From Adlercreutzia sp. ZJ176 (GTDB lineage Bacteria > Actinomycetota > Coriobacteriia > Coriobacteriales > Eggerthellaceae), in assembly GCF_011038975.1 (NCBI RefSeq), contig NZ_JAAKEC010000012.1:1-64000 (forward strand): DNA of 64,000 nt. Direction: 5' to 3'. A program made the position numbers and the translations under genes. The notes under the pieces are model-generated. The model searched no databases. It saw nothing but the letters and a program-made list of their open reading frames with translations, and was not told where the DNA came from. The stretch's first letter is position 1. Each line of letters begins with the position of its first letter. Positions 1-64,000 of this stretch are shown here, in pieces.

Positions 1-50
1 CCGTTCTTCATCATCTTGGCGCCGCAGACGCCGCATTTTGGGCTAGACAC
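1..50 (-). CDS. N-terminus of a transposase-like zinc-ribbon protein (cut by window edge)
   Basis: Reading the minus strand from a GTG at 50 gives VSSPKCGVCGAKMMKNG, running off the window. A CxxC knuckle followed by a Lys/Asn/Gly stretch is typical of the amino-terminal zinc ribbon of several transposase groups (IS1249-like and related), where it helps bind the element ends. A purine-rich GGGGGTGAG lies just upstream of the GTG, so this start is plausible. Only about 16 residues are visible, so the family is a guess; other zinc-ribbon proteins remain possible. The repeat-rich, gene-free DNA to its right fits an element boundary. Confidence 0.45.
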   Translation of the reverse strand, partial: MSSPKCGVCGAKMMKN

Positions 51-121
51 CGCTCACCCCCGACCCGGACTGACTTTTTTCTCGAAAAAGTGTCCCCGAA
101 CAGGGGTGTCAAGTGCTTTTG

Positions 122-143
122 TTACACGCTTTCTTGCCTATAG
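122..143. repeat. Diverged copy of a 22-bp dispersed motif
   Basis: This stretch reads TTACACGCTTTCTTGCCTAT and differs from the 212-233 and 804-825 copies at a few positions. It is the copy closest to the transposase-like start at 50, so it may be the terminal sequence of that element. Confidence 0.4.
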
Positions 144-211
144 GGAAGTTGGTCGGCAACAACTCCGGAGGCATGTATGTCTAGCTTGAACTGGGAAGAT
201 AGGGTAATTCT

Positions 212-233
212 TTACACACTTTTCTGCCTATAT
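212..233. repeat. 22-bp dispersed repeat, copy 1
   Basis: The motif begins TTACACACTTTTCTGCCTAT and is identical at 804-825. Two identical copies about 590 bp apart, in a gap next to a probable insertion sequence, suggest element ends or a solo-end remnant. No flanking duplication was recognised. Confidence 0.5.
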
Positions 234-240
234 CCCCGCT

Positions 241-588
241 TATGCCATCCTGAGCGGGCGAGCCCCCTGTGCCACTGATAGTCGTTACGGGTTTCGCCCT
301 TCAAGCCGGAGGGCGATAATCCGCGTTGCGAGGACGGCGCGGTGACTCATCCTGAGCGGGCAAGCCCCCTTGTGTCATCCTGGGTAGGCGAATCCCTCCT
401 GCGTGCATCCTGAGCAGGCGAATCTCCCCTTATGTCATCCTGAACAGGCAAGCCTCCCCTCGTGTCATCCTGAGCGAGCGAAGCGAGTCGAAGGATCCGG
501 CCCTGGGCATGGCGCGCCCGCATGCGCAGCCCGCTCGCGACCAGATCCTTCGACTGCGCGCCCTGCGGGCGCTCCGCTCAGGATGACA
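241..588. repeat. Array of short intergenic palindromic repeats
   Basis: Degenerate units starting TCATCCTGAGC recur at roughly 30-bp spacing from about 244 to 480. They end in a longer unit whose arms (CATCCTGAGCGAGCGAAGCG at about 465, and its reverse-complement-like partner ending GCTCAGGATGACA at 588) can pair across the intervening sequence. The right arm, 541-588, is identical over 48 bp to 22748-22795. This resembles REP/ERIC-type non-coding repeats. The function is not visible in the sequence. Confidence 0.55.
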
Positions 589-803
589 CGGGAGGCGATC
601 TAGGCAGGAGCTCTTCTCAGGATGACATGGGAGGACAACCTAGGCGGCGCTCCGCTCAGTGACATGGAAGGGGAGGGCGCCTGACACACATGCTTCGCTC
701 AGGATGGCATGCAGGGGCATTGCGCTCTTGCGTGCGGCGACTCGGGGAGCGACTGGAACGAGTTCCACATGCCCACGAATTACGGGCAGTGAACGATCGA
801 TCC

Positions 804-825
804 TTACACACTTTTCTGCCTATAT
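804..825. repeat. 22-bp dispersed repeat, copy 2
   Basis: Identical to 212-233. It is followed directly by AT-rich sequence and the 868-896 hairpin. Confidence 0.5.
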
Positions 826-867
826 GCCCTATAACCCGCATAACCCGGCTTCGCCTGGAAAAGAAGG

Positions 868-896
868 GGCCTGGCGAGAGGGGAGCTCGCCAGGCC
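868..896. other. GC-rich hairpin upstream of rarA
   Basis: Arms GGCCTGGCGA (868-877) and TCGCCAGGCC (887-896) are perfectly complementary around a 9-nt loop. There is no good T-run on the plus side; the minus side carries a modest CCTTCTTTTCC. It could be a terminator for leftward transcription or simply a repeat hairpin. Confidence 0.4.
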
Positions 897-1090
897 AAAA
901 GGAGGGGATGATGCGGCTTTGCGCCGCTCTGCTTTTAAAGGGATAAAGCAGGCAAGCAAGGTAGGAGGGGAGCCTATCAACTTGCTGACGTCAGTATAGA
1001 GGACGGGCTTGAATAACCCGTGAACCGCAAGTGGCGAACTTGTGGATTTCGGTTCAAGTCCAAGCCCAAACTTTTCCGAAATCTTTCACA

Positions 1091-1126
1091 GAAACATTTG
1101 TTCGTAAAGAGCAGACATGGTATGAT
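1091..1126 (+). promoter_or_regulatory. rarA promoter with LexA-like box; leaderless start
   Basis: A -35 TTGTTC (1098-1103) and a -10 TATGAT (1121-1126) are separated by exactly 17 bp. The -35 is embedded in GAAACATTTGTTCG (1091-1104), which matches the Gram-positive SOS box CGAACATATGTTCG at 11 of 14 positions. Transcription would begin about 1132-1134, on the ATG at 1134, so the message would be leaderless. LexA control is inferred from the match only. Confidence 0.5.
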
Positions 1127-1133
1127 GCGTCGC

Positions 1134-2573
1134 ATGGAAACTCTTTTCACAGAATTCGAGAACGCCGAGCGCACGAAGGTGGCGCCGCTCGCGGTGCGCA
1201 TGCGCCCGCGCTCGCTTGACGAGCTGGTGGGCCAGACCGAGGCGGTCGGGCCGGGCAGCTGGCTGCGCGCCGCCATCGAGCAGGACCACCTGAGCTCGGT
1301 GATACTGTTCGGCCCCGCCGGCACGGGGAAGACCTCGCTCGCCCACGTGGTCGCGGAGACCACGAAGGCCACGTTCGTGGAGGTGTCGGCCATCGGCGGC
1401 ACGGTGTCGGACCTGCGCCGCGAGATCGACGCAGCGGAGAAGCGCCTCGTCATGGGCGGCCTGCGCACCATCCTGTTCGTCGATGAGATCCACCGCTTCA
1501 ACCGCAGCCAGCAGGACGCGCTGCTGCACGCCGTGGAGGACCGCATGGTGGTCCTGGTGGGCGCCACCACCGAGAACCCGTTCTTCGAGGTGAACTCGGC
1601 CCTCATCTCGCGCTCGCGCGTGGTCGAGCTGCACGCGCTCTCCGACGAGGACATCGCCCTGCTCGTGAGCCGCGCGCTCGCGGACGAGCGCGGCCTTGCC
1701 GGCGCCTACGTGCTCGAGGACGCCGCACGTGACGCCATCGTCACGCTGGCCGGGGGAGACGGGCGCGGCGCGCTCACCACGCTCGAGCTCGCGGCGGGCA
1801 TGACGGGTCCCGGCGCGCCGGAGGCGCCCGTGACCATCACGGAGGACATGGTGCGTGCCGCCACGCCCCACCGCTCGCTGCCCTATGACAAGAACAAGGA
1901 CATGCACTATGACGTCATCTCGGCGTTCATCAAGTCCATGCGCGGGAGCGACCCTGACGCGGCCGTGTACTGGCTCGCGCGCATGATCGACGGCGGGGAG
2001 GATCCCAAGTTCATCGCGCGGCGCATGTTCATCGCCGCGTCCGAGGACGTCGGCAACGCCGACCCGAACGCGCTTCTGGTGGCCGAGGCGGCGTTTCGGA
2101 GCGCCGAGGTGATCGGCTACCCGGAGTGCCGCATCAACCTGGCCCAGGCCGCCATCTACCTGGCACTCGCGCCGAAGAGCAACGCCGCCGAGGCCGCCAT
2201 AGACGCCGCGCTCTCCGAGGTGCGCCACGGCCCGCGGCGTGACGTGCCCGACTACCTGCGCGACCGGCACCGCCCCGGATCGGAGAACTACGGCACGTAC
2301 CGGTACCCGCACAACTACCCGGGCGGCTGGGTTGACCAGCGCTACCTGCCCGAGGGACTCGAGCGCGGCTGCTTCTACCACCCCAGCGAGCGCGGCTGGG
2401 AGGCCTACCGCGCTGAGGCTGCCGCGCGTGACCGCGCCGAGGCCACGCGTCCCGCGCGGCCCGCCCCGCGCGCGGAGAAGGCGCAGCGCGCGAGCGCGAA
2501 GGCGACGGGCGCGGCGGATGCAGATGATGCGGCGCCTGCGAAGCGCGCGGGAGGGGGCGCAACGCGCGGGTAA
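1134..2573 (+). CDS. rarA: Replication-associated recombination protein A (RarA/MgsA), AAA ATPase
   Basis: RarA is a clamp-loader-like AAA+ ATPase that acts at stalled replication forks together with SSB. The 479-residue product shows Walker A GPAGTGKTS (residues 60-68), Walker B LFVDEIH (114-120) and a sensor-like GATTENP, followed by the C-terminal tetramerisation region (DVISAFIKSMRGSDPDAAVYW). The end is an Ala/Arg/Lys-rich tail longer than usual. The frame opens upstream at 1020, but METLFTEFE at 1134 is chosen because family members start this way and a good promoter ends right before it. It is transcribed alone; the DUF948 gene follows after a 100-bp gap. Confidence 0.93.
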   Translation: METLFTEFENAERTKVAPLAVRMRPRSLDELVGQTEAVGPGSWLRAAIEQDHLSSVILFGPAGTGKTSLAHVVAETTKATFVEVSAIGGTVSDLRREIDAAEKRLVMGGLRTILFVDEIHRFNRSQQDALLHAVEDRMVVLVGATTENPFFEVNSALISRSRVVELHALSDEDIALLVSRALADERGLAGAYVLEDAARDAIVTLAGGDGRGALTTLELAAGMTGPGAPEAPVTITEDMVRAATPHRSLPYDKNKDMHYDVISAFIKSMRGSDPDAAVYWLARMIDGGEDPKFIARRMFIAASEDVGNADPNALLVAEAAFRSAEVIGYPECRINLAQAAIYLALAPKSNAAEAAIDAALSEVRHGPRRDVPDYLRDRHRPGSENYGTYRYPHNYPGGWVDQRYLPEGLERGCFYHPSERGWEAYRAEAAARDRAEATRPARPAPRAEKAQRASAKATGAADADDAAPAKRAGGGATRG

Positions 2574-2673
2574 CGATGCGTGGGCGCTTGGCGCATTCGC
2601 TGACCTGCCTGTGTAGAATTGGACGGTGAAGTGTTATAGTTTGCCTTCAATAGCTCGATCAGGAGGAACGGCA

Positions 2674-3330
2674 ATGGAATTTGGTGAATTGCTCAACATC
2701 GCGCTTCCCGTCGTGTACGTCGTCGTCGGCATCGCGCTCGTGTGGCTCGTCGTGGAGCTCGCACTCACCTTCCGCAGGACGCGCCAGGCGGTGTCCGAGG
2801 TGAACGAAACGGTGAGCGAGCTCCATGAGCAGATCAAGCCCACGCTCGACCACGTGGAGAAGATCACCGCGCAGCTCGAGCCCGTCTCGGCGAAGGTCGA
2901 CCCGCTCGTCGACCGCGTGTCGCTCACCGTCGACGCGGCCAACTTGGAGATCATGCGCGTCGACCAGATCCTCGAGGACGTCACGCAGATCACCGACTCG
3001 GTCACCAAGACCATGGACACGGTCGACTCGGTCACGAGCGCGCCGCTCGATTTGGTGAACTCGGTGACTGACAAGGTGCGCGCCCGCCTGAAGGCGCGCG
3101 GCGCCTCCGAGGAGTCGGTGCGCCTGGGCAACGTGGGCAAGCCCGCCAAGCAGAGTGCCGTGCGCGATCTGGTGGACGCCACCGCCGACGCCGCTGAGGC
3201 CGCCGCAGCTGACCGGCGCGAGCGCCGCGCCGCCGCTGCCGCCGACGCTGCTGCCGCAGATGCCGCTGCCGACGCGGCACGCGCCGCCAGCGCAACGGAT
3301 GCCTCCGCCGCGAACGCGGACGGGGCGTAA
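2674..3330 (+). CDS. DUF948-type membrane-anchored coiled-coil protein
   Basis: A 218-residue protein with one N-terminal membrane segment (about residues 6-28, IALPVVYVVVGIALVWLVVELAL). A long heptad-like helix follows (VSEVNETVSELHEQIKPTLDHVEKI), then an Ala/Arg-rich tail. This is the build of DUF948 family proteins, whose role is unknown but which often accompany envelope and stress genes. An ideal AGGAGG at 2661-2666 sets the ATG at 2674 rather than the upstream in-frame ATG at 2626. The AI-2E permease begins 6 nt after its stop, so the two are probably co-transcribed. Confidence 0.8.
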   Translation: MEFGELLNIALPVVYVVVGIALVWLVVELALTFRRTRQAVSEVNETVSELHEQIKPTLDHVEKITAQLEPVSAKVDPLVDRVSLTVDAANLEIMRVDQILEDVTQITDSVTKTMDTVDSVTSAPLDLVNSVTDKVRARLKARGASEESVRLGNVGKPAKQSAVRDLVDATADAAEAAAADRRERRAAAAADAAAADAAADAARAASATDASAANADGA

Positions 3331-3335
3331 AGCCC

Positions 3336-4931
3336 ATGCCTGACCTCTCCCGCATCCCCGCCATCACGCCCGAGCCGCATGCGCCCGCCGCGGCGTCATC
3401 AAGCGCCCCGGCGGGCGTCCCGGCCCCGCCGGCCCCCGTTCCGCCAGCGCCGCCGGCTCCGACCGCCCCTGCCGTTCCGGTAACCCCCGCCGCGTCGGCG
3501 CCCGTCCCCGCGGCTCCCGCAGCCGCCGCTTCCGCGCCCGCGCCGAAGGACCGCGCGAGCCTGTGGCTCGCGCGCGTGTGGACGGCCGTGGGCGCCATCC
3601 TGCTCACCGGCGCGGTGGTCTACCTGCTCAACATCCTGTCCGTGCCGGTGTCCATCCTCATCTGGACGGTCATCCTCGTGTTCTGCCTGCGCGGCATCGT
3701 GAACGCGCTCGACGCGCGCGGCGTCAACCGCACGATCGGCACGGCAGTCGCCTACGCGGTGCTGTTTGCGGTCATCGGGCTCGTGGGCTTCCTCATGTTC
3801 TCGCCGATGTTCGGCCTCAACAGCCAGCTGGCCGACTTGGTGGCCAGCGTGCCCCAGCTGACGAACGACCTCATCGCCTGGGGCAACGACGTGTACCTGC
3901 GCTACGCCCCCGTGCTCGAGGACGAGACGGTCAGGTCCATCATCCAGGACGTGCAGGGCTCGCTCGCCGCATGGGCCTCGTCGTTCGCGCAGGTGAGCGC
4001 TACAGGCCTGGTGAACGTGGGCGCGACGGTCGCCAACAGCCTCATGGCCTTCGGCTTCGCGCTCGTCATCGCGTTCTGGGTGCTCATGGAGCTGCCGGCC
4101 CTCGGGTTCGAGGTGAAGCGCCTCGTCGGCCCGAAGCGCGCCGCGGACGCGGAGTTTCTGCACTACACGTTCACGCGCGTCATGGGCGGCTACATCAAGG
4201 CGACGTTTCTGCAGTGCGCGGTGATCGGCGTGGCATGCGGCGTGCTGTTCGCCGTGGTGGGCATCCCCAACGCGGCGGCGCTCGGCGTCATCACCGGCGT
4301 GTTCAACATCGTCCCGATCATCGGCCCGTGGCTGGGCGGCATGGTCGCCGCCATCACGGCGGTGTTCGTGAGCCCGTTCGCGGCCCTCGTGGCGCTCGTG
4401 GGCACGGTGGCCATCCAGCAGGTCGTCTACACGTTCGTCTCGCCGCGCATCATGGCTGACTCCGTCGACGTGCACCCGGCGCTGACGCTCATCGCCCTCA
4501 TGTGCGGATCGGCGCTCGGCGGCGCCATGAGCGGCCTGCTCGGCGCGCTCGTGGGCATGCTCGCCTCCATCCCGGCGGTGGCCGTGGTCAAGGCGTGCTT
4601 CGTGTACTACTTCGAGAAGAGGACGGGGCGCTGCCTGGTGGCCGAAGACGGCGTGTTCTTCAAGGGGACCCCAGCCGAGGGCGACGTGCCCGACCCCATG
4701 GCCGATGCCACCTCGCCGCACCCCGGCTCCACTGCGTCGTTTTTGCCCGTCGAGCTTGACGAGGGCGGCCAGCCGACGGGGAAGCGCAAGCGTCCGCGCT
4801 TCGTCGGACGCGGCAAGGGCGGGGGCGCCTCGGCTGCGGCCCCTGCTGCGGCGCGCGACGCGGCGCCTGGCGCGGCGCGCGACGCGAAAAAGGGCGCGCG
4901 CCGCTCGTCAGACGCCCACGACAAGCGCTAG
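3336..4931 (+). CDS. AI-2E family transporter (PerM/YdiK-like permease)
   Basis: A 531-residue membrane protein. The first 75 residues are a Pro/Ala-rich, probably disordered cytoplasmic extension. They are followed by about eight hydrophobic segments and the family-typical region YIKATFLQCAVIGVACGVLF ... IIGPWLGG. The tail after about residue 450 is hydrophilic and Lys/Arg/Ala-rich. The family is named for a proposed autoinducer-2 exporter, but members also export other small molecules or ions, so the substrate is open. It lies directly behind the DUF948 gene and ahead of a new promoter for alaS. Confidence 0.85.
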   Translation: MPDLSRIPAITPEPHAPAAASSSAPAGVPAPPAPVPPAPPAPTAPAVPVTPAASAPVPAAPAAAASAPAPKDRASLWLARVWTAVGAILLTGAVVYLLNILSVPVSILIWTVILVFCLRGIVNALDARGVNRTIGTAVAYAVLFAVIGLVGFLMFSPMFGLNSQLADLVASVPQLTNDLIAWGNDVYLRYAPVLEDETVRSIIQDVQGSLAAWASSFAQVSATGLVNVGATVANSLMAFGFALVIAFWVLMELPALGFEVKRLVGPKRAADAEFLHYTFTRVMGGYIKATFLQCAVIGVACGVLFAVVGIPNAAALGVITGVFNIVPIIGPWLGGMVAAITAVFVSPFAALVALVGTVAIQQVVYTFVSPRIMADSVDVHPALTLIALMCGSALGGAMSGLLGALVGMLASIPAVAVVKACFVYYFEKRTGRCLVAEDGVFFKGTPAEGDVPDPMADATSPHPGSTASFLPVELDEGGQPTGKRKRPRFVGRGKGGGASAAAPAAARDAAPGAARDAKKGARRSSDAHDKR

Positions 4932-5066
4932 GAAACATACTATAATGTGACCCCGTCGGCCTGCGGGCCGATCGGGATGACCCCCGCTGGCCTGCGTGCC
5001 GGCGGCTGCCAAGGTAAACCGGGCCGGCTTCGCCGGCTCTGCCATTGATAAGACGAAAGAGCGAAC
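4918..5066 (+). promoter_or_regulatory. alaS promoter and 120-nt leader with GC-rich hairpins
   Basis: A perfect -10 TATAAT lies at 4941-4946 with a poor -35 (ACGACA, 4918-4923) 17 bp upstream. The leader to the ATG at 5067 contains three successive short inverted repeats (around TCGGCCTGCGGGCCGA, GCTGGCCTGCGTGCCGGC and GCCGGCTTCGCCGGC). No T-box consensus is present. The hairpins may tune alaS translation or transcription, but that is inference. Confidence 0.5.
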
Positions 5067-7703
5067 ATGAAGTACATGACAACCGCCGAGATCCGCGAGA
5101 AGTACCTCTCCTACTTCGAGGAGAAGGGATGCAAGCGCATGCCCTCGTCCTCGCTCATTCCCGACGATCCCTCGCTGCTGCTCACGAGCGCCGGCATGGT
5201 GCAGTTCAAGCCCTACTTCCTGCAGCAGAAGCAGCTCGAGGAGCCCTACGTCGGCACCACCACCGTGCAGAAGTGCGTGCGCACCAACGACATCGACATC
5301 ATCGGCACCACGGGGCGCCATCTGAGCTTCTTCGAGATGCTCGGCAACTTCGCCTTCGGCAAGTACTTCAAGCAGGAGATGTGCTCGTGGGCTTACGACT
5401 TCTCCGTGAACGAGCTCGGCCTGCCGCCTGAGCGCCTGTACTTCACCGTGTTCGAGGACGACGACGAGACGATCGAGATCTGGAAGTCGCTCGGCGTGCC
5501 CGAGGACCACATCTCCAAGCTCGGCGAGGACGACAACTTCTGGCGCGCCGGCCCCACCGGCCCGTGCGGCCCGTGCTCCGAGCTCTACTTCGACCAGGGC
5601 CCCGAGTTCGGCTGCGGCAGCCCCGACTGCGCGCCGGGCTGCGACTGCGACCGCTTCCTCGAGTACTGGAACTGCGTGTTCACCCAGTACGACGGGCAGG
5701 AGGACGGCACGCTCGCGCCGCTGCCCAAGAAGAACATCGACACCGGCATGGGCCTCGAGCGCATCGCCGCCATCATGCAGGGCGTCCAGTCCAACTACGA
5801 GACGGACGTGCTGCGCTCGCTCGTGGCCGTCGGCGAGCGCCTCGCGGGCGTGACGTACGGCGACGACCCCGAGCGTGACCTGGCGCTGCGCATCATCGCC
5901 GACCACTCCCGCGCCGTCACCTTCATGATCGCCGACGGCATCCTGCCGTCCAACGAGGGCCGCGGCTACGTGCTGCGCCGCCTGCTGCGCCGCGCCATCA
6001 TGAAGGCGCACCTCATCGGCGTGGAGGGCCCGTTCCTCAACGACTACGTCGACGAGATCGTCCGTCTCATGGGCGACGTCTACCCCGAGATCGTGGAGAA
6101 CCGCGAGCTCGAGCGCAAGCTGATCCTGGCCGAGGAGGACCGCTTCGGCGCCACGCTGCGCCAGGGCCAGGCCTTCCTCGAGGACGCGCTCTCCCAGCTC
6201 GAGGGCACGGTGCTCCCCGGCGAGGAGGCGTTCACGCTGCACGACACCTACGGCTTCCCCGTGGAGATCACGAGCGAGATCTGCGAGGGCCGCGGCGTGA
6301 CCGTCGACATGGACGGCTTCGAGCGCTCCATGGAGGAGCAGCGCGAGCGTGCGCGCGCGGCGGGCGCGAAGGACGCCGAGGCCGCCTGGTCCACCTACGG
6401 CGGCGTCTACGCCGACCTGCTGAACGAGGTGGGCCCCACGCGCTTCGTGGGCTACGAGGCCACCACGGCCGCGGCTCGCGTGCTGGCCCTCGTCAAGGAG
6501 GGCGCGCGCGTCACCGCGCTGGCCCCCGGCGAGGCGGGCGAGGTCATCCTCGACGTCACCCCCTTCTACGCCGAGATGGGCGGCGAAGTGGGCGATACGG
6601 GCGAGATCTCCGCGCCGGCGGGCGCGCTTGAGGTGAGCGACACCAAGGCCCCTGAGAAGGGCCTGTACGTCCATGCGGTGAAGTGCGCCGACGCCGGCAT
6701 CGCCGTGGGCGACGAGGTGACGGCCTCGGTCGACGCGCGCCGCCGCGCCGCCATCGAGCGCAACCACACCGCCACGCACATCCTGCATGCGTCGCTGCGC
6801 ACCGTGCTCGGCGACCACGTGAAGCAGGCGGGCTCGTACGTGGGCCCCGACCGCCTGCGCTTCGACTTCACGCACTTCGAGGCCATGACGCCCGAGCAGA
6901 TCGCCGAGGTGGAGCGCGTGGCCAACGAGCACGTCATGGCGGCGACGGCCACCACCATCTACGAGACGTCGCTCGACGAGGCGCGCGCCGCGGGCGTGAC
7001 GGCGCTGTTCGGCGAGAAGTACGGCGAGAAGGTGCGCGTCGTGGAGGCCGGCGAGTTCTCCCGCGAGCTGTGCGGCGGCTGCCACGTGGGCAACACCGCC
7101 GAGATCGGCCTGGTGAAGGTCATGTCCGAGTCGAGCGTGGGCGCGAACCTGCGCCGCATCGAGGCGGTCACCAGCTTCGGCGCGCTCGAGTACGTGAACA
7201 AGGTCGAGTCCGAGCTCAAGGAGACGGCCGCCGAGCTCCGCGTGCCGCTGTTCGACGTGTCCGAGCGCACGGCCGCCAACGTCAAGGCGCTGAAGGAGAT
7301 CCACCAGAAGGCCAAGCGCGGCAAGTCTATGGTGTCCGACGACGGCATCACCAAGCTCGTCGACGCCGCGGTCACCTCGGCTGCGGGCTACCCGGTCATC
7401 ATCGCGCGCACCGAGGTGCGCGAGGGCGGCATGATGCGCGCCCTGTGGGACGTGGTGCGCGCCCGCATGAGCGCGCCGGGCGCCCTGGTGATCGCCGGCG
7501 AGAAGGACGGCAAGCCCGTGCTCATGGCTGCCGGCACCGACGAGGCGGTCGCCGCGGGCTTCGACGCCGGCAAGCTCATCAAGGCGATGGGCCCGGCCGT
7601 GAAGGGCGGCGGCGGCGGCAAGCCGACCATGGCCCAGGCGGGCGGCAAGGACGCCTCCGGCATCGACGAGGCGCTCGAGATCGCGCGCAAGGCGCTGCTG
7701 TAG
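5067..7703 (+). CDS. alaS: Alanine-tRNA ligase
   Basis: Charges tRNA-Ala in the cytoplasm and edits misacylated Ser and Gly. The 878-residue length is normal. The class II aminoacylation core occupies about residues 1-400. The editing domain shows the zinc-binding HxxxH (H567, H571) and the CGGCH motif (C669, C672, H673). The C-terminal C-Ala domain contains the Gly-rich linker KGGGGGKPTMAQAGG. Start MKYMTTAEIREKYLSYFEEK matches the family. It has its own promoter and ends in a strong terminator, so it is a single-gene unit. Confidence 0.97.
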   Translation: MKYMTTAEIREKYLSYFEEKGCKRMPSSSLIPDDPSLLLTSAGMVQFKPYFLQQKQLEEPYVGTTTVQKCVRTNDIDIIGTTGRHLSFFEMLGNFAFGKYFKQEMCSWAYDFSVNELGLPPERLYFTVFEDDDETIEIWKSLGVPEDHISKLGEDDNFWRAGPTGPCGPCSELYFDQGPEFGCGSPDCAPGCDCDRFLEYWNCVFTQYDGQEDGTLAPLPKKNIDTGMGLERIAAIMQGVQSNYETDVLRSLVAVGERLAGVTYGDDPERDLALRIIADHSRAVTFMIADGILPSNEGRGYVLRRLLRRAIMKAHLIGVEGPFLNDYVDEIVRLMGDVYPEIVENRELERKLILAEEDRFGATLRQGQAFLEDALSQLEGTVLPGEEAFTLHDTYGFPVEITSEICEGRGVTVDMDGFERSMEEQRERARAAGAKDAEAAWSTYGGVYADLLNEVGPTRFVGYEATTAAARVLALVKEGARVTALAPGEAGEVILDVTPFYAEMGGEVGDTGEISAPAGALEVSDTKAPEKGLYVHAVKCADAGIAVGDEVTASVDARRRAAIERNHTATHILHASLRTVLGDHVKQAGSYVGPDRLRFDFTHFEAMTPEQIAEVERVANEHVMAATATTIYETSLDEARAAGVTALFGEKYGEKVRVVEAGEFSRELCGGCHVGNTAEIGLVKVMSESSVGANLRRIEAVTSFGALEYVNKVESELKETAAELRVPLFDVSERTAANVKALKEIHQKAKRGKSMVSDDGITKLVDAAVTSAAGYPVIIARTEVREGGMMRALWDVVRARMSAPGALVIAGEKDGKPVLMAAGTDEAVAAGFDAGKLIKAMGPAVKGGGGGKPTMAQAGGKDASGIDEALEIARKALL

Positions 7704-7773
7704 GAAAGGGCGCGGCTGCGGCGGATGTGCTTGGCGCGTCAGGCGCGCCTGATGCGTCGCAGCTGCGTTGGAG

Positions 7774-7795
7774 AAAGGCCCGCGAGGGCCTTTTT
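7774..7795 (+). terminator. Intrinsic terminator after alaS
   Basis: Stem AAAGGCCC (7774-7781), loop GCGA, stem GGGCCTTT (7786-7793), followed by further T residues. It separates alaS from ruvX. Confidence 0.85.
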
Positions 7796-7865
7796 CGTCA
7801 TCAGGCCCCGGGCCCGCTGCGGCGCCTGGCGGCGAGGGAGGGCGTTTCTCGGGAAAGGGGGAGCG

Positions 7866-8294
7866 ATGAGGGTTCTGGCCCTGGACATCGGGGAGGTGCG
7901 CGTGGGGATCGCGGTGTGCGACCCGGGCGAGCGCGTCGCGAGCCCCGTGTGCGTGCTGCCCGCGTCCGAGGTGCTCGCCTGCGCGAAGCCGTTTCGGCGC
8001 GTGCTCGAGGACTGGGAACCCGAGCTTTTCCTGTGCGGGCTGCCCTATACGCTCTCGGGTGAGGAAGGCCCCCAGGCCGCGCGCATCCGCGCCGCTGCGG
8101 CCCAGGTCAGTGCCGCGTGCGGCATCGACTGCGCGTTTACCGACGAGCGTCTGAGCTCGGCTGCGGCAAAGCGGAGTTTGCGTGAATCGGGCTTGAGCGA
8201 GAAGAACATGCGCGGAAAAGTCGATATGATAGCGGCAAGTCTGTTCTTGCAGGCGTGGCTCGACGAGCGCGCGACCTCGAACGCTGAAAGGTAG
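7866..8294 (+). CDS. ruvX: Putative pre-16S rRNA nuclease / Holliday-junction resolvase-like (YqgF/RuvX)
   Basis: A 142-residue RNase H-fold protein. It starts with the family signature MRVLALDIGEVRVGIAVCDP, whose Asp is a catalytic metal ligand, and carries FTDERLSS and a DMIAASLFLQ segment with the last acidic residue. YqgF is essential in E. coli and matures the 16S rRNA 5' end. The frame is open further upstream, but the ATG at 7866 follows a GGGAAAGGGGGAG Shine-Dalgarno and matches family starts. mltG follows 5 nt downstream; alaS-ruvX-mltG order is common in Gram-positives. Confidence 0.9.
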   Translation: MRVLALDIGEVRVGIAVCDPGERVASPVCVLPASEVLACAKPFRRVLEDWEPELFLCGLPYTLSGEEGPQAARIRAAAAQVSAACGIDCAFTDERLSSAAAKRSLRESGLSEKNMRGKVDMIAASLFLQAWLDERATSNAER

Positions 8295-8299
8295 TACCC

Positions 8300-9442
8300 G
8301 TGTCCCACCGCAGAAGGCAAGTGACCTACTCCTCCCACCCGAACCATGCCGCCCGCGCGGCGCATGCCCGCGGAAGCCGCGAGTTCCGCACGTACGACAC
8401 GAGTTACATCCGCCCCAAGCAGAGCAAGACGCCCCTGGTGGTCGCGCTGGTCCTGGCGCTTCTGGTGGTGGGCGCCGGCGCGTTCTTCCTCATGCGCAGC
8501 TGCGCCGGCCCCGAGCTTCTGGCTGAGGGCGAGCAGGCCCAGGTGGTGGTCGAGCAGGGCGAGAGCGCGCGCGACGTGGGCAACTCGCTTGCCGAGGCGC
8601 GCCTGGTGGCGAGCGCGCAGGAGTTCGTCGACGCGGTGTCGCGCCAGAACGCGGATGCCTCGATCATCCCCGGCACCTACACCTTCTCGGGCGGCGTCAC
8701 CGTTGACGAGATCCTGCGCACGCTGCAGGCAGGCCCCGCCTTCGCCGGCGCGCTCGCGGTTCCCGAGGGCCTGAGGCTCTCCGAGATCGCCGCGCGCGTG
8801 CAGGAGGTCACGGGCGGCCGCGTCACCGCCGAGGCGTTCACGCAGGCGGCGAGCGACGCGAGCGCCTACGCGGCGGACTACGCGTTCCTCGCGGGCGCAG
8901 GCGCAAGCTCGCTCGAGGGCTTTTTGTTCCCCAAGACCTACGACGTCCCCGCCGACGCTGCGGCCGAGTCTATCGTGCGCATGATGCTCGACCAGTTCGC
9001 GGCCGAGACGGCGTCGCTTGACTGGAGCTACCCCGAGAGCCAGGGCCTGAGTTTGTACGACGCGCTCAAGCTCGCCTCCATCGTGGAGAAGGAGTCGACG
9101 GGCGACGAGGGCATCCGCGCGCGGGTGGCCGCGGTGTTCTACAACCGCCTGACCACCGAGGGCGAGCCGAGCTACGGCCTGCTGCAGAGCGACGCCACCA
9201 CGGCGTACGAGGTGGGGCACGACCCCACGCCCGAGGAGGTGCACGCCGACACGCCGTACAGCACGTACGCGCATGCGGGCCTGCCGCCGACGCCCATCTG
9301 CTCGCCGGGCCTCGCGTGCCTGCAGGCCGTGTGCGCGCCTGACGCCGAAGCGCTCGGGCGGGACTACTTCTTCTACTTCGACGCCGAGGGCAACTACTCG
9401 TTCAGCGCGACGTATGACGAGCACATGAGCTCGTTCTCATAG
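8300..9442 (+). CDS. mltG: Endolytic transglycosylase MltG (YceG-like)
   Basis: A 380-residue inner-membrane protein that cleaves nascent peptidoglycan and sets glycan strand length. It has a short basic cytoplasmic segment, one transmembrane helix (about residues 45-65, TPLVVALVLALLVVGAGAFF) and a LysM-like region. The YceG catalytic core follows, with IVEKEST (the Glu is catalytic) and the family motifs VFYNRL and PTPICSPG. Translation starts at a GTG 5 nt after ruvX, so the pair is translationally linked. Confidence 0.92.
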   Translation: MSHRRRQVTYSSHPNHAARAAHARGSREFRTYDTSYIRPKQSKTPLVVALVLALLVVGAGAFFLMRSCAGPELLAEGEQAQVVVEQGESARDVGNSLAEARLVASAQEFVDAVSRQNADASIIPGTYTFSGGVTVDEILRTLQAGPAFAGALAVPEGLRLSEIAARVQEVTGGRVTAEAFTQAASDASAYAADYAFLAGAGASSLEGFLFPKTYDVPADAAAESIVRMMLDQFAAETASLDWSYPESQGLSLYDALKLASIVEKESTGDEGIRARVAAVFYNRLTTEGEPSYGLLQSDATTAYEVGHDPTPEEVHADTPYSTYAHAGLPPTPICSPGLACLQAVCAPDAEALGRDYFFYFDAEGNYSFSATYDEHMSSFS

Positions 9443-9458
9443 GGCCGCGGGGTGCCGG

Positions 9459-10028
9459 ATGCCGCTGCTCGAGCCTGACAGGTACTTCTCGCGCGTCACG
9501 CACATCAGCGTCGAACATGACCTGCTCGCGCGCGGCCTGACCTGCGTGCTGCTCGACGTCGACAACACCATCCTCACGCGCGACACGCGCGAGGTGCCGC
9601 GTGACGTGGGCATGTGGCTCGGCCGCGCGCGCGAGGCGGGCGTGGCGTTCTGCCTGGTGTCGAACAACTGGCACGCGAGCGTGCACGCGCTGGCGGGCGA
9701 GCTCGACCTGCCCATCGTGGCGAAGGCGTGCAAGCCCTCGCCCCACGGCCTCGTCCTGGGGATGCGCAAGGCGGGCGGGCGCCGGGAGAACACGGTGATG
9801 GTGGGCGACCAGCTCATGACCGATGTGCTGGCCGCGCACCTGGTGGGCTGCAAGGCCTACATGCTGAGGCCCCTCGTGGAGCAGGATCTGCCGCACACGC
9901 TGCTCATGCGCAACTTCGAGCACGTGATGCTGGGCGAGCTGCAGCCCGAGCCCGAGCCGGCGCCCGCGAGCTGCCAGCAGAGCTGCCGGGAAGGCAGCGG
10001 CCGGGAAAGTGAAAGGAAGGGCGCATGA
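9459..10028 (+). CDS. YqeG-family HAD-type phosphatase
   Basis: A 189-residue haloacid-dehalogenase hydrolase. The nucleophile motif DVDNTIL is followed by an SNN motif II (LVSNNWHASV), a Lys-containing AKACKPSP region and the acidic motif GDQLMTDVLAAH. This matches the YqeG / PgpA-like IIIA subfamily, whose substrates are poorly defined (phosphatidylglycerophosphate in some bacteria). It precedes aroE with a 4-nt ATGA overlap, so the two are co-translated. In Firmicutes yqeG also lies next to aroE. Confidence 0.88.
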   Translation: MPLLEPDRYFSRVTHISVEHDLLARGLTCVLLDVDNTILTRDTREVPRDVGMWLGRAREAGVAFCLVSNNWHASVHALAGELDLPIVAKACKPSPHGLVLGMRKAGGRRENTVMVGDQLMTDVLAAHLVGCKAYMLRPLVEQDLPHTLLMRNFEHVMLGELQPEPEPAPASCQQSCREGSGRESERKGA

Positions 10029-10957
10029 GCGCGCAGAAGAACCTCTACATACTGGGACACCCCATCGCGCATTCCAAGTCGCCCGCCATGTACAACGCCG
10101 TGTACGCTCGCCTCGGCCTGGACTGGCACTACGGCTTCGCCGACCTGCCCACGCTCGAGGAGGCCGAGACCTTCCTGCGCGCGCGCGACTTCCTTTCCGT
10201 CAACGTCACCACGCCCTACAAGCCCGCGGCCTTCGAGGCGGCTGACGTGCGCGCGGCGTCGGCGCAGCTCGCGCGCGGCGCGAACGTGCTCGTGAACAAG
10301 GGCGGCACGCTCATCGCCTACAACGTCGACGGCCAGGGCTGCGTGGGCTACCTCGAGCGGACGGGCGTGCGCTTCGCGGGCAAGCGCGTGGCGGTGTGCG
10401 GAACGGGCCCCACGGCGCTGGCGATCCTGCATGCCGCGGCGCAGGCGGGCGCCGCCGAGGTCGTGCTCGTGGGGCGCGACAAGGAGCGCGCGGCCGGCGT
10501 GCTGCGCGCCTACGCCGACGCCTACCGCAAGCTCGCCGAGGCGACGGTGGACCTGCCCGCGCCCCAGGAGCACCACCTGAGCTTCCGCGCGGCGTACGAG
10601 CACGTGAGCCTGAAGTTCGGCAGCTACGCCACCTCGACGCAGGCCATCGCCGCCGCCGATGTCATCATCGACGCGACGCCGCTCGGCATGCACGCGGGCG
10701 ACCCCGCGCCCTTCGACACGGGCCTGCTCTCGGCGCGCCAGGTGGTGTTCGACGTGGTGTACGGCCACGGCACCACGTCGCTCGTGACCGCGGCGCGCGC
10801 GGCGGGATGCGCGGCCCATGACGGCGCGGGCATGCTCGTGGCGCAGGCGGTGGCGACGTTCAACATCGTGTGCGAGGTGGCGGGCGTCGACGCGGTGTGC
10901 GGGTTCGACGAGCTCTTCGACGTGATGGCGAACGCTGCCGGCTTCGACGGGCTCTAG
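10025..10957 (+). CDS. aroE: Shikimate dehydrogenase
   Basis: Reduces 3-dehydroshikimate to shikimate with NADPH. The 310-residue protein has the substrate-binding GHPIAHSKSPAMYN, the catalytic-Lys motif NVTTPYK, the NVDGQG motif and a Rossmann AVCGTGPTALAILHAA. An insertion between residues 165 and 200 makes it slightly longer than the usual 270-290. It overlaps the phosphatase stop by 4 nt. The rest of the chorismate pathway (aroC, K, B, Q) lies 1.7 kb downstream, interrupted by an apparently foreign ATPase gene. Confidence 0.93.
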   Translation: MSAQKNLYILGHPIAHSKSPAMYNAVYARLGLDWHYGFADLPTLEEAETFLRARDFLSVNVTTPYKPAAFEAADVRAASAQLARGANVLVNKGGTLIAYNVDGQGCVGYLERTGVRFAGKRVAVCGTGPTALAILHAAAQAGAAEVVLVGRDKERAAGVLRAYADAYRKLAEATVDLPAPQEHHLSFRAAYEHVSLKFGSYATSTQAIAAADVIIDATPLGMHAGDPAPFDTGLLSARQVVFDVVYGHGTTSLVTAARAAGCAAHDGAGMLVAQAVATFNIVCEVAGVDAVCGFDELFDVMANAAGFDGL

Positions 10958-11069
10958 GCGCGCACGCGTCCGCGACGCGAGGGCCGTGCGCGCGGCGGGG
11001 CGCACGCACGCAGGCCGGCGAGAGGGCCATCAATCGGCATGCTCTCTCCTGCTGATGCGACGTTCTTCT

Positions 11070-11190
11070 GTTTTAGAGAATTGTCAAGATATGCAATTTT
11101 CTAAAACAAACAGCTTCTGGCTCTGCTGAACTGTGAAGCCATGCCCTATAATTCATTTTAGAAATGCGTCATAGCAGGCAGTTTTCTAAA
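11070..11190 (+). promoter_or_regulatory. Promoter with repeated TTTTAGA-type operator-like inverted repeats
   Basis: An inverted repeat has arms GTTTTAGAGAATTG (11070-11083) and CAATTTTCTAAAAC (11094-11107), 13 of 14 bp paired. A second pair of the same half-site, TTTTAGAAA (11156-11164) and TTTTCTAAA (11182-11190), lies between a -10 TATAAT (11147-11152) and the start codon at 11203. The region is far more AT-rich than its surroundings. The second pair would sit in the transcribed leader, suited to repression. The regulator is unknown. Confidence 0.45.
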
Positions 11191-11202
11191 GCAGGTGAGG
11201 GC

Positions 11203-12438
11203 ATGAGAATAGAGCGAAGCATCTATCTGGACAAGCTGATCGCCCGCAAGCACAACGGGCTTGTGAAGGTGGTCACGGGGGCGCGGCGCTGCGGGAAGTC
11301 ATATCTGCTCTTCGAGCTGTTTCGCGAACACCTGCTGGATGAGGGCGTGTCTCCTGACCGTATCATCAAGATCCAGCTCGACGACCGCAAGAACAAAGCG
11401 CTTCGAGATCCCGATGCGTGCGACGCTTACGTAAGGGAGCGCGTTGGCGCAGGACAGCACTATGCTTTGATTGACGAAGTGCAGATGATGGACGAGTTCG
11501 AAGACGTCCTCAACGGTTTTCTCCACATCGACAACCTCGACGTGTACGTTACGGGCAGCAACTCCCGATTTCTCTCGCATGACGTCATCACGGAGTTCAG
11601 GGGCCGCGGTGACGAGGTTCGCATTCATCCGCTCGGCTTTGCCGAGTACTACAGCGCTGTTGGAGGAGATTGGGACGATGCGTGGAACGACTACCTGACG
11701 TTCGGCGGCATGCCCCACGTGGCCGAGCTGAAGGCAGATCGCGACAAGGCCGCTTACCTGGAGGCTCTGTTCCGCGAGACCTATCTGCGTGACATCGTGG
11801 AGCGAAACAAGGTGCAGCATGAAGCGGAACTGGGGGAGTTGGTGGACGTTGTCGCCTCAGCCGTCGGCTCGCTGACCAACCCCGACAAGCTCGAACGGGC
11901 TTTCCGCAGTCTCAAGGGTTCTTCGATATCTGCTCCGACCATCAAGCGGTACCTCGGGTACCTGGAGGACGCCTTCCTACTCAGCGAGGCCAAGCGGTAT
12001 GACGTGAAGGGGAAGAAGTATATCAGCACGCCGCTCAAGTACTACTTTGAAGATGTGGGGCTGCGCAATGCGCGCCTGAGCTTCCGACAGCAGGAAGAGA
12101 CGCATATCATGGAGAACGTGCTCTACAACGAGCTGGTCGTACGTGGCTTCAAGGTAGACGTCGGCGTGGTCGGCATAAGCGAGGGGGGCAAGCGGAAGCG
12201 TCTCGAGATCGACTTCATCGCAAACGAGGGAAGCAGGCGCTATTACATACAGTCGGCGTTCGCCCTGCCTGACGCAGGGAAGCGCGCCCAAGAGGAGCGC
12301 CCGCTGCTCGCCGTGAAGGACTTTTTCAAGAAGATCATCGTGGTGGGCGGCAGCGCGAGGCCGAGCCGTGACGAGCACGGCATCGTGACCATGGGGCTCA
12401 AACAGTTCCTGCTCGATCCGAACAGCCTGGAGCTGTGA
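11203..12438 (+). CDS. AAA ATPase with DUF4143 (ATP-binding protein), probably acquired
   Basis: A 411-residue protein with Walker A TGARRCGKSYLL near the N-terminus, Walker B HYALIDEVQMM and the arginine-rich TGSNSRFLS. The C-terminal DUF4143 region ends in a nuclease-like KRKRLEIDFIAN motif, reminiscent of the PD-(D/E)xK core found in this group. Their function is unsettled, with stress or toxin-antitoxin-like roles proposed. ATG 11203 is preferred over 11164 because GGTGAGGG precedes it. It is monocistronic, splits aroE from aroC and has lower GC than its neighbours, which suggests transfer. Confidence 0.85.
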   Translation: MRIERSIYLDKLIARKHNGLVKVVTGARRCGKSYLLFELFREHLLDEGVSPDRIIKIQLDDRKNKALRDPDACDAYVRERVGAGQHYALIDEVQMMDEFEDVLNGFLHIDNLDVYVTGSNSRFLSHDVITEFRGRGDEVRIHPLGFAEYYSAVGGDWDDAWNDYLTFGGMPHVAELKADRDKAAYLEALFRETYLRDIVERNKVQHEAELGELVDVVASAVGSLTNPDKLERAFRSLKGSSISAPTIKRYLGYLEDAFLLSEAKRYDVKGKKYISTPLKYYFEDVGLRNARLSFRQQEETHIMENVLYNELVVRGFKVDVGVVGISEGGKRKRLEIDFIANEGSRRYYIQSAFALPDAGKRAQEERPLLAVKDFFKKIIVVGGSARPSRDEHGIVTMGLKQFLLDPNSLEL

Positions 12439-12450
12439 GGGACGAATTGC

Positions 12451-12496
12451 GCGCCGCGCCCGCGCCATGCTGAGTCACGCAACGCGGCGCGTTTTT
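12451..12496 (+). terminator. Probable terminator after the ATPase gene
   Basis: Arms GCGCCGCG (12451-12458) and CGCGGCGC (12483-12490) flank a 24-nt loop and are followed by GTTTTTG. It would isolate the ATPase gene from aroC. Confidence 0.6.
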
Positions 12497-12627
12497 GCCC
12501 TCGACGGGCTTGCGCCCGTCGGCAATTGATCCCTGCGCTACAATAAAGAAGTTTGATACATTCTCGGGCAATGCGCCTTGCGCATAGACGCGATGCCTTG
12601 CTCGGCCGTCTTCGAAAGCGGGCGCAT

Positions 12628-13797
12628 ATGCAGTACATCACAGCGGGCGAGAGCCATGGGCCGCAGCTCACGGCCATCGTGTCGGGGGTGCCGGCGGGCC
12701 TCGCCATCTCCGAAGAGCAGATCAACGACAGCCTCGCGCGCCGCCAGTCAGGCTACGGGCGCGGCGGGCGTCAGACCATCGAGCGCGACCGCGCCGTCAT
12801 CGCGAGCGGCGTGCGCTTCGGGCGCACCATGGGCTCGCCCATCACGCTCGTGGTGCGCAACCGCGACTGGGAGAACTGGTCTGCGCGCATGGCCGCCTTC
12901 GGCAGCGCCCCGTCTGACCTGGTGCGCGAGGTGACGCCGCGCCCTGGGCACGCCGATCTGGTAGGCGCGCTCAAGACCAACACCGACGACTGCCGCAACA
13001 TCCTCGAGCGCGCGAGCGCCCGCGAGACGGCGGCGCGCGTGGCGGCCTGCGGCATCGCGCGCGAGTTTCTGGGGGACCTCGGCGTCGAGGTGCTCTCGTA
13101 CGTCACCTCGGTGGGGGACGTGGCCCTGCCCGAGGACGACCCCATGGCGGCGGCGCCGACGTACAGCCCGCTCGACATCGAGTTCTCGGAGATGCGCTGC
13201 CCTGATACAGGCACCACCGAGGCCATGAAGGCGGCCGTGCGCGCGGCGCGTGACGCAGGCGAGAGCCTCGGCGGCACCTTCCGCGTGGTGGTCACGGGCC
13301 TGCTCCCGGGCTTGGGCAGCTACGCGAGCGGCCCCGAGCGCCTCACCTCGCGCATCGGCGCGGCGCTGTTCTCCATCCCCGCGATCAAGGGCGTGGAGTT
13401 CGGGCTGGGCTTCGAGGCGGCGCGGCGTCCCGGCTCGCGCGTGCACGACCCCATCGTGCTTTCGGACGGCGGGTTCACGCGCACGTCGAACAACGCGGGC
13501 GGGCTCGAGGGCGGCATGACGAGCGGCATGCCGCTCGTGGTCACGGCGGCCATGAAGCCCATCCCCACGCTCATGAGGCCGCTCGACACGGTGAACCTCG
13601 ACACGCTCGAGGTGGAGCAGGCGTCGCGCGAGCGCTCGGACGTGTGCGCGGTGCCCGCCGCGGCGGTGGTCGCGGAGGGCGAAGTGGCCTTCGCGCTGGC
13701 CAACGCCTACACCGAGGCGTTCGGCTGCACGTCGATGGCCGACATCAAGGCCAGCATCCGCGCCTACAAGCAGCGCCTGAGGACGATGTCGCGGTAG
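12628..13797 (+). CDS. aroC: Chorismate synthase
   Basis: Makes chorismate from 5-enolpyruvylshikimate-3-phosphate using reduced FMN. The 389-residue product begins MQYITAGESHGPQLTAIVSG, the family signature 1, and contains RRQSGYGRGGRQ, RPGHADLVGALK, the SARETAARVA motif and the C-terminal FGCTSMADIK. The frame is open from 12553, but ATG 12628 is the conserved start. It heads the cluster aroC-aroK-aroB-aroQ-pepP, all on the same strand with short gaps or overlaps. Confidence 0.96.
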   Translation: MQYITAGESHGPQLTAIVSGVPAGLAISEEQINDSLARRQSGYGRGGRQTIERDRAVIASGVRFGRTMGSPITLVVRNRDWENWSARMAAFGSAPSDLVREVTPRPGHADLVGALKTNTDDCRNILERASARETAARVAACGIAREFLGDLGVEVLSYVTSVGDVALPEDDPMAAAPTYSPLDIEFSEMRCPDTGTTEAMKAAVRAARDAGESLGGTFRVVVTGLLPGLGSYASGPERLTSRIGAALFSIPAIKGVEFGLGFEAARRPGSRVHDPIVLSDGGFTRTSNNAGGLEGGMTSGMPLVVTAAMKPIPTLMRPLDTVNLDTLEVEQASRERSDVCAVPAAAVVAEGEVAFALANAYTEAFGCTSMADIKASIRAYKQRLRTMSR

Positions 13798-13863
13798 GGC
13801 GCCTCGCCTGCACGGGCCGTACTCTGAGGGGTTCGGCCCTTTCTCAAGAGAAGGAGCTTCAAC

Positions 13864-14427
13864 GTGACGGAGAGACGTGACGTCGAGAGATACGAGCTCG
13901 CCCGGCCGGTGTTCTTCATCGGGTTCATGGGCGCGGGCAAGACGAGCGTCGCGCGGCGGCTGGCGCGCACGTGTGGCGTGGCCTCGGTCGACATGGACAC
14001 CTACCTCGAGCGCCGCGAGGGCAGGCGCGTGAAGGAGATCTTCGCCGAGGCGGGCGAGGAGGGCTTTCGCGCCGTGGAGACCGACGTGCTCGACGAGCTG
14101 GCCAGCAAGGACGACGCGCTTCTGGTGTCGTGCGGCGGCGGCGTGGTGACGCGCGCGGATAACCGCGCCATCTTGGCCGAGAAGGGCGTCGTGGTGTACC
14201 TGCAGGTCACCGCCGACGAGGCGGCGTCGCGCATCAGCGACACCTCGAGCCGCCCGCTGTTTCAGGACATCGAGGCGGCGCGGCGGCGCTGCGAGGAGCG
14301 GCTGCCGCTCTACGAGAGTGTCGCCGACATAACCGTGAACACCGCAGGCAAGAGCGTCCCCGCCCTCGCGCGGGAGGTGGCTCGCCTGCTCGAGAAGGAG
14401 GGCGTGCTGTGCCGACGACTAAGGTAG
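13864..14427 (+). CDS. aroK: Shikimate kinase
   Basis: Phosphorylates shikimate at O-3. The 187-residue P-loop kinase has GFMGAGKTSVARRLA, the substrate-binding DMDTYLERREGRRVKEIF, FRAVETDVL, the SCGGGVV motif and the lid RPLF. Translation starts at a GTG 7 nt downstream of a GAAGGAG-like site. Its 3' end overlaps aroB by 19 nt, indicating coupled translation. Confidence 0.94.
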   Translation: MTERRDVERYELARPVFFIGFMGAGKTSVARRLARTCGVASVDMDTYLERREGRRVKEIFAEAGEEGFRAVETDVLDELASKDDALLVSCGGGVVTRADNRAILAEKGVVVYLQVTADEAASRISDTSSRPLFQDIEAARRRCEERLPLYESVADITVNTAGKSVPALAREVARLLEKEGVLCRRLR

Positions 14428-15518
14428 TGGTGAACATCCCGGGCGAAGCGCCCTATGACGTGCGCATCGGGGCCGACGTGCTCGAAGGGCTCGGCGCGTA
14501 CCTGAAGCGCGTCGCCGACGTGGCGCACTCTCCGCGCGTGCTGGTGGTGACCGACTCGAACGTGGCGCCGCTGTACCTGGAGCGCGCGAAGGACGCGCTG
14601 CGCGGCGCGGGCTTCCGCGTGAGCGACATCGTGGTGCCGGCGGGCGAGGACTCCAAGTCGCTCGCGGTCATCGGCGAGGTGTGGGAGGCCATGGGCGCGC
14701 TCGCGCTCGGGCGCGACTGCTGCGTGGTGGCGCTCGGCGGCGGCGTGGTGGGCGACCTGGCGGGGTTCGCCGCCTCCACCTACATGCGCGGCATCCCCGT
14801 GGTGCAGGTGCCCACCACGCTGCTTTCCATGGTGGACTCCTCGGTGGGCGGCAAGACCGGCGTGAACCTCTCCGCGGGCAAGAACCTCGTCGGCACGTTC
14901 AAGCAGCCCTCCTACGTGTGCGCGTCGACCTCGACGCTGGCCACGCTGCCCGAGCGCGAGTGGACGTGCGGCTGCGCCGAGATCGCGAAGTCGGCGGTCA
15001 TCGACTCGGATGACTTCTTCTTCTGGCTCGTGGAGAACGCGGACGCGCTCGCGGCGCGCGAGGCGGGCGTGGTCGCCGAGGCGGTCGCGCGCTCGGTGGT
15101 GTTCAAGGCGGGCGTGGTCGCCGAGGACAAGACGGAGAGCCGCGGCGTGCGCGAGTGCCTGAACTACGGGCACACGCTCGGGCACGCGGTGGAGAAGCTC
15201 TCCGGCTACGGCACGTACAGCCACGGCGCGGCGGTCGCCGAGGGCATGCGCTTCGCGGCGCGCCTGGGCGTCGAGCTCGTGGGCGCCTCGCCCGAGCTCG
15301 TGGCCGCCCAGGACGAGCTGCTCGACGCGCTCGGCCTGCCTGCGCTTGCGTGGTCGGCCCCCGCCGCGGACATGCTCGACGCTATGAAGCGCGACAAGAA
15401 GGCGCGCGCGGGCGTGGTGCGCTTCGTGCTGCCGCGCGACGTGGGGGCCTGGGAGCTCGTCAACGTGGACGACGAGGTGCTCAAAGAGCACCTCGCGAGG
15501 TGGGAGGAGTCGAAGTGA
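14409..15518 (+). CDS. aroB: 3-dehydroquinate synthase
   Basis: Cyclises DAHP to 3-dehydroquinate with NAD and a divalent metal. The 369-residue protein shows VVPAGEDSKSL, the NAD-binding ALGGGVVGDLAGFAAS, VPTTLLSMVDSSVGGKTGVN, the metal-site Glu in CAEIAKSAVI, and the His motifs LNYGHTLGHAVE and YSHGAAVAEGM. The start is a GTG inside the end of aroK. It overlaps aroQ by 4 nt (GTGA). Confidence 0.95.
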   Translation: MPTTKVVVNIPGEAPYDVRIGADVLEGLGAYLKRVADVAHSPRVLVVTDSNVAPLYLERAKDALRGAGFRVSDIVVPAGEDSKSLAVIGEVWEAMGALALGRDCCVVALGGGVVGDLAGFAASTYMRGIPVVQVPTTLLSMVDSSVGGKTGVNLSAGKNLVGTFKQPSYVCASTSTLATLPEREWTCGCAEIAKSAVIDSDDFFFWLVENADALAAREAGVVAEAVARSVVFKAGVVAEDKTESRGVRECLNYGHTLGHAVEKLSGYGTYSHGAAVAEGMRFAARLGVELVGASPELVAAQDELLDALGLPALAWSAPAADMLDAMKRDKKARAGVVRFVLPRDVGAWELVNVDDEVLKEHLARWEESK

Positions 15519-15943
15519 AGAAGATTCTGCTGATGAACGGGCCGAACCTCGACATGCTGGGCGTGCGGGATCCCGCCATGTACGGCACGGACACGCTGGC
15601 CTCCATCGAGGCCGAGGTCGTCGCCTACGGCGCCAAGCGGGGCGCGCGGGTTGACTGCTTCCAGTCCAACCACGAAGGCGCGCTCATCGACAAGCTGCAC
15701 GAGGCTCACGGCGTCTACGACGGCATCGTCTACAATCCGGGCGCGCACACGCACTACTCCTACGCGCTGCATGATGCGGTGGAGTGCATTGACGTGCCGG
15801 TGGTCGAGATCCACATCTCGGACATCTCCCAGCGCGAGGAGTTCCGCCGCACGTCGGTCATCGCGCCGGCGTGCATCGCCCAGATCAAGGGCAAGGGCAA
15901 AGCGGGGTACCTGGAGGCCGTCGATGTCTTGCTCAGCCGCTAG
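15515..15943 (+). CDS. aroQ: 3-dehydroquinate dehydratase, type II
   Basis: Dehydrates 3-dehydroquinate to 3-dehydroshikimate. The 142-residue size and motifs are those of the dodecameric type II enzyme: ILLMNGPNLDMLGVRDPAMYG, the FQSNHEGALID loop, YNPGAHTHYSYALHDA and the catalytic-His region VVEIHISDISQREEFR. The GTG start overlaps the aroB stop, and the 3' end overlaps pepP by 20 nt. With aroE and aroCKB this gives the steps from DAHP to chorismate except EPSP synthase (aroA), which is not in the window. Confidence 0.95.
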   Translation: MKKILLMNGPNLDMLGVRDPAMYGTDTLASIEAEVVAYGAKRGARVDCFQSNHEGALIDKLHEAHGVYDGIVYNPGAHTHYSYALHDAVECIDVPVVEIHISDISQREEFRRTSVIAPACIAQIKGKGKAGYLEAVDVLLSR

Positions 15944-17135
15944 CGCCGCGCGCCTCGCGCGCCTGCGCGCGGCGTACGCTGCAGCCGGCGCGGGCGGCAT
16001 GCTCGTGCGCGCGACCTCCAACGTCTGCTGGCTCACGGCGTTCGACGGCGTGTTCGACGAGGAGCAGGCCCATGCGCTCTTCGTGGACGACGGGCTCGCG
16101 GTGCTGCACACCGACTCGCGCTACGCCGCGGCCTGCGAGCGCGCCGCTTGTGCGGGCGGCGGCGCGGTGGAGGTCGACGCGGCGCGCGAGACGCATGCGG
16201 CGTTCGCGGCGCGGCTGTGGGGGAACGCGGAGGGCCGCGCGGAAGCGGCTGCCGACTCCGACGGGGAAGCGGCCGCGCCTGCGCCATCAGCCGCGGAAGG
16301 CGACGCTCCCGCGCCCGCTCCTGCGCAGCGCGCAGGCGAGTGGCTGGCCGTCGAGGACTCCATCACGCTCGCGGAGTTCCGCCGGCTCGAGCGCGCGTTC
16401 GCCCCCGGCTCCCTCGCCGAGACCTCCGAGGTCGTGCTCGGCCTGCGCGCGGTGAAGGACGCAAGCGAGGTGGCGCGCATGCGTGCGGCGCAGGCCGTCA
16501 CCGACGCGGCGTTCGACCACATCATCGCCTTCATGCGCCCCGGCATGACCGAGCGCGAGGTGCAGCTCGAGCTCGAGGGCTTCATGCTCTCCCACGGGGC
16601 GAGCGGCCTGGCCTTCTCCTCCATCGTGGCTGCGGGCGCCAACGGCGCGAACCCGCACGCCATACCCGGCGACACGGTGCTCGAGTCAGGGCAGTGCGTG
16701 GTCCTCGACTTCGGCGCGAAGGCGCGCGGCTACTGCTCCGACATGACGCGCACGGTGTTCCTCGGCGCGCCGTCGGGCGCCATGCTCGACGCGTGGCAGA
16801 CCCTGCGCCGCGCGAACGAGGAGGTCGAGGGCATGCTGCGCCCGGGCGTCACGGGCAGGGAGGCCCACGAGCTGGCCGAGCGGATACTCGCCGAAGGCGG
16901 CTTCGGCGGGCGCATGGGCCACGGGCTCGGGCACGGCGTGGGGCTCGACGTCCACGAGGAGCCGGTGCTCGCGCCGCGCAACACGTGTGCGCTCGAGCCG
17001 GGCAACGTGGTCACGGTCGAGCCCGGCATCTACCTGCCCGGCGCGTTCGGCATGCGCCTGGAGGACTTCGGCATCGTGACGCAGGACGGCTTCGAGGTGT
17101 TCGCCCGATCCACCCATGAGATGGTGGTGCTCTGA
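15924..17135 (+). CDS. pepP: Xaa-Pro aminopeptidase / aminopeptidase P family
   Basis: A cytoplasmic metallopeptidase that removes N-terminal residues preceding proline. The 403-residue product has a creatinase-like N-domain, a pita-bread catalytic domain with metal ligands in VLDFGAKARGYCSDMTRTVF, the His in GHGLGHGVGLDVHEEP, and Glu in VTVEPGIYLPG and MRLEDFG. An unusual Ala/Pro-rich insert of about 40 residues (AADSDGEAAAPAPSAAEGD) joins the two domains. Position before efp is the classic yqhT-efp arrangement. It starts 20 nt inside aroQ. Confidence 0.9.
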   Translation: MSCSAASAARLARLRAAYAAAGAGGMLVRATSNVCWLTAFDGVFDEEQAHALFVDDGLAVLHTDSRYAAACERAACAGGGAVEVDAARETHAAFAARLWGNAEGRAEAAADSDGEAAAPAPSAAEGDAPAPAPAQRAGEWLAVEDSITLAEFRRLERAFAPGSLAETSEVVLGLRAVKDASEVARMRAAQAVTDAAFDHIIAFMRPGMTEREVQLELEGFMLSHGASGLAFSSIVAAGANGANPHAIPGDTVLESGQCVVLDFGAKARGYCSDMTRTVFLGAPSGAMLDAWQTLRRANEEVEGMLRPGVTGREAHELAERILAEGGFGGRMGHGLGHGVGLDVHEEPVLAPRNTCALEPGNVVTVEPGIYLPGAFGMRLEDFGIVTQDGFEVFARSTHEMVVL

Positions 17136-17139
17136 GGCT

Positions 17140-17168
17140 TTGCATAACGCCGTCCGCGTGGCTATAAT
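17140..17168 (+). promoter_or_regulatory. efp promoter
   Basis: TTGCAT (17140-17145) and TATAAT (17163-17168) are separated by 17 bp. They lie directly behind the pepP stop and about 90 nt ahead of efp. Confidence 0.8.
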
Positions 17169-17260
17169 AGTGCAGTTTAGAAGCTGACGTGCGCTCATCG
17201 TCGGTTGCGGCGGGGGTCGAGCAGCCCGCGAGCGCGTGCGAAACGAAAGGAATGTTCAAA

Positions 17261-17824
17261 GTGGCAACTGTCTCTACCGCGGATTTCCGCAACGGCATGT
17301 GCATCATCTACAACAACAAGATGTGCACCATCGTCGAGTTCCAGCACGTGAAGCCGGGCAAGGGCGGCGCGTTCGTGCGCACCAAGCTCAAGGACATCAA
17401 GACCGGCCGTGTGGTCGACTACACCTTCAACTCCGGCGTCAAGTTCGACTCCGTGCGCCTCGAGACGAAGAAGATGCAGTACCTCTACAACGACGGCGCT
17501 GACTACTATTTCATGGACAACGATACCTATGAGCAGATGTCCATTCCCACCGAGACCGTCGGCGCGGCGACCGACTGGCTCAAGGAGAACGACGAGGCGT
17601 CGCTGCTCTACGCGGGCGAGGAGCTCATCTCGCTCGAGCCGCAGATGTTCGTGGAGCTCGAGGTCACCGAGACCGAGCCGGGCTTCAAGGGCGACACCGT
17701 GCAGGGTTCCACCAAGCCGGCCACCATGGAGACGGGCGTCACCATCCAGGTGCCCATGTTCATCGAGATCGGCGACGTCCTGCAGATCGACACTCGCGAC
17801 GGCCGCTTCATCAAGCGCGTCTAG
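17261..17824 (+). CDS. efp: Elongation factor P
   Basis: EF-P relieves ribosome stalling at polyproline. The 187-residue product has the usual three beta-barrel domains and carries the modification-site Lys in the loop KPGKGGAFVRTK. GTG 17261 (ATVSTADFRNGMC) is chosen over ATG 17252 because the AAAGGA at 17245-17250 sits about 10 nt before the GTG but directly against the ATG. It has its own promoter and a strong terminator. Confidence 0.96.
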   Translation: MATVSTADFRNGMCIIYNNKMCTIVEFQHVKPGKGGAFVRTKLKDIKTGRVVDYTFNSGVKFDSVRLETKKMQYLYNDGADYYFMDNDTYEQMSIPTETVGAATDWLKENDEASLLYAGEELISLEPQMFVELEVTETEPGFKGDTVQGSTKPATMETGVTIQVPMFIEIGDVLQIDTRDGRFIKRV

Positions 17825-17852
17825 CCCGCAGCCAAATCGACAACGCACAGCG

Positions 17853-17877
17853 AAAAAGCGCCTTCGGGCGCTTTTTT
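17853..17877 (+). terminator. Intrinsic terminator after efp
   Basis: Stem AAAAAGCGCC, loop TTCG, stem GGCGCTTTTTT; a textbook UUCG-capped terminator. Confidence 0.92.
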
Positions 17878-17879
17878 CG

Positions 17880-17957
17880 TCATGGGCGGGCGGTGCGGCT
17901 GGCGATGCGCTCGGGTTCGCCGTCGAGTTCACGTTGCGGGAGCCGATAACCGCGTAA
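17880..17957 (+). pseudogene. Remnant of an ADP-ribosylglycohydrolase (N-terminal fragment)
   Basis: Right after the efp terminator an open frame reads SWAGGAAGDALGFAVEF followed by TLREPITA and a stop. GAxGDALGxPVEF is the conserved opening of DraG-type ADP-ribosylglycohydrolases, which remove ADP-ribose from proteins. Nothing of the rest of the gene is visible and no start codon or ribosome site fits. I read it as the decayed stub of a gene lost when the kinase segment arrived. The match rests on about 15 residues. Confidence 0.55.
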
Positions 17958-18070
17958 TACGGCAGCGGCGGAATTCGAAACAGAAAAAAAGATGCGTTTG
18001 ATACAATGATCGGGAGCTTTGCAGAAGAAGCTCAACGCTTTGAACCTATGGAAAACGCGGGAGAACTTGC

Positions 18071-21000
18071 ATGGCAACGAGGGAGTATGAACTGATCCTG
18101 GATTCGCTTCAGATGACGGCGGTTTATGTCATCCGGGAGGACAATCATAAAATCTTATATTACAACAAGCGGGTCAGAGAGGTTGCACCGAACATCGAGA
18201 AGGGCATGATCTGCCATGAGCTGTGGGAAGGCGCCTGCGACAACTGCCCGCTGCTGTACATCGGAGACAAAGACGAAGCCCGCTCGGTGAATTATGGTGA
18301 TCCCTTTGGCGATGTCGTGGAGATTGCGGCCACCCGCATTCTCTGGGAAGAGGAGGTTCCGGCGTTTGTGATCGCCGTCACGCCCTACGCGGAGGTGGCC
18401 AATCACATTTACCACAAGGTTTTGCGGGGGAATTTGACGACGGACAGCTACATGATCGTGAAAGCCGACGAGGAGGAGATGCAGGAGCTGCGCGGACACA
18501 TGGCCTCTCTCTCCGACTGGTTCCTAGGCGTTTCCCAATGCGGCTATGTCTATGAGGAGGATATCGAGCGATACGAGAGCTTCGTCCGCTTCGACCATGC
18601 GAAAGCCGAATTGAAGAAGGGCGCAAAGAAGCTGAGCTGCATCTATCGCCGCAAATACGGAGATACCTACCGGTGGCACCATCTGGAGGTCGTTCCGGAT
18701 TTTGACTATGCCGACGACGACCAGAAGGTCATGATCTGCTTGAAGGACATCCACGATGCCTTCAGGGAGGGGCTTGAAAGAGAAGAGGTCAATGTCCGCA
18801 ACCAGGAGATCATCAACGCGCTGGGAGAGACGAACTTCGCGATTTACGTCGTGGACCTGCAGACAGGCCGCGTAAACATCGTGCAGGCCACGGAAAAGAT
18901 CAGACGGAACGCGGACACGGAGAACTCCCTCTGGGACGACACTTTTCAGGGCATCGGCGCCGGCTACATATCCCCCGAGGACCGGGAGCGGGTGTACAGC
19001 CAGTTCTCCCTGGAGTCCATGAGAACGGCGTGGGAGAACGGAGAGGAGAAGCGGACCATTCTGTGCCAGGTGTTCCTGTATGGCAACTGGCGGTATGTCT
19101 CCATATCAGCCTATCTGAAAGAGAACAAGAAGCAGGGTGGCTACGCTATCCTGACTTTTCAGGATGTGGACGAGCAGACGAAAAAAGACATGGAGCAGAT
19201 GCGCAACGACCAGAGAATGGCGGCCATCATCCGATCCAGGTACAGCATATTGAGCACCATCGACCTGGAGACCGGAATCTGCGAGAGGGTCTATCTGCGG
19301 GAGGGCGTTGCCGGCAGACGCGTAGAGGGCGACTACGATCATCATGTCAGAAAGGCCTATGAGGAAACGGTCGTAGAGGCGGACAGAGAGGCGTTCGAAA
19401 AGACGCTGTTCCTCGAGAACATTCGAAAGAACGCTGAAGCGGTGCAGGATTTTCGGGAGGATGTCTGCCAGTACCGGCACCGGGGAAAATCCCCGCTGTG
19501 GACCGAGGAGCACGTACTCTACATCCGACAGGGGGGTAAGACCCTGGTCAACGTATTGGGACGGGATATTACGGCGGAGAAGCTGGCGGAGGAGCAGGCC
19601 TACCGGGAGTCCATCGAAAAGGCCTCCATCATCAACAGCCTGAGCAGCATGTTCTTCGCCACCTATTATATCAACCTTGAGAACGAGACCCTCAGGCCCG
19701 TCAGGCAGAAGGAAGTGGTCAGCCGCGTTCTGGGCGAAGAGAGGAACTACACCCAGGCGATCCGCCTCTACGCCCAGAACTTCGTCTCCGCTGACGACAG
19801 GGAGGAATACCTGGAATACGTCAGCTACCGCAGACTGCTGAGCACCCTGAGCGCGGAGCAGCCGGTGGTTGCCTTCGAATATCGCATGGTGCCCGATCAG
19901 AACAACCGCAGGGCATGGATTCGCGCCAGCATCGTGCTGGCTGAGACCACCGACGACGGCCGGCCGAAGCGGGCGCTGTATGCGGCGCAGGACGTGACGG
20001 AGAGCAAGCTGCGGGAGGAGCGGGAGCAGCAGGCGCTGAGGGAAGCCTGCGACGCCGCCAACTACGCCAACGCGGCCAAAAGCGATTTCATGTCGAGAAT
20101 GAGCCATGACATCAGAACGCCCATGAACGCCATCGTCGGAATGACGGCCATCGCGGGAAAGCACCTGGAGGACAAGGAGCGCGTCGAGGATTGCCTGAAG
20201 AAGATCACGATCTCCAGCCGGCATCTTCTCTCGCTGATCAACGAAGTTCTCGACATGAGCAAGATCGAATCCGGGAAAATCGACATGATGGAGGAGGAGG
20301 TGAATCTCTCCGATTTGATCGGAAGCCTGGTCACCATGATCCGGCCCTCCATGCAGGAAAGAAATCACCGCTTTGACGTGCATATTGCGAACGTGGAGCA
20401 CGAGTGCGTAATCGGCGACGCCATGAGGCTGCAGCAGATCTTCATGAACATATTGGGAAATTCGGCGAAGTACACGAATCCAGGCGGAACTATTGAGATG
20501 GAAATCAACGAGAAGCCGTTCAGCACCTATGGCTACGGCTGCTATGAGTTTGTTTTCCAGGACAACGGAATCGGCATGAGCAAGGAGTTCCAGGAGAAGC
20601 TGTTCGAGCCCTTCAGCCGTGCGGAGGATTCCAGGGTAAGCAAGGTCGAGGGCACGGGGCTCGGCATGGCCATCGCGAGGAACATCGCCCGCAGGATGAG
20701 CGGCGACATCGCGGTGGAGAGCGAGCTGGGCAAGGGCACGAAATTCACGGTAACGCTGATCCTCAAGCTTGTGGACACGCAGGCGCCTGATACGGAGAAA
20801 CTCGCGGACTTGCCGGTGCTGGTGGTGGATGACGACAAAAACGCCGTCGAGACGTCCTGCCTGATCCTTGAGAACATCGGAATGAAGGGCGAATATGTTC
20901 TGAGCGGAGGGGAGGCCGTGCAGCGGGTGGGTGAGCGCCACCGAAGGAACCAGGACTATTTTGCCGTGATTCTTGATTGGCAGATGCCGGGAATGGACGG

Positions 21001-21625
21001 CATCGAGACCGCGCGCGCGATTCGCGAAGAGGTTGGCGATGACGTGCCCATCATCATTCTCTCGGCCTATGATTGGAGCGCCGTGGAGGAAGAGGCGCGC
21101 CGTGCAGGCGTCAACGGGTTCATTTCCAAACCGCTGTTCAAATCCCGCCTGGTGTATCTCTTCAATCAGATCCTGGACGACGATCGCGGCAAGGATCTTC
21201 CGGAGGAGCCCTCGTTCGCGGACATGAAGCTGGAGGGAAAGAGGATTCTCCTGGTCGAGGACAATGTGCTGAGCCGGGAAATCGCGGAAGACATCATCGG
21301 CGAGACGGGCGTGACGGTTGAGAGCGCGAAAAACGGACGGGAGGCCCTGGAGAAGTTCGAAGCATCGGGGGAGGGCTACTATGACATGATCCTGATGGAT
21401 ATCCAGATGCCGATCATGAACGGGTATGAGGCCACCGAGGCCATCAGGAAGCTGCCCCGCAAGGACGCTGCCGAAGTTCCGATCATCGCCTTGACCGCGG
21501 ATGCCTTCTCGGAGGATGTTCAGCGCAGCAAGGCTGCCGGCATGAACGAGCACCTCACCAAGCCGTTGGAGATCGACCACCTGATGAGGTGCATAGGGAC
21601 ATGGCTGGGGGGCGAGAAGGCTTAA
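18071..21625 (+). CDS. Soluble multi-PAS hybrid sensor histidine kinase with two receiver domains
   Basis: A 1184-residue protein without transmembrane segments. Several PAS-like modules fill residues 1-640; the first contains a Cys-rich stretch, CHELWEGACDNCPLLY. HisKA follows with SHDIRTPMNAIVGM (phospho-acceptor H679). The ATPase domain has NILGNSAKYT, DNGIGM and GTGLGMAIA. REC1 has LVVDDD and phospho-acceptor D969 in LDWQMPGMDG. REC2 has LLVEDN and D1110 in LMDIQMPIMNG. There is no HPt or output domain, so partners must be elsewhere. Codon use is more AT-rich than its neighbours and the style is that of clostridial hybrid kinases, suggesting transfer. It stands alone between the efp terminator and convergent degV. 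Confidence 0.92.
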   Translation: MATREYELILDSLQMTAVYVIREDNHKILYYNKRVREVAPNIEKGMICHELWEGACDNCPLLYIGDKDEARSVNYGDPFGDVVEIAATRILWEEEVPAFVIAVTPYAEVANHIYHKVLRGNLTTDSYMIVKADEEEMQELRGHMASLSDWFLGVSQCGYVYEEDIERYESFVRFDHAKAELKKGAKKLSCIYRRKYGDTYRWHHLEVVPDFDYADDDQKVMICLKDIHDAFREGLEREEVNVRNQEIINALGETNFAIYVVDLQTGRVNIVQATEKIRRNADTENSLWDDTFQGIGAGYISPEDRERVYSQFSLESMRTAWENGEEKRTILCQVFLYGNWRYVSISAYLKENKKQGGYAILTFQDVDEQTKKDMEQMRNDQRMAAIIRSRYSILSTIDLETGICERVYLREGVAGRRVEGDYDHHVRKAYEETVVEADREAFEKTLFLENIRKNAEAVQDFREDVCQYRHRGKSPLWTEEHVLYIRQGGKTLVNVLGRDITAEKLAEEQAYRESIEKASIINSLSSMFFATYYINLENETLRPVRQKEVVSRVLGEERNYTQAIRLYAQNFVSADDREEYLEYVSYRRLLSTLSAEQPVVAFEYRMVPDQNNRRAWIRASIVLAETTDDGRPKRALYAAQDVTESKLREEREQQALREACDAANYANAAKSDFMSRMSHDIRTPMNAIVGMTAIAGKHLEDKERVEDCLKKITISSRHLLSLINEVLDMSKIESGKIDMMEEEVNLSDLIGSLVTMIRPSMQERNHRFDVHIANVEHECVIGDAMRLQQIFMNILGNSAKYTNPGGTIEMEINEKPFSTYGYGCYEFVFQDNGIGMSKEFQEKLFEPFSRAEDSRVSKVEGTGLGMAIARNIARRMSGDIAVESELGKGTKFTVTLILKLVDTQAPDTEKLADLPVLVVDDDKNAVETSCLILENIGMKGEYVLSGGEAVQRVGERHRRNQDYFAVILDWQMPGMDGIETARAIREEVGDDVPIIILSAYDWSAVEEEARRAGVNGFISKPLFKSRLVYLFNQILDDDRGKDLPEEPSFADMKLEGKRILLVEDNVLSREIAEDIIGETGVTVESAKNGREALEKFEASGEGYYDMILMDIQMPIMNGYEATEAIRKLPRKDAAEVPIIALTADAFSEDVQRSKAAGMNEHLTKPLEIDHLMRCIGTWLGGEKA

Positions 21626-21720
21626 GCGGCGCGCGAGCCTCTGCATGCCGTCAGGTCGTGGCGATCGCGGCACCTATCGGCTAGAAGCTGAAGGCGCGGG
21701 GGCTTTGCGCTCACCTTCGG

Positions 21721-22575
21721 CTACCCGCGCGGGGCGAAGTAGGCGAGCGCGATGGCGCCGGGGCCCACGTGGGTGCCGATGGTCGAGCCCACGATGCTCA
21801 CGTCGATCTGGTCGCGGTGCGCCTCGAACATATCGCGGCTGTCCTCCACGTACTTGCGCAGCAGCGCGTCGGACAGGCCCGTGTAGCCCAGGTGAACGGG
21901 GCGCTCCCAGTCGACGCCCGTCTCGGCGACTCTCTTGCGCAGCAGGTTGTTGCCCTGCTTCGAGCCGCGGGCCTTGCCGAGCACGGCCACCTCGCCGTCG
22001 ACGAGGCCGATGACGGGCTTGATGGAGAGCGCCCCGCCGATGGCGGCCGCCGCGGCCGACACGCGCCCGCCGCGCTTGAGGTACTCCAAGGTGTCGAGGA
22101 CGGCGACGAGGCGGATGTCGCGCCGCTCCTCCTCGAGCGCCGCGGCGATGGCGCTCGCCGATAGCCCCTCGTCGCGCAGGGCGCAGGCGCGCTCCGTAAG
22201 GAGGCGCTCGCCGATGGTGGCGCTCTCGGAGTCCACCACGAACACGCGCCCCGCCAACGCCGGATCGGCCGCGGCGGCGCACGCGCTCTCGTGGGTGCCC
22301 GAGATCTTGCTCGACAACGTGATGACCACGGCCTCGTCGCCTGCGGGGACCTCGCCGAGCGCGCTTGCGAACTCGAAGGGGGTCACCTGGCTCGTGTGCG
22401 GGAGCACGTCGGACTCCACGAGCTTCTCGTAGAAGCGCACGCCGGGCAAATCGACGCCGTCGGCGTACTCCACGTCGCCGAAGATGGTCTTGAGAGGGAC
22501 GACGCGGAGGCTTCTCGCAGCGGCTTCCCCTGCGGTGTAGTCGGCTGCCGAGTCGACGATGATGTGCACGCTCAT
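21721..22575 (-). CDS. DegV family fatty-acid-binding protein
   Basis: A 284-residue protein of the DegV/FakB type, which binds a fatty acid and presents it to the FakA kinase. Visible motifs are MSVHIIVDSAADYT, the lipid-head Ser/Thr region HTSQVTPFEF, ITLSSKISGTHESA and RGGRVSAAAAAIGG. The start at 22575 is preferred over 22581 because a GAAAGGC site is then about 8 nt upstream. It runs convergent to the kinase and divergent from the carboxyltransferase gene. No fakA is in the window. Confidence 0.88.
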   Translation of the reverse strand: MSVHIIVDSAADYTAGEAAARSLRVVPLKTIFGDVEYADGVDLPGVRFYEKLVESDVLPHTSQVTPFEFASALGEVPAGDEAVVITLSSKISGTHESACAAAADPALAGRVFVVDSESATIGERLLTERACALRDEGLSASAIAAALEEERRDIRLVAVLDTLEYLKRGGRVSAAAAAIGGALSIKPVIGLVDGEVAVLGKARGSKQGNNLLRKRVAETGVDWERPVHLGYTGLSDALLRKYVEDSRDMFEAHRDQIDVSIVGSTIGTHVGPGAIALAYFAPRG

Positions 22576-23052
22576 GCGCATGCCTTTCTGGTCGGTTGCA
22601 ATGACGGCCGCTATTCTAGCGGCGGGAACCGTTGACTCGCCCAAAAAAGTTAGATTATCAAACTATTTACGCATCGGGTGAGGCGGGTGCCGCTTGCGCC
22701 CGCGGCTGCGGGCGCCCGCTGCGCTTGCGGTCGTCTTGGGCTCGCGGCCAGATCCTTCGACTGCGCGCCCTGCGGGCGCTCCGCTCAGGATGACAGGGAG
22801 GAGGAAGCCCCGCGGGCGCTTTGCCCGGGATGGGGTGGGGTGCTGCGCTGTGCTCTCGCTCGCATGCCGCCGCCGCCCGCGCACCAGTCGCCCACGCGCC
22901 CGCCAGCAGCCCTGTGTCGCGGGCGGTTGCCACCCGTCGGCCTTGCGTGTTTCTTGTCCGTGAATTTAGAGGGGGCGGACGCGCCGCGCGCGTTCTTCTC
23001 CTATAATCTGTTATTCGATCTTTGACTAGCGACAAGAAGGAGGTGTGAGTTC
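22576..23052. other. Intergenic region between divergent degV and the carboxyltransferase gene
   Basis: About 480 bp without a convincing gene; short frames here are translations of repeat sequence. It holds the 48-bp repeat shared with 541-588. Near its right end a -10 TATAAT (23002-23007) lacks a clear -35. A strong AGGAGGTG (about 23039-23046) precedes the start at 23053. Confidence 0.7.
22748..22795. repeat. 48-bp dispersed intergenic repeat
   Basis: Identical over 48 bp to 541-588, with similar sequence just upstream. The unit begins CCAGATCCTTCGACTGCG and ends CGCTCAGGATGACA. Partial self-complementarity (CGCCC-TGC-GGGCG) indicates a palindromic REP-like element. Confidence 0.7.
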
Positions 23053-24938
<1,886 letters not shown>

Positions 24939-24939
<1 letters not shown>

Positions 24940-26291
24940 TGTTTGAGAAGATTCTCATCGCGAACCGCGGCGAGGTGGCCCTGCGCGTGATGCGCGCGGC
25001 GCGCGAGCTCGGCGTGAAGACAGTCGCGGTGTACTCCACCGAGGACGCCGATACCTACCCGGTGCGCTACGCCGACGAGGCCGTGTGCATCGGCCCGGCG
25101 CCCGCCAACAAGAGCTACCTGGTCATGGGCAACATCATCGAGGCTGCCAAGCAGACCGGGGCCGAGGCCATCCACCCCGGCTACGGCTTTCTGGCCGAGA
25201 ACGCCGACTTCGCGCGCGCCTGCGCCGAGGAGGGCATCGTGTTCATCGGCCCCTCGCCCGAGTGCATCGAGAGCATGGGCGACAAGTCCTCGGCCCGCGA
25301 GACCATGAAGAGCTGCGGCGTGCCGACGGTGCCCGGCTCCGACGGCTGCCTCGACACCGTCGAGGAGGCCCGCGCGTTCGCCGAGCGCGTGGGGTACCCC
25401 GTGCTCATCAAGGCCACGGCGGGCGGCGGCGGCAAGGGCATGCGCGAAGTGCACGACCCAGCCGACCTCGAGGCGCAGTACAAGGCCGCGCGCACCGAGG
25501 CGGGAGCGGCTTTCGGCAACGACGGCGTGTACCTCGAGAAGCTCGTGCTGCGCCCGCGCCACGTGGAGGTGCAGATCCTCGCGGACGACTTCGGCAACAA
25601 CGTGGCCCTGTGCGAGCGCGACTGCTCCATCCAGCGCCGCCACCAGAAGCTCGTCGAGGAGGCGCCCTCGCCGGCGCTGACCGAGGAGGTGCGCCGCGCC
25701 ATGGGCGTGGCCGCCGTGAAGGCCGTGCGCGCCACGGGCTACCGCAACGCGGGCACCATCGAGTTTTTGCTCGACGAGCGCGGTCACTTCTACTTCATGG
25801 AGATGAACACGCGCGTGCAGGTGGAGCACCCCGTCACCGAGCAGATCACCGGCACCGACATCATCAAGGAGCAGCTGCGCATCGCCTCAGGCGAGCCCAT
25901 GAGCTGCGCCGGGCGCGCGCCCTTCGTGCCGTCCGGCCACGCCATCGAGATGCGCATCAACGCCGAGGACCCCGCGCACGGCTTCCGCCCGTGCCCCGGC
26001 ACCATCACGGCGTTCGAGCCCCCCGCGGGCCCGGGCGTGCGCGTGGAGAGCTACGTGCGCGCCGGCACGCGCATCTCGCCGTACTACGACTCGCTGGTGG
26101 CGAAGGTGATCGTGTCCGGCCAGGACCGCGCCGAAGCGGTGGCGCGTGCGCGCCGCGCGCTCGACGAGTTCGTGGTCGAGGGCATCGCCACCACCATCCC
26201 GTTCCACAAGCGCGTGCTGGAAAACGAGGTCTTCCTGGCCGGCGAGGCCACCACCGACTTCATCGAAACCCAGATGGGAGATGTACTATGA
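24939..26291 (+). CDS. accC: Biotin carboxylase subunit (AccC/PycA type)
   Basis: ATP-dependent carboxylation of protein-bound biotin. The 450-residue ATP-grasp enzyme has [19 protein letters not shown], the [10 protein letters not shown] motif, the Gly-rich [39 protein letters not shown] and the EMRINAED region. It partners with the preceding carboxyltransferase-AccB fusion; its ATG shares a base with that stop codon and its own stop overlaps the asp23 start (ATGA). Whether the same subunit also serves acetyl-CoA carboxylase is unknown, since accA and accD are not in the window. Confidence 0.94.
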
Positions 26292-26641
26292 GCAACCAGC
26301 TTAACGTAGACGGCATGTCTCTGGCACCCGGCGTGGTGGAGACGATCATCTCCATCGCGGCCAACGAGGTCGACGGCATCGCCTCGGTGGGCTCGTTCGC
26401 CACGAGTGGCTTGCGCTCCATGCTGGCCTCGAGGCCGTCGACTTCCGGCATCGAGACGAGCGTGGACGACGAGGGCAGGCTTGCCGTCACGCTGCACGTT
26501 GAGGTGCACTACGGGCACGTGCTGCCCGACCTGGCGGCGCGCCTGCGCGAGGCCGTGGCCGACGCCCTGCGCGTGCAGGTGGGCGTCGAGGTGGCCTCGG
26601 TTGACGTGTTCGTCGACGGCATCCAGTTCGACCAGCAGTAG
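26288..26641 (+). CDS. Asp23/Gls24 family envelope stress-response protein
   Basis: A 117-residue cytoplasmic protein matching the Asp23/Gls24 fold ([25 protein letters not shown], the [20 protein letters not shown] region, [13 protein letters not shown]). In Gram-positives it lies between accC and nusB, as here (the yqhY slot), and is linked to fatty-acid synthesis homeostasis and cell-wall stress. The start overlaps the accC stop as ATGA. Confidence 0.9.
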
Positions 26642-26731
26642 AGCGTCATGCGGGCGCGGCGTCCTCCCTCGGGTGGGGCGCCACGCCCGCAAGCCCGTTT
26701 CGCCCCTTAGTCATAGACGGAGTTAACTTTT

Positions 26732-27283
26732 ATGTCTGCCAAACGACATGAGCGCACCTTTGCGCGTCGCAGCACCGTCCAGGTGCTCTACACGAGCGAG
26801 ATCCAGAACGAGCGCCCCTCGGTGCTCCTGGACACGGGCCGCTGCCTGAACGAGGACGGCCCGCTGCCCGAGTACGCGCTCACGCTGATCGACGGCGTGG
26901 AGGCGCATCGCGACGTGATCGACGCCTATCTCGAGTCGACGTCGGAGAACTGGGCGCTGTCGCGCATGCCCATCGTCGACCGCACCATCCTGCGCCTGGC
27001 GGTCTTCGAGATGGTCTACGTGAAGGACGTGCCCGTGTCGGTGGCGATCAACGAGGCCGTCGAGCTGGCAAAGGACTTCGGCGGCGAGGACGAGTCGCCG
27101 CGCTTCGTGAACGGCGTGCTCGGGCGCATCGCCAAGCAGCTCGAGGCTGAGGCTGAGGCCGCTGCCGCTGCTGAGGTTGCCGGGGCTGACGCCGGCGCGG
27201 AGGCGCGCGACCCGTTCGCGGGCTACGACGCGCTGCCGACGGCAGGCGAAGGCATGGCCGCGGCCGGGGGCGCTGAGGCGTGA
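26732..27283 (+). CDS. nusB: Transcription antitermination factor NusB
   Basis: An RNA-binding protein that with NusE (S10) supports rRNA antitermination. The 183-residue product has the NusB core (RRSTVQVLYTSEIQ ... RMPIVDRTILRLAVFEM ... VAINEAVELAKDFGGEDESPRFVNGVLGRI). An Ala/Glu-rich C-terminal extension of about 45 residues is not part of the fold. A 90-bp gap after asp23 contains a GC-rich hairpin. The stop overlaps the xseB start by one base. Confidence 0.93.
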   Translation: MSAKRHERTFARRSTVQVLYTSEIQNERPSVLLDTGRCLNEDGPLPEYALTLIDGVEAHRDVIDAYLESTSENWALSRMPIVDRTILRLAVFEMVYVKDVPVSVAINEAVELAKDFGGEDESPRFVNGVLGRIAKQLEAEAEAAAAAEVAGADAGAEARDPFAGYDALPTAGEGMAAAGGAEA

Positions 27284-27603
27284 TGGCCGCGCAGCTCGGC
27301 ACGTTCGAAGAGGTGAAGGGCCGCCTCGAGCAGATCGTCGACGAGGTGAGCGCCGAGGGCGTCACGCTCGACGAGGCGCTCGCGCTCTACGAGGAGGCCG
27401 TCAAGCTGGGACTTGCCGCATGCGACCTGAGCGAGCAGGGCGCGCTCGAGGCCGCAGCCGCCGAGGAGGCACGCGCGGCACAAGGCGCCGGCGTTGAAGC
27501 CGGCGCAGCAGGGGCCGACTCCGGCGAGCCCGCGGGCGCCGCCGAGGCCGTAGCATCTGCGGAGGGCGAGGCAGCCCCGGCCGCGGACGAGGACGCGCGC
27601 TAG
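27283..27603 (+). CDS. xseB: Exodeoxyribonuclease VII small subunit
   Basis: XseB pairs with XseA to degrade single-stranded DNA. Residues 1-65 are the coiled-coil XseB domain (GTFEEVKGRLEQIVDEVSAEGVTLDEALALYEEAVKLG). The remaining 40 residues are an Ala/Gly/Glu-rich tail that makes it longer than the usual 70-80. A GTG at 27280 in frame is an alternative start. The large subunit xseA, usually adjacent, is absent here and must lie elsewhere. Confidence 0.85.
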   Translation: MAAQLGTFEEVKGRLEQIVDEVSAEGVTLDEALALYEEAVKLGLAACDLSEQGALEAAAAEEARAAQGAGVEAGAAGADSGEPAGAAEAVASAEGEAAPAADEDAR

Positions 27604-27623
27604 CGCGCGACGAGGTGATCCCC

Positions 27624-29504
27624 GTGAGAGACGACCGCATACTCGACGCCATCAACGCACCCTCCGACCTCAAGGTCTTGAGCGGCGAGGAGCTCAACAT
27701 CCTCGCGCAGGAGATCCGCGAGCAGATCATCGCCACCACGTCGAGGACGGGCGGGCACGTGGCCTCGTCGCTCGGCGCGGTCGAGATCATCCTCGCGGCG
27801 CACAGCGTGCTCGATACGCCGCGCGACAAGCTCATCTTCGACGTGGGGCATCAGGCCTACGCGCACAAGCTTGTCACGGGGCGGCGCGACGCCTTCGACA
27901 CCCTGCGCAGCTACCACGGCATCTCGGGCTTCCCGCGTCCGAGCGAGAGCCCGTACGACGTGCATCCCTCGGGGCACGCCTCCGACTCGCTGTCGGTGGC
28001 CGCGGGCCTGGCCAAGGCGCGCAAGATCAAGGGAACCGACGAGCGGGTGGTGGCCGTCATCGGGGACGCGGCGCTCTCGGGCGGCATGGCGTTCGAGGCC
28101 CTGAACTACGTGGGCCAGGAGCAGCTGCCGCTCGTCATCATCCTGAACGACAACGAGATGTCCATCTCGCGCAACGTCGGCGCGCTCATGAGGCACCTCG
28201 GCAACATGCGCGCGACCTCGCAGTACCGCGACGCGCGCGAGGCTCTGCAGGAGCGCCTCGAGAGCGGCGGCGCCTTCGGCAACGCCGTGGCGCGCTTCGG
28301 CAAGAACGTCAAGGAGTCGATGAAGCAGTTCGTCATCCCGCACTCCATGATCTTCGAGCAGCTCGGCATCGTGTGCACGGCCCCCATCGACGGGCACGAC
28401 ATCCGCGAGCTGCGCGAGACGCTGTCGCTCGTGCTCGCCATGGACGCGCCCGTGCTCATGCACGTGGTGACGAAGAAGGGCGCGGGCTACGCCCCCGCGC
28501 GCAAGGACCCCGAGCGCTTCCACGGCGTGGGCCCCTTCGAGATCGCCACCGGCGCCTCCGTCGCATCTCCTGCGTCTGCCCCCAGCTACACCAGCGTGTT
28601 CGGTGAGGCACTCGTGCGCGAGGCTGAGCGTGACCCGCGCGTGGTGGCCATCACGGCGGCCATGGAGGGCGGCACGGGGCTCAAGCCCTTCGCGCGCGCC
28701 TACCCCGAGCGCTTCGTCGACGTGGGCATCGCCGAGGAGCAGGCCGTCGGCATGGCGTCGGGCCTTGCCGCGGGCGGGAGCAAGCCCGTGGTGGCCATCT
28801 ACTCCACCTTCCTGCAACGCGCCGTCGACCAGATGATCATCAACGTGGCGCTGCCGAAGCTCGACGTGGTGTTCGCGCTCGACCGCGCGGGCCTCGTGGG
28901 CAACGACGGCCCCACGCACCACGGCGTGTTCGACCTGGTCTACGCGCGGATGATTCCGCACATGCGCGTGCTCGCCCCCTCCGACGAGGCCGAGCTCGCC
29001 TGCGCGCTGCACACCGCGCTCGTGCTCGGCGGCCCGTTCGCCATCCGCTACCCGCGCGGAGCGGGCGAGGGCGTGCCGGTCCCCGGGGAGCCCGGCGTGC
29101 TCACCCCGGGTGTCTCGCGCGTGCTGCGCGAGGGCGACGACGCGTGCATCCTCGCGTTCGGGCACATGGTGCCGCGCGCCGTGGAGGCGGCGCGGCTTCT
29201 GGAGGAGCGCGGCGTGAGCGCGCGCGTGGTCGACATGCGCTGGGTGAAGCCGCTCGACCGCGAGGCCATCCGCCGCGCGGCGTCGACGCGCCTCGTGGTC
29301 ACGGTGGAGGAGGGCGTCGTTGCGGGCGGCGCGGGCGAGGGCGTGCTCGGCGTGCTCTCCGAGCTGGGGGCGCAGGTGCCCACGCGCGTGCTTGGCCTGC
29401 CCGACGACTACGTGCTGCAGGGCAAGGTCGACCTGCTCCTGCATGACCTGGGCCTCGACGCCGAGGGCATCGCGGCCACCGTGGTCGACGCGCTCGGCGC
29501 CTAG
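27624..29504 (+). CDS. dxs: 1-deoxy-D-xylulose-5-phosphate synthase
   Basis: Thiamine-diphosphate enzyme joining pyruvate and glyceraldehyde-3-phosphate, the first step of the MEP isoprenoid pathway. The 626-residue protein shows GGHVASSLGAVE, FDVGHQAYAHKL, SGHASDSLSVAAGLA, the ThDP motif GDAALSGGMAFEALN ... LNDNEMSIS, the transketolase pyrimidine domain with DVGIAEEQAVGMASGLA, DRAGLVGNDGPTHHG, and the C-terminal domain. GTG 27624 is preferred over GTG 27615 because of GAGGTG about 7 nt upstream. It ends the nusB-xseB-dxs group. Confidence 0.95.
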   Translation: MRDDRILDAINAPSDLKVLSGEELNILAQEIREQIIATTSRTGGHVASSLGAVEIILAAHSVLDTPRDKLIFDVGHQAYAHKLVTGRRDAFDTLRSYHGISGFPRPSESPYDVHPSGHASDSLSVAAGLAKARKIKGTDERVVAVIGDAALSGGMAFEALNYVGQEQLPLVIILNDNEMSISRNVGALMRHLGNMRATSQYRDAREALQERLESGGAFGNAVARFGKNVKESMKQFVIPHSMIFEQLGIVCTAPIDGHDIRELRETLSLVLAMDAPVLMHVVTKKGAGYAPARKDPERFHGVGPFEIATGASVASPASAPSYTSVFGEALVREAERDPRVVAITAAMEGGTGLKPFARAYPERFVDVGIAEEQAVGMASGLAAGGSKPVVAIYSTFLQRAVDQMIINVALPKLDVVFALDRAGLVGNDGPTHHGVFDLVYARMIPHMRVLAPSDEAELACALHTALVLGGPFAIRYPRGAGEGVPVPGEPGVLTPGVSRVLREGDDACILAFGHMVPRAVEAARLLEERGVSARVVDMRWVKPLDREAIRRAASTRLVVTVEEGVVAGGAGEGVLGVLSELGAQVPTRVLGLPDDYVLQGKVDLLLHDLGLDAEGIAATVVDALGA

Positions 29505-29628
29505 GGGCGGGCGACCGGGCGCGCGTCGGCGTGCTGGTGCGCGCAGGTCGCGGATGCGCTTGCGGGCGTGGGCTGCGCCTTGCGCGCCCGCGGGCCGCCC
29601 TGCGCCGCCGCGCCCGTGCCCGCCGTCG

Positions 29629-30171
29629 CTACGCCTGGCTCGCGACCGGGCGCTCCATGACGTAGTCGTCCATCACGTAGCCGCCGCCGATCGCGGTCAC
29701 CACCGACTCGACCTCCTTGAAGCCCTTCGCCCGGTACGCGCGCAGGGCCAGCTCGTTGTGCTTGTTCACCGTGAGGTACAGGGCGGAGAGGCCGCGCGCG
29801 CGGCACAGCTCGTCGTAGAACGCCACGATGCGGCTTGCGAACCCGCGCCCGCGCTCGGCGGCCGCGAGGTAGATCTTCGAGATGAAGAAGCGGTTCGTCT
29901 CGGGCTCGACGTGCCCGCCGGTGTACCCTACGACTCGCGGCTCGCCCGCCGCGCCCGCGCCGTCCTCGCGCACGCGCACGAACCAGTACTCGTAGGCGTT
30001 CTCGGCCATGTCGCGCCTGATGGCGCCTGCGCTCTGGAACTGCTCGATCATGTACTCGGTCTGGCCCTCGCCGATGAGCGCGGGCCAGTACTCGCGCCAG
30101 ATCTCGCCGGCCAGCGCGGCCAGCTGCTCAACGTGCTCCTCCGTCTTCACGGGGACGAACTCGACTTCCAT
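29629..30171 (-). CDS. GNAT family N-acetyltransferase
   Basis: A 180-residue acetyl-CoA-dependent acyltransferase. Motif A, the CoA pyrophosphate site, is degenerate but recognisable as FFISKIYLAAAERGRGFASRIV. It is followed by LYLTVNKHNELALRAYRAKGFKEV, which is typical of GNATs. The substrate is unknown. A strong AAGGAGGG precedes the start. It converges with dxs and has no co-directional partner. Confidence 0.88.
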   Translation of the reverse strand: MEVEFVPVKTEEHVEQLAALAGEIWREYWPALIGEGQTEYMIEQFQSAGAIRRDMAENAYEYWFVRVREDGAGAAGEPRVVGYTGGHVEPETNRFFISKIYLAAAERGRGFASRIVAFYDELCRARGLSALYLTVNKHNELALRAYRAKGFKEVESVVTAIGGGYVMDDYVMERPVASQA

Positions 30172-30566
30172 GCGACCCTCCTTCTCGGCGCCTTCGCGCG
30201 CCGGCCTTGAGCGCGCTCGCGAGCCGTCGTGCCCTCCTCGGCGCCCTTGTGCCTTGAGCGCGCTCGCGAGCCGCCGCGTCTTCGAGTGCCCTCGCCGCGC
30301 GCCGGTTTTCGATTGTACTCCTTCCCCGTACGTTTCCGGCGTGTAACGCCGGCGCTTCCCCCGTGTTAAAAGGCGTTTTCAAGCGCGCTAACACTCGTCC
30401 GCGCGCCCGCGTGCGCCTCTGCGGCTCCTCCGCCAAAGGTCACCCCGCCCCCACGGCCATGCGGGGCGGGGCGGCGGCTCCCCCCGCTCCGTTCGGCGGG
30501 TCGCGTCCTCGTTGTCCGCGTGTTGCGCTAGAATGGGCGCGGACAATTTGGCGAGGAAGGAGCCCC
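30172..30566. other. Intergenic region with tandem repeat and hairpins
   Basis: About 395 bp without a supportable gene. A 22-bp direct repeat starting CCTTGAGCGCGCTCGCGAGC occurs at 30205-30226 and 30252-30273. A hairpin CCGGCGT-GTA-ACGCCGG lies at 30336-30352. A spaced inverted pair GTGTTA...TAACAC lies near 30362-30391. A -10-like TAGAAT (30529-30534) may serve the next gene. Confidence 0.6.
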
Positions 30567-30818
30567 ATGTACACTTACACCCCGAGCGGCGTGTGCTCGC
30601 GCCGCATCGACGTCGAGATTGACGGAGACGTGATCGAGTCGGTCCAGTTCACGGGCGGCTGCGACGGCAACCTGAAGGCCATCTCCAAGCTGGTGGCGGG
30701 CAAGCCCGTCGACGAGGTGGTGGCGCTTTTGGCGGGCAACACCTGCGGCCGCCGATCCACCTCGTGCGCTGACCAGCTCACGCGCGCCCTGCGCGAGGCC
30801 CAGGCCGCGCAAGCCTAA
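30567..30818 (+). CDS. TIGR03905-type TSCPD domain protein
   Basis: An 83-residue protein matching the small TSCPD family (YTPSGVCSRRIDVEIDGD, VQFTGGCDGNLKAISKLVAG, AGNTCGRRSTSCADQL). Four conserved Cys could bind a metal or cluster. The TSCPD domain also forms the C-terminus of class II ribonucleotide reductases, but no enzymatic role is established for the free-standing form. A GAGGAAGGAG Shine-Dalgarno sets the ATG. It is monocistronic. Confidence 0.88.
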   Translation: MYTYTPSGVCSRRIDVEIDGDVIESVQFTGGCDGNLKAISKLVAGKPVDEVVALLAGNTCGRRSTSCADQLTRALREAQAAQA

Positions 30819-31119
30819 GGACCTGCGCTGGAGATTCGGCTCGTGCGCGGGCGGGACGACGGGCAGATTCTCTCAACAACCGTGTAACGGCGGGCTTGCG
30901 AATTAATCACGCCGGGCCAAAATTCACGGGGAAGGAGCGGGGGCGCGTGTTATACTAGCTGAGCCTATGGGAAAACCCGTAGGCAAGGTATCTGTAGGCC
31001 CCCGAGACATGTTTTGTTGTACAGCTTAGATCGCCAGCTTTAGCATGCGAACATGGTAAGTGTCAATCAATCATGACGAAGGGTCCCCGGAATTCTAGAA
31101 GGTTCGAAAGGGGTCCGTT
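30819..31119 (+). promoter_or_regulatory. rpsA upstream region: promoter and long leader
   Basis: An extended -10 TATACT (30951-30956, preceded by TGT) lacks a good -35. The resulting leader of about 155 nt contains a hairpin CCTATGGG-AAAA-CCCGTAGG (30964-30983). S1 messages are often autoregulated through structured leaders, so this may be such a site. That function is inference. Confidence 0.5.
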
Positions 31120-32346
31120 TTGACCGAAATCAAGAACACATCCGTCATCGACTTCTCCGACATCACGGACGAGCAGATGAACGAGATGATTGACGGCACG
31201 CTGACCAACTTCGACGAGGGCGATCTCGTCGACGGTGTTGTCGTCAAGCTCGAGCACGACGAGGTGCTCGTCGACATCGGATTCAAGAGCGAGGGCGTCA
31301 TCCCGTCGCGCGAGCTCTCCATCCGCAAGGATGCCGATCCGTCCGATATCGTGAGCCTGGGCGACAAGATCGAGGCGCTCGTTCTCCAGAAGGAGGACAA
31401 GGACGGCCGTCTGATCCTGTCGAAGAAGCGTGCTGAGTACGAGCGTGCTTGGATTCGCGTCGAAGAGAAGTTCAAGGCCGGCGAGGTCGTCACCGGCGAG
31501 GTCATCGAGGTCGTCAAGGGCGGCCTGATCCTCGACATCGGCCTGCGCGGCTTTCTGCCTGCGTCGCTCGTCGACCTGCGTCGCGTGAAGGACCTCGACA
31601 TGTACCTCAACACCGAGATCGAGGCCCGCGTCATCGAGATGGACCGCAACCGCAACAACGTCGTGCTGTCCCGCCGCGTGCTGCTCGAGGAGGGCCGCAA
31701 GAACGAGCGCGCCGAGATCCTCTCGAAGCTCTCGAAGGGCATGCGCCTCAAGGGCACCGTCTCCTCCATCGTGGACTTCGGCGCCTTCGTGGACCTCGGC
31801 GGCATCGACGGCCTGGTCCACATCTCCGAGCTCTCCTGGAACCACGTCAACCATCCCTCCGAGGTCGTCAAGGTGGGCGACGAGGTGGAGGTCGAGGTGC
31901 TCGACGTCGATCTGCAGCGCGAGCGCATCTCGCTCGGCCTCAAGCAGACCACGCCTGACCCGTGGATCAAGCTCGTCGAGTCCTACCCGGTCGGCACCAT
32001 CGTCGACGGCAAGGTCACCAAGATCGTCCCGTTCGGCGCGTTCATCGAGCTGGGCAACTCCATCGAGGGCCTCGTGCACATCTCCGAGATGGCCGGCCGC
32101 CACATCGACACGCCTGCCCAGGTCGTCAAGCCGGGCGAGGGGGTCAAGGTCAAGGTCATGGAGATCAACCCCGAGCGTCGCCGCATCTCCCTGTCGATGA
32201 AGGCCGCCGCCGAGGAGCTCGGCTTCGAGATCGAGGTCGACGAGACCATCCAGGCCGAGGAGAAGCCGGCCAAGCGCTCCAAGAAGGCCGACAAGGCTGA
32301 CAAGGCCGAGAAGGCCGAGGCTCCTGCCGAGGAGAAGGCGGAGTAG
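31120..32346 (+). CDS. rpsA: 30S ribosomal protein S1
   Basis: A 408-residue RNA-binding protein with four S1 OB-fold repeats (roughly residues 32-100, 118-185, 203-271, 289-358). Repeats 3 and 4 end in the canonical RISLGLKQT / [10 protein letters not shown] Lys/Glu/Ala-rich tail follows. It helps load mRNA on the 30S subunit. Translation starts at a TTG with GAAAGGGG upstream. The four-repeat form is typical of Gram-positives and shorter than the six-repeat proteobacterial S1. Confidence 0.94.
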
Positions 32347-32395
32347 CCTTATCACGCTGGCTCGCCGCGCAGGCGGGCGCGAAGGCAAGCGCAAC

Positions 32396-32437
32396 AGGGG
32401 AGCGGAGCCTGCGAGGGCTCCGCTCCCCTTGCTTTTT
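32396..32437 (+). terminator. Strong terminator after rpsA
   Basis: A 14-bp perfect stem (AGGGGAGCGGAGCC, 32396-32409, with its complement 32416-32429) is followed by TGCTTTTT. Confidence 0.93.
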
Positions 32438-32466
32438 CTAAAGGACCGCGGACGTTCGGAGGCAAG

Positions 32467-33519
32467 GTGGAGCGAGGAAGGCGCGTGGCGCTCGGCATGA
32501 GCGGCGGCGTAGACAGCTCGACGGCGGTGCTCATGCTCCAGCACCACGGCTACGAGGTGCTCGGCGTGACGTGCGTGTTCGCGCCGGGCGCGGCGGCTGA
32601 GGCTGCGGTGCGCGGCGCTCAGGAGACGTGCGCGCAGCTCGGCGCCGAGCACGTGGCGGTCGACTGCGCGGGCGCGTTCGAGGAGCGCGTGGTGGCGCCG
32701 TTCGTGGACGGCTGCGCGCGCGGCCTCACGCCGAGCCCGTGCGTGGGCTGCAACGCGCGCTGCAAGCTGCCGGCGCTTATGGGCGCGGCCGACGCGCACG
32801 GCTGCGACTTCGTGGCGACGGGGCACTATGCTCGGGTGGGGCGCCTCGGAGAGGACGGCCGCTACGCCGTCATGCGCGCGCTCGACCATGCCAAGGACCA
32901 GAGCTACATGCTGAGCCAGCTTTCGCAGGAGCAGCTCGCGCGGCTCATCCTGCCTCTGGGCGGCATGACCAAGCTCGAGGTGCGCGAGGTGGCGCGCGCG
33001 GCGGGGATCGCCGCGGCTGACGCGCCTGACAGCCAGGACATCTGCTTCGCCCCGCAGGGCTACCGCGCGCTTTTGGAGCAGCGTGGCGTCGCCTTCGAGC
33101 CGGGGGACGTCGTGGACGTGCGCGGGCAGGTGCGCGGGCGCCACGCGGGGCTCGCGTGCTACACGGCGGGCCAGCGTCGCGGCATCGGCGTGGCGGACCC
33201 CGAGCCCTACTACGTGGTGGGCAAGCGCCCTGACGCGAACGAGCTCGTCATCGGCACGCGCGAGGAGAGCCTCATCCGCCGGGTGCGGGTCGGGCAGATG
33301 GCGTGGCAGGCGATCGAGCCGCCGGGCGCCCCCCTTGAGGCCATGGTGAAACTTCGCTACCGCAGCGAGCCATGTGCGTGTATCATGAGAGGCATGAGCA
33401 GCGGGGGCGTCGCAGTCGAGCTGGCTTCGCCGCAGCCCGCAACCGCGCCAGGCCAGCATGCGGTTTTCTATCAGGGTGCCACCGTGCTTGGCGGCGGCGT
33501 GATCGAGGAGGTAGCGTAA
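32467..33519 (+). CDS. mnmA: tRNA-specific 2-thiouridylase MnmA
   Basis: Thiolates U34 of tRNA-Lys, -Glu and -Gln. The 350-residue PP-loop ATPase has GMSGGVDSSTAVLML, the catalytic Cys in TPSPCVGCNARCK, the second catalytic Cys in DSQDICFAPQG, YARVG and the C-terminal GQHAVFYQGATVLGGG. The start is uncertain: GTG 32467 has GGAGG 4 nt away, while GTG 32485 (ALGMSGGVDSS) has AGGAAGG at better spacing. coaE follows without any gap. Confidence 0.94.
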   Translation: MERGRRVALGMSGGVDSSTAVLMLQHHGYEVLGVTCVFAPGAAAEAAVRGAQETCAQLGAEHVAVDCAGAFEERVVAPFVDGCARGLTPSPCVGCNARCKLPALMGAADAHGCDFVATGHYARVGRLGEDGRYAVMRALDHAKDQSYMLSQLSQEQLARLILPLGGMTKLEVREVARAAGIAAADAPDSQDICFAPQGYRALLEQRGVAFEPGDVVDVRGQVRGRHAGLACYTAGQRRGIGVADPEPYYVVGKRPDANELVIGTREESLIRRVRVGQMAWQAIEPPGAPLEAMVKLRYRSEPCACIMRGMSSGGVAVELASPQPATAPGQHAVFYQGATVLGGGVIEEVA

Positions 33520-34116
33520 ATGAAGAAGCTGTTCATCATCGGCGGCATGGGCGCGGGCAAGTCCACGGCCCGTCGCGCGCTGACCGACCAGGGCTTGGAG
33601 TACATCGACCTCGACAAGGTGGGGCACGAGGTTCTGAAGTGGGACACCGTCAAAGAGGAGATCGCCGAGGCGTTCGGCGAGGACGTCTTCGACGAGGACG
33701 GCGAGATCGTGCGCAGCAAGCTCGCCGCCAAGGCGTTCGTGTCGCCCGCCGAGACGCGCAAGCTCAACCGCATCACCATGCCGCGCATCGAGGAGCTCTA
33801 CACCGACCGGCTCTTCGACCTTGAGAAGGCGGGCTGCGAGGCCGTGGTGGTGGAGTACTCGGTGTTCAAGAACCGCATGACGTCGCTGGCCTACTCGGCT
33901 GACGTGGTCATCGCTGTGCTCGCTCCGCTCGAGCTGCGCATCGAGCGCGCGGTGGCCTCGGGCTTCGACGAGGCCGACGTGCGCCGCCGCATCTCGCGCC
34001 AGATCACCGACGCCGACCGCATCGAGGCGTCCGACGTGGTGTTCAACAACGACGGCACGCCCGAGGAGCTGCGCAACGAGGTGATCGCCTGGTGGCTGCG
34101 CTACAGCGCGCAGTAG
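33520..34116 (+). CDS. coaE: Dephospho-CoA kinase
   Basis: Last step of coenzyme A synthesis. The 198-residue P-loop kinase has [17 protein letters not shown], the substrate-binding [18 protein letters not shown] and a lid with [13 protein letters not shown]. The N-terminal GxMGAGKST is the usual CoaE variant. It begins one codon boundary after mnmA and is followed by uvrB after a short gap, so mnmA-coaE-uvrB is probably one unit. Confidence 0.9.
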
Positions 34117-34156
34117 GCCGTCCATGCCTCATCTCTCCAACCTAGAGGGCGTCGCC

Positions 34157-36274
34157 ATGGAGGGGAAGCTCCCCGAGGTGCGCCTGGCCAACACGCCGTT
34201 TCAGGTGGTGTCGCCCTACGAGCCGGCGGGCGACCAACCTGAGGCCATCGCCGACCTCGCGGCGGGGGTCGAGAGCGGGCTGCGCTACCAGAACCTGCTC
34301 GGCGTGACGGGCTCGGGCAAGACCTTCACCATGGCCAAGGTCATCGAGGCGGTGCAGAGGCCCACGCTCGTGCTCGCCCCCAACAAGACGCTCGCCGCGC
34401 AGCTCGCCGCCGAGCTCAAGGAGTTCTTCCCGAACAACGCCGTGGTGTACTTCGTGAGCTACTACGACTACTACCAGCCCGAGGCCTACGTGCCCTCCTC
34501 GGACACGTTCATCGAGAAGGACGCCTCCATCAACGAGGAGGTGGAGAAGCTGCGCCACGCGGCGACGAGCGCGCTGCTCTCGCGGCGCGACATCGTGGTG
34601 GTGGCGTCGGTGAGCTGCATCTACGGCATCGGCAGCCCCGCAGACTACGCGGGCATGGCGGTGTTTCTGGACAAGGAGCGCGCCTCTGAGCGCGACGACG
34701 TGATCCGCGACCTCATCGACATCCAGTACGACCGCAACGACTACGAGCTGGCGCGCGGCACGTTCCGCGTGCGCGGCGACGCGCTCGACGTGTTCCCGCC
34801 CTACGCCGACAACCCGATCCGCGTGGAGTTCTGGGGGGACGAGATCGAGCGCATCGCCGAGGTCGACCACGTCACGGGCGAGGTGCTCGGCGACTTCGAG
34901 GCGCTGCCCATCTGGCCGGCGTCGCACTACGTGACGGCGCGCCCGAAGCTCGACCACGCGCTTACCACCATCCAAGACGAGTTGCGCGAGCGCCTGGGGC
35001 AGTTCAAGGAGGAGGGCAAGCTGCTCGAGGCGCAGCGCCTCGAGATGCGCGTGAACTACGACCTGGAGATGCTCGAGACGATGGGCTTCTGCTCGGGCAT
35101 CGAGAACTACTCGCGCCACCTCGACGGGCGCGAGCCCGGCGAGCCGCCCTACACGCTCATCGACTACTTCCCGCGCGACTTCCTCTGCATCATCGACGAG
35201 AGCCACGTGACGGTGCCGCAGGTGCGCGGCATGCACGAGGGCGACCGCTCGCGCAAGATCACGCTCGCGGAGCACGGCTTCCGCCTGCCGAGCTGCCTGG
35301 ACAACCGCCCTCTGCGCTTCGACGAGTTCGAGGAGCGCGTGCCGCAGTTCATCTACGTGTCGGCCACGCCCGGCGACTACGAGGAGAAGGTCACGCAGAA
35401 CCAGGTGGAGCAGATCATCCGCCCCACGGGCCTGCTCGACCCCGAGATCATCGTGCGCTCGAGCGCCAGCCAGATCGACGACATCATCGACGAGGCGAAG
35501 GAGCGCGTCGGCCGCGACGAGCGCGTGCTCATCACCACGCTGACGAAGAAGATGGCGGAGGACCTGACCGACCATTTGCTCGACCAGGGCGTGAAGGCGC
35601 GCTACATGCACTCCGACATCGCCACGCTCGAGCGCGTGGAGATCCTGCGCGACCTGCGCCGCGGCGAGTTCGACGTGCTCGTGGGCATCAACCTCCTGCG
35701 CGAGGGGCTCGATTTGCCCGAGGTGTCGCTCGTGGCCATCCTCGACGCCGACAAGGAGGGCTTCCTGCGCAACCACCGCTCGCTCATCCAGACGATCGGG
35801 CGCGCGGCGCGCAACGTGAGCGGCCAGGTCATCATGTACGCCGACCGCGTGACCGACTCCATGAGGCGCGCGATCGACGAGACGCGCCGCCGTCGCGAGA
35901 TCCAGATGGCCTACAACGAGGAGCACGGCATAGAGCCGCAGACCATCCGCAAGGCCATCAGCGACATCATGGGGTTCGTGACCGAGGACGTGGAGGGGAA
36001 GAGCGCCGAGCAGGTGAACCGCGAGCTCGCCGAGCTCTCGCGCGAGGAGGTGCTGCGCATCATATCCTCGATGGAGGACGAGATGGCCGCCGCCTCCGAG
36101 AGCATGGACTTCGAGGAGGCCGCGCGTCTGCGCGACCAGGTGGTGAAGCTGCGCGCGAGCGTGGAGGGGCAGAGCGAGGCCGACGTGCTCGCCGACCTCA
36201 AGAAGACGGCCCGCAAGGGCAGCGCCTACGGCAACCGCAAGCACGCCGCCTACGGCGGCTCGCGTCGCGGGTAG
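34157..36274 (+). CDS. uvrB: Excinuclease ABC subunit B
   Basis: Damage-verification helicase of nucleotide excision repair. The 705-residue product has Walker [14 protein letters not shown], the beta-hairpin region [20 protein letters not shown], the helicase motif [47 protein letters not shown], and the C-terminal UVR motif that contacts UvrC. ATG 34157 with GAGGGC upstream is preferred over ATG 34124. uvrA and uvrC are not in the window. Confidence 0.96.
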
Positions 36275-36317
36275 GAAGACGGCTGCCTGCGCGCGGGGCA
36301 TGACGGGAGGTGGTCAC

Positions 36318-36650
36318 GTGGCGACGAGGCTCGTGGTTGACGAGACGGTGCTCGCGCGCTACGCAGGCGAGCGCTGGCGCGACTGCGCCTGCTGGGACGT
36401 GCTGAGCGCCCTCGAGCTGGCGGGCTGCGTCGAGCTGCGGACGACGCCTGGCGCCTACGCCGCGCTCGAGCGCGCGCTCGGCGCCGAGCTGCCCGAGGAG
36501 GCGGTGCGCGCGGCGCTGCGCGAGCTGCGCCGGTTCGTGCCCGCGTGTGCGGCAGGCGCGGGGGGCGCCTTGGGCGCGGCGGAGTGCGAGGACCTCTTCC
36601 GGCGCTGGGAGGAGGAGCGAGGGGTTTCGTTCGGCCTGGTCGACCTCTGA
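36318..36650 (+). CDS. Hypothetical protein between uvrB and dtd
   Basis: A 110-residue Ala/Arg/Glu-rich acidic-basic protein starting TRLVVDETVLARYAGERW. A GGGAGG 7 nt before GTG 36318 supports that start; ATG 36300 is the alternative. The first 20 residues vaguely recall the opening of PIN-domain nucleases (LVVDTNVLL), but the later acidic residues needed for that fold are not evident, so no function is assigned. Composition and codon use fit a real gene. It may be co-transcribed with uvrB. Confidence 0.6.
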   Translation: MATRLVVDETVLARYAGERWRDCACWDVLSALELAGCVELRTTPGAYAALERALGAELPEEAVRAALRELRRFVPACAAGAGGALGAAECEDLFRRWEEERGVSFGLVDL

Positions 36651-36736
36651 GGGCGCGGGGATTGACGCGCGCCGCCGGCGCCAGGGCACGCGGCGGACGT
36701 GCGATGAGGGCGGGGCGACTGACGGCGTGCCGTGCC

Positions 36737-37183
36737 TCAGAGCTCGTCGGTGTCGAACACGATGGTGAAGGGGCCGTCGTTGACGAGCGACACCTCCATC
36801 ATCGCGCCGAACTCGCCGGTCTCCACGCGCGCGACGTCTCTGCGGGCGCGTGTGACGAACGCCTCGTACAGGCGCTTCGCCTCGTCGGGCGCGCCGGCGT
36901 CGGTGAACGAGGGGCGGTTGCCGCGGCGGCAGCTGGCGTAGAGGGTGAACTGGGACACCACGAGCACCTCGCCTCCCACGTCGGCGAGCGAGAGGTTGGT
37001 CTTGCCATCGGCGTCCTCGAAGATGCGCATCTTGAAGATCTTCGACCATAGGCGCTCCACCTGCTCCTCGCCGTCACCCTGTCCCACGCCGAGCAGGATG
37101 GCGAAGCCGCGTCCGACCGACCCGACGACGCTGCCGTCGATGCTGACGCGGGCCTGGCTGACCCGCTGGATGACTGCGCGCAT
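36737..37183 (-). CDS. dtd: D-aminoacyl-tRNA deacylase
   Basis: Removes D-amino acids, and Gly from tRNA-Ala, during translation quality control. The 148-residue product starts [17 protein letters not shown] and has [24 protein letters not shown] and the C-terminal [14 protein letters not shown]. The cross-subunit motif is usually GPVT, so this copy has Phe in place of Val. GAAAGGA precedes the ATG by 7 nt. It is transcribed divergently from recN. Confidence 0.92.
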
Positions 37184-37268
37184 GATGTATCCTTTCGTCG
37201 TCTGCGTTTTCGCGAGACGATACCACAAACACGCTGGCGCATGCAGGGACGTTCTAAGGACGCGAGAG

Positions 37269-38903
37269 ATGATCGACGAGATGCAAGTTTCAAACCTGGC
37301 GCTGATCCGCGAGGCGTCGTGCGCCTTCTCCGCAGGGCTCACCGCTTTTTCGGGCGAGACGGGCGCGGGCAAGACGGCGCTCCTCTCGGCGTGCAAGCTG
37401 CTCATGGGCGCGCGGGCCGACAAGGGCGCGGTGCGCGAAGGCGAGGCCGCCGCGCAGGTGAGCGGCCGCTTCTTTTTGCGCGGCGAAGACGGGGAGGGCG
37501 AGCGCGAGGTGGTGGTCACGCGCAGGCTCTCGTCCGACGGGCGCTCGCGCGCGAGCATCGACGGCACCCTGGCGAGCGTCGCCGAGCTTGCGCGCGCGGT
37601 GGCGCCGAGCATCGACCTCGTCGGCCAGCACGAGCACCAGGTGCTCGCGAAGCCGTCCGCGCACGCGGGGCTCCTCGACGCCTGGGCGCGCGACGAGGTG
37701 GGGCCTGCGGCCGCGGCGTACGGCGCGGCCTTCGCGGCGGCGGCCGCGGCGTCGCGCGAGCTCGAGCGCATCCGGGAGGGGCGCACCTCGTCGGCGGCTC
37801 AGCTCGACGAGGCGCGCTTCACGCTGCGCCAGATCGACGCGGTCGACCCGGCGCCGGGTGAGTACGAGGAGCTGGTCGCCTACCTCGACCGTGCCGAGCA
37901 CGCCGAGGCGCTCGCGCGCGCAGCTGACGGCGCCTACCAGGGCCTCTCGGGGGACGCAGGCGCGCTCGACGGCCTCTCTCGCGCTATGGCGGCGCTCGAG
38001 GAGGGAGCGCGCTACGACGCGGCGCTCGAACCCCTCGCCCAGTCGCTGCGCGAGGCGGGCTACGTGCTCGAGGACGTAGCCCGCGAGGCGCTCAGCTACC
38101 GCGACGGCGTGGAGTGCGACTACGACGAGCTGGCAAGCGCCCAGGAGCGCGCGGCGGCGATGCAGGGGCTTCTGCGCGCGTACGGCCCGCGCATGGACGA
38201 CGTGCTCGCCGCCCGCGAGGCCGCGCGCGAGGCGGTGTCGCTCGTCGATGACGCCGAGGAGCGCGAGCGCGCCGCCGCGTCAGCGCTCGAGGTGGCCGAG
38301 GTCGCCCTCGCGCAGGCCGCGGAGGCCCTCCACGAGGCGCGTGCCGCGGCCGCCGCGCCCTTCGCGCGCGCGGTGAGCGACGTCATGGGGCGCCTGGAGA
38401 TGGGGTCGGCTGAGCTGACGTGCGAGGTTGCGCTCCTGGCGCGCGAGGGCTGGACGGCGGCGGGCCCCTCGGCGGTCGAGCTCTTCTTCCGCCCGGGCGC
38501 GGGCATGCAGGCGCGCCCGCTCGCGCGCATCGCCTCAGGCGGCGAGATGAGCCGCGTGATGCTGGCGATCCACGTGGTGATGGGCGAGCGCGACGGCACC
38601 TCCACGCTCGTGTTCGACGAGGTGGACGCCGGCGTGGGCGGCGCCACCGCCACGGCGCTTGCGCAGGTGCTCGCCGACCTCGCGCGCACGCACCAGGTGC
38701 TCGTGGTCACGCACCTCGCGCAGGTGGCCGTGGCCGCCGACGCGCACTACGTGGTCGAGAAGAGCGCGGGCGACGTCCCCGAGACCACGCTGCGCGCGGT
38801 GGAGGGGGAGGAGCGCGTGGCCGAGGTGGCGCGCATGCTCTCGGGCGACGCCACCGCAGCGTCGCTCGCCCATGCGCGCGAGATGCTCGGCGCGTACGCG
38901 TGA
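37269..38903 (+). CDS. recN: DNA repair protein RecN
   Basis: An SMC-like ATPase acting early in double-strand break repair. The 544-residue protein has [19 protein letters not shown], Walker [23 protein letters not shown], central Ala/Glu-rich coiled coils, the signature [17 protein letters not shown] and Walker [14 protein letters not shown], then the D-loop VTHLAQVA. The ATG at 37269 follows AAGGACGCG. The last 45 bp of the gene are repeated just after the stop codon. Confidence 0.94.
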
Positions 38904-38949
38904 GGCAGTGTCGCTCGCCCATGCGCGCGAGATGTTCGACGCGCACGCG
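38856..38949. repeat. 45-bp tandem duplication spanning the recN stop codon
   Basis: 38856-38900 (the last codons of recN, SLAHAREM...) recurs at 38905-38949 with five differences and a 49-bp period. The second copy lies beyond the TGA, in the following gap. A local duplication of the gene end is the simplest reading. Confidence 0.75.
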
Positions 38950-39033
38950 CGCCCTGCTTCGCGTGGCCCACGCGGCGCCGGCGCCCTCCGCTTGCGGCGC
39001 TGGAGGCGCTTTTCCCGTTCGCGAAAATTCTCC

Positions 39034-39061
39034 TTGCGCGCCCGCTGCGTTGTGCTAAAGT
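39034..39061 (+). promoter_or_regulatory. Promoter of the T-box / ECF importer operon
   Basis: TTGCGC (39034-39039) and TAAAGT (39056-39061) with 16-bp spacing lie just ahead of the T-box leader. Confidence 0.55.
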
Positions 39062-39067
39062 ATGCAA

Positions 39068-39389
39068 CGCAATTGAATACCTTAAACCGTTGAGGCGAAG
39101 GTCAAGCCATCACAAGCGCTCACAGAGAGCGGGTGCAGCTGAGATTCCCGCAGAAATGCTGGGTGGTAAATGGATCGCCGAGGGAAAGGGGAAAGGTCGG
39201 CTCGACGTGGCGCATGCCGCGGCGGCTGGCTGAGTATCTGGACCGTGAGCCCGCGTTAGTGGCAGGACATGTGTTGGCATGTTCGCGAGGGGGTTCGCGC
39301 AAGCGAGCCAATTAAAGGTGGCACCGCAGATCTCTTGAGAGGTCTGTCCTTTAAGGGAAGCACTTCCCAAAGGACAGACCTCTTTTTTG
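39068..39389 (+). ncRNA. T-box riboswitch, predicted tryptophan-specific
   Basis: The leader has the stem I hallmark AGAGAGC followed by a stem-loop, a candidate specifier TGG (Trp, 39171-39173) followed by A, and the T-box AATTAAAGGTGGCACCGC (39310-39327). A terminator follows with a perfect 15-bp stem (39338-39352 with 39369-39383) and a T-run. Uncharged tRNA binding would favour the antiterminator. The specifier was aligned by eye to known T-box leaders, so the amino acid is a prediction, but it agrees with the TrpP-like transporter downstream. Confidence 0.9.
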
Positions 39390-39509
39390 TTGGTGGCACC
39401 CGGGGTTCCTCGCCCCGTCCCGCTTCGGCAAGAGGTAGAAGGCACGCAAGAGTCCGGGGACGGACGAGGATGGGCGGTGGGAGAAGCCGCCGAGAAAGGA
39501 ATGATCGAA

Positions 39510-40097
39510 ATGACGGACGTGAACGCAACGGCTCAGAAGCGCGTGGTGGCCCAGCAGGAGAAGAGCGGGCTCGCGGTCCAGGACCTCATCCTGGTGGCGG
39601 TGCTGATCGCGGCAGGCGCCGTGCTCAAGCTCACGGTGTCGAGCTTCCTGTCGTTCGGCGGCATGAAGCCCAACTTCATGATCGCCATGTACTGCCTGGC
39701 CATCATACTCGTGCGCCCGAAGGTGTACCAGTCGGTGATCATCGGCCTTCTGGTGGGCCTGGTCAGCCAGATCCCCATGCTGAACGCCACGCCTTTGGTG
39801 AACATCGCCTCCGAGGTGCTCGGCGCGCTCGTGTGCGGCGTTCTGGTGAGCGCTCTTTCCAAGGTGGCCGCTGACAACAAGGCCTGCCAGAACGCGGTGT
39901 TCCCCGCCGTCATCACGTTCGTCTCCACGGTGGTGTCCGGCTACACGTTCGCCCTGATCGTCGGCGTGGCCGTGGCGCATCTCGACCCGATCGCCGTGTT
40001 CGGCGTGTACGCGGTCATGGTGTTCGGCACCGCCGTCATGAACGCTGTCGTGGCCGTCATCCTCACCCCGGTCCTGCGCGCGGTGCTGAAGCGCTAA
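39510..40097 (+). CDS. TrpP-like ECF transporter substrate-binding (S) component
   Basis: A 195-residue membrane protein with about five to six hydrophobic segments. The region LKLTVSSFLSFGGMKPNFMI and AIILVRPKVYQSVIIGLLVGLVSQ resembles TrpP (GGMKPDxM, tryptophan uptake family). ATG 39510 is chosen because AAAGGA (39495-39500) is 9 nt upstream; ATG 39501 abuts that site. It is followed by two ECF ATPases and EcfT, and preceded by a T-box whose specifier reads UGG, so tryptophan import is the best prediction. A related aromatic metabolite is possible. Confidence 0.82.
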   Translation: MTDVNATAQKRVVAQQEKSGLAVQDLILVAVLIAAGAVLKLTVSSFLSFGGMKPNFMIAMYCLAIILVRPKVYQSVIIGLLVGLVSQIPMLNATPLVNIASEVLGALVCGVLVSALSKVAADNKACQNAVFPAVITFVSTVVSGYTFALIVGVAVAHLDPIAVFGVYAVMVFGTAVMNAVVAVILTPVLRAVLKR

Positions 40098-40120
40098 ACG
40101 GGGCTCTTGTAAGGAGAAAC

Positions 40121-40960
40121 ATGATCGAAATCTCAAACCTCACCTTCCGCTACCGGGAGGGGAGCGCGCCGGTGGTGCGCGACGTCAGCCTCACCGTCCC
40201 CGACGGCACGTTTTTGGGGATCACGGGCGCGGCGGGCAGCGGCAAGTCGACGCTCACCTACGCGTTCAACGGCATCATCCCGCACTGCTACCCCGGCGAC
40301 TTCTACGGCAGCGTGGTCATCGACGGGCTCGACACCTGCACCTCCTCGCTCACCGACGTGAGCCGGCTCGTGGGCAGCGTGTGCCAGGACATCGAGTCGC
40401 AGATGGTGTCGTCGGTGGTCGAGGACGAGATCCTCTACGGGCTGGAGAACTTCGGCGTGCCGAAGGACGAGATCGGCCGCCGCGTGAGCGAGGCGCTCGA
40501 CGCCATGGGCATCGCCGATTTGCGCCACCGCAGCATCGCGGGGCTCTCGGGCGGGCAGAAGCAGAAGGTGGCGGTGGCGTCGGTGATCGCGCTCGAGCCG
40601 CGCGTGCTCGTGCTCGACGAGCCCACGGCCGAGCTCGATCCCGCCTCGTCGGTGGGCGTGTTCGAGCTTCTGCGCCGCTACGCGCGCGAGCACGGGACCA
40701 CCGTCATCGTGGTGGAGCAGAAGATCGCCCTGCTCTCCGAGTACGCCGACGAGCTGCTCATCGTGGACGGCGGCACCGTCGTGTTCAAGGGCGCGCCCGC
40801 CGAGGTGCTCGCGCACTCTGACGAGCTGCTCGAGATCGGCGTGAACTGCCCGCGCGCCACGAGCCTGGTGAACCGCCTGCGCCGCCGAGGCCTGTACGCG
40901 GGCCCGGCTGCGCGCAACGTCGACGAGGCGGTCGCCGCCTGCAAGGAGGTGCTCGCATGA
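40121..40960 (+). CDS. ECF transporter ATPase EcfA (first)
   Basis: A 279-residue ABC ATPase that powers the membrane module. It has Walker A GAAGSGKST, a Q-loop in GSVCQDIESQMVS, a canonical signature LSGGQKQKVA and Walker B RVLVLDEPTAELD, then VIVVEQK (the H-loop His is replaced by Gln, as in some EcfA). The short C-terminal extension is family-like. A GTAAGGAG Shine-Dalgarno is present. It overlaps the second ATPase by 4 nt. Confidence 0.9.
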   Translation: MIEISNLTFRYREGSAPVVRDVSLTVPDGTFLGITGAAGSGKSTLTYAFNGIIPHCYPGDFYGSVVIDGLDTCTSSLTDVSRLVGSVCQDIESQMVSSVVEDEILYGLENFGVPKDEIGRRVSEALDAMGIADLRHRSIAGLSGGQKQKVAVASVIALEPRVLVLDEPTAELDPASSVGVFELLRRYAREHGTTVIVVEQKIALLSEYADELLIVDGGTVVFKGAPAEVLAHSDELLEIGVNCPRATSLVNRLRRRGLYAGPAARNVDEAVAACKEVLA

Positions 40961-41811
40961 TCGAGTTTCGAAACGTGTCGGCCAGCTACGCCGAGGAGCT
41001 GCCGGTCCTGCGCGACGTGAGCTTCACGGTGCCCGACGGCGACTTCGTGGCGTTCGTGGGCACGAACGGCGCCGGCAAGTCGACCACGATGCGCCTGGTG
41101 AACGGGCTTCTGAAGCCCACGTCGGGCGAAGTGCTCATCGACGGGGCGTCCACACGCGACCTCAAGACCAGCGAGCTGGCGGCGAAGGTGGGCTTTCTGT
41201 TCCAGAACCCCGACCGCCAGATCTGCTGCGAGACGGTGCGCGAGGAGCTCCTGTTCGGCTTCAAGGTGCTCGGGCGCGCGGATTCGGAGGCGGAGGCGCG
41301 CGTCGACGCGATGATCGAGCGCTTCGGCTTCGACGCCGACGCCGAGCCGTTTTTGCTGAACCGCGGCACGCGCCAGCTTCTGGCGCTGGCCTCCATCATC
41401 GTGATGGAGCCGCCCGTGGTCGTGCTCGACGAGCCTACCACGGGCCTCGACTTCCGCGAGTGCGGCAAGGTGATGGACGCGATCGCCGCCATGAACGCGC
41501 GCGGCACCACCGTCATCATGGTCTGCCACGACATGGAGGTGGTGGGCGACTACGCGCGCCGCGTGATCGCCATGACGGCCGGCCAGGTGGTGGCCGACGG
41601 CCCCACCTTCGAGGTGCTGAGGGACCGTGCGGTGCTCGAGCGCGCGCATCTGCTCCCGCCCCAGGTGGCGGGGGTGTCGATGCGCCTGGGCGAGGAGCTC
41701 GCGGGCTGTGCGGGCACGCCGGTGGCATGGGCGAACACGCTTGACGAGATGGAGCGCGCGCTCGCGGACGCCGTGGGCTCAAGCGCGACGAGAGGGGAGG
41801 ACGCGCGATGA
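40957..41811 (+). CDS. ECF transporter ATPase EcfA' (second)
   Basis: A 284-residue ABC ATPase. It has Walker A GTNGAGKST (residues 35-43), a Q-loop in FLFQNPDRQI, Walker B VVVLDEPTTGLD and an H-loop in VCHDME. The signature is degenerate, reading NRGTRQLLALAS instead of LSGGQ. In the heterodimer this signature completes the site formed with the other subunit's Walker A. It starts by ATGA overlap and overlaps ecfT the same way. Confidence 0.9.
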   Translation: MIEFRNVSASYAEELPVLRDVSFTVPDGDFVAFVGTNGAGKSTTMRLVNGLLKPTSGEVLIDGASTRDLKTSELAAKVGFLFQNPDRQICCETVREELLFGFKVLGRADSEAEARVDAMIERFGFDADAEPFLLNRGTRQLLALASIIVMEPPVVVLDEPTTGLDFRECGKVMDAIAAMNARGTTVIMVCHDMEVVGDYARRVIAMTAGQVVADGPTFEVLRDRAVLERAHLLPPQVAGVSMRLGEELAGCAGTPVAWANTLDEMERALADAVGSSATRGEDAR

Positions 41812-42578
41812 GCGGCGGCTTTCTGGAGTACGTACCCGGTGACAGCTTCCTGCACCGCATGAACCCCGTCGCCAAGCTGGCGTCGGCGTTTCTGCTGGTG
41901 ATCGCCTGCTTCGCCACGTCGAGCCCCGCGCTTCTGGCGCTCGTGCTCGTCGTAGACGCCGTTCTGGCCGCGCGGTGCGACATGGTGGCGCAGACGATCG
42001 GCTTGGCGAAGGCGGTGTGCGCCTTCTCGCTGCTGCTCGCGCTCATCGCGCTTCTGTTCACGCCCTCAGGCGACGTGCTCGTGGCGCTGCCGTGGGGGTA
42101 CGTCGGCACGGGGAGCATAGGCGCGGCCGTGCTCATCGTGGTGCGGCTCGTGGCCTGCGCGGTGCCGCTCTTCCTGGTGTTCTACGTCACCAAGCTCACC
42201 GACATGGCCAACGCCATCGTGAAGGTGCTGCACGTGCCCTACAAGTACGCCTTCGCCTTCACCTCCACGGTGCGCTTCATCCCCGTGTTCATGAACGACA
42301 TGGCGGGCATCATGGAGGCGCAGACGGCGCGCGGCGTGGAGTTCGACGGCTCGCTCGCGAAGCGGATCCGCCTGATGGTGCCGCTGTGCGTGCCGCTGCT
42401 GGTGAGCTCGGTGCGCAAGACGAACTCGGCGGCCATCGCGGCGGAGGTGCGCGGGTTCAACCTGCGCACGCGCGAGAGCGGCTACAAGGACTACCCGTTC
42501 GCGACGATCGACGTGGCCGCGATGGCGGCGAGCGCCGCGCTCGTGGCGGCCGCCGTCGCGCTGGGCCTGCTGCTGTAG
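41808..42578 (+). CDS. ecfT: ECF transporter transmembrane protein EcfT
   Basis: A 256-residue membrane protein with about six hydrophobic segments. It carries two cytoplasmic coupling helices marked by Ala/Glu-Arg-Gly motifs, AQTARGVEF and EVRGFNLRTRES, which contact the two ATPases. With the S component and EcfA/EcfA' it completes a dedicated group I ECF importer. Its stop codon lies inside the left copy of a 26-bp direct repeat, so the following island inserted exactly at the 3' end of this gene. Confidence 0.9.
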   Translation: MSGGFLEYVPGDSFLHRMNPVAKLASAFLLVIACFATSSPALLALVLVVDAVLAARCDMVAQTIGLAKAVCAFSLLLALIALLFTPSGDVLVALPWGYVGTGSIGAAVLIVVRLVACAVPLFLVFYVTKLTDMANAIVKVLHVPYKYAFAFTSTVRFIPVFMNDMAGIMEAQTARGVEFDGSLAKRIRLMVPLCVPLLVSSVRKTNSAAIAAEVRGFNLRTRESGYKDYPFATIDVAAMAASAALVAAAVALGLLL

Positions 42579-42598
42579 CTTTGACGCCCTGCGCGGGG
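42573..42598. repeat. Left 26-bp direct repeat of the HicAB island (att-like)
   Basis: CTGTAGCTTTGACGCCCTGC plus CGCGGGG-like remainder, identical to 43709-43734. The copy includes the ecfT stop codon. Together the two copies bound 1110 bp. Confidence 0.85.
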
Positions 42599-42654
42599 CG
42601 ATGAGGTCAAGCGCTCCCGCTTGGGGAATCAGTTTGCGCTATGGAGTAAAACAC

Positions 42655-42683
42655 TTGTATGCCAAACAAATGTTTGATATAAT
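42655..42683 (+). promoter_or_regulatory. Promoter with near-perfect LexA-type box in its spacer
   Basis: TTGTAT (42655-42660) and TATAAT (42678-42683) are 17 bp apart. The spacer holds CAAACAAATGTTTG (42663-42676), a palindrome matching the Gram-positive SOS consensus CGAACRNRYGTTYG at 13 of 14 positions. Binding here would block RNA polymerase. SOS control of the island is inferred. Confidence 0.6.
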
Positions 42684-42770
42684 GCTCTTGCGGCTGGATG
42701 ATCGGTCCTAACCTCGTGTATCGGGGGACAGCCTTTGCGAAGCGCGTTTTTTCTGCAGGGAAGGATCGCC

Positions 42771-42806
42771 ATGCGTCTTTTACGGTTTCCTTGCGGATGC
42801 TTCTAA
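42771..42806 (+). CDS. Possible 11-residue leader peptide upstream of hicA
   Basis: ATG 42771 preceded by GGGAAGGA opens a frame MRLLRFPCGCF ending at TAA 42806. The ribosome site is good but the peptide matches nothing I know. It lies between the LexA-like promoter and the hicA operator. It could be a leader peptide or chance. Confidence 0.25.
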   Translation: MRLLRFPCGCF

Positions 42807-42832
42807 ATTATCAACTTAAATGTATAATTTAG
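42803..42832 (+). promoter_or_regulatory. hicA promoter and putative HicB operator
   Basis: A perfect inverted repeat CTAAATTAT (42803-42811) / ATAATTTAG (42824-42832) covers the -10 TATAAT (42823-42828) just upstream of hicA. HicB antitoxins with a DNA-binding domain typically repress their own promoter at such palindromes. Confidence 0.6.
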
Positions 42833-42842
42833 AGAGGCGATT

Positions 42843-43016
42843 ATGGTCAAGAGGCGTGATCTCGTGAGGGAGCTGATCGAAGCGGGGTTCGTAAGCAGGG
42901 GCGGAAGGAATCACGAGGTGTTCGTCAAGCCTGGTTTTAGGACGGTGGTTCCGCATCATCGCGAACTCAGGGAAGTTACGGCGAGCGAGATAAGGAAGCA
43001 AGCCGGTCTCAAATGA
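42843..43016 (+). CDS. hicA: HicA-type mRNA interferase toxin
   Basis: A 57-residue protein with the double-stranded-RNA-binding-like HicA fold. It shows LVRELIEAGFVSRGGRNHEVFV with the catalytic His24 in GGRNHEVF, the VVPHH loop and the terminal helix ASEIRKQAGLK. HicA cleaves mRNA when free of HicB. GAGAGGCG lies ahead of the ATG. The neighbouring hicB and the operator over its promoter support a functional toxin-antitoxin pair. Confidence 0.85.
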   Translation: MVKRRDLVRELIEAGFVSRGGRNHEVFVKPGFRTVVPHHRELREVTASEIRKQAGLK

Positions 43017-43107
43017 TGCGAGGGCTGGGTCGCGGGTTGGGGCCAGACGCCGTGTGCGGAACGGAATGAGGCGCCAGTTTGGCGGGCTGATGTCGAGGAG
43101 GTGCGTT

Positions 43108-43554
43108 GTGCGCTATGTGTTTGAGTTCGAGTTGGTAGAGAGCGAGGGGTGGTTCGTCGCTGTTCCCCTTGACTTCGACGGTGCGACGCAAGGGAAGAGC
43201 TTGGCGGAGGCTTCGGATATGGCGGCAGACTGGCTCAGGACTGAGCTTGAATATCGCCTGATGAACGGCGAGGCTATACCTTCCCCTTCGCTTGGCGCCG
43301 ACCCTCGAAGAGGGGGGCGCATGCTTCTCGTGGCAGTTGACGTGAGCCTCGACGCCATTGAGAAGGTGAGCGCCAAGGAGGCTGCGGCGCTTCTCGGGGT
43401 GACGCCGTCGCGGGTCTCTCGAATGGCGAAGGAGGGACTCCTGACGAGCTTCCGCGTGGGGCGTGACGTGTACGTGACGCTTGACAGCATTAAGGCGCGC
43501 ATAGCAGAGAAGCCGAAGGCGGGTCGGCCGAGGAAGGACAAGGTATGCGCATAG
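43108..43554 (+). CDS. hicB: HicB-type antitoxin with helix-turn-helix
   Basis: A 148-residue protein. The N-terminal part (YVFEFELVESEGWFVAVPLDFDGATQGKSLAEASDMAADWL) is the degraded RNase H-like HicB domain that covers the toxin. The C-terminal part (KEAAALLGVTPSRVSRMAKEGLLTSFRVGRDVYVTLDSI) is an excisionase/MerR-like helix-turn-helix instead of the more common ribbon-helix-helix. GTG 43108 is supported by AGGAGG 6 nt upstream. It is separated from hicA by 91 bp, longer than usual. Confidence 0.8.
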   Translation: MRYVFEFELVESEGWFVAVPLDFDGATQGKSLAEASDMAADWLRTELEYRLMNGEAIPSPSLGADPRRGGRMLLVAVDVSLDAIEKVSAKEAAALLGVTPSRVSRMAKEGLLTSFRVGRDVYVTLDSIKARIAEKPKAGRPRKDKVCA

Positions 43555-43708
43555 CCATGGACGTAGCTTGCTTGGGAGTCGGTGGATGCTGGCTTTAGGA
43601 TCCCTGGGATTGAGCTCAGGTGATTCGGTGCTCTTGGCTGCAAGCTTCGAGGCGCGGGAGCACGCTGCTTAGGGAGCCTGGGGCCTCAGGACCGTGAAGT
43701 ACCGCTTC

Positions 43709-43734
43709 CTGTAGCTTTGACGCCCTGCGCGGGG
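43709..43734. repeat. Right 26-bp direct repeat of the HicAB island (att-like)
   Basis: Identical to 42573-42598. It is followed at once by the pheS T-box promoter region, so removing the island would rejoin ecfT directly to the pheS leader. Confidence 0.85.
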
Positions 43735-43744
43735 AAAAAGGTGC

Positions 43745-44135
43745 TATACTGCGCTGTTACATGCGTTGACGAAGACAGTGGCGCGCAGGCGACGCCCCCA
43801 GAGACGGACCTCACCGGCTGAAAGGGTCCGGGCCCATCGCGCACGCCAATTCCCTTCCGAGCAGCATGCCTGAAAGCAGACGCGGCGCGAGATGTCGAGT
43901 AGGGCATGACGGGTGCTCCCGTCACAGGGCGCAATGAGCGGGCGCGGCATGCGGCGCCTCCGCCCTTTGCCAGCGGCAGTCACGCGGACGCCATGAGCGT
44001 CGCGGCGGCGCAGGCGGAGGCGGGGGAGCGCGCAGATGCGCGCCAACCGAGGTGGTACCGCGAGAGCCTTCTCTCGTCCTTGGACTCGAAATCACGCGTT
44101 TCGGGAACCAGGGACGCGAGAGGGCTCTTTTTTTG
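43745..44135 (+). ncRNA. T-box riboswitch, predicted phenylalanine-specific
   Basis: A -10 TATACT (43745-43750) starts a leader with the stem I motif AGAGACGGACC, a candidate specifier TTC (Phe, 43850-43852), and the T-box AACCGAGGTGGTACCGCG (44045-44062). A terminator follows, with arms about 44063-44080 and 44110-44128 and then a T-run. It sits directly ahead of pheS, and the specifier agrees with the enzyme's amino acid. Confidence 0.92.
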
Positions 44136-44162
44136 TTGGAAGAAGAAAGGCAGAAAGCAACT

Positions 44163-45224
44163 ATGGCGATCACAGACGAATTGAGCGCGCTGCGCGCGTC
44201 CACGCTTGCCAGCATCGCCGCGGCGGAGACGTCGGCGGCGCTCGAGGCCGTGCGCGTGGCCGTGCTCGGGAAGTCGGGCACGCTCACCGGGTACCTGCGC
44301 TCGATGGGCAGCGTGCCCAAGGAGGAGCGCGCGGCGGTCGGCAAGGCCGTGAACGAGGCGCGCGTGGCCGTCGAGGAGGCGCTCGGCGCCCGCAAGGCCG
44401 CGCTCGACGCCGCCGAGCTCGAGGCGGCCATCGACGCGGCGGCCGTCGACGTGACGCTGCCGGGCCGCGCCCAGCAGATGGGCACGCGCCACCTCATCAA
44501 CGGCATCATCGACGAGCTCTCCGAGATCTTCCTCGGGTTGGGCTACTCGGTGGCGAAGGGCCCCGAGGTGGAGACCGACTACTACAACTTCACGGCGTTG
44601 AACGCCCCGGCCGACCACCCCAGCCGTTCCATGCAGGACACGTTCTACGTGCACGACCTCTCCGGCGACACCTCCCAGGTGCGCGGCGAGTCGGACGTCC
44701 TTCTGCGCACGCAGACCTCGGGCGTGCAGGTGCACGTCATGGAGGACCAGGAGCTGCCCATCTACATCATCGCGCCGGGCAAGGTGTACCGCCGTGACGT
44801 GGCCGACCCCTCGCATCTGCCGCAGTTTCACCAGATCGAGGGCTTGGTGGTGGACAAGGGCATCACCTTCGGCGACCTCAAGGGCACGCTTGACTACGTG
44901 TGCAAGCAGGTGTTCGGCCCCGACCGCAAGACGCGCTTCCGCGCCCACTACTTCCCGTTCACCGAGCCGTCGGCCGAGGTGGACGTGAGCTGCGGCATCT
45001 GCCACGGCGAGGGCTGCCGCATGTGCAAGGGCACCGGCTGGCTCGAGATCCTCGGCTGCGGCATGGTGGACCCGAACGTGCTCGAGATGAGCGGCATCGA
45101 CCCCGAGGTGTATGCGGGGTTCGCCTTCGGCATGGGGGTGGAGCGCATCGCCTGCCTGAAGTACAACGTCCCCGACCTGCGCATGCTCCTCGAAGGCGAC
45201 ATGCGCTTCCTGCGTCAGTTCTAA
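44163..45224 (+). CDS. pheS: Phenylalanine-tRNA ligase alpha subunit
   Basis: Catalytic subunit of the (alpha beta)2 enzyme. The 353-residue protein has an N-terminal coiled coil (residues 1-85), then class II motifs: GTRHLINGIIDELSEIF, DHPSRSMQDTFYV, LLRTQTSGVQVHVM, RRDVADPSHLPQFHQIEGL, and motif 3 in FAFGMGVERIACLKY. A Cys-rich segment, CGICHGEGCRMCKGTGWLEI, occurs in place of the usual single C-x2-C region. It is controlled by the T-box leader upstream. Confidence 0.96.
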   Translation: MAITDELSALRASTLASIAAAETSAALEAVRVAVLGKSGTLTGYLRSMGSVPKEERAAVGKAVNEARVAVEEALGARKAALDAAELEAAIDAAAVDVTLPGRAQQMGTRHLINGIIDELSEIFLGLGYSVAKGPEVETDYYNFTALNAPADHPSRSMQDTFYVHDLSGDTSQVRGESDVLLRTQTSGVQVHVMEDQELPIYIIAPGKVYRRDVADPSHLPQFHQIEGLVVDKGITFGDLKGTLDYVCKQVFGPDRKTRFRAHYFPFTEPSAEVDVSCGICHGEGCRMCKGTGWLEILGCGMVDPNVLEMSGIDPEVYAGFAFGMGVERIACLKYNVPDLRMLLEGDMRFLRQF

Positions 45225-45231
45225 GCCGGGC

Positions 45232-45345
45232 GCTGAGGGCTGAGGCGGAGCCCAGTCGCTCAGACAGTCCTGCTCGCTCGAAATGCTCGCCGAGCATTTC
45301 GGCTCGTGCGGAACTCGCTTGGTGAGCACCGCCTCAGCCCTCAGC
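45232..45345. repeat. Long nested inverted repeat between pheS and pheT
   Basis: Outer arms of 17 bp, GCTGAGGGCTGAGGCGG (45232-45248) and its exact complement (45329-45345), enclose an inner perfect 11-bp pair, CGAAATGCTCG (45279-45289) / CGAGCATTTCG (45291-45301). As RNA this forms a 114-nt hairpin. It may adjust the pheS:pheT ratio, or be a palindromic mobile repeat. Confidence 0.75.
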
Positions 45346-45442
45346 TGGCTGCGACGCTTGCCAACGCAGGAGTTTTCCGGATGCAAGTCCCCCTTTGCCC
45401 GCATGCTTCGGCAGGCGGGTTGGAGAAGAAGGAAGAACACAC

Positions 45443-47914
45443 ATGAAGGTATCTTTGAAGTGGCTGTCCGAGTACGTGGACGTGCCGACTGACATAAAGG
45501 CGTTCTGCGACAAGCTCGACCTCACGGGCACGGGCGTCGAGGGCGTGGAGAAGACGGGCGCGGCGCTCGACGGCATCGTCGTGGGGCACGTGCTCACGTG
45601 CGAGGCGCACCCCGACAGCGACCACATGCACGTGGTCACGGTGGACGTGGGCGCGGGCGAGCCCGTGCAGATCGTGTGCGGCGCGCCGAACATCGCCGCC
45701 GGCATCAAGGTGCCGGTGGCCACCGTCGGCGCGGTTCTGCCCGGCGACCTCAAGATCAAGAAGTCGAAGCTGCGCGGCGTGGCGAGCTGCGGCATGTGCT
45801 GCTCGCAGCGCGAGCTCGGCTTCGGCTCCGACCACTCCGGCATCTGGGTCCTGCCCGAGGACGCGCCCGTGGGCGAGCCCATCGCCGACTACCTGAAGAT
45901 GACCGACACCGTGCTCGACCTCGAGATCACGCCGAACCGCCCGGACTGCCTGTCCGTCGTGGGCTTCGCGCGCGAGGTGGGCGCCATGTACCGGCAAAAC
46001 TGGCGCGACCCGCTTGGCGCCATGGCGGCCGAGCTTTCGCTCGACGCGAGCGGCGCGCCCGTCGACGAGGCCGTGAGCGTGACCGTCGAGGACGCCGTGC
46101 GCTGCCCGCGCTACACCGCGCGCGTCATCCGCGGCTGCAAGGTGGGCCCCTCGCCCGACTGGATGGTCGAGCGCCTCGCCGCCATCGGCCAGCGCTCCAT
46201 CAACAACATCGTGGACGTCACGAACTACGTCCTGTTCCTGCTCGGCCAGCCGCTGCACGCGTTCGACCTGGGCAAGCTCACAGGCGCTGATGGGCGCGCC
46301 CACGTGGTGGTGCGCGCGGCGCGCGACGGCGAGCGCCTCACGACGCTCGACGGGGAGCAGCGCGTGCTCACCCCCGACATGACCGTCATCGCCACGCCCG
46401 AGCGCGGCGCGGTGGCGCTCGCGGGCGTCATGGGCGGGCTCGACACCGAGGTGACCGACGAGACGTGCGACATCTTCCTGGAGGCCGCCACCTTCGAGGC
46501 CGGCCGCACGAGCCGCACGAGCCGCAACCTGGGGCTCATCTCCGAGAGCTCCCTGCGCTACGAGCGCGGCGTGGACGACCAGGGCATGGTGGAGCGCTCG
46601 GCGGCCGCCGCCGCGCTCATCGCCGCGGTGTCGGGCGGCACGGTGAGCGCCGCGGCCGGCAACGAGAGCGGCTGCGTGGACGTGTGGCCCGCGCCGTCTG
46701 AGCCGGCGCGCCTCGCCTTCCGCATCCCGCGCTTCTGCGGCATGATGGGCGCCGACATCCCGCGCGACTTCGTGGTCGACGTCCTCGCCCGCCTGGGCTG
46801 CGAGGTGGCCGACACCGCCGACGCCGACGTGCTCGCGGTCGTCGCCCCCACGTTCCGCCCCGACCTCGAGCGTGAGATCGACCTGTACGAGGAGGTGCTG
46901 CGCCTGTGGGGCATGGACCGCATCGCGCCGACGCTGCCCGCGAGCCCCGACCGCGTGGGCGTGCGCACCGACGAGCAGCGCAAGCGCGACGTCATCAACG
47001 ACACCCTGCGCGCGTGCGGCCTGAACGAGACGATGACCTACTCGTTCGCCGAGCCGGGTGACCTTGCGCGCCTGCGCATGAGCCCCGAGGGCCTCGGCGC
47101 GCCCGTGGAGCTCCTCAACCCGCTCAACGCCGACCAGTCGGTGATGCGCCAGTCCGTCATCCCCGGCCTTTTGCGCAGCGTGGCCTACAACCAGAGCCGC
47201 GGCGTGCACAACGTGCAGCTCTACGAGATCGGCACGGTGTTCTCCACCGCCGAGGGCCGCAAGAAGCCCAAGGAGCGCAAGAAGGTGGCGGCGGTGATGG
47301 CCGGCGCCATGCACGAGGCGGGCTGGAACACCGCCGCGGTGCCGTTCGACTTCTTCGACGGCAAGGGCGTGCTCGAGAGCCTCGCGCGCGAGCTGGCGCT
47401 GCCCAAGGTGCGCTTCCGCGCGCTTGCGTCCGAGGACGCGCCGCACCTGCAGCCCGGCCGCGCCGCCGAGATGCTCTCCGGCGGCACGGTGATCGGCTGG
47501 GTGGGCGAGCTGCACCCGCTCGCGGTCGACGCGTTCGACGCCACGGCGCCCGTGGTCGCCTTCGAGCTCGACCTGGGCGCGCTCGTGAAGGCGTCATGCC
47601 CCGCGCGCCCCTACGTGGACGTGCCCACGTTCCCGGCCGTGTCGGTTGACCAGGCGTTCGTGGTGGCCGAGGACGTCGCGCACGAGAAGATGCTCCAGTG
47701 CATGACGTCGGCGGGCGGCAAGCTGCTCGAGAGCGTGCAGCTGTTCGACGTGTACCGCGACGAGGAGCGCGTCGGCGCGGGCAAGAAGTCGATGGCCTAC
47801 GCGCTCACCTACCGCGCCGCGGACCGCACGCTCACGAGCGAGGAGGTGGAGAAGGCGCACAACCGCCTCGTGACCAAGGTGTGCAAGGCGACCGGCGCCG
47901 AGGTGCGCGGCTAG
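45443..47914 (+). CDS. pheT: Phenylalanine-tRNA ligase beta subunit
   Basis: The 823-residue tRNA-binding and editing subunit. Domains in order are an N-terminal plus EMAP/tRNA-binding domain (about residues 40-150; VVGHVLTCEAHPDSDHMHV), B3/B4 editing (GQRSINNIVDVTNYVL ... LTTLDGEQRVLTPDM), B5 (about 405-475), a catalytic-like core, and the C-terminal FDX-ACB anticodon-binding domain (YVDVPTFPAVSVDQAFVV ... YALTYRAADRTLTSEEV). ATG 45443 has AAGGAAG upstream. The 218-bp gap after pheS is unusual for this operon and contains the nested inverted repeat. Confidence 0.96.
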   Translation: MKVSLKWLSEYVDVPTDIKAFCDKLDLTGTGVEGVEKTGAALDGIVVGHVLTCEAHPDSDHMHVVTVDVGAGEPVQIVCGAPNIAAGIKVPVATVGAVLPGDLKIKKSKLRGVASCGMCCSQRELGFGSDHSGIWVLPEDAPVGEPIADYLKMTDTVLDLEITPNRPDCLSVVGFAREVGAMYRQNWRDPLGAMAAELSLDASGAPVDEAVSVTVEDAVRCPRYTARVIRGCKVGPSPDWMVERLAAIGQRSINNIVDVTNYVLFLLGQPLHAFDLGKLTGADGRAHVVVRAARDGERLTTLDGEQRVLTPDMTVIATPERGAVALAGVMGGLDTEVTDETCDIFLEAATFEAGRTSRTSRNLGLISESSLRYERGVDDQGMVERSAAAAALIAAVSGGTVSAAAGNESGCVDVWPAPSEPARLAFRIPRFCGMMGADIPRDFVVDVLARLGCEVADTADADVLAVVAPTFRPDLEREIDLYEEVLRLWGMDRIAPTLPASPDRVGVRTDEQRKRDVINDTLRACGLNETMTYSFAEPGDLARLRMSPEGLGAPVELLNPLNADQSVMRQSVIPGLLRSVAYNQSRGVHNVQLYEIGTVFSTAEGRKKPKERKKVAAVMAGAMHEAGWNTAAVPFDFFDGKGVLESLARELALPKVRFRALASEDAPHLQPGRAAEMLSGGTVIGWVGELHPLAVDAFDATAPVVAFELDLGALVKASCPARPYVDVPTFPAVSVDQAFVVAEDVAHEKMLQCMTSAGGKLLESVQLFDVYRDEERVGAGKKSMAYALTYRAADRTLTSEEVEKAHNRLVTKVCKATGAEVRG

Positions 47915-47930
47915 CCGGCGGGCTCGCGCG

Positions 47931-48008
47931 GGGACGGCGCGGGCGCTTTGAGCCTGCGCGTCCCTTTGATAGGGGGTATTTGGAGAGGGGCCGCGCCTGC
48001 GGCCCCTC
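47931..48008 (+). terminator. Two consecutive hairpins after pheT
   Basis: The first hairpin (47931-47966, GGGACG...CGTCCC) is followed by TTTGAT. The second (GAGGGGCCGC-GCCT-GCGGCCCCTC, 47985-48008) is strong but lacks a T-run. They probably end the pheST transcript. Confidence 0.6.
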
Positions 48009-48090
48009 CCTGCTTGTCGTGGTAGAATCCCAAGCAGGTCAGACGATTGATGCGGGCGGCGCCTCGGCGCGCCCGCGTGAGAGGCAGTTG

Positions 48091-49380
48091 GTGAGCTTGC
48101 AGAACCCCTACGAAGGCCGCGGCCCGAACGCCGACGGCCGGCGGCGGCAGCCCGCGGGCGGCCGGCAGCCCGGCGGCGCCGGCGCGCCGACCGGCGGCAT
48201 GTCGCCCGAGGAATTCGCCCAGATGTGCCACACCATCGAGGAGTCAGTCTCCCAGGTGGCCAAGCTCGTCGGGGTGGGGCTCGGCAAAGCCGGCAGCGCC
48301 GCGGTCCAGGCAGCTGACGCCTGCCAGCAGGCGTACCGGGAGGCCGCCCAGACAAACGCGCGCCCCGCGCAGCCGGACCTCGCGCGCGTCCTGAGGGAGC
48401 GCGCGGGATCCGCCCTCGCGAGCGCGCGCTTCCGCTCCACCGCGGGGCTCACGGCGTCGGGCGTCGTCATGGCCGCCTTCGGCGGCATGCTCACCGTCTC
48501 GTTCCTCGTGGCGCTCGTCATCGCGCTGGTGGTGCCGCTGGCGGGCGCGGGCGTGGCCGTCGCGGGGCTCTCCGCGGCCTTCGCCGCGCTCTCCGGCTGG
48601 CTGCTCGCCGCGGGCGTGGGGCGCCTGCGCCTCGCGAGCCGCGCGAAGGCGTTCCAGCGCGTCTTCGGCTCGCGCGAGGTGTGCGACGTCTCCGAGCTCG
48701 CCCGGCAGCTCGGCATGAGCGACGCCCGCGCGCTCGCCGCGGCGCGCCAGATGCTGAAGCGCGGGCTGCTTCCCCAGGGGCACCTCGACGACGAGGGCAC
48801 CTGCCTCATGGTGACCGACGACGCCTACCTCCTCTACCGCCAGGTGCAGCAAGCCCGCGCGCAGCAGCTCGCCGAGGAGCGCGCGGCGCGCGAGCGCTCG
48901 CGCCTCGAGGCCGAGGCTGCGCGCGCGCGAGGCGAGCTGCCGGCCGAGGCGCGGGCGTTCGTCAGCCAGGGAGGCGGCTTCCTGGGCCAGATGCGCGAGC
49001 TCGACGCGCGCATCGACGACGCGGCGGTGAGCGCGAAGATCGCCGCCCTCGCCGAGGTGGTCGAGCGCATCTTGGCGCGCGTGGCGGACGAGCCGTCGGC
49101 GGCAGGCGGCCTCGAGCGCCTGAACAGCTACTACCTGCCCACCACCGTGAAGCTCTTGGAAGCCTACGACGACCTCGAGGACCAGCCCTCCCAGCTCGGC
49201 AACGTCGCCAGCTCGCGCCAGGAGATTGAGCGTGCCCTCGACACCTTGCATGGCGCCTTCGAGAAGCTCCTCGACGAGACGTTCCAGGACCTCACCCTCG
49301 ACGTGTCCTCCGACGTCAGCGTGCTGCATGCCGTGCTCGCGCAGGAGGGCCTGACCGAGGGCCCCTTCGGGAAGAGATAA
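48091..49380 (+). CDS. XpaC-like (5-bromo-4-chloroindolyl phosphate hydrolysis) membrane protein
   Basis: A 429-residue protein. It has a Gly/Pro-rich N-terminus, then two adjacent hydrophobic segments (about residues 125-170, TASGVVMAAFGGMLTVSFLV and VIALVVPLAGAGVAVAGLSA), and a long helical cytoplasmic region with LNSYYLPTTVKLLEAYDDLE ... ALDTLHGAFEKLLDETFQDL, characteristic of the XpaC family. The family is found next to telA, as here, and its real biochemical role is unknown. The GTG at 48091 is preceded by GAGAGG. Confidence 0.82.
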   Translation: MSLQNPYEGRGPNADGRRRQPAGGRQPGGAGAPTGGMSPEEFAQMCHTIEESVSQVAKLVGVGLGKAGSAAVQAADACQQAYREAAQTNARPAQPDLARVLRERAGSALASARFRSTAGLTASGVVMAAFGGMLTVSFLVALVIALVVPLAGAGVAVAGLSAAFAALSGWLLAAGVGRLRLASRAKAFQRVFGSREVCDVSELARQLGMSDARALAAARQMLKRGLLPQGHLDDEGTCLMVTDDAYLLYRQVQQARAQQLAEERAARERSRLEAEAARARGELPAEARAFVSQGGGFLGQMRELDARIDDAAVSAKIAALAEVVERILARVADEPSAAGGLERLNSYYLPTTVKLLEAYDDLEDQPSQLGNVASSRQEIERALDTLHGAFEKLLDETFQDLTLDVSSDVSVLHAVLAQEGLTEGPFGKR

Positions 49381-49398
49381 GAGAAAGGAAACCTCCCC

Positions 49399-50547
49399 AT
49401 GACCGACGACCTCACCTTCGACGGCGTCCCCGCCCCGAAGCTCACGCTCGAGCCGCTTGCCGACGAGAAGCCCGCGCAGGTGCTCGAGGCCACCCTCGCC
49501 CAGGCCCCCGCCGCCGCCCCCGCGCTCGACGACGTGCTCACCGACGAGGAGCGCGCGCAGGTGGAGGCGTTCTCCCGGCAGATCGACGTCGCCAACTCCC
49601 AGCAGGTGCTCCAGTACGGCGCCGGCGCGCAGAAGAAGATGGCGGACTTCTCCGAGATGGCGCTCGAGAAGGTGCGCACGCAGGACCTCGGCGAGGTGGG
49701 GGACCTCATCACGGGCGTGGTCACCGAGCTCAAGGGCTTTGACGTCGAGGAGGAGAAGGGGCTGCTCGGCCTCTTCAAGCGCCAGACGAACAAGCTCGCC
49801 GCCATGAAGGCGCGCTATGACAAGACCGAGGCGAACATCGACAAGATCACGCACGCGCTCGAAGGCCACCAGATGACGCTCATGAAGGACGCCGCCACCC
49901 TCGACAAGCTCTACGAGCTGAACCTGACGTACTTCAAGGAGCTCACCATGTACCTGATCGCGGGGCGCCGCCGCCTGGAGGAGGTGCGTGCCGGGCAGCT
50001 TGCCGAGCTGGTGGCACGCGCGCGCCAGACCGGGCGCACCGAGGACGCTGAGGCGGCGCAGAAGCTCGAGGCGGCGTGCAACCGCTTCGAGAAGAAGCTC
50101 TCCGACCTGGACCTCACGCGGACCATCGCCCTGCAGACCGCCCCGCAGATCCGCCTGGTGCAGAACAACGAGATGCTCATGATCGAGAAGATCCAGACGA
50201 CGCTCGTGAACGCGATCCCTCTGTGGAAGGGGCAGATGGTGCTCGCGCTCGGCCTCGCCAACAACGAGGCGGCCCTGCGCGCGCACGAGGCGGTGACCGA
50301 CATGACCAACGAGCTTCTGCGGAAGAACGCCGAGAAGCTCAAGTCCTCCACGGTGGAGGTCGCGCAGGCGAGCGAGCGCGGCATCGTGGACATCGAGACG
50401 CTGCGCGTCACCAACGAGCGCCTCATCGAGACGTTCGACGAGGTCATGCGCATCCAGGAGGAGGGGCGCGCCAAGCGCGCCGAGGCGGAAGGCGAGATGC
50501 GCAAGATGGAGGCCGAGCTGCGCGACAAGCTGCTGCAGCTGAGGTAG
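49399..50547 (+). CDS. TelA family toxic-anion-resistance protein
   Basis: A 382-residue, almost fully helical protein of the TelA/YaaN family (VANSQQVLQYGAGAQKKMADFSE ... GLFKRQTNKLAAMKARYDKTEANIDKI ... YLIAGRRRLEE ... QIRLVQNNEMLMIEKIQTTLVNAIPLWK). Named for tellurite resistance, members also affect envelope stress tolerance; the mechanism is unknown. GAGAAAGGAAA precedes the ATG. It is 18 nt behind the XpaC-like gene, a conserved pair. Confidence 0.9.
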   Translation: MTDDLTFDGVPAPKLTLEPLADEKPAQVLEATLAQAPAAAPALDDVLTDEERAQVEAFSRQIDVANSQQVLQYGAGAQKKMADFSEMALEKVRTQDLGEVGDLITGVVTELKGFDVEEEKGLLGLFKRQTNKLAAMKARYDKTEANIDKITHALEGHQMTLMKDAATLDKLYELNLTYFKELTMYLIAGRRRLEEVRAGQLAELVARARQTGRTEDAEAAQKLEAACNRFEKKLSDLDLTRTIALQTAPQIRLVQNNEMLMIEKIQTTLVNAIPLWKGQMVLALGLANNEAALRAHEAVTDMTNELLRKNAEKLKSSTVEVAQASERGIVDIETLRVTNERLIETFDEVMRIQEEGRAKRAEAEGEMRKMEAELRDKLLQLR

Positions 50548-50656
50548 TCGCGCGCGGCGGGCCGCGGGGACGCGCAGCGGCGGGACGGCGGGCAGCGCCC
50601 CTGCGCGCGGCGCGTCCCGCGGTCGCCCCGCGATCGCTCCCGCCCCGCAGCCGCCG

Positions 50657-51493
50657 TCAGATCTCGAACGACATCCCGTCGAGGGCCGCTTCCACGCGGC
50701 CCTCGTACTGCTCGAGCCATCTTGCCAGCTCGGCGTAGGTGATGGGCTCGTCGTAGTGCATGCACATATGCGTGAGGTAGATCTTCTTCGCGCCGAGCGC
50801 GAGCCCCTCCTCGATGCACTCCTGGATGGAGTGGTGGTCGTTCGGGCTCCAGTTGCGCTTCCAGAACGTGGCGTCGAGCGCCAGGACGTCGCAGCCGCGC
50901 ACGCGCGCGGCCGTCTCCTCGGGCAGACGCGCGGTGTCGGACGCGTAGAACATCCGCGTGCCAGGCGTGCCCGCGGCCGCGTCGCCCGGCGTCTCGATGA
51001 GGTAGCCGTAGGTTCCCGGCGCGTGCGTCACGGGGCAGGCGGTGTAGCGCACCCCGTCGAACTCGTGGACGTCGAAGGGCTCCATCACGTGCAGGTCCAG
51101 GCAGTAGGTCATGTAGTGGAACTCGCCCGCGATCCCCGAGAGCGCCGCCTCGGAGCCGAAGACGGGCATTTCTCGCTTCTGGACGAGCTGCACGAGGTAC
51201 TCGTACTCGCCGAGGCCGCCGATGTGGTCGAAGTGCGCGTGGGTGAACAGGATCTCGTCGACGTGGCGCACGTCCTCGCGCAGGAGCTGGTGGCGCGCGT
51301 CGGGCGGCGTGTCGATCACGAGCGTGGGGACGTGCCCCTCCTCGTCGGCCTGCCCGCGCACCATGACGCCGCAGTCGCCGCGGCGCAGCGCCGGGTTCGC
51401 GCGCGCCTCCTCGCAGGCGGGGCAGTCGCAGAAGAACGAGGGCACGCCGCAGCCGGCGGCGGTGCCCATGAAGGTGAAGGTGTGCTGGGGCAT
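50657..51493 (-). CDS. PhnP-like metallo-beta-lactamase fold hydrolase
   Basis: A 278-residue MBL-fold phosphodiesterase-like protein. It begins with the PhnP-type GTAAGCGVPSFFCDCPACEEARANP (structural-metal Cys22, Cys24, Cys27) and carries the metal motif THAHFDHIGG (H85, H87, D89, H90), later ligands in VTHAPGTYGYLIE, ASDTARLPEE and TFWKRNW, and THMCMHYDEP. PhnP cleaves 5-phosphoribosyl 1,2-cyclic phosphate; no other phosphonate genes are nearby, so the substrate is open. TAAGGAG precedes the start. It converges with telA and diverges from the molybdoenzyme operon. Confidence 0.87.
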   Translation of the reverse strand: MPQHTFTFMGTAAGCGVPSFFCDCPACEEARANPALRRGDCGVMVRGQADEEGHVPTLVIDTPPDARHQLLREDVRHVDEILFTHAHFDHIGGLGEYEYLVQLVQKREMPVFGSEAALSGIAGEFHYMTYCLDLHVMEPFDVHEFDGVRYTACPVTHAPGTYGYLIETPGDAAAGTPGTRMFYASDTARLPEETAARVRGCDVLALDATFWKRNWSPNDHHSIQECIEEGLALGAKKIYLTHMCMHYDEPITYAELARWLEQYEGRVEAALDGMSFEI

Positions 51494-51922
51494 GCGCTTT
51501 CTCCTTAGGGTGGAACAGTCTGCACGGGCGGGTCGACGGCGTTCGCCCATCGCGCACCCATCTCGATTATAGCCGCCTGAGCTCCACTTGTCGGAAAAGA
51601 ATAAAGGGTGGTGGCAACTACTGAACGCAATCGGTATAATCCCGTACTTGGTTAGGTGCGTCCTGTGCCGTGACGTTGGGAGAGAGCGTCTGAGCAGGGG
51701 ATAAGCCTGACCGCCGCGCTCAGCGCCCAAGCGGCGGGCATCCCGGCTCGTACCTTAGGGTGTAGGCCTTCCGGCCTTTTCCATCCTACGGGTTCGATGC
51801 CCCGAGCCCTCTTCTCGGCTACACTGTTGCGGCAATTTGCGGACATGAGGGCGCGCTCGCGCTCGCGGTGCGCTCATTCATTGGTGATGCAAGTAAGAGA
51901 CGAGAAGAAGAGGGGAAGGTAG
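51494..51922 (+). promoter_or_regulatory. Promoter and long structured leader of the molybdoenzyme operon
   Basis: TGGCAA (51612-51617) and a perfect TATAAT (51635-51640), 17 bp apart, start a transcript near 51647 with about 275 nt before the first start codon. The leader folds readily: a stem CCGCCGC/GCGGCGG nested in GGGAT/ATCCC (about 51698-51744), a GTAGG/CCTAC helix enclosing an AGGCC-TTCC-GGCCT-type hairpin (about 51762-51789), and CCGAG-CCCTCTT-CTCGG (51802-51818). It does not match the Moco motif, T-box, 6S or SRP consensus as I know them. It may be a new leader RNA or a separate small RNA. Confidence 0.5.
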
Positions 51923-54817
51923 ATGGAAATTTCCAAGACGTCGACGGGCCTCAAGGACATCCTGTGTCCTGACACCGAGTCGACTGAGGTTGACATCCAC
52001 GCCGACGGCGTTGAGATGATCAAGTCACTCTGCTACTTCTGCCATGCCAACTGCGGCGTTCTTGCCTACGTCAAGGACGGCGACGTAATTAAGATCGAGG
52101 GCGATCCTAATTACTCGAGCCAGGGCGGCCTGTGCTGCCGCGGCACCAGCGCGCTTCTGCATGTGAACCACCCGGCTCGCATCAACCACGCGCTCAAGCG
52201 CGTCGGCGAGAAGGGCGAGGGCAAGTGGGAGCAGATCGACTACGATCAGGCCATCCAGGAGGTCGCCGACCGACTCAACCAGATCAAGGCCGAGAGCGGC
52301 GCCGAGGCCGTGGCTTCGGCCGGCGGCACCACGCGCACCGACGACTGGGCGCGCCGCCGCTTCCTGAACCAGTTCGGCACGCCGAACGGCTTCCACAACG
52401 CGCTTCTGTGCTGGATCCCCACGTTCATGGCTGAGACCTGCGTGGCCGGCTGGTCGCCGTTCGAGACCGACCTGGGCGGCGCGAAGTCGCTGATCCTGTG
52501 GGGCATGAACCCGGGCGCTTCCACCTTGGGCGGCATGCACGGCTACACCGACCTGCAGAAGGCGGGTCTGAAGATCATCATGGTCGACCCGCGCTACTCC
52601 GAGACGGCCTCGAAGGCCGACCTCTGGCTGCCGCTGCGCCCCGGCTCCGACGCCGCGCTGGCGCTCGCCATGCTGCACACCATCGTGTACGGCGGCATGG
52701 CCGACTACGACTTCATCGGCAAGTGGTGCGACGGCTTCGATGACCTCATGGACCACCTGGCGCAGTACTCGCCCGAGTGGGCTGCCCCCATCACGTGGCT
52801 CGAGCCTGAGCAGATCCGCCAGGCTGCCATGATGTACGCCACCAACAAGCCCGGCTGCATCCAGTGGGGTTGCACGTGGGACCAGATCGGCCGCGCGTCG
52901 ACCACCGGCTCCCATGCGATCGCGCTTCTGCGCGCCGTCACCGGCAACCTCGACGTCCCTGGCGGCGACGGCATGCCCGGCCCGGCCCTGAACTTCCTCA
53001 CCGACGAGGAGCTCGAGCTCAACGAGTGCCTGCCCGAGGAGCAGAAGGCCAAGCAGATCAGCCGCTACAAGCTGACCTCCTGGCCCGGCTATCAGATCAT
53101 CTCCGACACCGCGCGCCGCACGTGGGGCAAGACGCTGCCCACCGAGTGGTTCTGCGAGGCCCACGGCCCGAGCGTGTTCAAGGCCATCCTCACGGGCGAC
53201 CCGTACCAGGTGCGCGCCCTCATCTGCAACGCCACCAACCCGGTGAACTCCTACGGCGACGCGAAGATGACGCTGGCCGCCCTCAAGGCCTGCGAGTTCC
53301 TCGTAGTCGTCGACTACTGGATGACCCCGACGGCGCTGTTCGCCGACTACGTCTTCCCGGCCGCCGGCGCGCTCGAGCGTCCGACCATCGTCACCCACTA
53401 CGGCGCCACCGACTCCCTCATGGGCGGCCGCCGCGCCATCCAGCCGAAGTTCGACCGCCACACCGACATGGTGTTCTGGCGCAAGCTCGGCCTGGCCTGC
53501 GGCCAGGATCCGGCGAACTGGCCGTGGGAGACCGAGGAGGAGGCCTACTACGAGGTGCTCAAGGGCATCGGATTGCCGGTCTCCAACTACAACGAGTTCG
53601 TGGACAACGTGCGCATGTACTACCCGCCGCTGCACCAGAGCAAGTTCGAGAAGAACGGCGGCTTCTGGACGCCGTCCGGCAAGGTTGAGCTGAACTCCAC
53701 CATCATGCGCCAGCTCGGCTTCCCGGGCATGCCCACCTACATCGGCACCATCGAGAACCCGATCGACACGCCTGAGCTGCTCGACGAGTACCCGATCGTG
53801 CTCACCACCGGCGGCGGCTTCATGCCGTACCACCACTCCGAGCACTTCCAGATGCAGGGCATCCGCTACCTGTACCCCGACCCGTACTTCTCGATCAACC
53901 CCGAGCTCGCCGAGAAGCTCGACATCGAGTACGGCGACTGGTGCTGGATCGAGACGCGCCGCGGCCGCATCAAGATGCGCGCGAACGTGGAGCCCGAGGT
54001 GGATCCGCGCGTGGTGTTCGCGCCGCGCGGCTGGTGGTTCCCCGAGCGCGACGGCTCGGCCGACCTCGACAACCCGTTCGGCTGCCTCGAGTCCAACGTC
54101 AACGTGCTGACCTCGGTCGACGAGGAGCACTGCGACCCGATGGGCGGCTCGTGGGCCAACCGCGGCCTGCTGTGCAAGGTGTACAAGTGCACCGAGCTCG
54201 ACCATGACTACAAGCCCGAGGACACCCAGTTCTCCATCCCGGGCAGCGTCGCCGAGCCGGGCATCCACGAGATGCCGAGCTCTCGCCCGCTGGCTCGCGA
54301 GGACATCCCGTTCGAGATGCCCCAGTACGAGGGCGGCGAGGTTCCCGAGGGCTACGACTGGGTGTGGCAGAACAACACCCTGTACCAGAAGGGCACGAAC
54401 TACAAGCTCGACGCTTCCGGCTGGCTCATCAACCCGCGCAACAAGGCGTACTACGACGCGTACACCGGCTGGCGCTACGACGCCGGCGAGGAGTGCCTCG
54501 TGGACGACGAGACGGGCAAGCGCTACACCATGGAGCGCGAGGAGATCAAGTACATGGGCGCCTACCGCCTCTATCCCGGCGCCGAGGCTCCGTACGCGGT
54601 TCCCGAGCAGCTGGTGTGGAAGGAAGAGGGCTACGCCACGCTTCCCGGCCGCGACGAGCTGATCTACGACAACAACTCCGGCTGGCTCATCAATCCCGAG
54701 ACCAACGTCTACTACGACGCCTACTATGGCTGGGCGTACGACCCCACGGCGAACTGCCTGATCGACATGGAGACTGGCAAGCGCTACACCATGGAATACC
54801 AAGAGATGGCAGAATAG
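51923..54817 (+). CDS. Molybdopterin-dependent oxidoreductase (DMSO reductase superfamily), cytoplasmic, with duplicated C-terminal module
   Basis: A 964-residue catalytic subunit. The N-terminal [4Fe-4S] motif is C37-x2-C40-x3-C44 ... C71. The probable Mo/W-ligand Cys is C163 in LLCWIP. Cofactor-binding motifs include LILWGMNPGAS, DPRYSETASKADLWLPLRPGSD and the C-terminal molydopterin-binding domain (IVLTTGGGFMPYHHSEHF ... VFAPRGWWFPE). There is no Tat signal and an in-frame TAG directly precedes the ATG, so it is cytoplasmic. Residues 832-871 and 919-958 are an aromatic-rich repeat with 28 of 40 identical (SGWLINP ... YYDAY ... ETGKRYTME), foreign to this family. It heads an operon with FeS and NrfD subunits. 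The substrate is unknown; the acetylene-hydratase/polysulfide-reductase branch is the nearest impression. Confidence 0.9.
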   Translation: MEISKTSTGLKDILCPDTESTEVDIHADGVEMIKSLCYFCHANCGVLAYVKDGDVIKIEGDPNYSSQGGLCCRGTSALLHVNHPARINHALKRVGEKGEGKWEQIDYDQAIQEVADRLNQIKAESGAEAVASAGGTTRTDDWARRRFLNQFGTPNGFHNALLCWIPTFMAETCVAGWSPFETDLGGAKSLILWGMNPGASTLGGMHGYTDLQKAGLKIIMVDPRYSETASKADLWLPLRPGSDAALALAMLHTIVYGGMADYDFIGKWCDGFDDLMDHLAQYSPEWAAPITWLEPEQIRQAAMMYATNKPGCIQWGCTWDQIGRASTTGSHAIALLRAVTGNLDVPGGDGMPGPALNFLTDEELELNECLPEEQKAKQISRYKLTSWPGYQIISDTARRTWGKTLPTEWFCEAHGPSVFKAILTGDPYQVRALICNATNPVNSYGDAKMTLAALKACEFLVVVDYWMTPTALFADYVFPAAGALERPTIVTHYGATDSLMGGRRAIQPKFDRHTDMVFWRKLGLACGQDPANWPWETEEEAYYEVLKGIGLPVSNYNEFVDNVRMYYPPLHQSKFEKNGGFWTPSGKVELNSTIMRQLGFPGMPTYIGTIENPIDTPELLDEYPIVLTTGGGFMPYHHSEHFQMQGIRYLYPDPYFSINPELAEKLDIEYGDWCWIETRRGRIKMRANVEPEVDPRVVFAPRGWWFPERDGSADLDNPFGCLESNVNVLTSVDEEHCDPMGGSWANRGLLCKVYKCTELDHDYKPEDTQFSIPGSVAEPGIHEMPSSRPLAREDIPFEMPQYEGGEVPEGYDWVWQNNTLYQKGTNYKLDASGWLINPRNKAYYDAYTGWRYDAGEECLVDDETGKRYTMEREEIKYMGAYRLYPGAEAPYAVPEQLVWKEEGYATLPGRDELIYDNNSGWLINPETNVYYDAYYGWAYDPTANCLIDMETGKRYTMEYQEMAE

Positions 54818-54829
54818 GAGGAGCTGAAC

Positions 54830-55408
54830 ATGACACGTTACGTAATGGTCATCGACCAGCGCCGTTGCATCGGCTGCCATTCCTGCACGGTTGCCTGCCG
54901 TACTTGGAATAAGCTGCCGCTCGACATCATCTACAACCCGGTCGTCACCGAGGGCGCGCAGGGCACGTGGCCGCATGTCCACAAGAGCTGGACGCCGCTT
55001 CTGTGCATGCACTGCGAGAACCCCGAGTGCGTTCCCTGCTGCCCGTCGGGCGCGAGCCAGCAGGACCCGGACGGCACCGTGTGGGTCGACCCCAAGAAGT
55101 GCCTGTCCTGCAAGGTGTGCGTGAACGCCTGCCCCTACGGCATGCGCGACGCGTCCCACCTCGAGTCCCGCCTGCACCGCTTCGTGCGCAAGTGCACCTT
55201 CTGCCGCGACAAGCGCCAGCTCGACCCGGACGCCCAGCCGTACTGCGTGCTCACCTGCCATCAGAAGGCGCGCGTGTTCGGCGATCTGGACGACCCCGAG
55301 AGCGAGGTCTCGAAGCTCATCGGCTCTGTGAAGACCGAGCGCCTCTTCGAGGAGTTCGGCACCGAGCCTCAGATCTACTACATTCCTGAGTTGGGAGGCA
55401 AGGCATAA
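54830..55408 (+). CDS. Ferredoxin-type electron-transfer subunit with four [4Fe-4S] clusters (DmsB/PsrB/NrfC-like)
   Basis: A 192-residue protein with four complete Cys groups: C13/16/19/23, C59/62/67/71, C91/94/97/101 and C122/125/139/143. This is the full DmsB-type set that passes electrons between the NrfD membrane subunit and the molybdoenzyme. There is no signal peptide, as expected for a partner of a cytoplasmic catalytic subunit. GGAGGAG precedes the ATG by 6-7 nt. It overlaps the NrfD gene by one base (TAATG). Confidence 0.93.
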   Translation: MTRYVMVIDQRRCIGCHSCTVACRTWNKLPLDIIYNPVVTEGAQGTWPHVHKSWTPLLCMHCENPECVPCCPSGASQQDPDGTVWVDPKKCLSCKVCVNACPYGMRDASHLESRLHRFVRKCTFCRDKRQLDPDAQPYCVLTCHQKARVFGDLDDPESEVSKLIGSVKTERLFEEFGTEPQIYYIPELGGKA

Positions 55409-56385
55409 TGAAGCATCATTATTGGGAACCGCCTATCGCCCTGTACCTTTTCCTGGGCGGTCTGGCTGGCGGCATTCTGTTCCTGTCCGCCATCTTCAAC
55501 ACCTTCGTGGTGCCGGGCTTTGCCGAGGTCTTCGCGATGCCCGTGCTCGTCTCGCTCGTGTGCATCGCCATCGGCTGCGTGTTCCTCGTCATCGACCTGG
55601 GCCAGCCCGGCGTGTTCTGGCGCGTGTGGACCACGGCGACCTCCATCATCAAGTGGGGCGCGACCTTCCTGGTCATCGCCGCGGTGTTCGCGCTGCTGTT
55701 CTTCCTGGCCTACCTGGGCGACGCCTGGCCGATCTTCGCGGGCCTGTCTGACCTGCTCAAGCCGGCTGCCGGCTTCTTCCTGGGCGTGGCGGGCTTCTTC
55801 GGCCTGTGCATCATGATGTACACCGGCATCATGCTCTCCACTCTGAAGGCGCATGCGTTCTGGGCGACCCCGGCCCTGCCGGTGCTGTTCACCGTGTCCG
55901 CCATCTCGACGGGCTGCGCGGCTGTCGTGCTGTCCATCGGCGGCTGGCCGGCTGAGGTGACGCTCGGCACGCTCATCGTGTCCGAGGTCGTGCTCGAGAT
56001 CCTGCACGTGGTCGACATCATCCTGGTCATCACCGAGTTCATCATCCTGATGACCATGGTGCTCTCCTTCCTGGGCGCCGGCAACGTCACTGCCAAGAAG
56101 GCTGCGAAGCGCTGGGTGTGCGGCTCCTACGCGCCGCTGTTCTGGATCGGCATGGTGCTCGTGGGCCTGGTCATCCCGTTCGCCCTGTACGTGGGCGGCT
56201 CGGGCGCCGCGTCCCAGCTCATCGCCCCCATCCTCGTGCTCATCGGCGGCTGCCTGCTGCGCTTCCTCGTGGTCAACACCGACGATCGCGCCCCCATCCC
56301 GGGCGAGATCCGCTACTACGAGCGCGTGGCGAAGCCCGACGCCGAGTTCGTGCACAAGTGGACCTACGGCGAGAACATCTTTTAG
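55408..56385 (+). CDS. NrfD/PsrC-type integral membrane subunit
   Basis: A 325-residue polytopic protein with eight to nine hydrophobic segments. It starts with the characteristic KHHYWEPPIALYLFLGGLAGG and contains DLGQPGVFWRVWT, typical of NrfD quinone-interacting subunits. It would anchor the ferredoxin subunit and molybdoenzyme to the membrane and exchange electrons with menaquinone. In Psr-type complexes the catalytic subunit is periplasmic. Here both partners lack export signals, so the complex should face the cytoplasm. A strong hairpin follows the stop. Confidence 0.92.
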   Translation: MKHHYWEPPIALYLFLGGLAGGILFLSAIFNTFVVPGFAEVFAMPVLVSLVCIAIGCVFLVIDLGQPGVFWRVWTTATSIIKWGATFLVIAAVFALLFFLAYLGDAWPIFAGLSDLLKPAAGFFLGVAGFFGLCIMMYTGIMLSTLKAHAFWATPALPVLFTVSAISTGCAAVVLSIGGWPAEVTLGTLIVSEVVLEILHVVDIILVITEFIILMTMVLSFLGAGNVTAKKAAKRWVCGSYAPLFWIGMVLVGLVIPFALYVGGSGAASQLIAPILVLIGGCLLRFLVVNTDDRAPIPGEIRYYERVAKPDAEFVHKWTYGENIF

Positions 56386-56390
56386 CGTTC

Positions 56391-56421
56391 GTTCCGCCCG
56401 TTCTGACGGAACGGGCGGAAC
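56391..56421 (+). terminator. Hairpin after the NrfD gene
   Basis: A perfect 13-bp stem GTTCCGCCCGTTC / GAACGGGCGGAAC with loop TGACG. No T-run follows, so it may be a factor-dependent terminator or an RNA-stabilising hairpin. Confidence 0.55.
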
Positions 56422-56434
56422 TGCTTGACGCTGT

Positions 56435-56535
56435 GAAGCCCTGATGCACTTCGCCTAGCCCCTTGTTTGGGGCGCGGCGCGGCGCGAAGGCCGCTTGGCC
56501 CCAAGGCGGGGCTATCCGAAGCACCTCAGGGCTTC
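56435..56535. repeat. Long imperfect inverted repeat in the NrfD to CCG-protein gap
   Basis: Paired segments: GAAGCCCTGA (56435-56444) with TCAGGGCTTC (56526-56535), TAGCCCC (56456-56462) with GGGGCTA (56508-56514), and TTGGGGC (56467-56473) with GCCCCAA (56498-56504). It forms a hairpin of about 100 nt. The remaining 56536-56744 holds no gene and no clear promoter. Confidence 0.65.
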
Positions 56536-56744
56536 TCGCTGACGTTACGAACGACAGGGGAGCTGCGATCCTTGTCGTGACATTCGTCATCGTCAGGTCT
56601 TGTTGATCTAATCTGGTGGGGTTCGGCAGGTTTTCTGTCGGGCCCCACCTGTTGCGTTCCCGAGAGGCGCGCGGCGCGCTGCCCGCAAGCGGCGGCTGAC
56701 GTCGCGCGGCGCGCTTCCCGGGAAGGCAACGAAGGGGAGGCTTC

Positions 56745-57674
56745 ATGGAGGACTACACGTTTGCGGACGCGTTGACGGGCAACGCGGTCACGTTCGACTA
56801 CCAGACGGGCGAGGCGCGCCTGGCGCGTCGCGCGGAGGGCGAGGAGCTGCCCGCGTGCACGACGCTCTTCTTCCCGGGCTGCTCGTTCATCAACTACGCG
56901 ATGCCGCTCGTGGCGGCGGTGTACGACACGCTCAAGTCGTCCGGCGCGGTCGACGGCATCTCGCTTCTGTGCTGCGGCAAGATCCTGTCCTACGAGCCCG
57001 ACGGCGACGAGGTGCGCGCGGGCTTCGAGGCCCAGCTGCGCGACCACCTCGCGAAGAGCGCGATCTCGCGCATCGTGGCGGCGTGCCCGAACTGCGTGAC
57101 CGCGCTGCGCCAGGCGCTTTCGGGCGATGAGCGCGTGGAGGGCGTCGAGATCGTGGCCCTGCCGCAGGTGCTGGCCGACCTGGGCTACCGCATCGACCGC
57201 GCCACCGTGGCCGAGCAGGTGAAGGGCGACGCCTCCGCGCCCGTGCTCCTCTGCACGCACGACTCGTGCCCCGACCGCGCCACCGGCGAGTTCGCCCGCG
57301 GCCTGCGCGCGCTTCTGCCCGAGGGGCTCTTCGCCGAGCCCGAGCACGCGCGCTCCCGCTCGCTGTGCTGCGGGTCGCTCCCGCGCGCGGCGGGCAAGTT
57401 CGAGGCGGCTGACAAGTGCGCGCGCCGAAACGGCGAGGAGGCGCTCGCGGTGGGCGCCGACGCCATCGTCACGGCGTGCATGAGCTGCACGTTCCAGCTG
57501 AACATGGCGCAGAGCTCCGTGCAGGTGGTGCACTTCCTCGAGCTTCTCTACGCGTGGCGCGTCAACTGGGCGACCGTGGGCGCGTGGATGAAGCTGCGCT
57601 TTTTGTTCGACGACACCATGGGCGTGGTCGAGGACGAGGGAAGCGGCCGCGCCTTCAAGGGCCTGGGGAGGTAG
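56745..57674 (+). CDS. CCG-domain (HdrB-like) iron-sulfur protein
   Basis: A 309-residue protein with two cysteine-rich CCG domains. The first has FFPGCSF (C46), LLCCGK (C76, C77) and ACPNC (C114, C117). The second has THDSCPDR, LCCGSLPR and ACMSC. Such paired domains in HdrB bind non-cubane [4Fe-4S] clusters and handle disulfide or thiol electron transfer. They also occur in LutA/GlpC-type proteins. It abuts the second molybdoenzyme gene by 4 nt, suggesting it feeds or drains electrons there. A GGGGAGG Shine-Dalgarno is present. Confidence 0.87.
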   Translation: MEDYTFADALTGNAVTFDYQTGEARLARRAEGEELPACTTLFFPGCSFINYAMPLVAAVYDTLKSSGAVDGISLLCCGKILSYEPDGDEVRAGFEAQLRDHLAKSAISRIVAACPNCVTALRQALSGDERVEGVEIVALPQVLADLGYRIDRATVAEQVKGDASAPVLLCTHDSCPDRATGEFARGLRALLPEGLFAEPEHARSRSLCCGSLPRAAGKFEAADKCARRNGEEALAVGADAIVTACMSCTFQLNMAQSSVQVVHFLELLYAWRVNWATVGAWMKLRFLFDDTMGVVEDEGSGRAFKGLGR

Positions 57675-57678
57675 CGCC

Positions 57679-59982
57679 ATGACACGGGAACGCAAGAGGA
57701 CCAACTGCCACTTCTGCGGCTACTGCTGCGCCTTCACGGCGACGGTGGACGAGGACGGGCGCGTGGTCGACCTCGAGCCCGACCCCACGCGCTACCCGTA
57801 CGACCCGCAGGTCCTGGCGGGGTGCCGCCGCTGGCGCATGAACCTCGACGTGCTCGACGGGGCCGACCGCGTGAACTACCCGCTGCGCCGGGTGGGGGAG
57901 CGCGGCGCGAACCAATGGGAGCGCGTGAGCTGGGACGAGGCGATCGCCGACATCGCGGCGCGCTTGAAGGCGCTCGCCGCCGCGCACGGCCCGGGCACGC
58001 TCGCGTCCATGATCGGCGGGCCGCACACGTCGTTCTGGCCGCTGCACCGCTTCATGACGTTGTTCGGCTCGCCGAACAACATGGGGATCGGGCAGATCTG
58101 CTGGAACCCGCGCATCTGGATGGACGTGCTCACCTTCGGCTGGACGGTGGAGGCCGACATCCGGCCCGAGACGGGCTGCGTGCTCATCTGGGGCACGAAC
58201 CCGGCCGAGTCCGACAACTCGCTGTTCTGGCGCAGTCTCCTTTACATCGGCAAGTCCGAGGACACCGCCCTCGTGGTCATCGACCCGCGCTTCACGCGCA
58301 CGGCGCGCGCGGCCGATCTGTGGCTCGCCCCGCGCCCCGGCACCGACTGCGTGCTCGCGCTCGGGCTTTTGAACGTCATCATCGCGGAGGATTTGGTGGA
58401 CCGCGCGTTCGTGGACGCGTGGTGCTACGGCTTCGACGAGCTGGCCGCGCACGTGGCGCGCTTCACGCCTGAGTACGCGGAGGGCGTCTGCGACGTGCCG
58501 GCCGCCGACATCGTGCGCGCGGCGCGCCTGTTCGCGGGCCCGCGCGGCGAGGGGGCCTACCCCTCGGCGCTCGTGTCGGGCCGCGGCATCGACCAGGTGG
58601 GGCGCTCGGTGGCGCCGACGCACCGCGCCATCTGCTGTTTGCGTGCCATCACGGGCAACGTGGATCGGCCGGGCGCATGCGTGCTCGCCGAGGGGAGCGA
58701 CTTCATCCCCGAGGTCGACCTCGAGCTCACGCTCGAGCACGCCGACGAGCTCTCCGCGCGCTGCCTGAACACGCCGCACACGCCCCTGCAGTGCTACGAG
58801 GGCTACGCGCACGTCGCCGCGCTCACCGAGCGCCTCGGGCGCAAGCTCCCGGCGCGCTACCTGACCTCAGCCCACCCCGACCTGGTGCTCTCAGCCATGG
58901 AGACCGGCGAGCCCTACCCGGTGCGCGCGCTTGTCGTGGAGGCCACGAACCCCCTGCTCACCTACGCCGACACGCACCGCGTGTTCGACGCGCTCATGGG
59001 GCTCGACCTCATCGTGGTGCTCGACTACTACCTGACCTCCACGGCCTCCATCGCCGACTACGTGCTGCCGGCGGCGGGCGCGATCGAGCGCTCGCTCTTC
59101 CAGGCGCACGGCGGCGTGGCCAACATGGCCTACGGCGGCCCGAAGGCGACGGACCCCTACTACGAGCGCAAGAGCGACTACGAGATCTTCCGCCTGCTCG
59201 GCTGCGCGCTCGGGCAAGAGGAGTCCTGGCCCGACGAGACGTTCGAGGACGCCATCGCGCGCACGCTCGCGCCGACGGGCATGGACTGGGACACGTACTG
59301 CCTGCTGGGCCTGTGCTATGTGCCGCCCGCCTACGAGAAGCACCTCATCCCCGGCGCCGACGGCGCCCCGCAGGGCTTCGCCACCACGACGGGCAAGATC
59401 GAGCTCGCGAGCGTCGCGCTCGAGGAGCTCGGCGGGCCGCGCCTGCCCGAGCCGGGCGAGCCGCGCCGCCTGTGCAGCCCTGAGTTCGTCGCCGCGCACG
59501 AGGCGCAGGGCTGGACGCACCTGACGCTCACCACGGGCGCGCGCAAGCAGCCCTACAACGCCTCCATGTACTTCAACAACCGCGCCTTCCGCGAGAAGGC
59601 GCCCTACCCGGTGGTGGAGATGAGCGAGGCCACGGCGCGCGACCTGGGGATCGAGAAGGGTGATTGCGTGGTCGTGGCGACGGATCAAGGCGAGGCGCGC
59701 TTCGTGGCTGATACAATACGTATGCGCGATGGTCTACTAAATGCGGACTACGGATGGTGGCATCCCGAGTGGACGCCGGGCGCGCCTGCGTTCGGCGGCA
59801 TGTGGGAGTCCAACATCAACTGCCTGACCTCGTGCTCGCTCGACCAAGGCGAGCCCATGATCGGCACGTGGTCCTACAACGCGATCGACTGCATGATAAG
59901 GAAGGACGACGCGCGCCTGAGCTGGCAGCCCGGCTTCACGCCGGAGGATGCCGCTTGCGGGGCGCAGCGTCTCGAGGATTAA
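57679..59982 (+). CDS. Second molybdopterin/tungstopterin oxidoreductase, acetylene-hydratase-like
   Basis: A 767-residue DMSO-reductase-superfamily enzyme. The N-terminal cluster motif is C10-x2-C13-x3-C17 ... AGCRRW. A probable metal-ligand Cys is C141 in QICWNPRIWMDVLTFGW, the same position number as the tungsten-binding Cys141 of acetylene hydratase. Other motifs are VLIWGTNPAESDN, DPRFTRTARAADLWLAPRPGTDC and ADYVLPAAGAIERSLFQAHG, plus a C-terminal cofactor-binding domain ending WWHPEW ... NCLTSCS. It has no Tat signal and is cytoplasmic. It is paired with the CCG protein. The substrate is not deducible; hydratase, hydroxytransferase or reductase chemistry are all possible. Confidence 0.88.
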   Translation: MTRERKRTNCHFCGYCCAFTATVDEDGRVVDLEPDPTRYPYDPQVLAGCRRWRMNLDVLDGADRVNYPLRRVGERGANQWERVSWDEAIADIAARLKALAAAHGPGTLASMIGGPHTSFWPLHRFMTLFGSPNNMGIGQICWNPRIWMDVLTFGWTVEADIRPETGCVLIWGTNPAESDNSLFWRSLLYIGKSEDTALVVIDPRFTRTARAADLWLAPRPGTDCVLALGLLNVIIAEDLVDRAFVDAWCYGFDELAAHVARFTPEYAEGVCDVPAADIVRAARLFAGPRGEGAYPSALVSGRGIDQVGRSVAPTHRAICCLRAITGNVDRPGACVLAEGSDFIPEVDLELTLEHADELSARCLNTPHTPLQCYEGYAHVAALTERLGRKLPARYLTSAHPDLVLSAMETGEPYPVRALVVEATNPLLTYADTHRVFDALMGLDLIVVLDYYLTSTASIADYVLPAAGAIERSLFQAHGGVANMAYGGPKATDPYYERKSDYEIFRLLGCALGQEESWPDETFEDAIARTLAPTGMDWDTYCLLGLCYVPPAYEKHLIPGADGAPQGFATTTGKIELASVALEELGGPRLPEPGEPRRLCSPEFVAAHEAQGWTHLTLTTGARKQPYNASMYFNNRAFREKAPYPVVEMSEATARDLGIEKGDCVVVATDQGEARFVADTIRMRDGLLNADYGWWHPEWTPGAPAFGGMWESNINCLTSCSLDQGEPMIGTWSYNAIDCMIRKDDARLSWQPGFTPEDAACGAQRLED

Positions 59983-59994
59983 GGAGCATAGCAA

Positions 59995-60858
59995 GTGGCA
60001 GAGAAAAAGCAAGCGCTGCTGGTGTTCAGCAAGCCGCCCATCCCGGGCATGGTGAAGACGCGCCTGACCGTGAAGCACGGCGGCTTTTTGACCGACGAGC
60101 AGGCCGCCGAGTTCTTCAGGCGCAGCCTGTACGACGTGTGCGAGGCGTCCATGCACGCGCTCATCGAGATGCAGCGCGCCAACGACGCGCTCGTGGAGGC
60201 CGACCCCACCGCCGACAAGATCACCTACGACTTCTTCGTGTCCACCACGCCGGCCAAGAACGTCGAGCTCATGAAGGAGACGTTCGACGCCATCGGCCCG
60301 TGGCCCATGGAGATCCACTACCTGACCGACGCGGGCGCCACGTTCGACGACCACTTCGACGACGCCTTCAAGCAGATCTTCGACCTGGGCTACGAGCACA
60401 TCGTGTCCGTGGGCGGCGACATCCCCACCATGCCGAAGTCGCACATCACGCAGGCGTTCCAGTGGCTCGACTACTTCCAGTCGCTCGGCACGCCGGGCTT
60501 CGTGCAGGCGCCGTGCCAGGAGTGCGGCACGTCGCTCGTGGGCTTCAGCTACAACACGCCCATCAACCACCAGGGCGTGTACTACAACCTCGACGGCAAG
60601 CCGGCGCTCGACGCCTACATGGAGAAGACCGAGGCGGCAAACATCCCCACGGCGTACTTCTCGCCCGTGGCCGACATCGACGAGAAGACCGACCTCGCGC
60701 ACGCCATCTCGTGCATGAACGCCATCAAGCAGGCGGCGAAGTTCCAGAACGAGCTCTTCGTGCCGCAGCGCGTGCTCGACTGGGTGAACATCATGGGCAT
60801 CCGCGTGTCCACGCCGCCCAACGACGAGCACGACCCGCGCCAGTACATCGACGAATAG
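59995..60858 (+). CDS. TIGR04282/DUF2064-type glycosyltransferase-like protein
   Basis: A 287-residue protein with the family opening ALLVFSKPPIPGMVKTRLT, then HYLTDAGATFDDHFDDAFKQIFDLGYEHIVSVGGDIPTM. The latter is a GT-A nucleotide-sugar fold with a DxD-like acidic patch. Some members make arsenosugars or act on cofactor precursors; the true donor and acceptor here are unknown. GTG 59995 is preceded by AAGGAG and lies 12 nt after the molybdoenzyme, so it is in the same operon. The extended C-terminus (residues 200-287) is unusual. Confidence 0.78.
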   Translation: MAEKKQALLVFSKPPIPGMVKTRLTVKHGGFLTDEQAAEFFRRSLYDVCEASMHALIEMQRANDALVEADPTADKITYDFFVSTTPAKNVELMKETFDAIGPWPMEIHYLTDAGATFDDHFDDAFKQIFDLGYEHIVSVGGDIPTMPKSHITQAFQWLDYFQSLGTPGFVQAPCQECGTSLVGFSYNTPINHQGVYYNLDGKPALDAYMEKTEAANIPTAYFSPVADIDEKTDLAHAISCMNAIKQAAKFQNELFVPQRVLDWVNIMGIRVSTPPNDEHDPRQYIDE

Positions 60859-60958
60859 GCTCCGCTTGGCCTGAAAGAACAGGCGAAACGGCTCGACGCC
60901 GCGGCTTCGTGCGCCAACCTGTGGCGAGTGCTTTGTTGAGAGGACAAGGAACAGCAAG

Positions 60959-62281
60959 TTGAAACTACTTCACAAAACCGGGGCCCTGTGCCCGACGTGC
61001 TTGAAGGAGCTGCCGGCCGAGGTGTACGCCGACGAGGCGGGCGTGGTGTGGATGGGCCGCACCTGCCCCGAGCACGGGCGGCTCGACACGCGCATGTGGC
61101 CCGACGCCGCGCACTACGAGTGGCTGCGCTCCGAGGCATTTCCCAAGACCAAGCCGGTGAACACCGAGCCCGTCAAGGGGCCGTGCCCGTTCGGCTGCGG
61201 CACGTGCGCGCGCCACGAGCGCCGCGGCACGCTGCTCGAGATCGAGGTCACGCGCAACTGCAACCTGCGCTGCCCCGTGTGCTTCGCGAGCGCCGAGGGC
61301 GGGGAGGACGACCCCACGCTCGAGGAGATCTCGGCGATGTACGACGTCATCGCGCGCGCGGTGGGGACCGACGGCGCCGTGCAGATCACGGGCGGCGAGC
61401 CCACGTGCCGCAAGGATCTGGTCGACATTATCTACCAGGGGCGAGAGAAGGGCTTCTGGGGCATCGAGGTCAACACGAACGGCCTGGTCATCGCCAACCG
61501 GGAAGGGTATCTGGAAGACCTCGTGGGCGCGGGCCTCACGGGCGTGTACCTGTCGTTCGACGGCCTGACCGGCGACGTGTACGAGGCCACGTGCGGGCGC
61601 GACATCCTCGACATGAAGCTGCGCGCCATCGAGCGCTGCCGCGAGGTGGGCATCCAGGTGGTGCTCTCCGTGGCGGTGGTCGCGGGCGTGAACGACGGCC
61701 AGCTCGGCGACCTTCTGCGCTTCGCGCTCGAGAACTCCGACGTGGTCGCGGGGCTGGCCCTGCAGCCGGCGTTCACCTCGGGCCGCTTCGACGCCGAGCG
61801 CGCCCTGCCCATGAGCGCGGGCGACGTGATCTTCTCGCTGGCCGAGCAGTCCGACGGGCTGCTCGAGGTGCGCGACATCTGGCCTTTGGGCTGCTCGAAC
61901 CCGCTGTGCGACACAGGCGTCTTCCTGGTGAAGAGCGACGACGCGGAGCACGGGAGCGGCTTCTACCCGGCCACGCGCCGCATGACCATGGAGGAGTACG
62001 CAGAGGGCTACAGCCCCGACTCCCCGCAGGGCTCGGTGTTCCAGGACATCCTGTACAAGAAGGGCGTCGAGGTGAAGACGGGCCTGTCGGTCATCATCAT
62101 GAACTACATGGACGCGGTGTCGATGGACACGCAGCGTCTGCGCGAGTGCTCGATGATGGTGACGGTGCCCGACGGCCGCGCCATCCCGTTCTGCTCCTAC
62201 CACCTGACGGACGCCGCCGGCAAGCGCGTGTACCCGCCCTGGTGCAAGGAGGAGCTGCGCGGGGTGGGGGACCGGCACTAG
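60959..62281 (+). CDS. Radical SAM enzyme of the Tes/MJ0619-like group
   Basis: A 440-residue radical SAM protein. The N-terminal zinc-ribbon-like region (LCPTCLKELPAEVYADEAGVVWMGRTCPEHG) is characteristic of the MJ0619/tetraether-synthase-like group. The SAM cluster motif is C101-x3-C105-x2-C108 in TRNCNLRCPVC, followed by the GGE motif QITGGEPTCRKDL and VNTNGLVI. Extra Cys (PLGCSNPLCD, PFCSYH, PPWC) may hold auxiliary clusters. The start is a TTG 9 nt after AGGACAAGGA. It sits between the glycosyltransferase and the ferredoxin-DUF169 gene; the product is unknown. Confidence 0.85.
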   Translation: MKLLHKTGALCPTCLKELPAEVYADEAGVVWMGRTCPEHGRLDTRMWPDAAHYEWLRSEAFPKTKPVNTEPVKGPCPFGCGTCARHERRGTLLEIEVTRNCNLRCPVCFASAEGGEDDPTLEEISAMYDVIARAVGTDGAVQITGGEPTCRKDLVDIIYQGREKGFWGIEVNTNGLVIANREGYLEDLVGAGLTGVYLSFDGLTGDVYEATCGRDILDMKLRAIERCREVGIQVVLSVAVVAGVNDGQLGDLLRFALENSDVVAGLALQPAFTSGRFDAERALPMSAGDVIFSLAEQSDGLLEVRDIWPLGCSNPLCDTGVFLVKSDDAEHGSGFYPATRRMTMEEYAEGYSPDSPQGSVFQDILYKKGVEVKTGLSVIIMNYMDAVSMDTQRLRECSMMVTVPDGRAIPFCSYHLTDAAGKRVYPPWCKEELRGVGDRH

Positions 62282-62432
62282 GGGACTGGCACTAGGGCCG
62301 GTGCGAACGTGAGCGCGCCCGGGGGCCGCGGAGAGGCGCGGCGCTCGGGCTTCGACCCGCCGCCTGGGGCGGCAGGGCCTCGGCGGCGCAACGGCAGGAA
62401 TTCGACGGCAGAGCGACGAGACGAGAGGCGCT

Positions 62433-63458
62433 ATGGACAAAAACGAGCAGAAGGCGCTGTGGGACGCGCAAGACATCGCGAGCGAGACCGCCTACGCGGT
62501 GACCAACGACCCGACCCGCTGCGTGCAGTGCGGCCTGTGCGTGGCGTTCTGCCCGTGCGACGTGCTGGAGCTTGACGAGGAGGGCTACCCCTACGCGGCG
62601 CACATCGACAATTGCGTGGGCTGCACCACGTGCGCGGGGAACTGCCCGCAGCGCGCGCTTCTGGTGGAGGCGCAGGGCGACGCCACCTTCGACCCGCTCG
62701 CCGACGAGCCGCGCGCCGAGCCGATCTCCGACGAGCTGCGCGCGCAGTACGCGGAGTGGCAGCGCGTCATCATGGAGAAGCTCGGGCTGCGCTGGCAGCC
62801 GGTGGCGGTGAGCCTCATCGACAAGGACGAGCCTCTGCCCGAGGCCCCTCTGCCGCCTGAGAACCTGCGCTTCTGCCAGGCCATGATGGCCGCGCGCCGC
62901 GGCACGTCCATCCTCATGCCGCCGTATCGCCACGCCTGCCCCGACGGCACGTCCATCTTCGGCATGACCGGCGTGCCCGAGAAGCTGGCCACGGGCGAGA
63001 TCTACGTGCTGTTCCACAAGCTGGTGAACGCGGAGGCCGCGGCGCGCATGGTGGCCGAGCGCCCCACGCTCGAGCCGAAGAGCCGCCGCGCCACCTACGT
63101 GGCGCCGCTCGACAAGACGGTGCGCGAGCCCGAGGTGGTGGTGTTCACGGGAACGCCCGAGCAGATGATGTGGCTGTGCATGTCCATGAGCTACTACACG
63201 GGCCACCGCTTCGACTTCCACGCGAGCGGCTACAACTCCATGTGCGTGGAGGCGGTGCTCTACCCCCTGCTCGAGCAGCAGCCCAACATCACGTTCGGCT
63301 GCTACGGCTGCCGCGCGGCCACCGACCTGAGCGAGGACATGATGTTCATGGGCGTGCCCACCGCGGTGCTCCCCACGGTGGTCAAGGGCCTGACCGAGCT
63401 GGCGAAGAAGTCCATCCCGCACTCCCGCATGAAGATCTACGTCCCGCCCATCATGTAG
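62433..63458 (+). CDS. Ferredoxin-DUF169 fusion protein
   Basis: A 341-residue protein. Residues 25-80 are a 2[4Fe-4S] ferredoxin (C30/33/36/40 and C61/64/67/71). The rest is a DUF169 domain (LRWQPVAVSLIDKDEPLP ... RFCQAMMAARRGTSILMP ... GCYGCRAATDLSEDMMFMGVP) with further Cys. DUF169 proteins are found in anaerobes near radical SAM and redox genes, but no activity is established. A 150-bp gap separates it from the radical SAM gene; no separate promoter was recognised. The Shine-Dalgarno is weak (GAGAGGCG). Confidence 0.85.
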   Translation: MDKNEQKALWDAQDIASETAYAVTNDPTRCVQCGLCVAFCPCDVLELDEEGYPYAAHIDNCVGCTTCAGNCPQRALLVEAQGDATFDPLADEPRAEPISDELRAQYAEWQRVIMEKLGLRWQPVAVSLIDKDEPLPEAPLPPENLRFCQAMMAARRGTSILMPPYRHACPDGTSIFGMTGVPEKLATGEIYVLFHKLVNAEAAARMVAERPTLEPKSRRATYVAPLDKTVREPEVVVFTGTPEQMMWLCMSMSYYTGHRFDFHASGYNSMCVEAVLYPLLEQQPNITFGCYGCRAATDLSEDMMFMGVPTAVLPTVVKGLTELAKKSIPHSRMKIYVPPIM

Positions 63459-63549
63459 CGCCTCGTCCCGCGCGTCCTAGCGGGTGCGCGGGGCGTTCCC
63501 GGCAGGGATTTGGCGGCGATGCCTGCCGGCTTCGCCGCGAACCGTGAGG

Positions 63550-63565
63550 TGTTTCACGTGAAACA
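63550..63565. promoter_or_regulatory. parS centromere-like site
   Basis: The 16-bp palindrome TGTTTCACGTGAAACA matches the chromosomal parS consensus TGTTNCACGTGAAACA exactly. ParB would load here and organise the origin region. parA and parB are not in the window. Confidence 0.85.
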
Positions 63566-63615
63566 TCAGTTTGCGTTTCGCGCATGCGGACGACTTGAGT
63601 GATTGGTGAGGCTTT

Positions 63616-64000
63616 ATGGCATCTGGGCAGCTTTTCACGTTGCGCCCCGCCGAAGAGCGGGATCGCGCCTACCTTGACTCGTACACCTACGCCGAGGGCA
63701 TGGACTACCTGCCCTCGCTCGAGAACGTGACGGTGGCGGCGAACGACGCCGACGAGCCGGTGGGCTTCATCCGCATCGCGCAGGGCGCCAACGGGTTCGC
63801 GCACGTGAACCCCGTGGTGGTGTACGAGAGCTGGCGCGGGCACGCCGTGGGGCGCGCGCTCGTGGACGACGCGCAGCGCACGTTCGGCGAGCTGCGGCTC
63901 GTGGCGCGCGGCGCGTCGAAGCCGTTCTACGACGCGCTGGGCTTTACGTGCTGCGCGTGGGACGAGGTGGACGTGAGCGTCACCGAGGACTGCGACGGCT
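63616..64000 (+). CDS. GNAT family N-acetyltransferase (truncated by window end)
   Basis: From ATG 63616 (GGTGAGG upstream) an open frame runs off the window, giving 128 residues starting ASGQLFTLRPAEERDRAYLDS. The segment VGFIRIAQGANGFAHVNPVVVYESWRGHAVGRALVDDAQ is the GNAT acetyl-CoA-binding motif A region, and ASKPFYDALGFTCC is the usual motif B. The substrate is unknown. Confidence 0.8.
   Translation, partial: MASGQLFTLRPAEERDRAYLDSYTYAEGMDYLPSLENVTVAANDADEPVGFIRIAQGANGFAHVNPVVVYESWRGHAVGRALVDDAQRTFGELRLVARGASKPFYDALGFTCCAWDEVDVSVTEDCDG

Follow-up and report, generated by a model that had tools for sequence, protein, structure and literature searches.

The locus lies in a gut Coriobacteriia bacterium of a genus near Adlercreutzia, with a 2.7-Mb genome, and the stretch of 64,000 nucleotides that we analysed is called the window here (G000:C3:1-64000). 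The radical SAM enzyme (rSAM) of the window is 97% identical to that of Adlercreutzia sp. ZJ473, the nearest named relative. On the + strand, positions 51923-63458 hold eight co-directional genes, which we call MoA, Fd4, NrfD, CCG, MoB, GT, rSAM and ferredoxin-DUF169. A first-pass annotation, made from the sequence alone, had placed eight such ORFs there and named their domains. All eight are present, and the domains were recovered as Pfam/NCBIfam profile matches. The genes and neighbouring features are as follows.

50657..51493, - strand: MBL-fold metallohydrolase (Lactamase_B_2, PhnP/GPMC-like, from Pfam/NCBIfam), divergent from MoA, likely start 51493
51566..51640, both strands: divergent promoter-like sites between the MBL gene and MoA (TATAAT, 10/12 matches, a consensus match only)
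51923..54817, + strand: MoA, 964-aa Mo/W enzyme of the DMSO-reductase superfamily, acetylene-hydratase clade, with C-terminal OCRE-type repeats
54830..55408, + strand: Fd4, four-cluster ferredoxin subunit (NrfC/DmsB type)
55408..56385, + strand: NrfD, integral membrane subunit, quinone-interacting
56745..57674, + strand: CCG, HdrB-like protein with two complete CCG motifs
57679..59982, + strand: MoB, 767-aa second Mo/W enzyme, motif GIGQICW with the metal-ligand Cys
59995..60858, + strand: GT, DUF2064/TIGR04282-like transferase of a CofC/MobA-type fold family, GTG start
60959..62281, + strand: rSAM, Tes/TrsS-like radical SAM enzyme with rubredoxin and auxiliary-cluster motifs, TTG start
62433..63458, + strand: 2[4Fe-4S] ferredoxin-DUF169 fusion, four invariant Cys in the DUF169 part
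63617..64000, + strand: Cys-rich GNAT-family protein, the ninth + strand gene, running on to contig position 64065 past the window end

The short gaps and overlaps described in the first-pass annotation are found inside two blocks, from MoA to NrfD (12 bp between MoA and Fd4, 1 bp overlap of Fd4 and NrfD) and from CCG to GT (4 bp between CCG and MoB, 12 bp between MoB and GT), but not elsewhere. NrfD and CCG are separated by 359 bp, GT and rSAM by 100 bp, and rSAM and DUF169 by 151 bp, and gaps of 100-359 bp would permit several transcripts. The N-termini of MoA, Fd4 and MoB, read directly, carry no Tat or signal peptide, in agreement with the proposal that this is a cytoplasmic Mo/W cluster. 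No LuxR or MFS gene was found within the operon. A 1078-aa antisense ORF opposite MoA (window 52025-55261, minus strand) was treated as an artefact of G+C-rich DNA.

The set of eight genes was too narrow. Clustering of neighbour genes revealed that the Cys-rich GNAT gene directly after DUF169 is a conserved member, and in G270 the GNAT is fused to a dicluster-CCG protein (L062:5274-7022). The MBL-fold gene was found at 46 loci, and the Anaerolineales copy, 41% identical, immediately precedes MoA and is read in the same direction. With these two additions, the set comprises at least ten genes.

Co-occurrence was assessed in 298 Coriobacteriia genomes, with a match threshold for MoB of E at most 1e-130. 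GT orthologues are found in 32/298 genomes, together with one partial paralogue in G266, and MoB is present in exactly those 32 genomes (Fisher p about 1e-43, a value inflated by shared ancestry), including G291 and G297, in which MoB sits on another contig. MoA is present in 30 of the 32 genomes, being absent from G136 and G270, and in none of the 298 without MoB. The presence is patchy, with carriers and non-carriers mixed in the genera g3, g4, g6 and g37. Considering that MoB and GT co-occur exactly and that MoA is found only among their carriers, the last three genes are not independent neighbours. Their obligate partner is MoB, not MoA. Two carriers lack MoA, so the core does not require it, and the co-occurrence of MoA, MoB and GT therefore defines a core of MoB with GT, rSAM, DUF169, GNAT and CCG, to which MoA-Fd4-NrfD is a near-constant addition.

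Gene order was compared among relatives, a check that the first-pass annotation had proposed, and the loss of synteny that it had named as refuting was not seen. The eight-gene order is identical in about two dozen of the 32 genomes, families f4 and f11 included. Of 80 named loci, those on long enough contigs share it with few exceptions. This order is conserved over dozens of genera and many families, in Eggerthellaceae and in other Coriobacteriia families, and far exceeds chance. Together with the shared distribution of GT and MoB, it bears out the earlier suggestion that the last three genes functionally belong with the oxidoreductases. In a group of Coriobacteriales MAGs, the locus holds GT-rSAM-DUF169-GNAT alone. 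Among the genomes of this group that were checked, a MoB orthologue lies elsewhere in the genome in G291, G297, G306, G307, G309, G310 and G311, and G308 yielded a MoA orthologue only. The operon may be broken in Gordonibacter pamelaeae 7-10-1-b (L091), where an insertion of about 8 kb separates rSAM from DUF169 and the match to MoB is split into three. Slackia sp. ZJ119 has a second copy of MoA-Fd4-NrfD (57/57/37%) without MoB (L201:7150-10864, G271:C17). Plasmid searches returned distant relatives only.

The set also recurs outside the class, in three loci of Anaerolineales (Chloroflexota; L143, L144 and L148) and one of Peptococcaceae (L152), with rSAM shifted to a place between CCG (or NrfD) and MoB. 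The gene content is constant while the order shifts, which argues for selection on the set. Downstream of the set, L152 continues with genes that read as moeA-, moaB/mogA- and moaA-like, and L143 with Pfam matches to a flavin reductase, an ABC ATPase, a CbiQ-type transporter subunit and FmdE. In a wider Anaerolineales sample, GT was found in 1/91 genomes, indicating that the system is rare in this order. Three bacterial phyla pass this block on as one unit, and it is thus a real biochemical system, although an uncharacterised one.

In the PDB, acetylene hydratase (2E7Z) is the top match for MoA (E 3e-99) as well as for MoB (E 2e-86). Both enzymes keep the metal-ligand Cys (LCW or ICW motif) and the four Fe-S Cys (CxxC..C..C). 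The position of the catalytic Asp13 of acetylene hydratase is occupied by His in the aligned MoA orthologues and by Gly in the MoB orthologues. In a tree whose references were acetylene hydratase and six unnamed paralogues from Eggerthellaceae and Chloroflexota, MoA and MoB each form one clade across phyla with 100% SH-aLRT, and all the references fall outside both clades. The catalytic motifs are near-invariant in 57 MoA, 84 MoB, 109 rSAM and 95 DUF169 sequences. The C-terminus of MoA in the window (54200-54817) carries OCRE-type aromatic repeats (PF17780), and the MoA of Anaerolineales and of G022 is about 200 aa shorter, without this extension.

For rSAM, the nearest structure is that of Tes/GDGT-MAS (7TOL, MJ0619; E 1e-73). 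It scores 295 bits against the Tes profile NF045702, below the curated cut-off of 450, and against the TrsS profile NF045646 the window enzyme reaches 347 bits and the Anaerolineales enzyme 399, below the cut-off of 490. The rSAM proteins form a single clade across phyla, separate from TrsS. The rubredoxin, N-cluster (CxxxCxxCxxH) and RS (CxxxCxxC) motifs, which have been described for tetraether lipid synthase (PMC9433317), occur in 109/109 rSAM sequences, and the C-terminal Cys motif in 96/109. The discoverers of that synthase noted that some bacteria encode homologues although such lipids are not known from them, and the earlier assignment of MJ0619 as a pterin methylase has given way to lipid coupling (PMC9433317).

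Related triads of such an rSAM, a dicluster-CCG protein and a molybdoenzyme are found at G022:C2, with a true TrsS and an enzyme of the xanthine-oxidase (XO) family, and at G000:C22 and G271:C6. The Trs-type cluster at G022:C2 (L198) holds TrsS (652 bits), the XO-family Mo enzyme, a PNDO/dicluster protein, a methyltransferase, an AMP ligase, and XdhC-like, MobA-like-HD, MoeA-, MOSC- and MoaA-like genes; all of these names except TrsS were read from the sequence. The separate module at G000:C22 (L196:2843-14836) holds a MoA-like enzyme (37%), a dicluster-CCG protein, a Tes/TrsS-like rSAM (43%) and, named from the sequence alone, a B12-type rSAM and NuoF/NuoG-like genes. The rSAM, CCG and MoA-like genes of this module recur in Slackia sp. 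ZJ119 (L197).

The first-pass annotation had called GT a glycosyltransferase. GT meets the Pfam cut-off for DUF2064 but reaches only 61 bits against TIGR04282 (arsenosugar transferase), below the curated cut-off of 134, and the name is accordingly a family label only. A second DUF2064 paralogue with 36-45% identity occurs in 25/32 operon genomes, plus one partial copy elsewhere (L063-L071), and no fixed neighbourhood was found for it in the operon genomes. The CCG protein has the cysteines C46..C76C77..C114xxC117 and C175..C208C209..C245xxC248, the first motif being present in 73/73 relatives. The DUF169 part (PF02596) scores 187 bits against a Pfam cut-off of 27 and gave two confident AlphaFold models (pLDDT 88.6 and 93.5). 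A comparison of this part with the PDB by Foldseek and VIA-align gave no convincing match (best Z 4.0). In Slackia, STRING data connect YedE with a glycosyltransferase and with DUF169, a link on which the paper does not comment (PMC5322559). Among the papers searched, none joins DUF169 with Eggerthella, and one gives TrsS only as a name.

The analysis establishes which genes form the set, in what order they stand, that the set occurs in three phyla and co-occurs exactly with MoB, and which metal-site motifs are kept; the system is real, conserved and uncharacterised. From the gene set we infer the chemistry. The reading that we prefer, and to which we give about an even chance, is that these genes, at least ten in number, would form one co-inherited anaerobic redox pathway whose small-molecule chemistry is centred on MoB. 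The rSAM, DUF2064-type transferase, ferredoxin-DUF169, GNAT and MBL proteins would make or modify a small molecule, which MoB would convert in the cytoplasm, while the ferredoxin-DUF169 and CCG proteins may give or accept electrons. MoA, facing the cytoplasm and presumably tied to the menaquinone pool via Fd4 and NrfD, would act as a respiratory reductase does and catalyse a linked redox step. We think it somewhat more likely that the small molecule is a substrate or product rather than a cofactor. A cofactor role, on the other hand, fits the same facts.

The cofactor role leads to the alternative that survives best, namely that rSAM, the MobA/CofC-like transferase, DUF169 and GNAT would mature MoB alone, through a modified Mo/W-pterin dinucleotide or a modification of the enzyme. 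This would agree with the exact co-occurrence of MoB and GT and with the membership of the transferase in the CofC-like TIGR04282 family. It would also agree with the triads beside other Mo enzymes, both that of TrsS with an XO-family enzyme, XdhC-, MobA-, MoeA- and MoaA-like genes in G022 (the last roles read from the sequence) and that of G000:C22 with another MoA-like enzyme, and with the Peptococcaceae locus that runs on into MoeA- and MoaA-like genes. However, MoeA and MoaA genes adjoin many Mo enzymes, the pterin-methylase precedent of MJ0619 was withdrawn (PMC9433317), and a GNAT and an MBL hydrolase are unexpected in cofactor maturation. We regard this alternative as possible but unlikely. 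A wider version is, in our view, a little more doubtful still. It proposes that rSAM, the DUF2064-type nucleotidyltransferase, DUF169 and GNAT would make a new Mo/W-pterin (or redox) cofactor dedicated to MoB, and that a Tes-like rSAM, a dicluster-CCG protein and a molybdoenzyme would be a general maturation module in at least three arrangements.

We consider it improbable that the operon serves organoarsenic metabolism of the arsenosugar type together with ArsM/ArsS proteins encoded elsewhere in the genome. Within family f1, an ArsS-type rSAM is found in 23/28 operon genomes and 0/48 others, a correlation that is not explained by SelD. In G022 and G136, ArsS or an ArsM-ArsS fusion is encoded near the operon, GT is distantly related to TIGR04282, and the GNAT of Anaerolineales weakly matches the ArsN2 acetyltransferase profile (34 bits, below the curated cut-off of 125). 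However, ArsS was not found in the three Anaerolineales and one Peptococcaceae operon genomes, and the GNAT of the window gave no match to ArsN2 (cut-off 125). Of the five operon genomes in family f1 without ArsS, four (G009, G211, G270 and G271) belong to genera of mixed presence; the link may therefore reflect shared ancestry. Being strong inside one family and lacking in the four genomes outside the class, the arsenosugar correlation is a lead only. ArsM-ArsS fusions (G000:C48:72994, G000:C6:10121 and many relatives), frequently accompanied by a CobW-like GTPase and a further ArsM, occur within family f1 only in operon-carrying genomes. A dependence on selenium was rejected, since in family f1 the presence of SelD is independent of that of the operon (p 0.63).

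It is very improbable that MoA-Fd4-NrfD is an ordinary reductase of the catechol-dehydroxylase type with unrelated passenger genes. MoB and GT are perfectly co-inherited, the gene set crosses phyla, and MoA occurs only where MoB does; the passenger-gene reading is thereby largely refuted. The operon also has no LuxR or MFS gene. Least probable is a lipid-coupling system in which rSAM joins alkyl chains like Tes, its nearest solved relative, whose cluster motifs it keeps, since its score lies below the Tes cut-off, the cluster holds no lipid-biosynthesis gene and its partners are cytoplasmic Mo/W enzymes.

No solved relative of DUF169 was found, and the pathway centred on MoB, as we prefer to read it, would be the first defined pathway in which this domain has been placed, as far as could be found. 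One bacterial Tes homologue now has a fixed partner set. Gut Eggerthellaceae transform drugs and polyphenols via related molybdoenzymes, and a conserved Mo/W pathway in them is therefore worth a direct test, for which Gordonibacter, Ellagibacter, Paraeggerthella, Raoultibacter and Slackia are culturable hosts.

The operon was compared with the closest known systems. With PsrABC/DmsABC-type complexes, which the first-pass annotation had noted as usually exported, it has in common a catalytic subunit, a four-cluster ferredoxin and NrfD, but MoA has no Tat signal and faces the cytoplasm, and extra genes are present. The acetylene hydratase of Pelobacter acetylenicus shares the metal-ligand Cys and the four Fe-S Cys, whereas its Asp13 is replaced in MoA and MoB. 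Tes/GDGT-MAS shares the rubredoxin site, N-cluster and RS motifs with rSAM but differs in score, partners and organisms. The Trs cluster at G022:C2 resembles the operon in that the neighbours of its Tes-like rSAM include a dicluster-CCG protein, a nucleotidyltransferase-like gene and a molybdoenzyme. On the other hand, it has an XO-family enzyme, a methyltransferase, an AMP ligase and an XdhC-like gene, and no DUF169 or GNAT, while the rSAM of the window operon belongs to a separate clade below the TrsS cut-off. The catechol dehydroxylases of Eggerthella and Gordonibacter (Dadh, Cadh, Hcdh and Eadh) are likewise bis-MGD enzymes nearest to acetylene hydratase. In contrast to them, MoA and MoB form clades of their own, as judged against the six unnamed paralogues, and two cytoplasmic enzymes stand together with rSAM, DUF2064, DUF169 and GNAT partners, in an operon that is without a LuxR or MFS gene and extends to Chloroflexota and Peptococcaceae.
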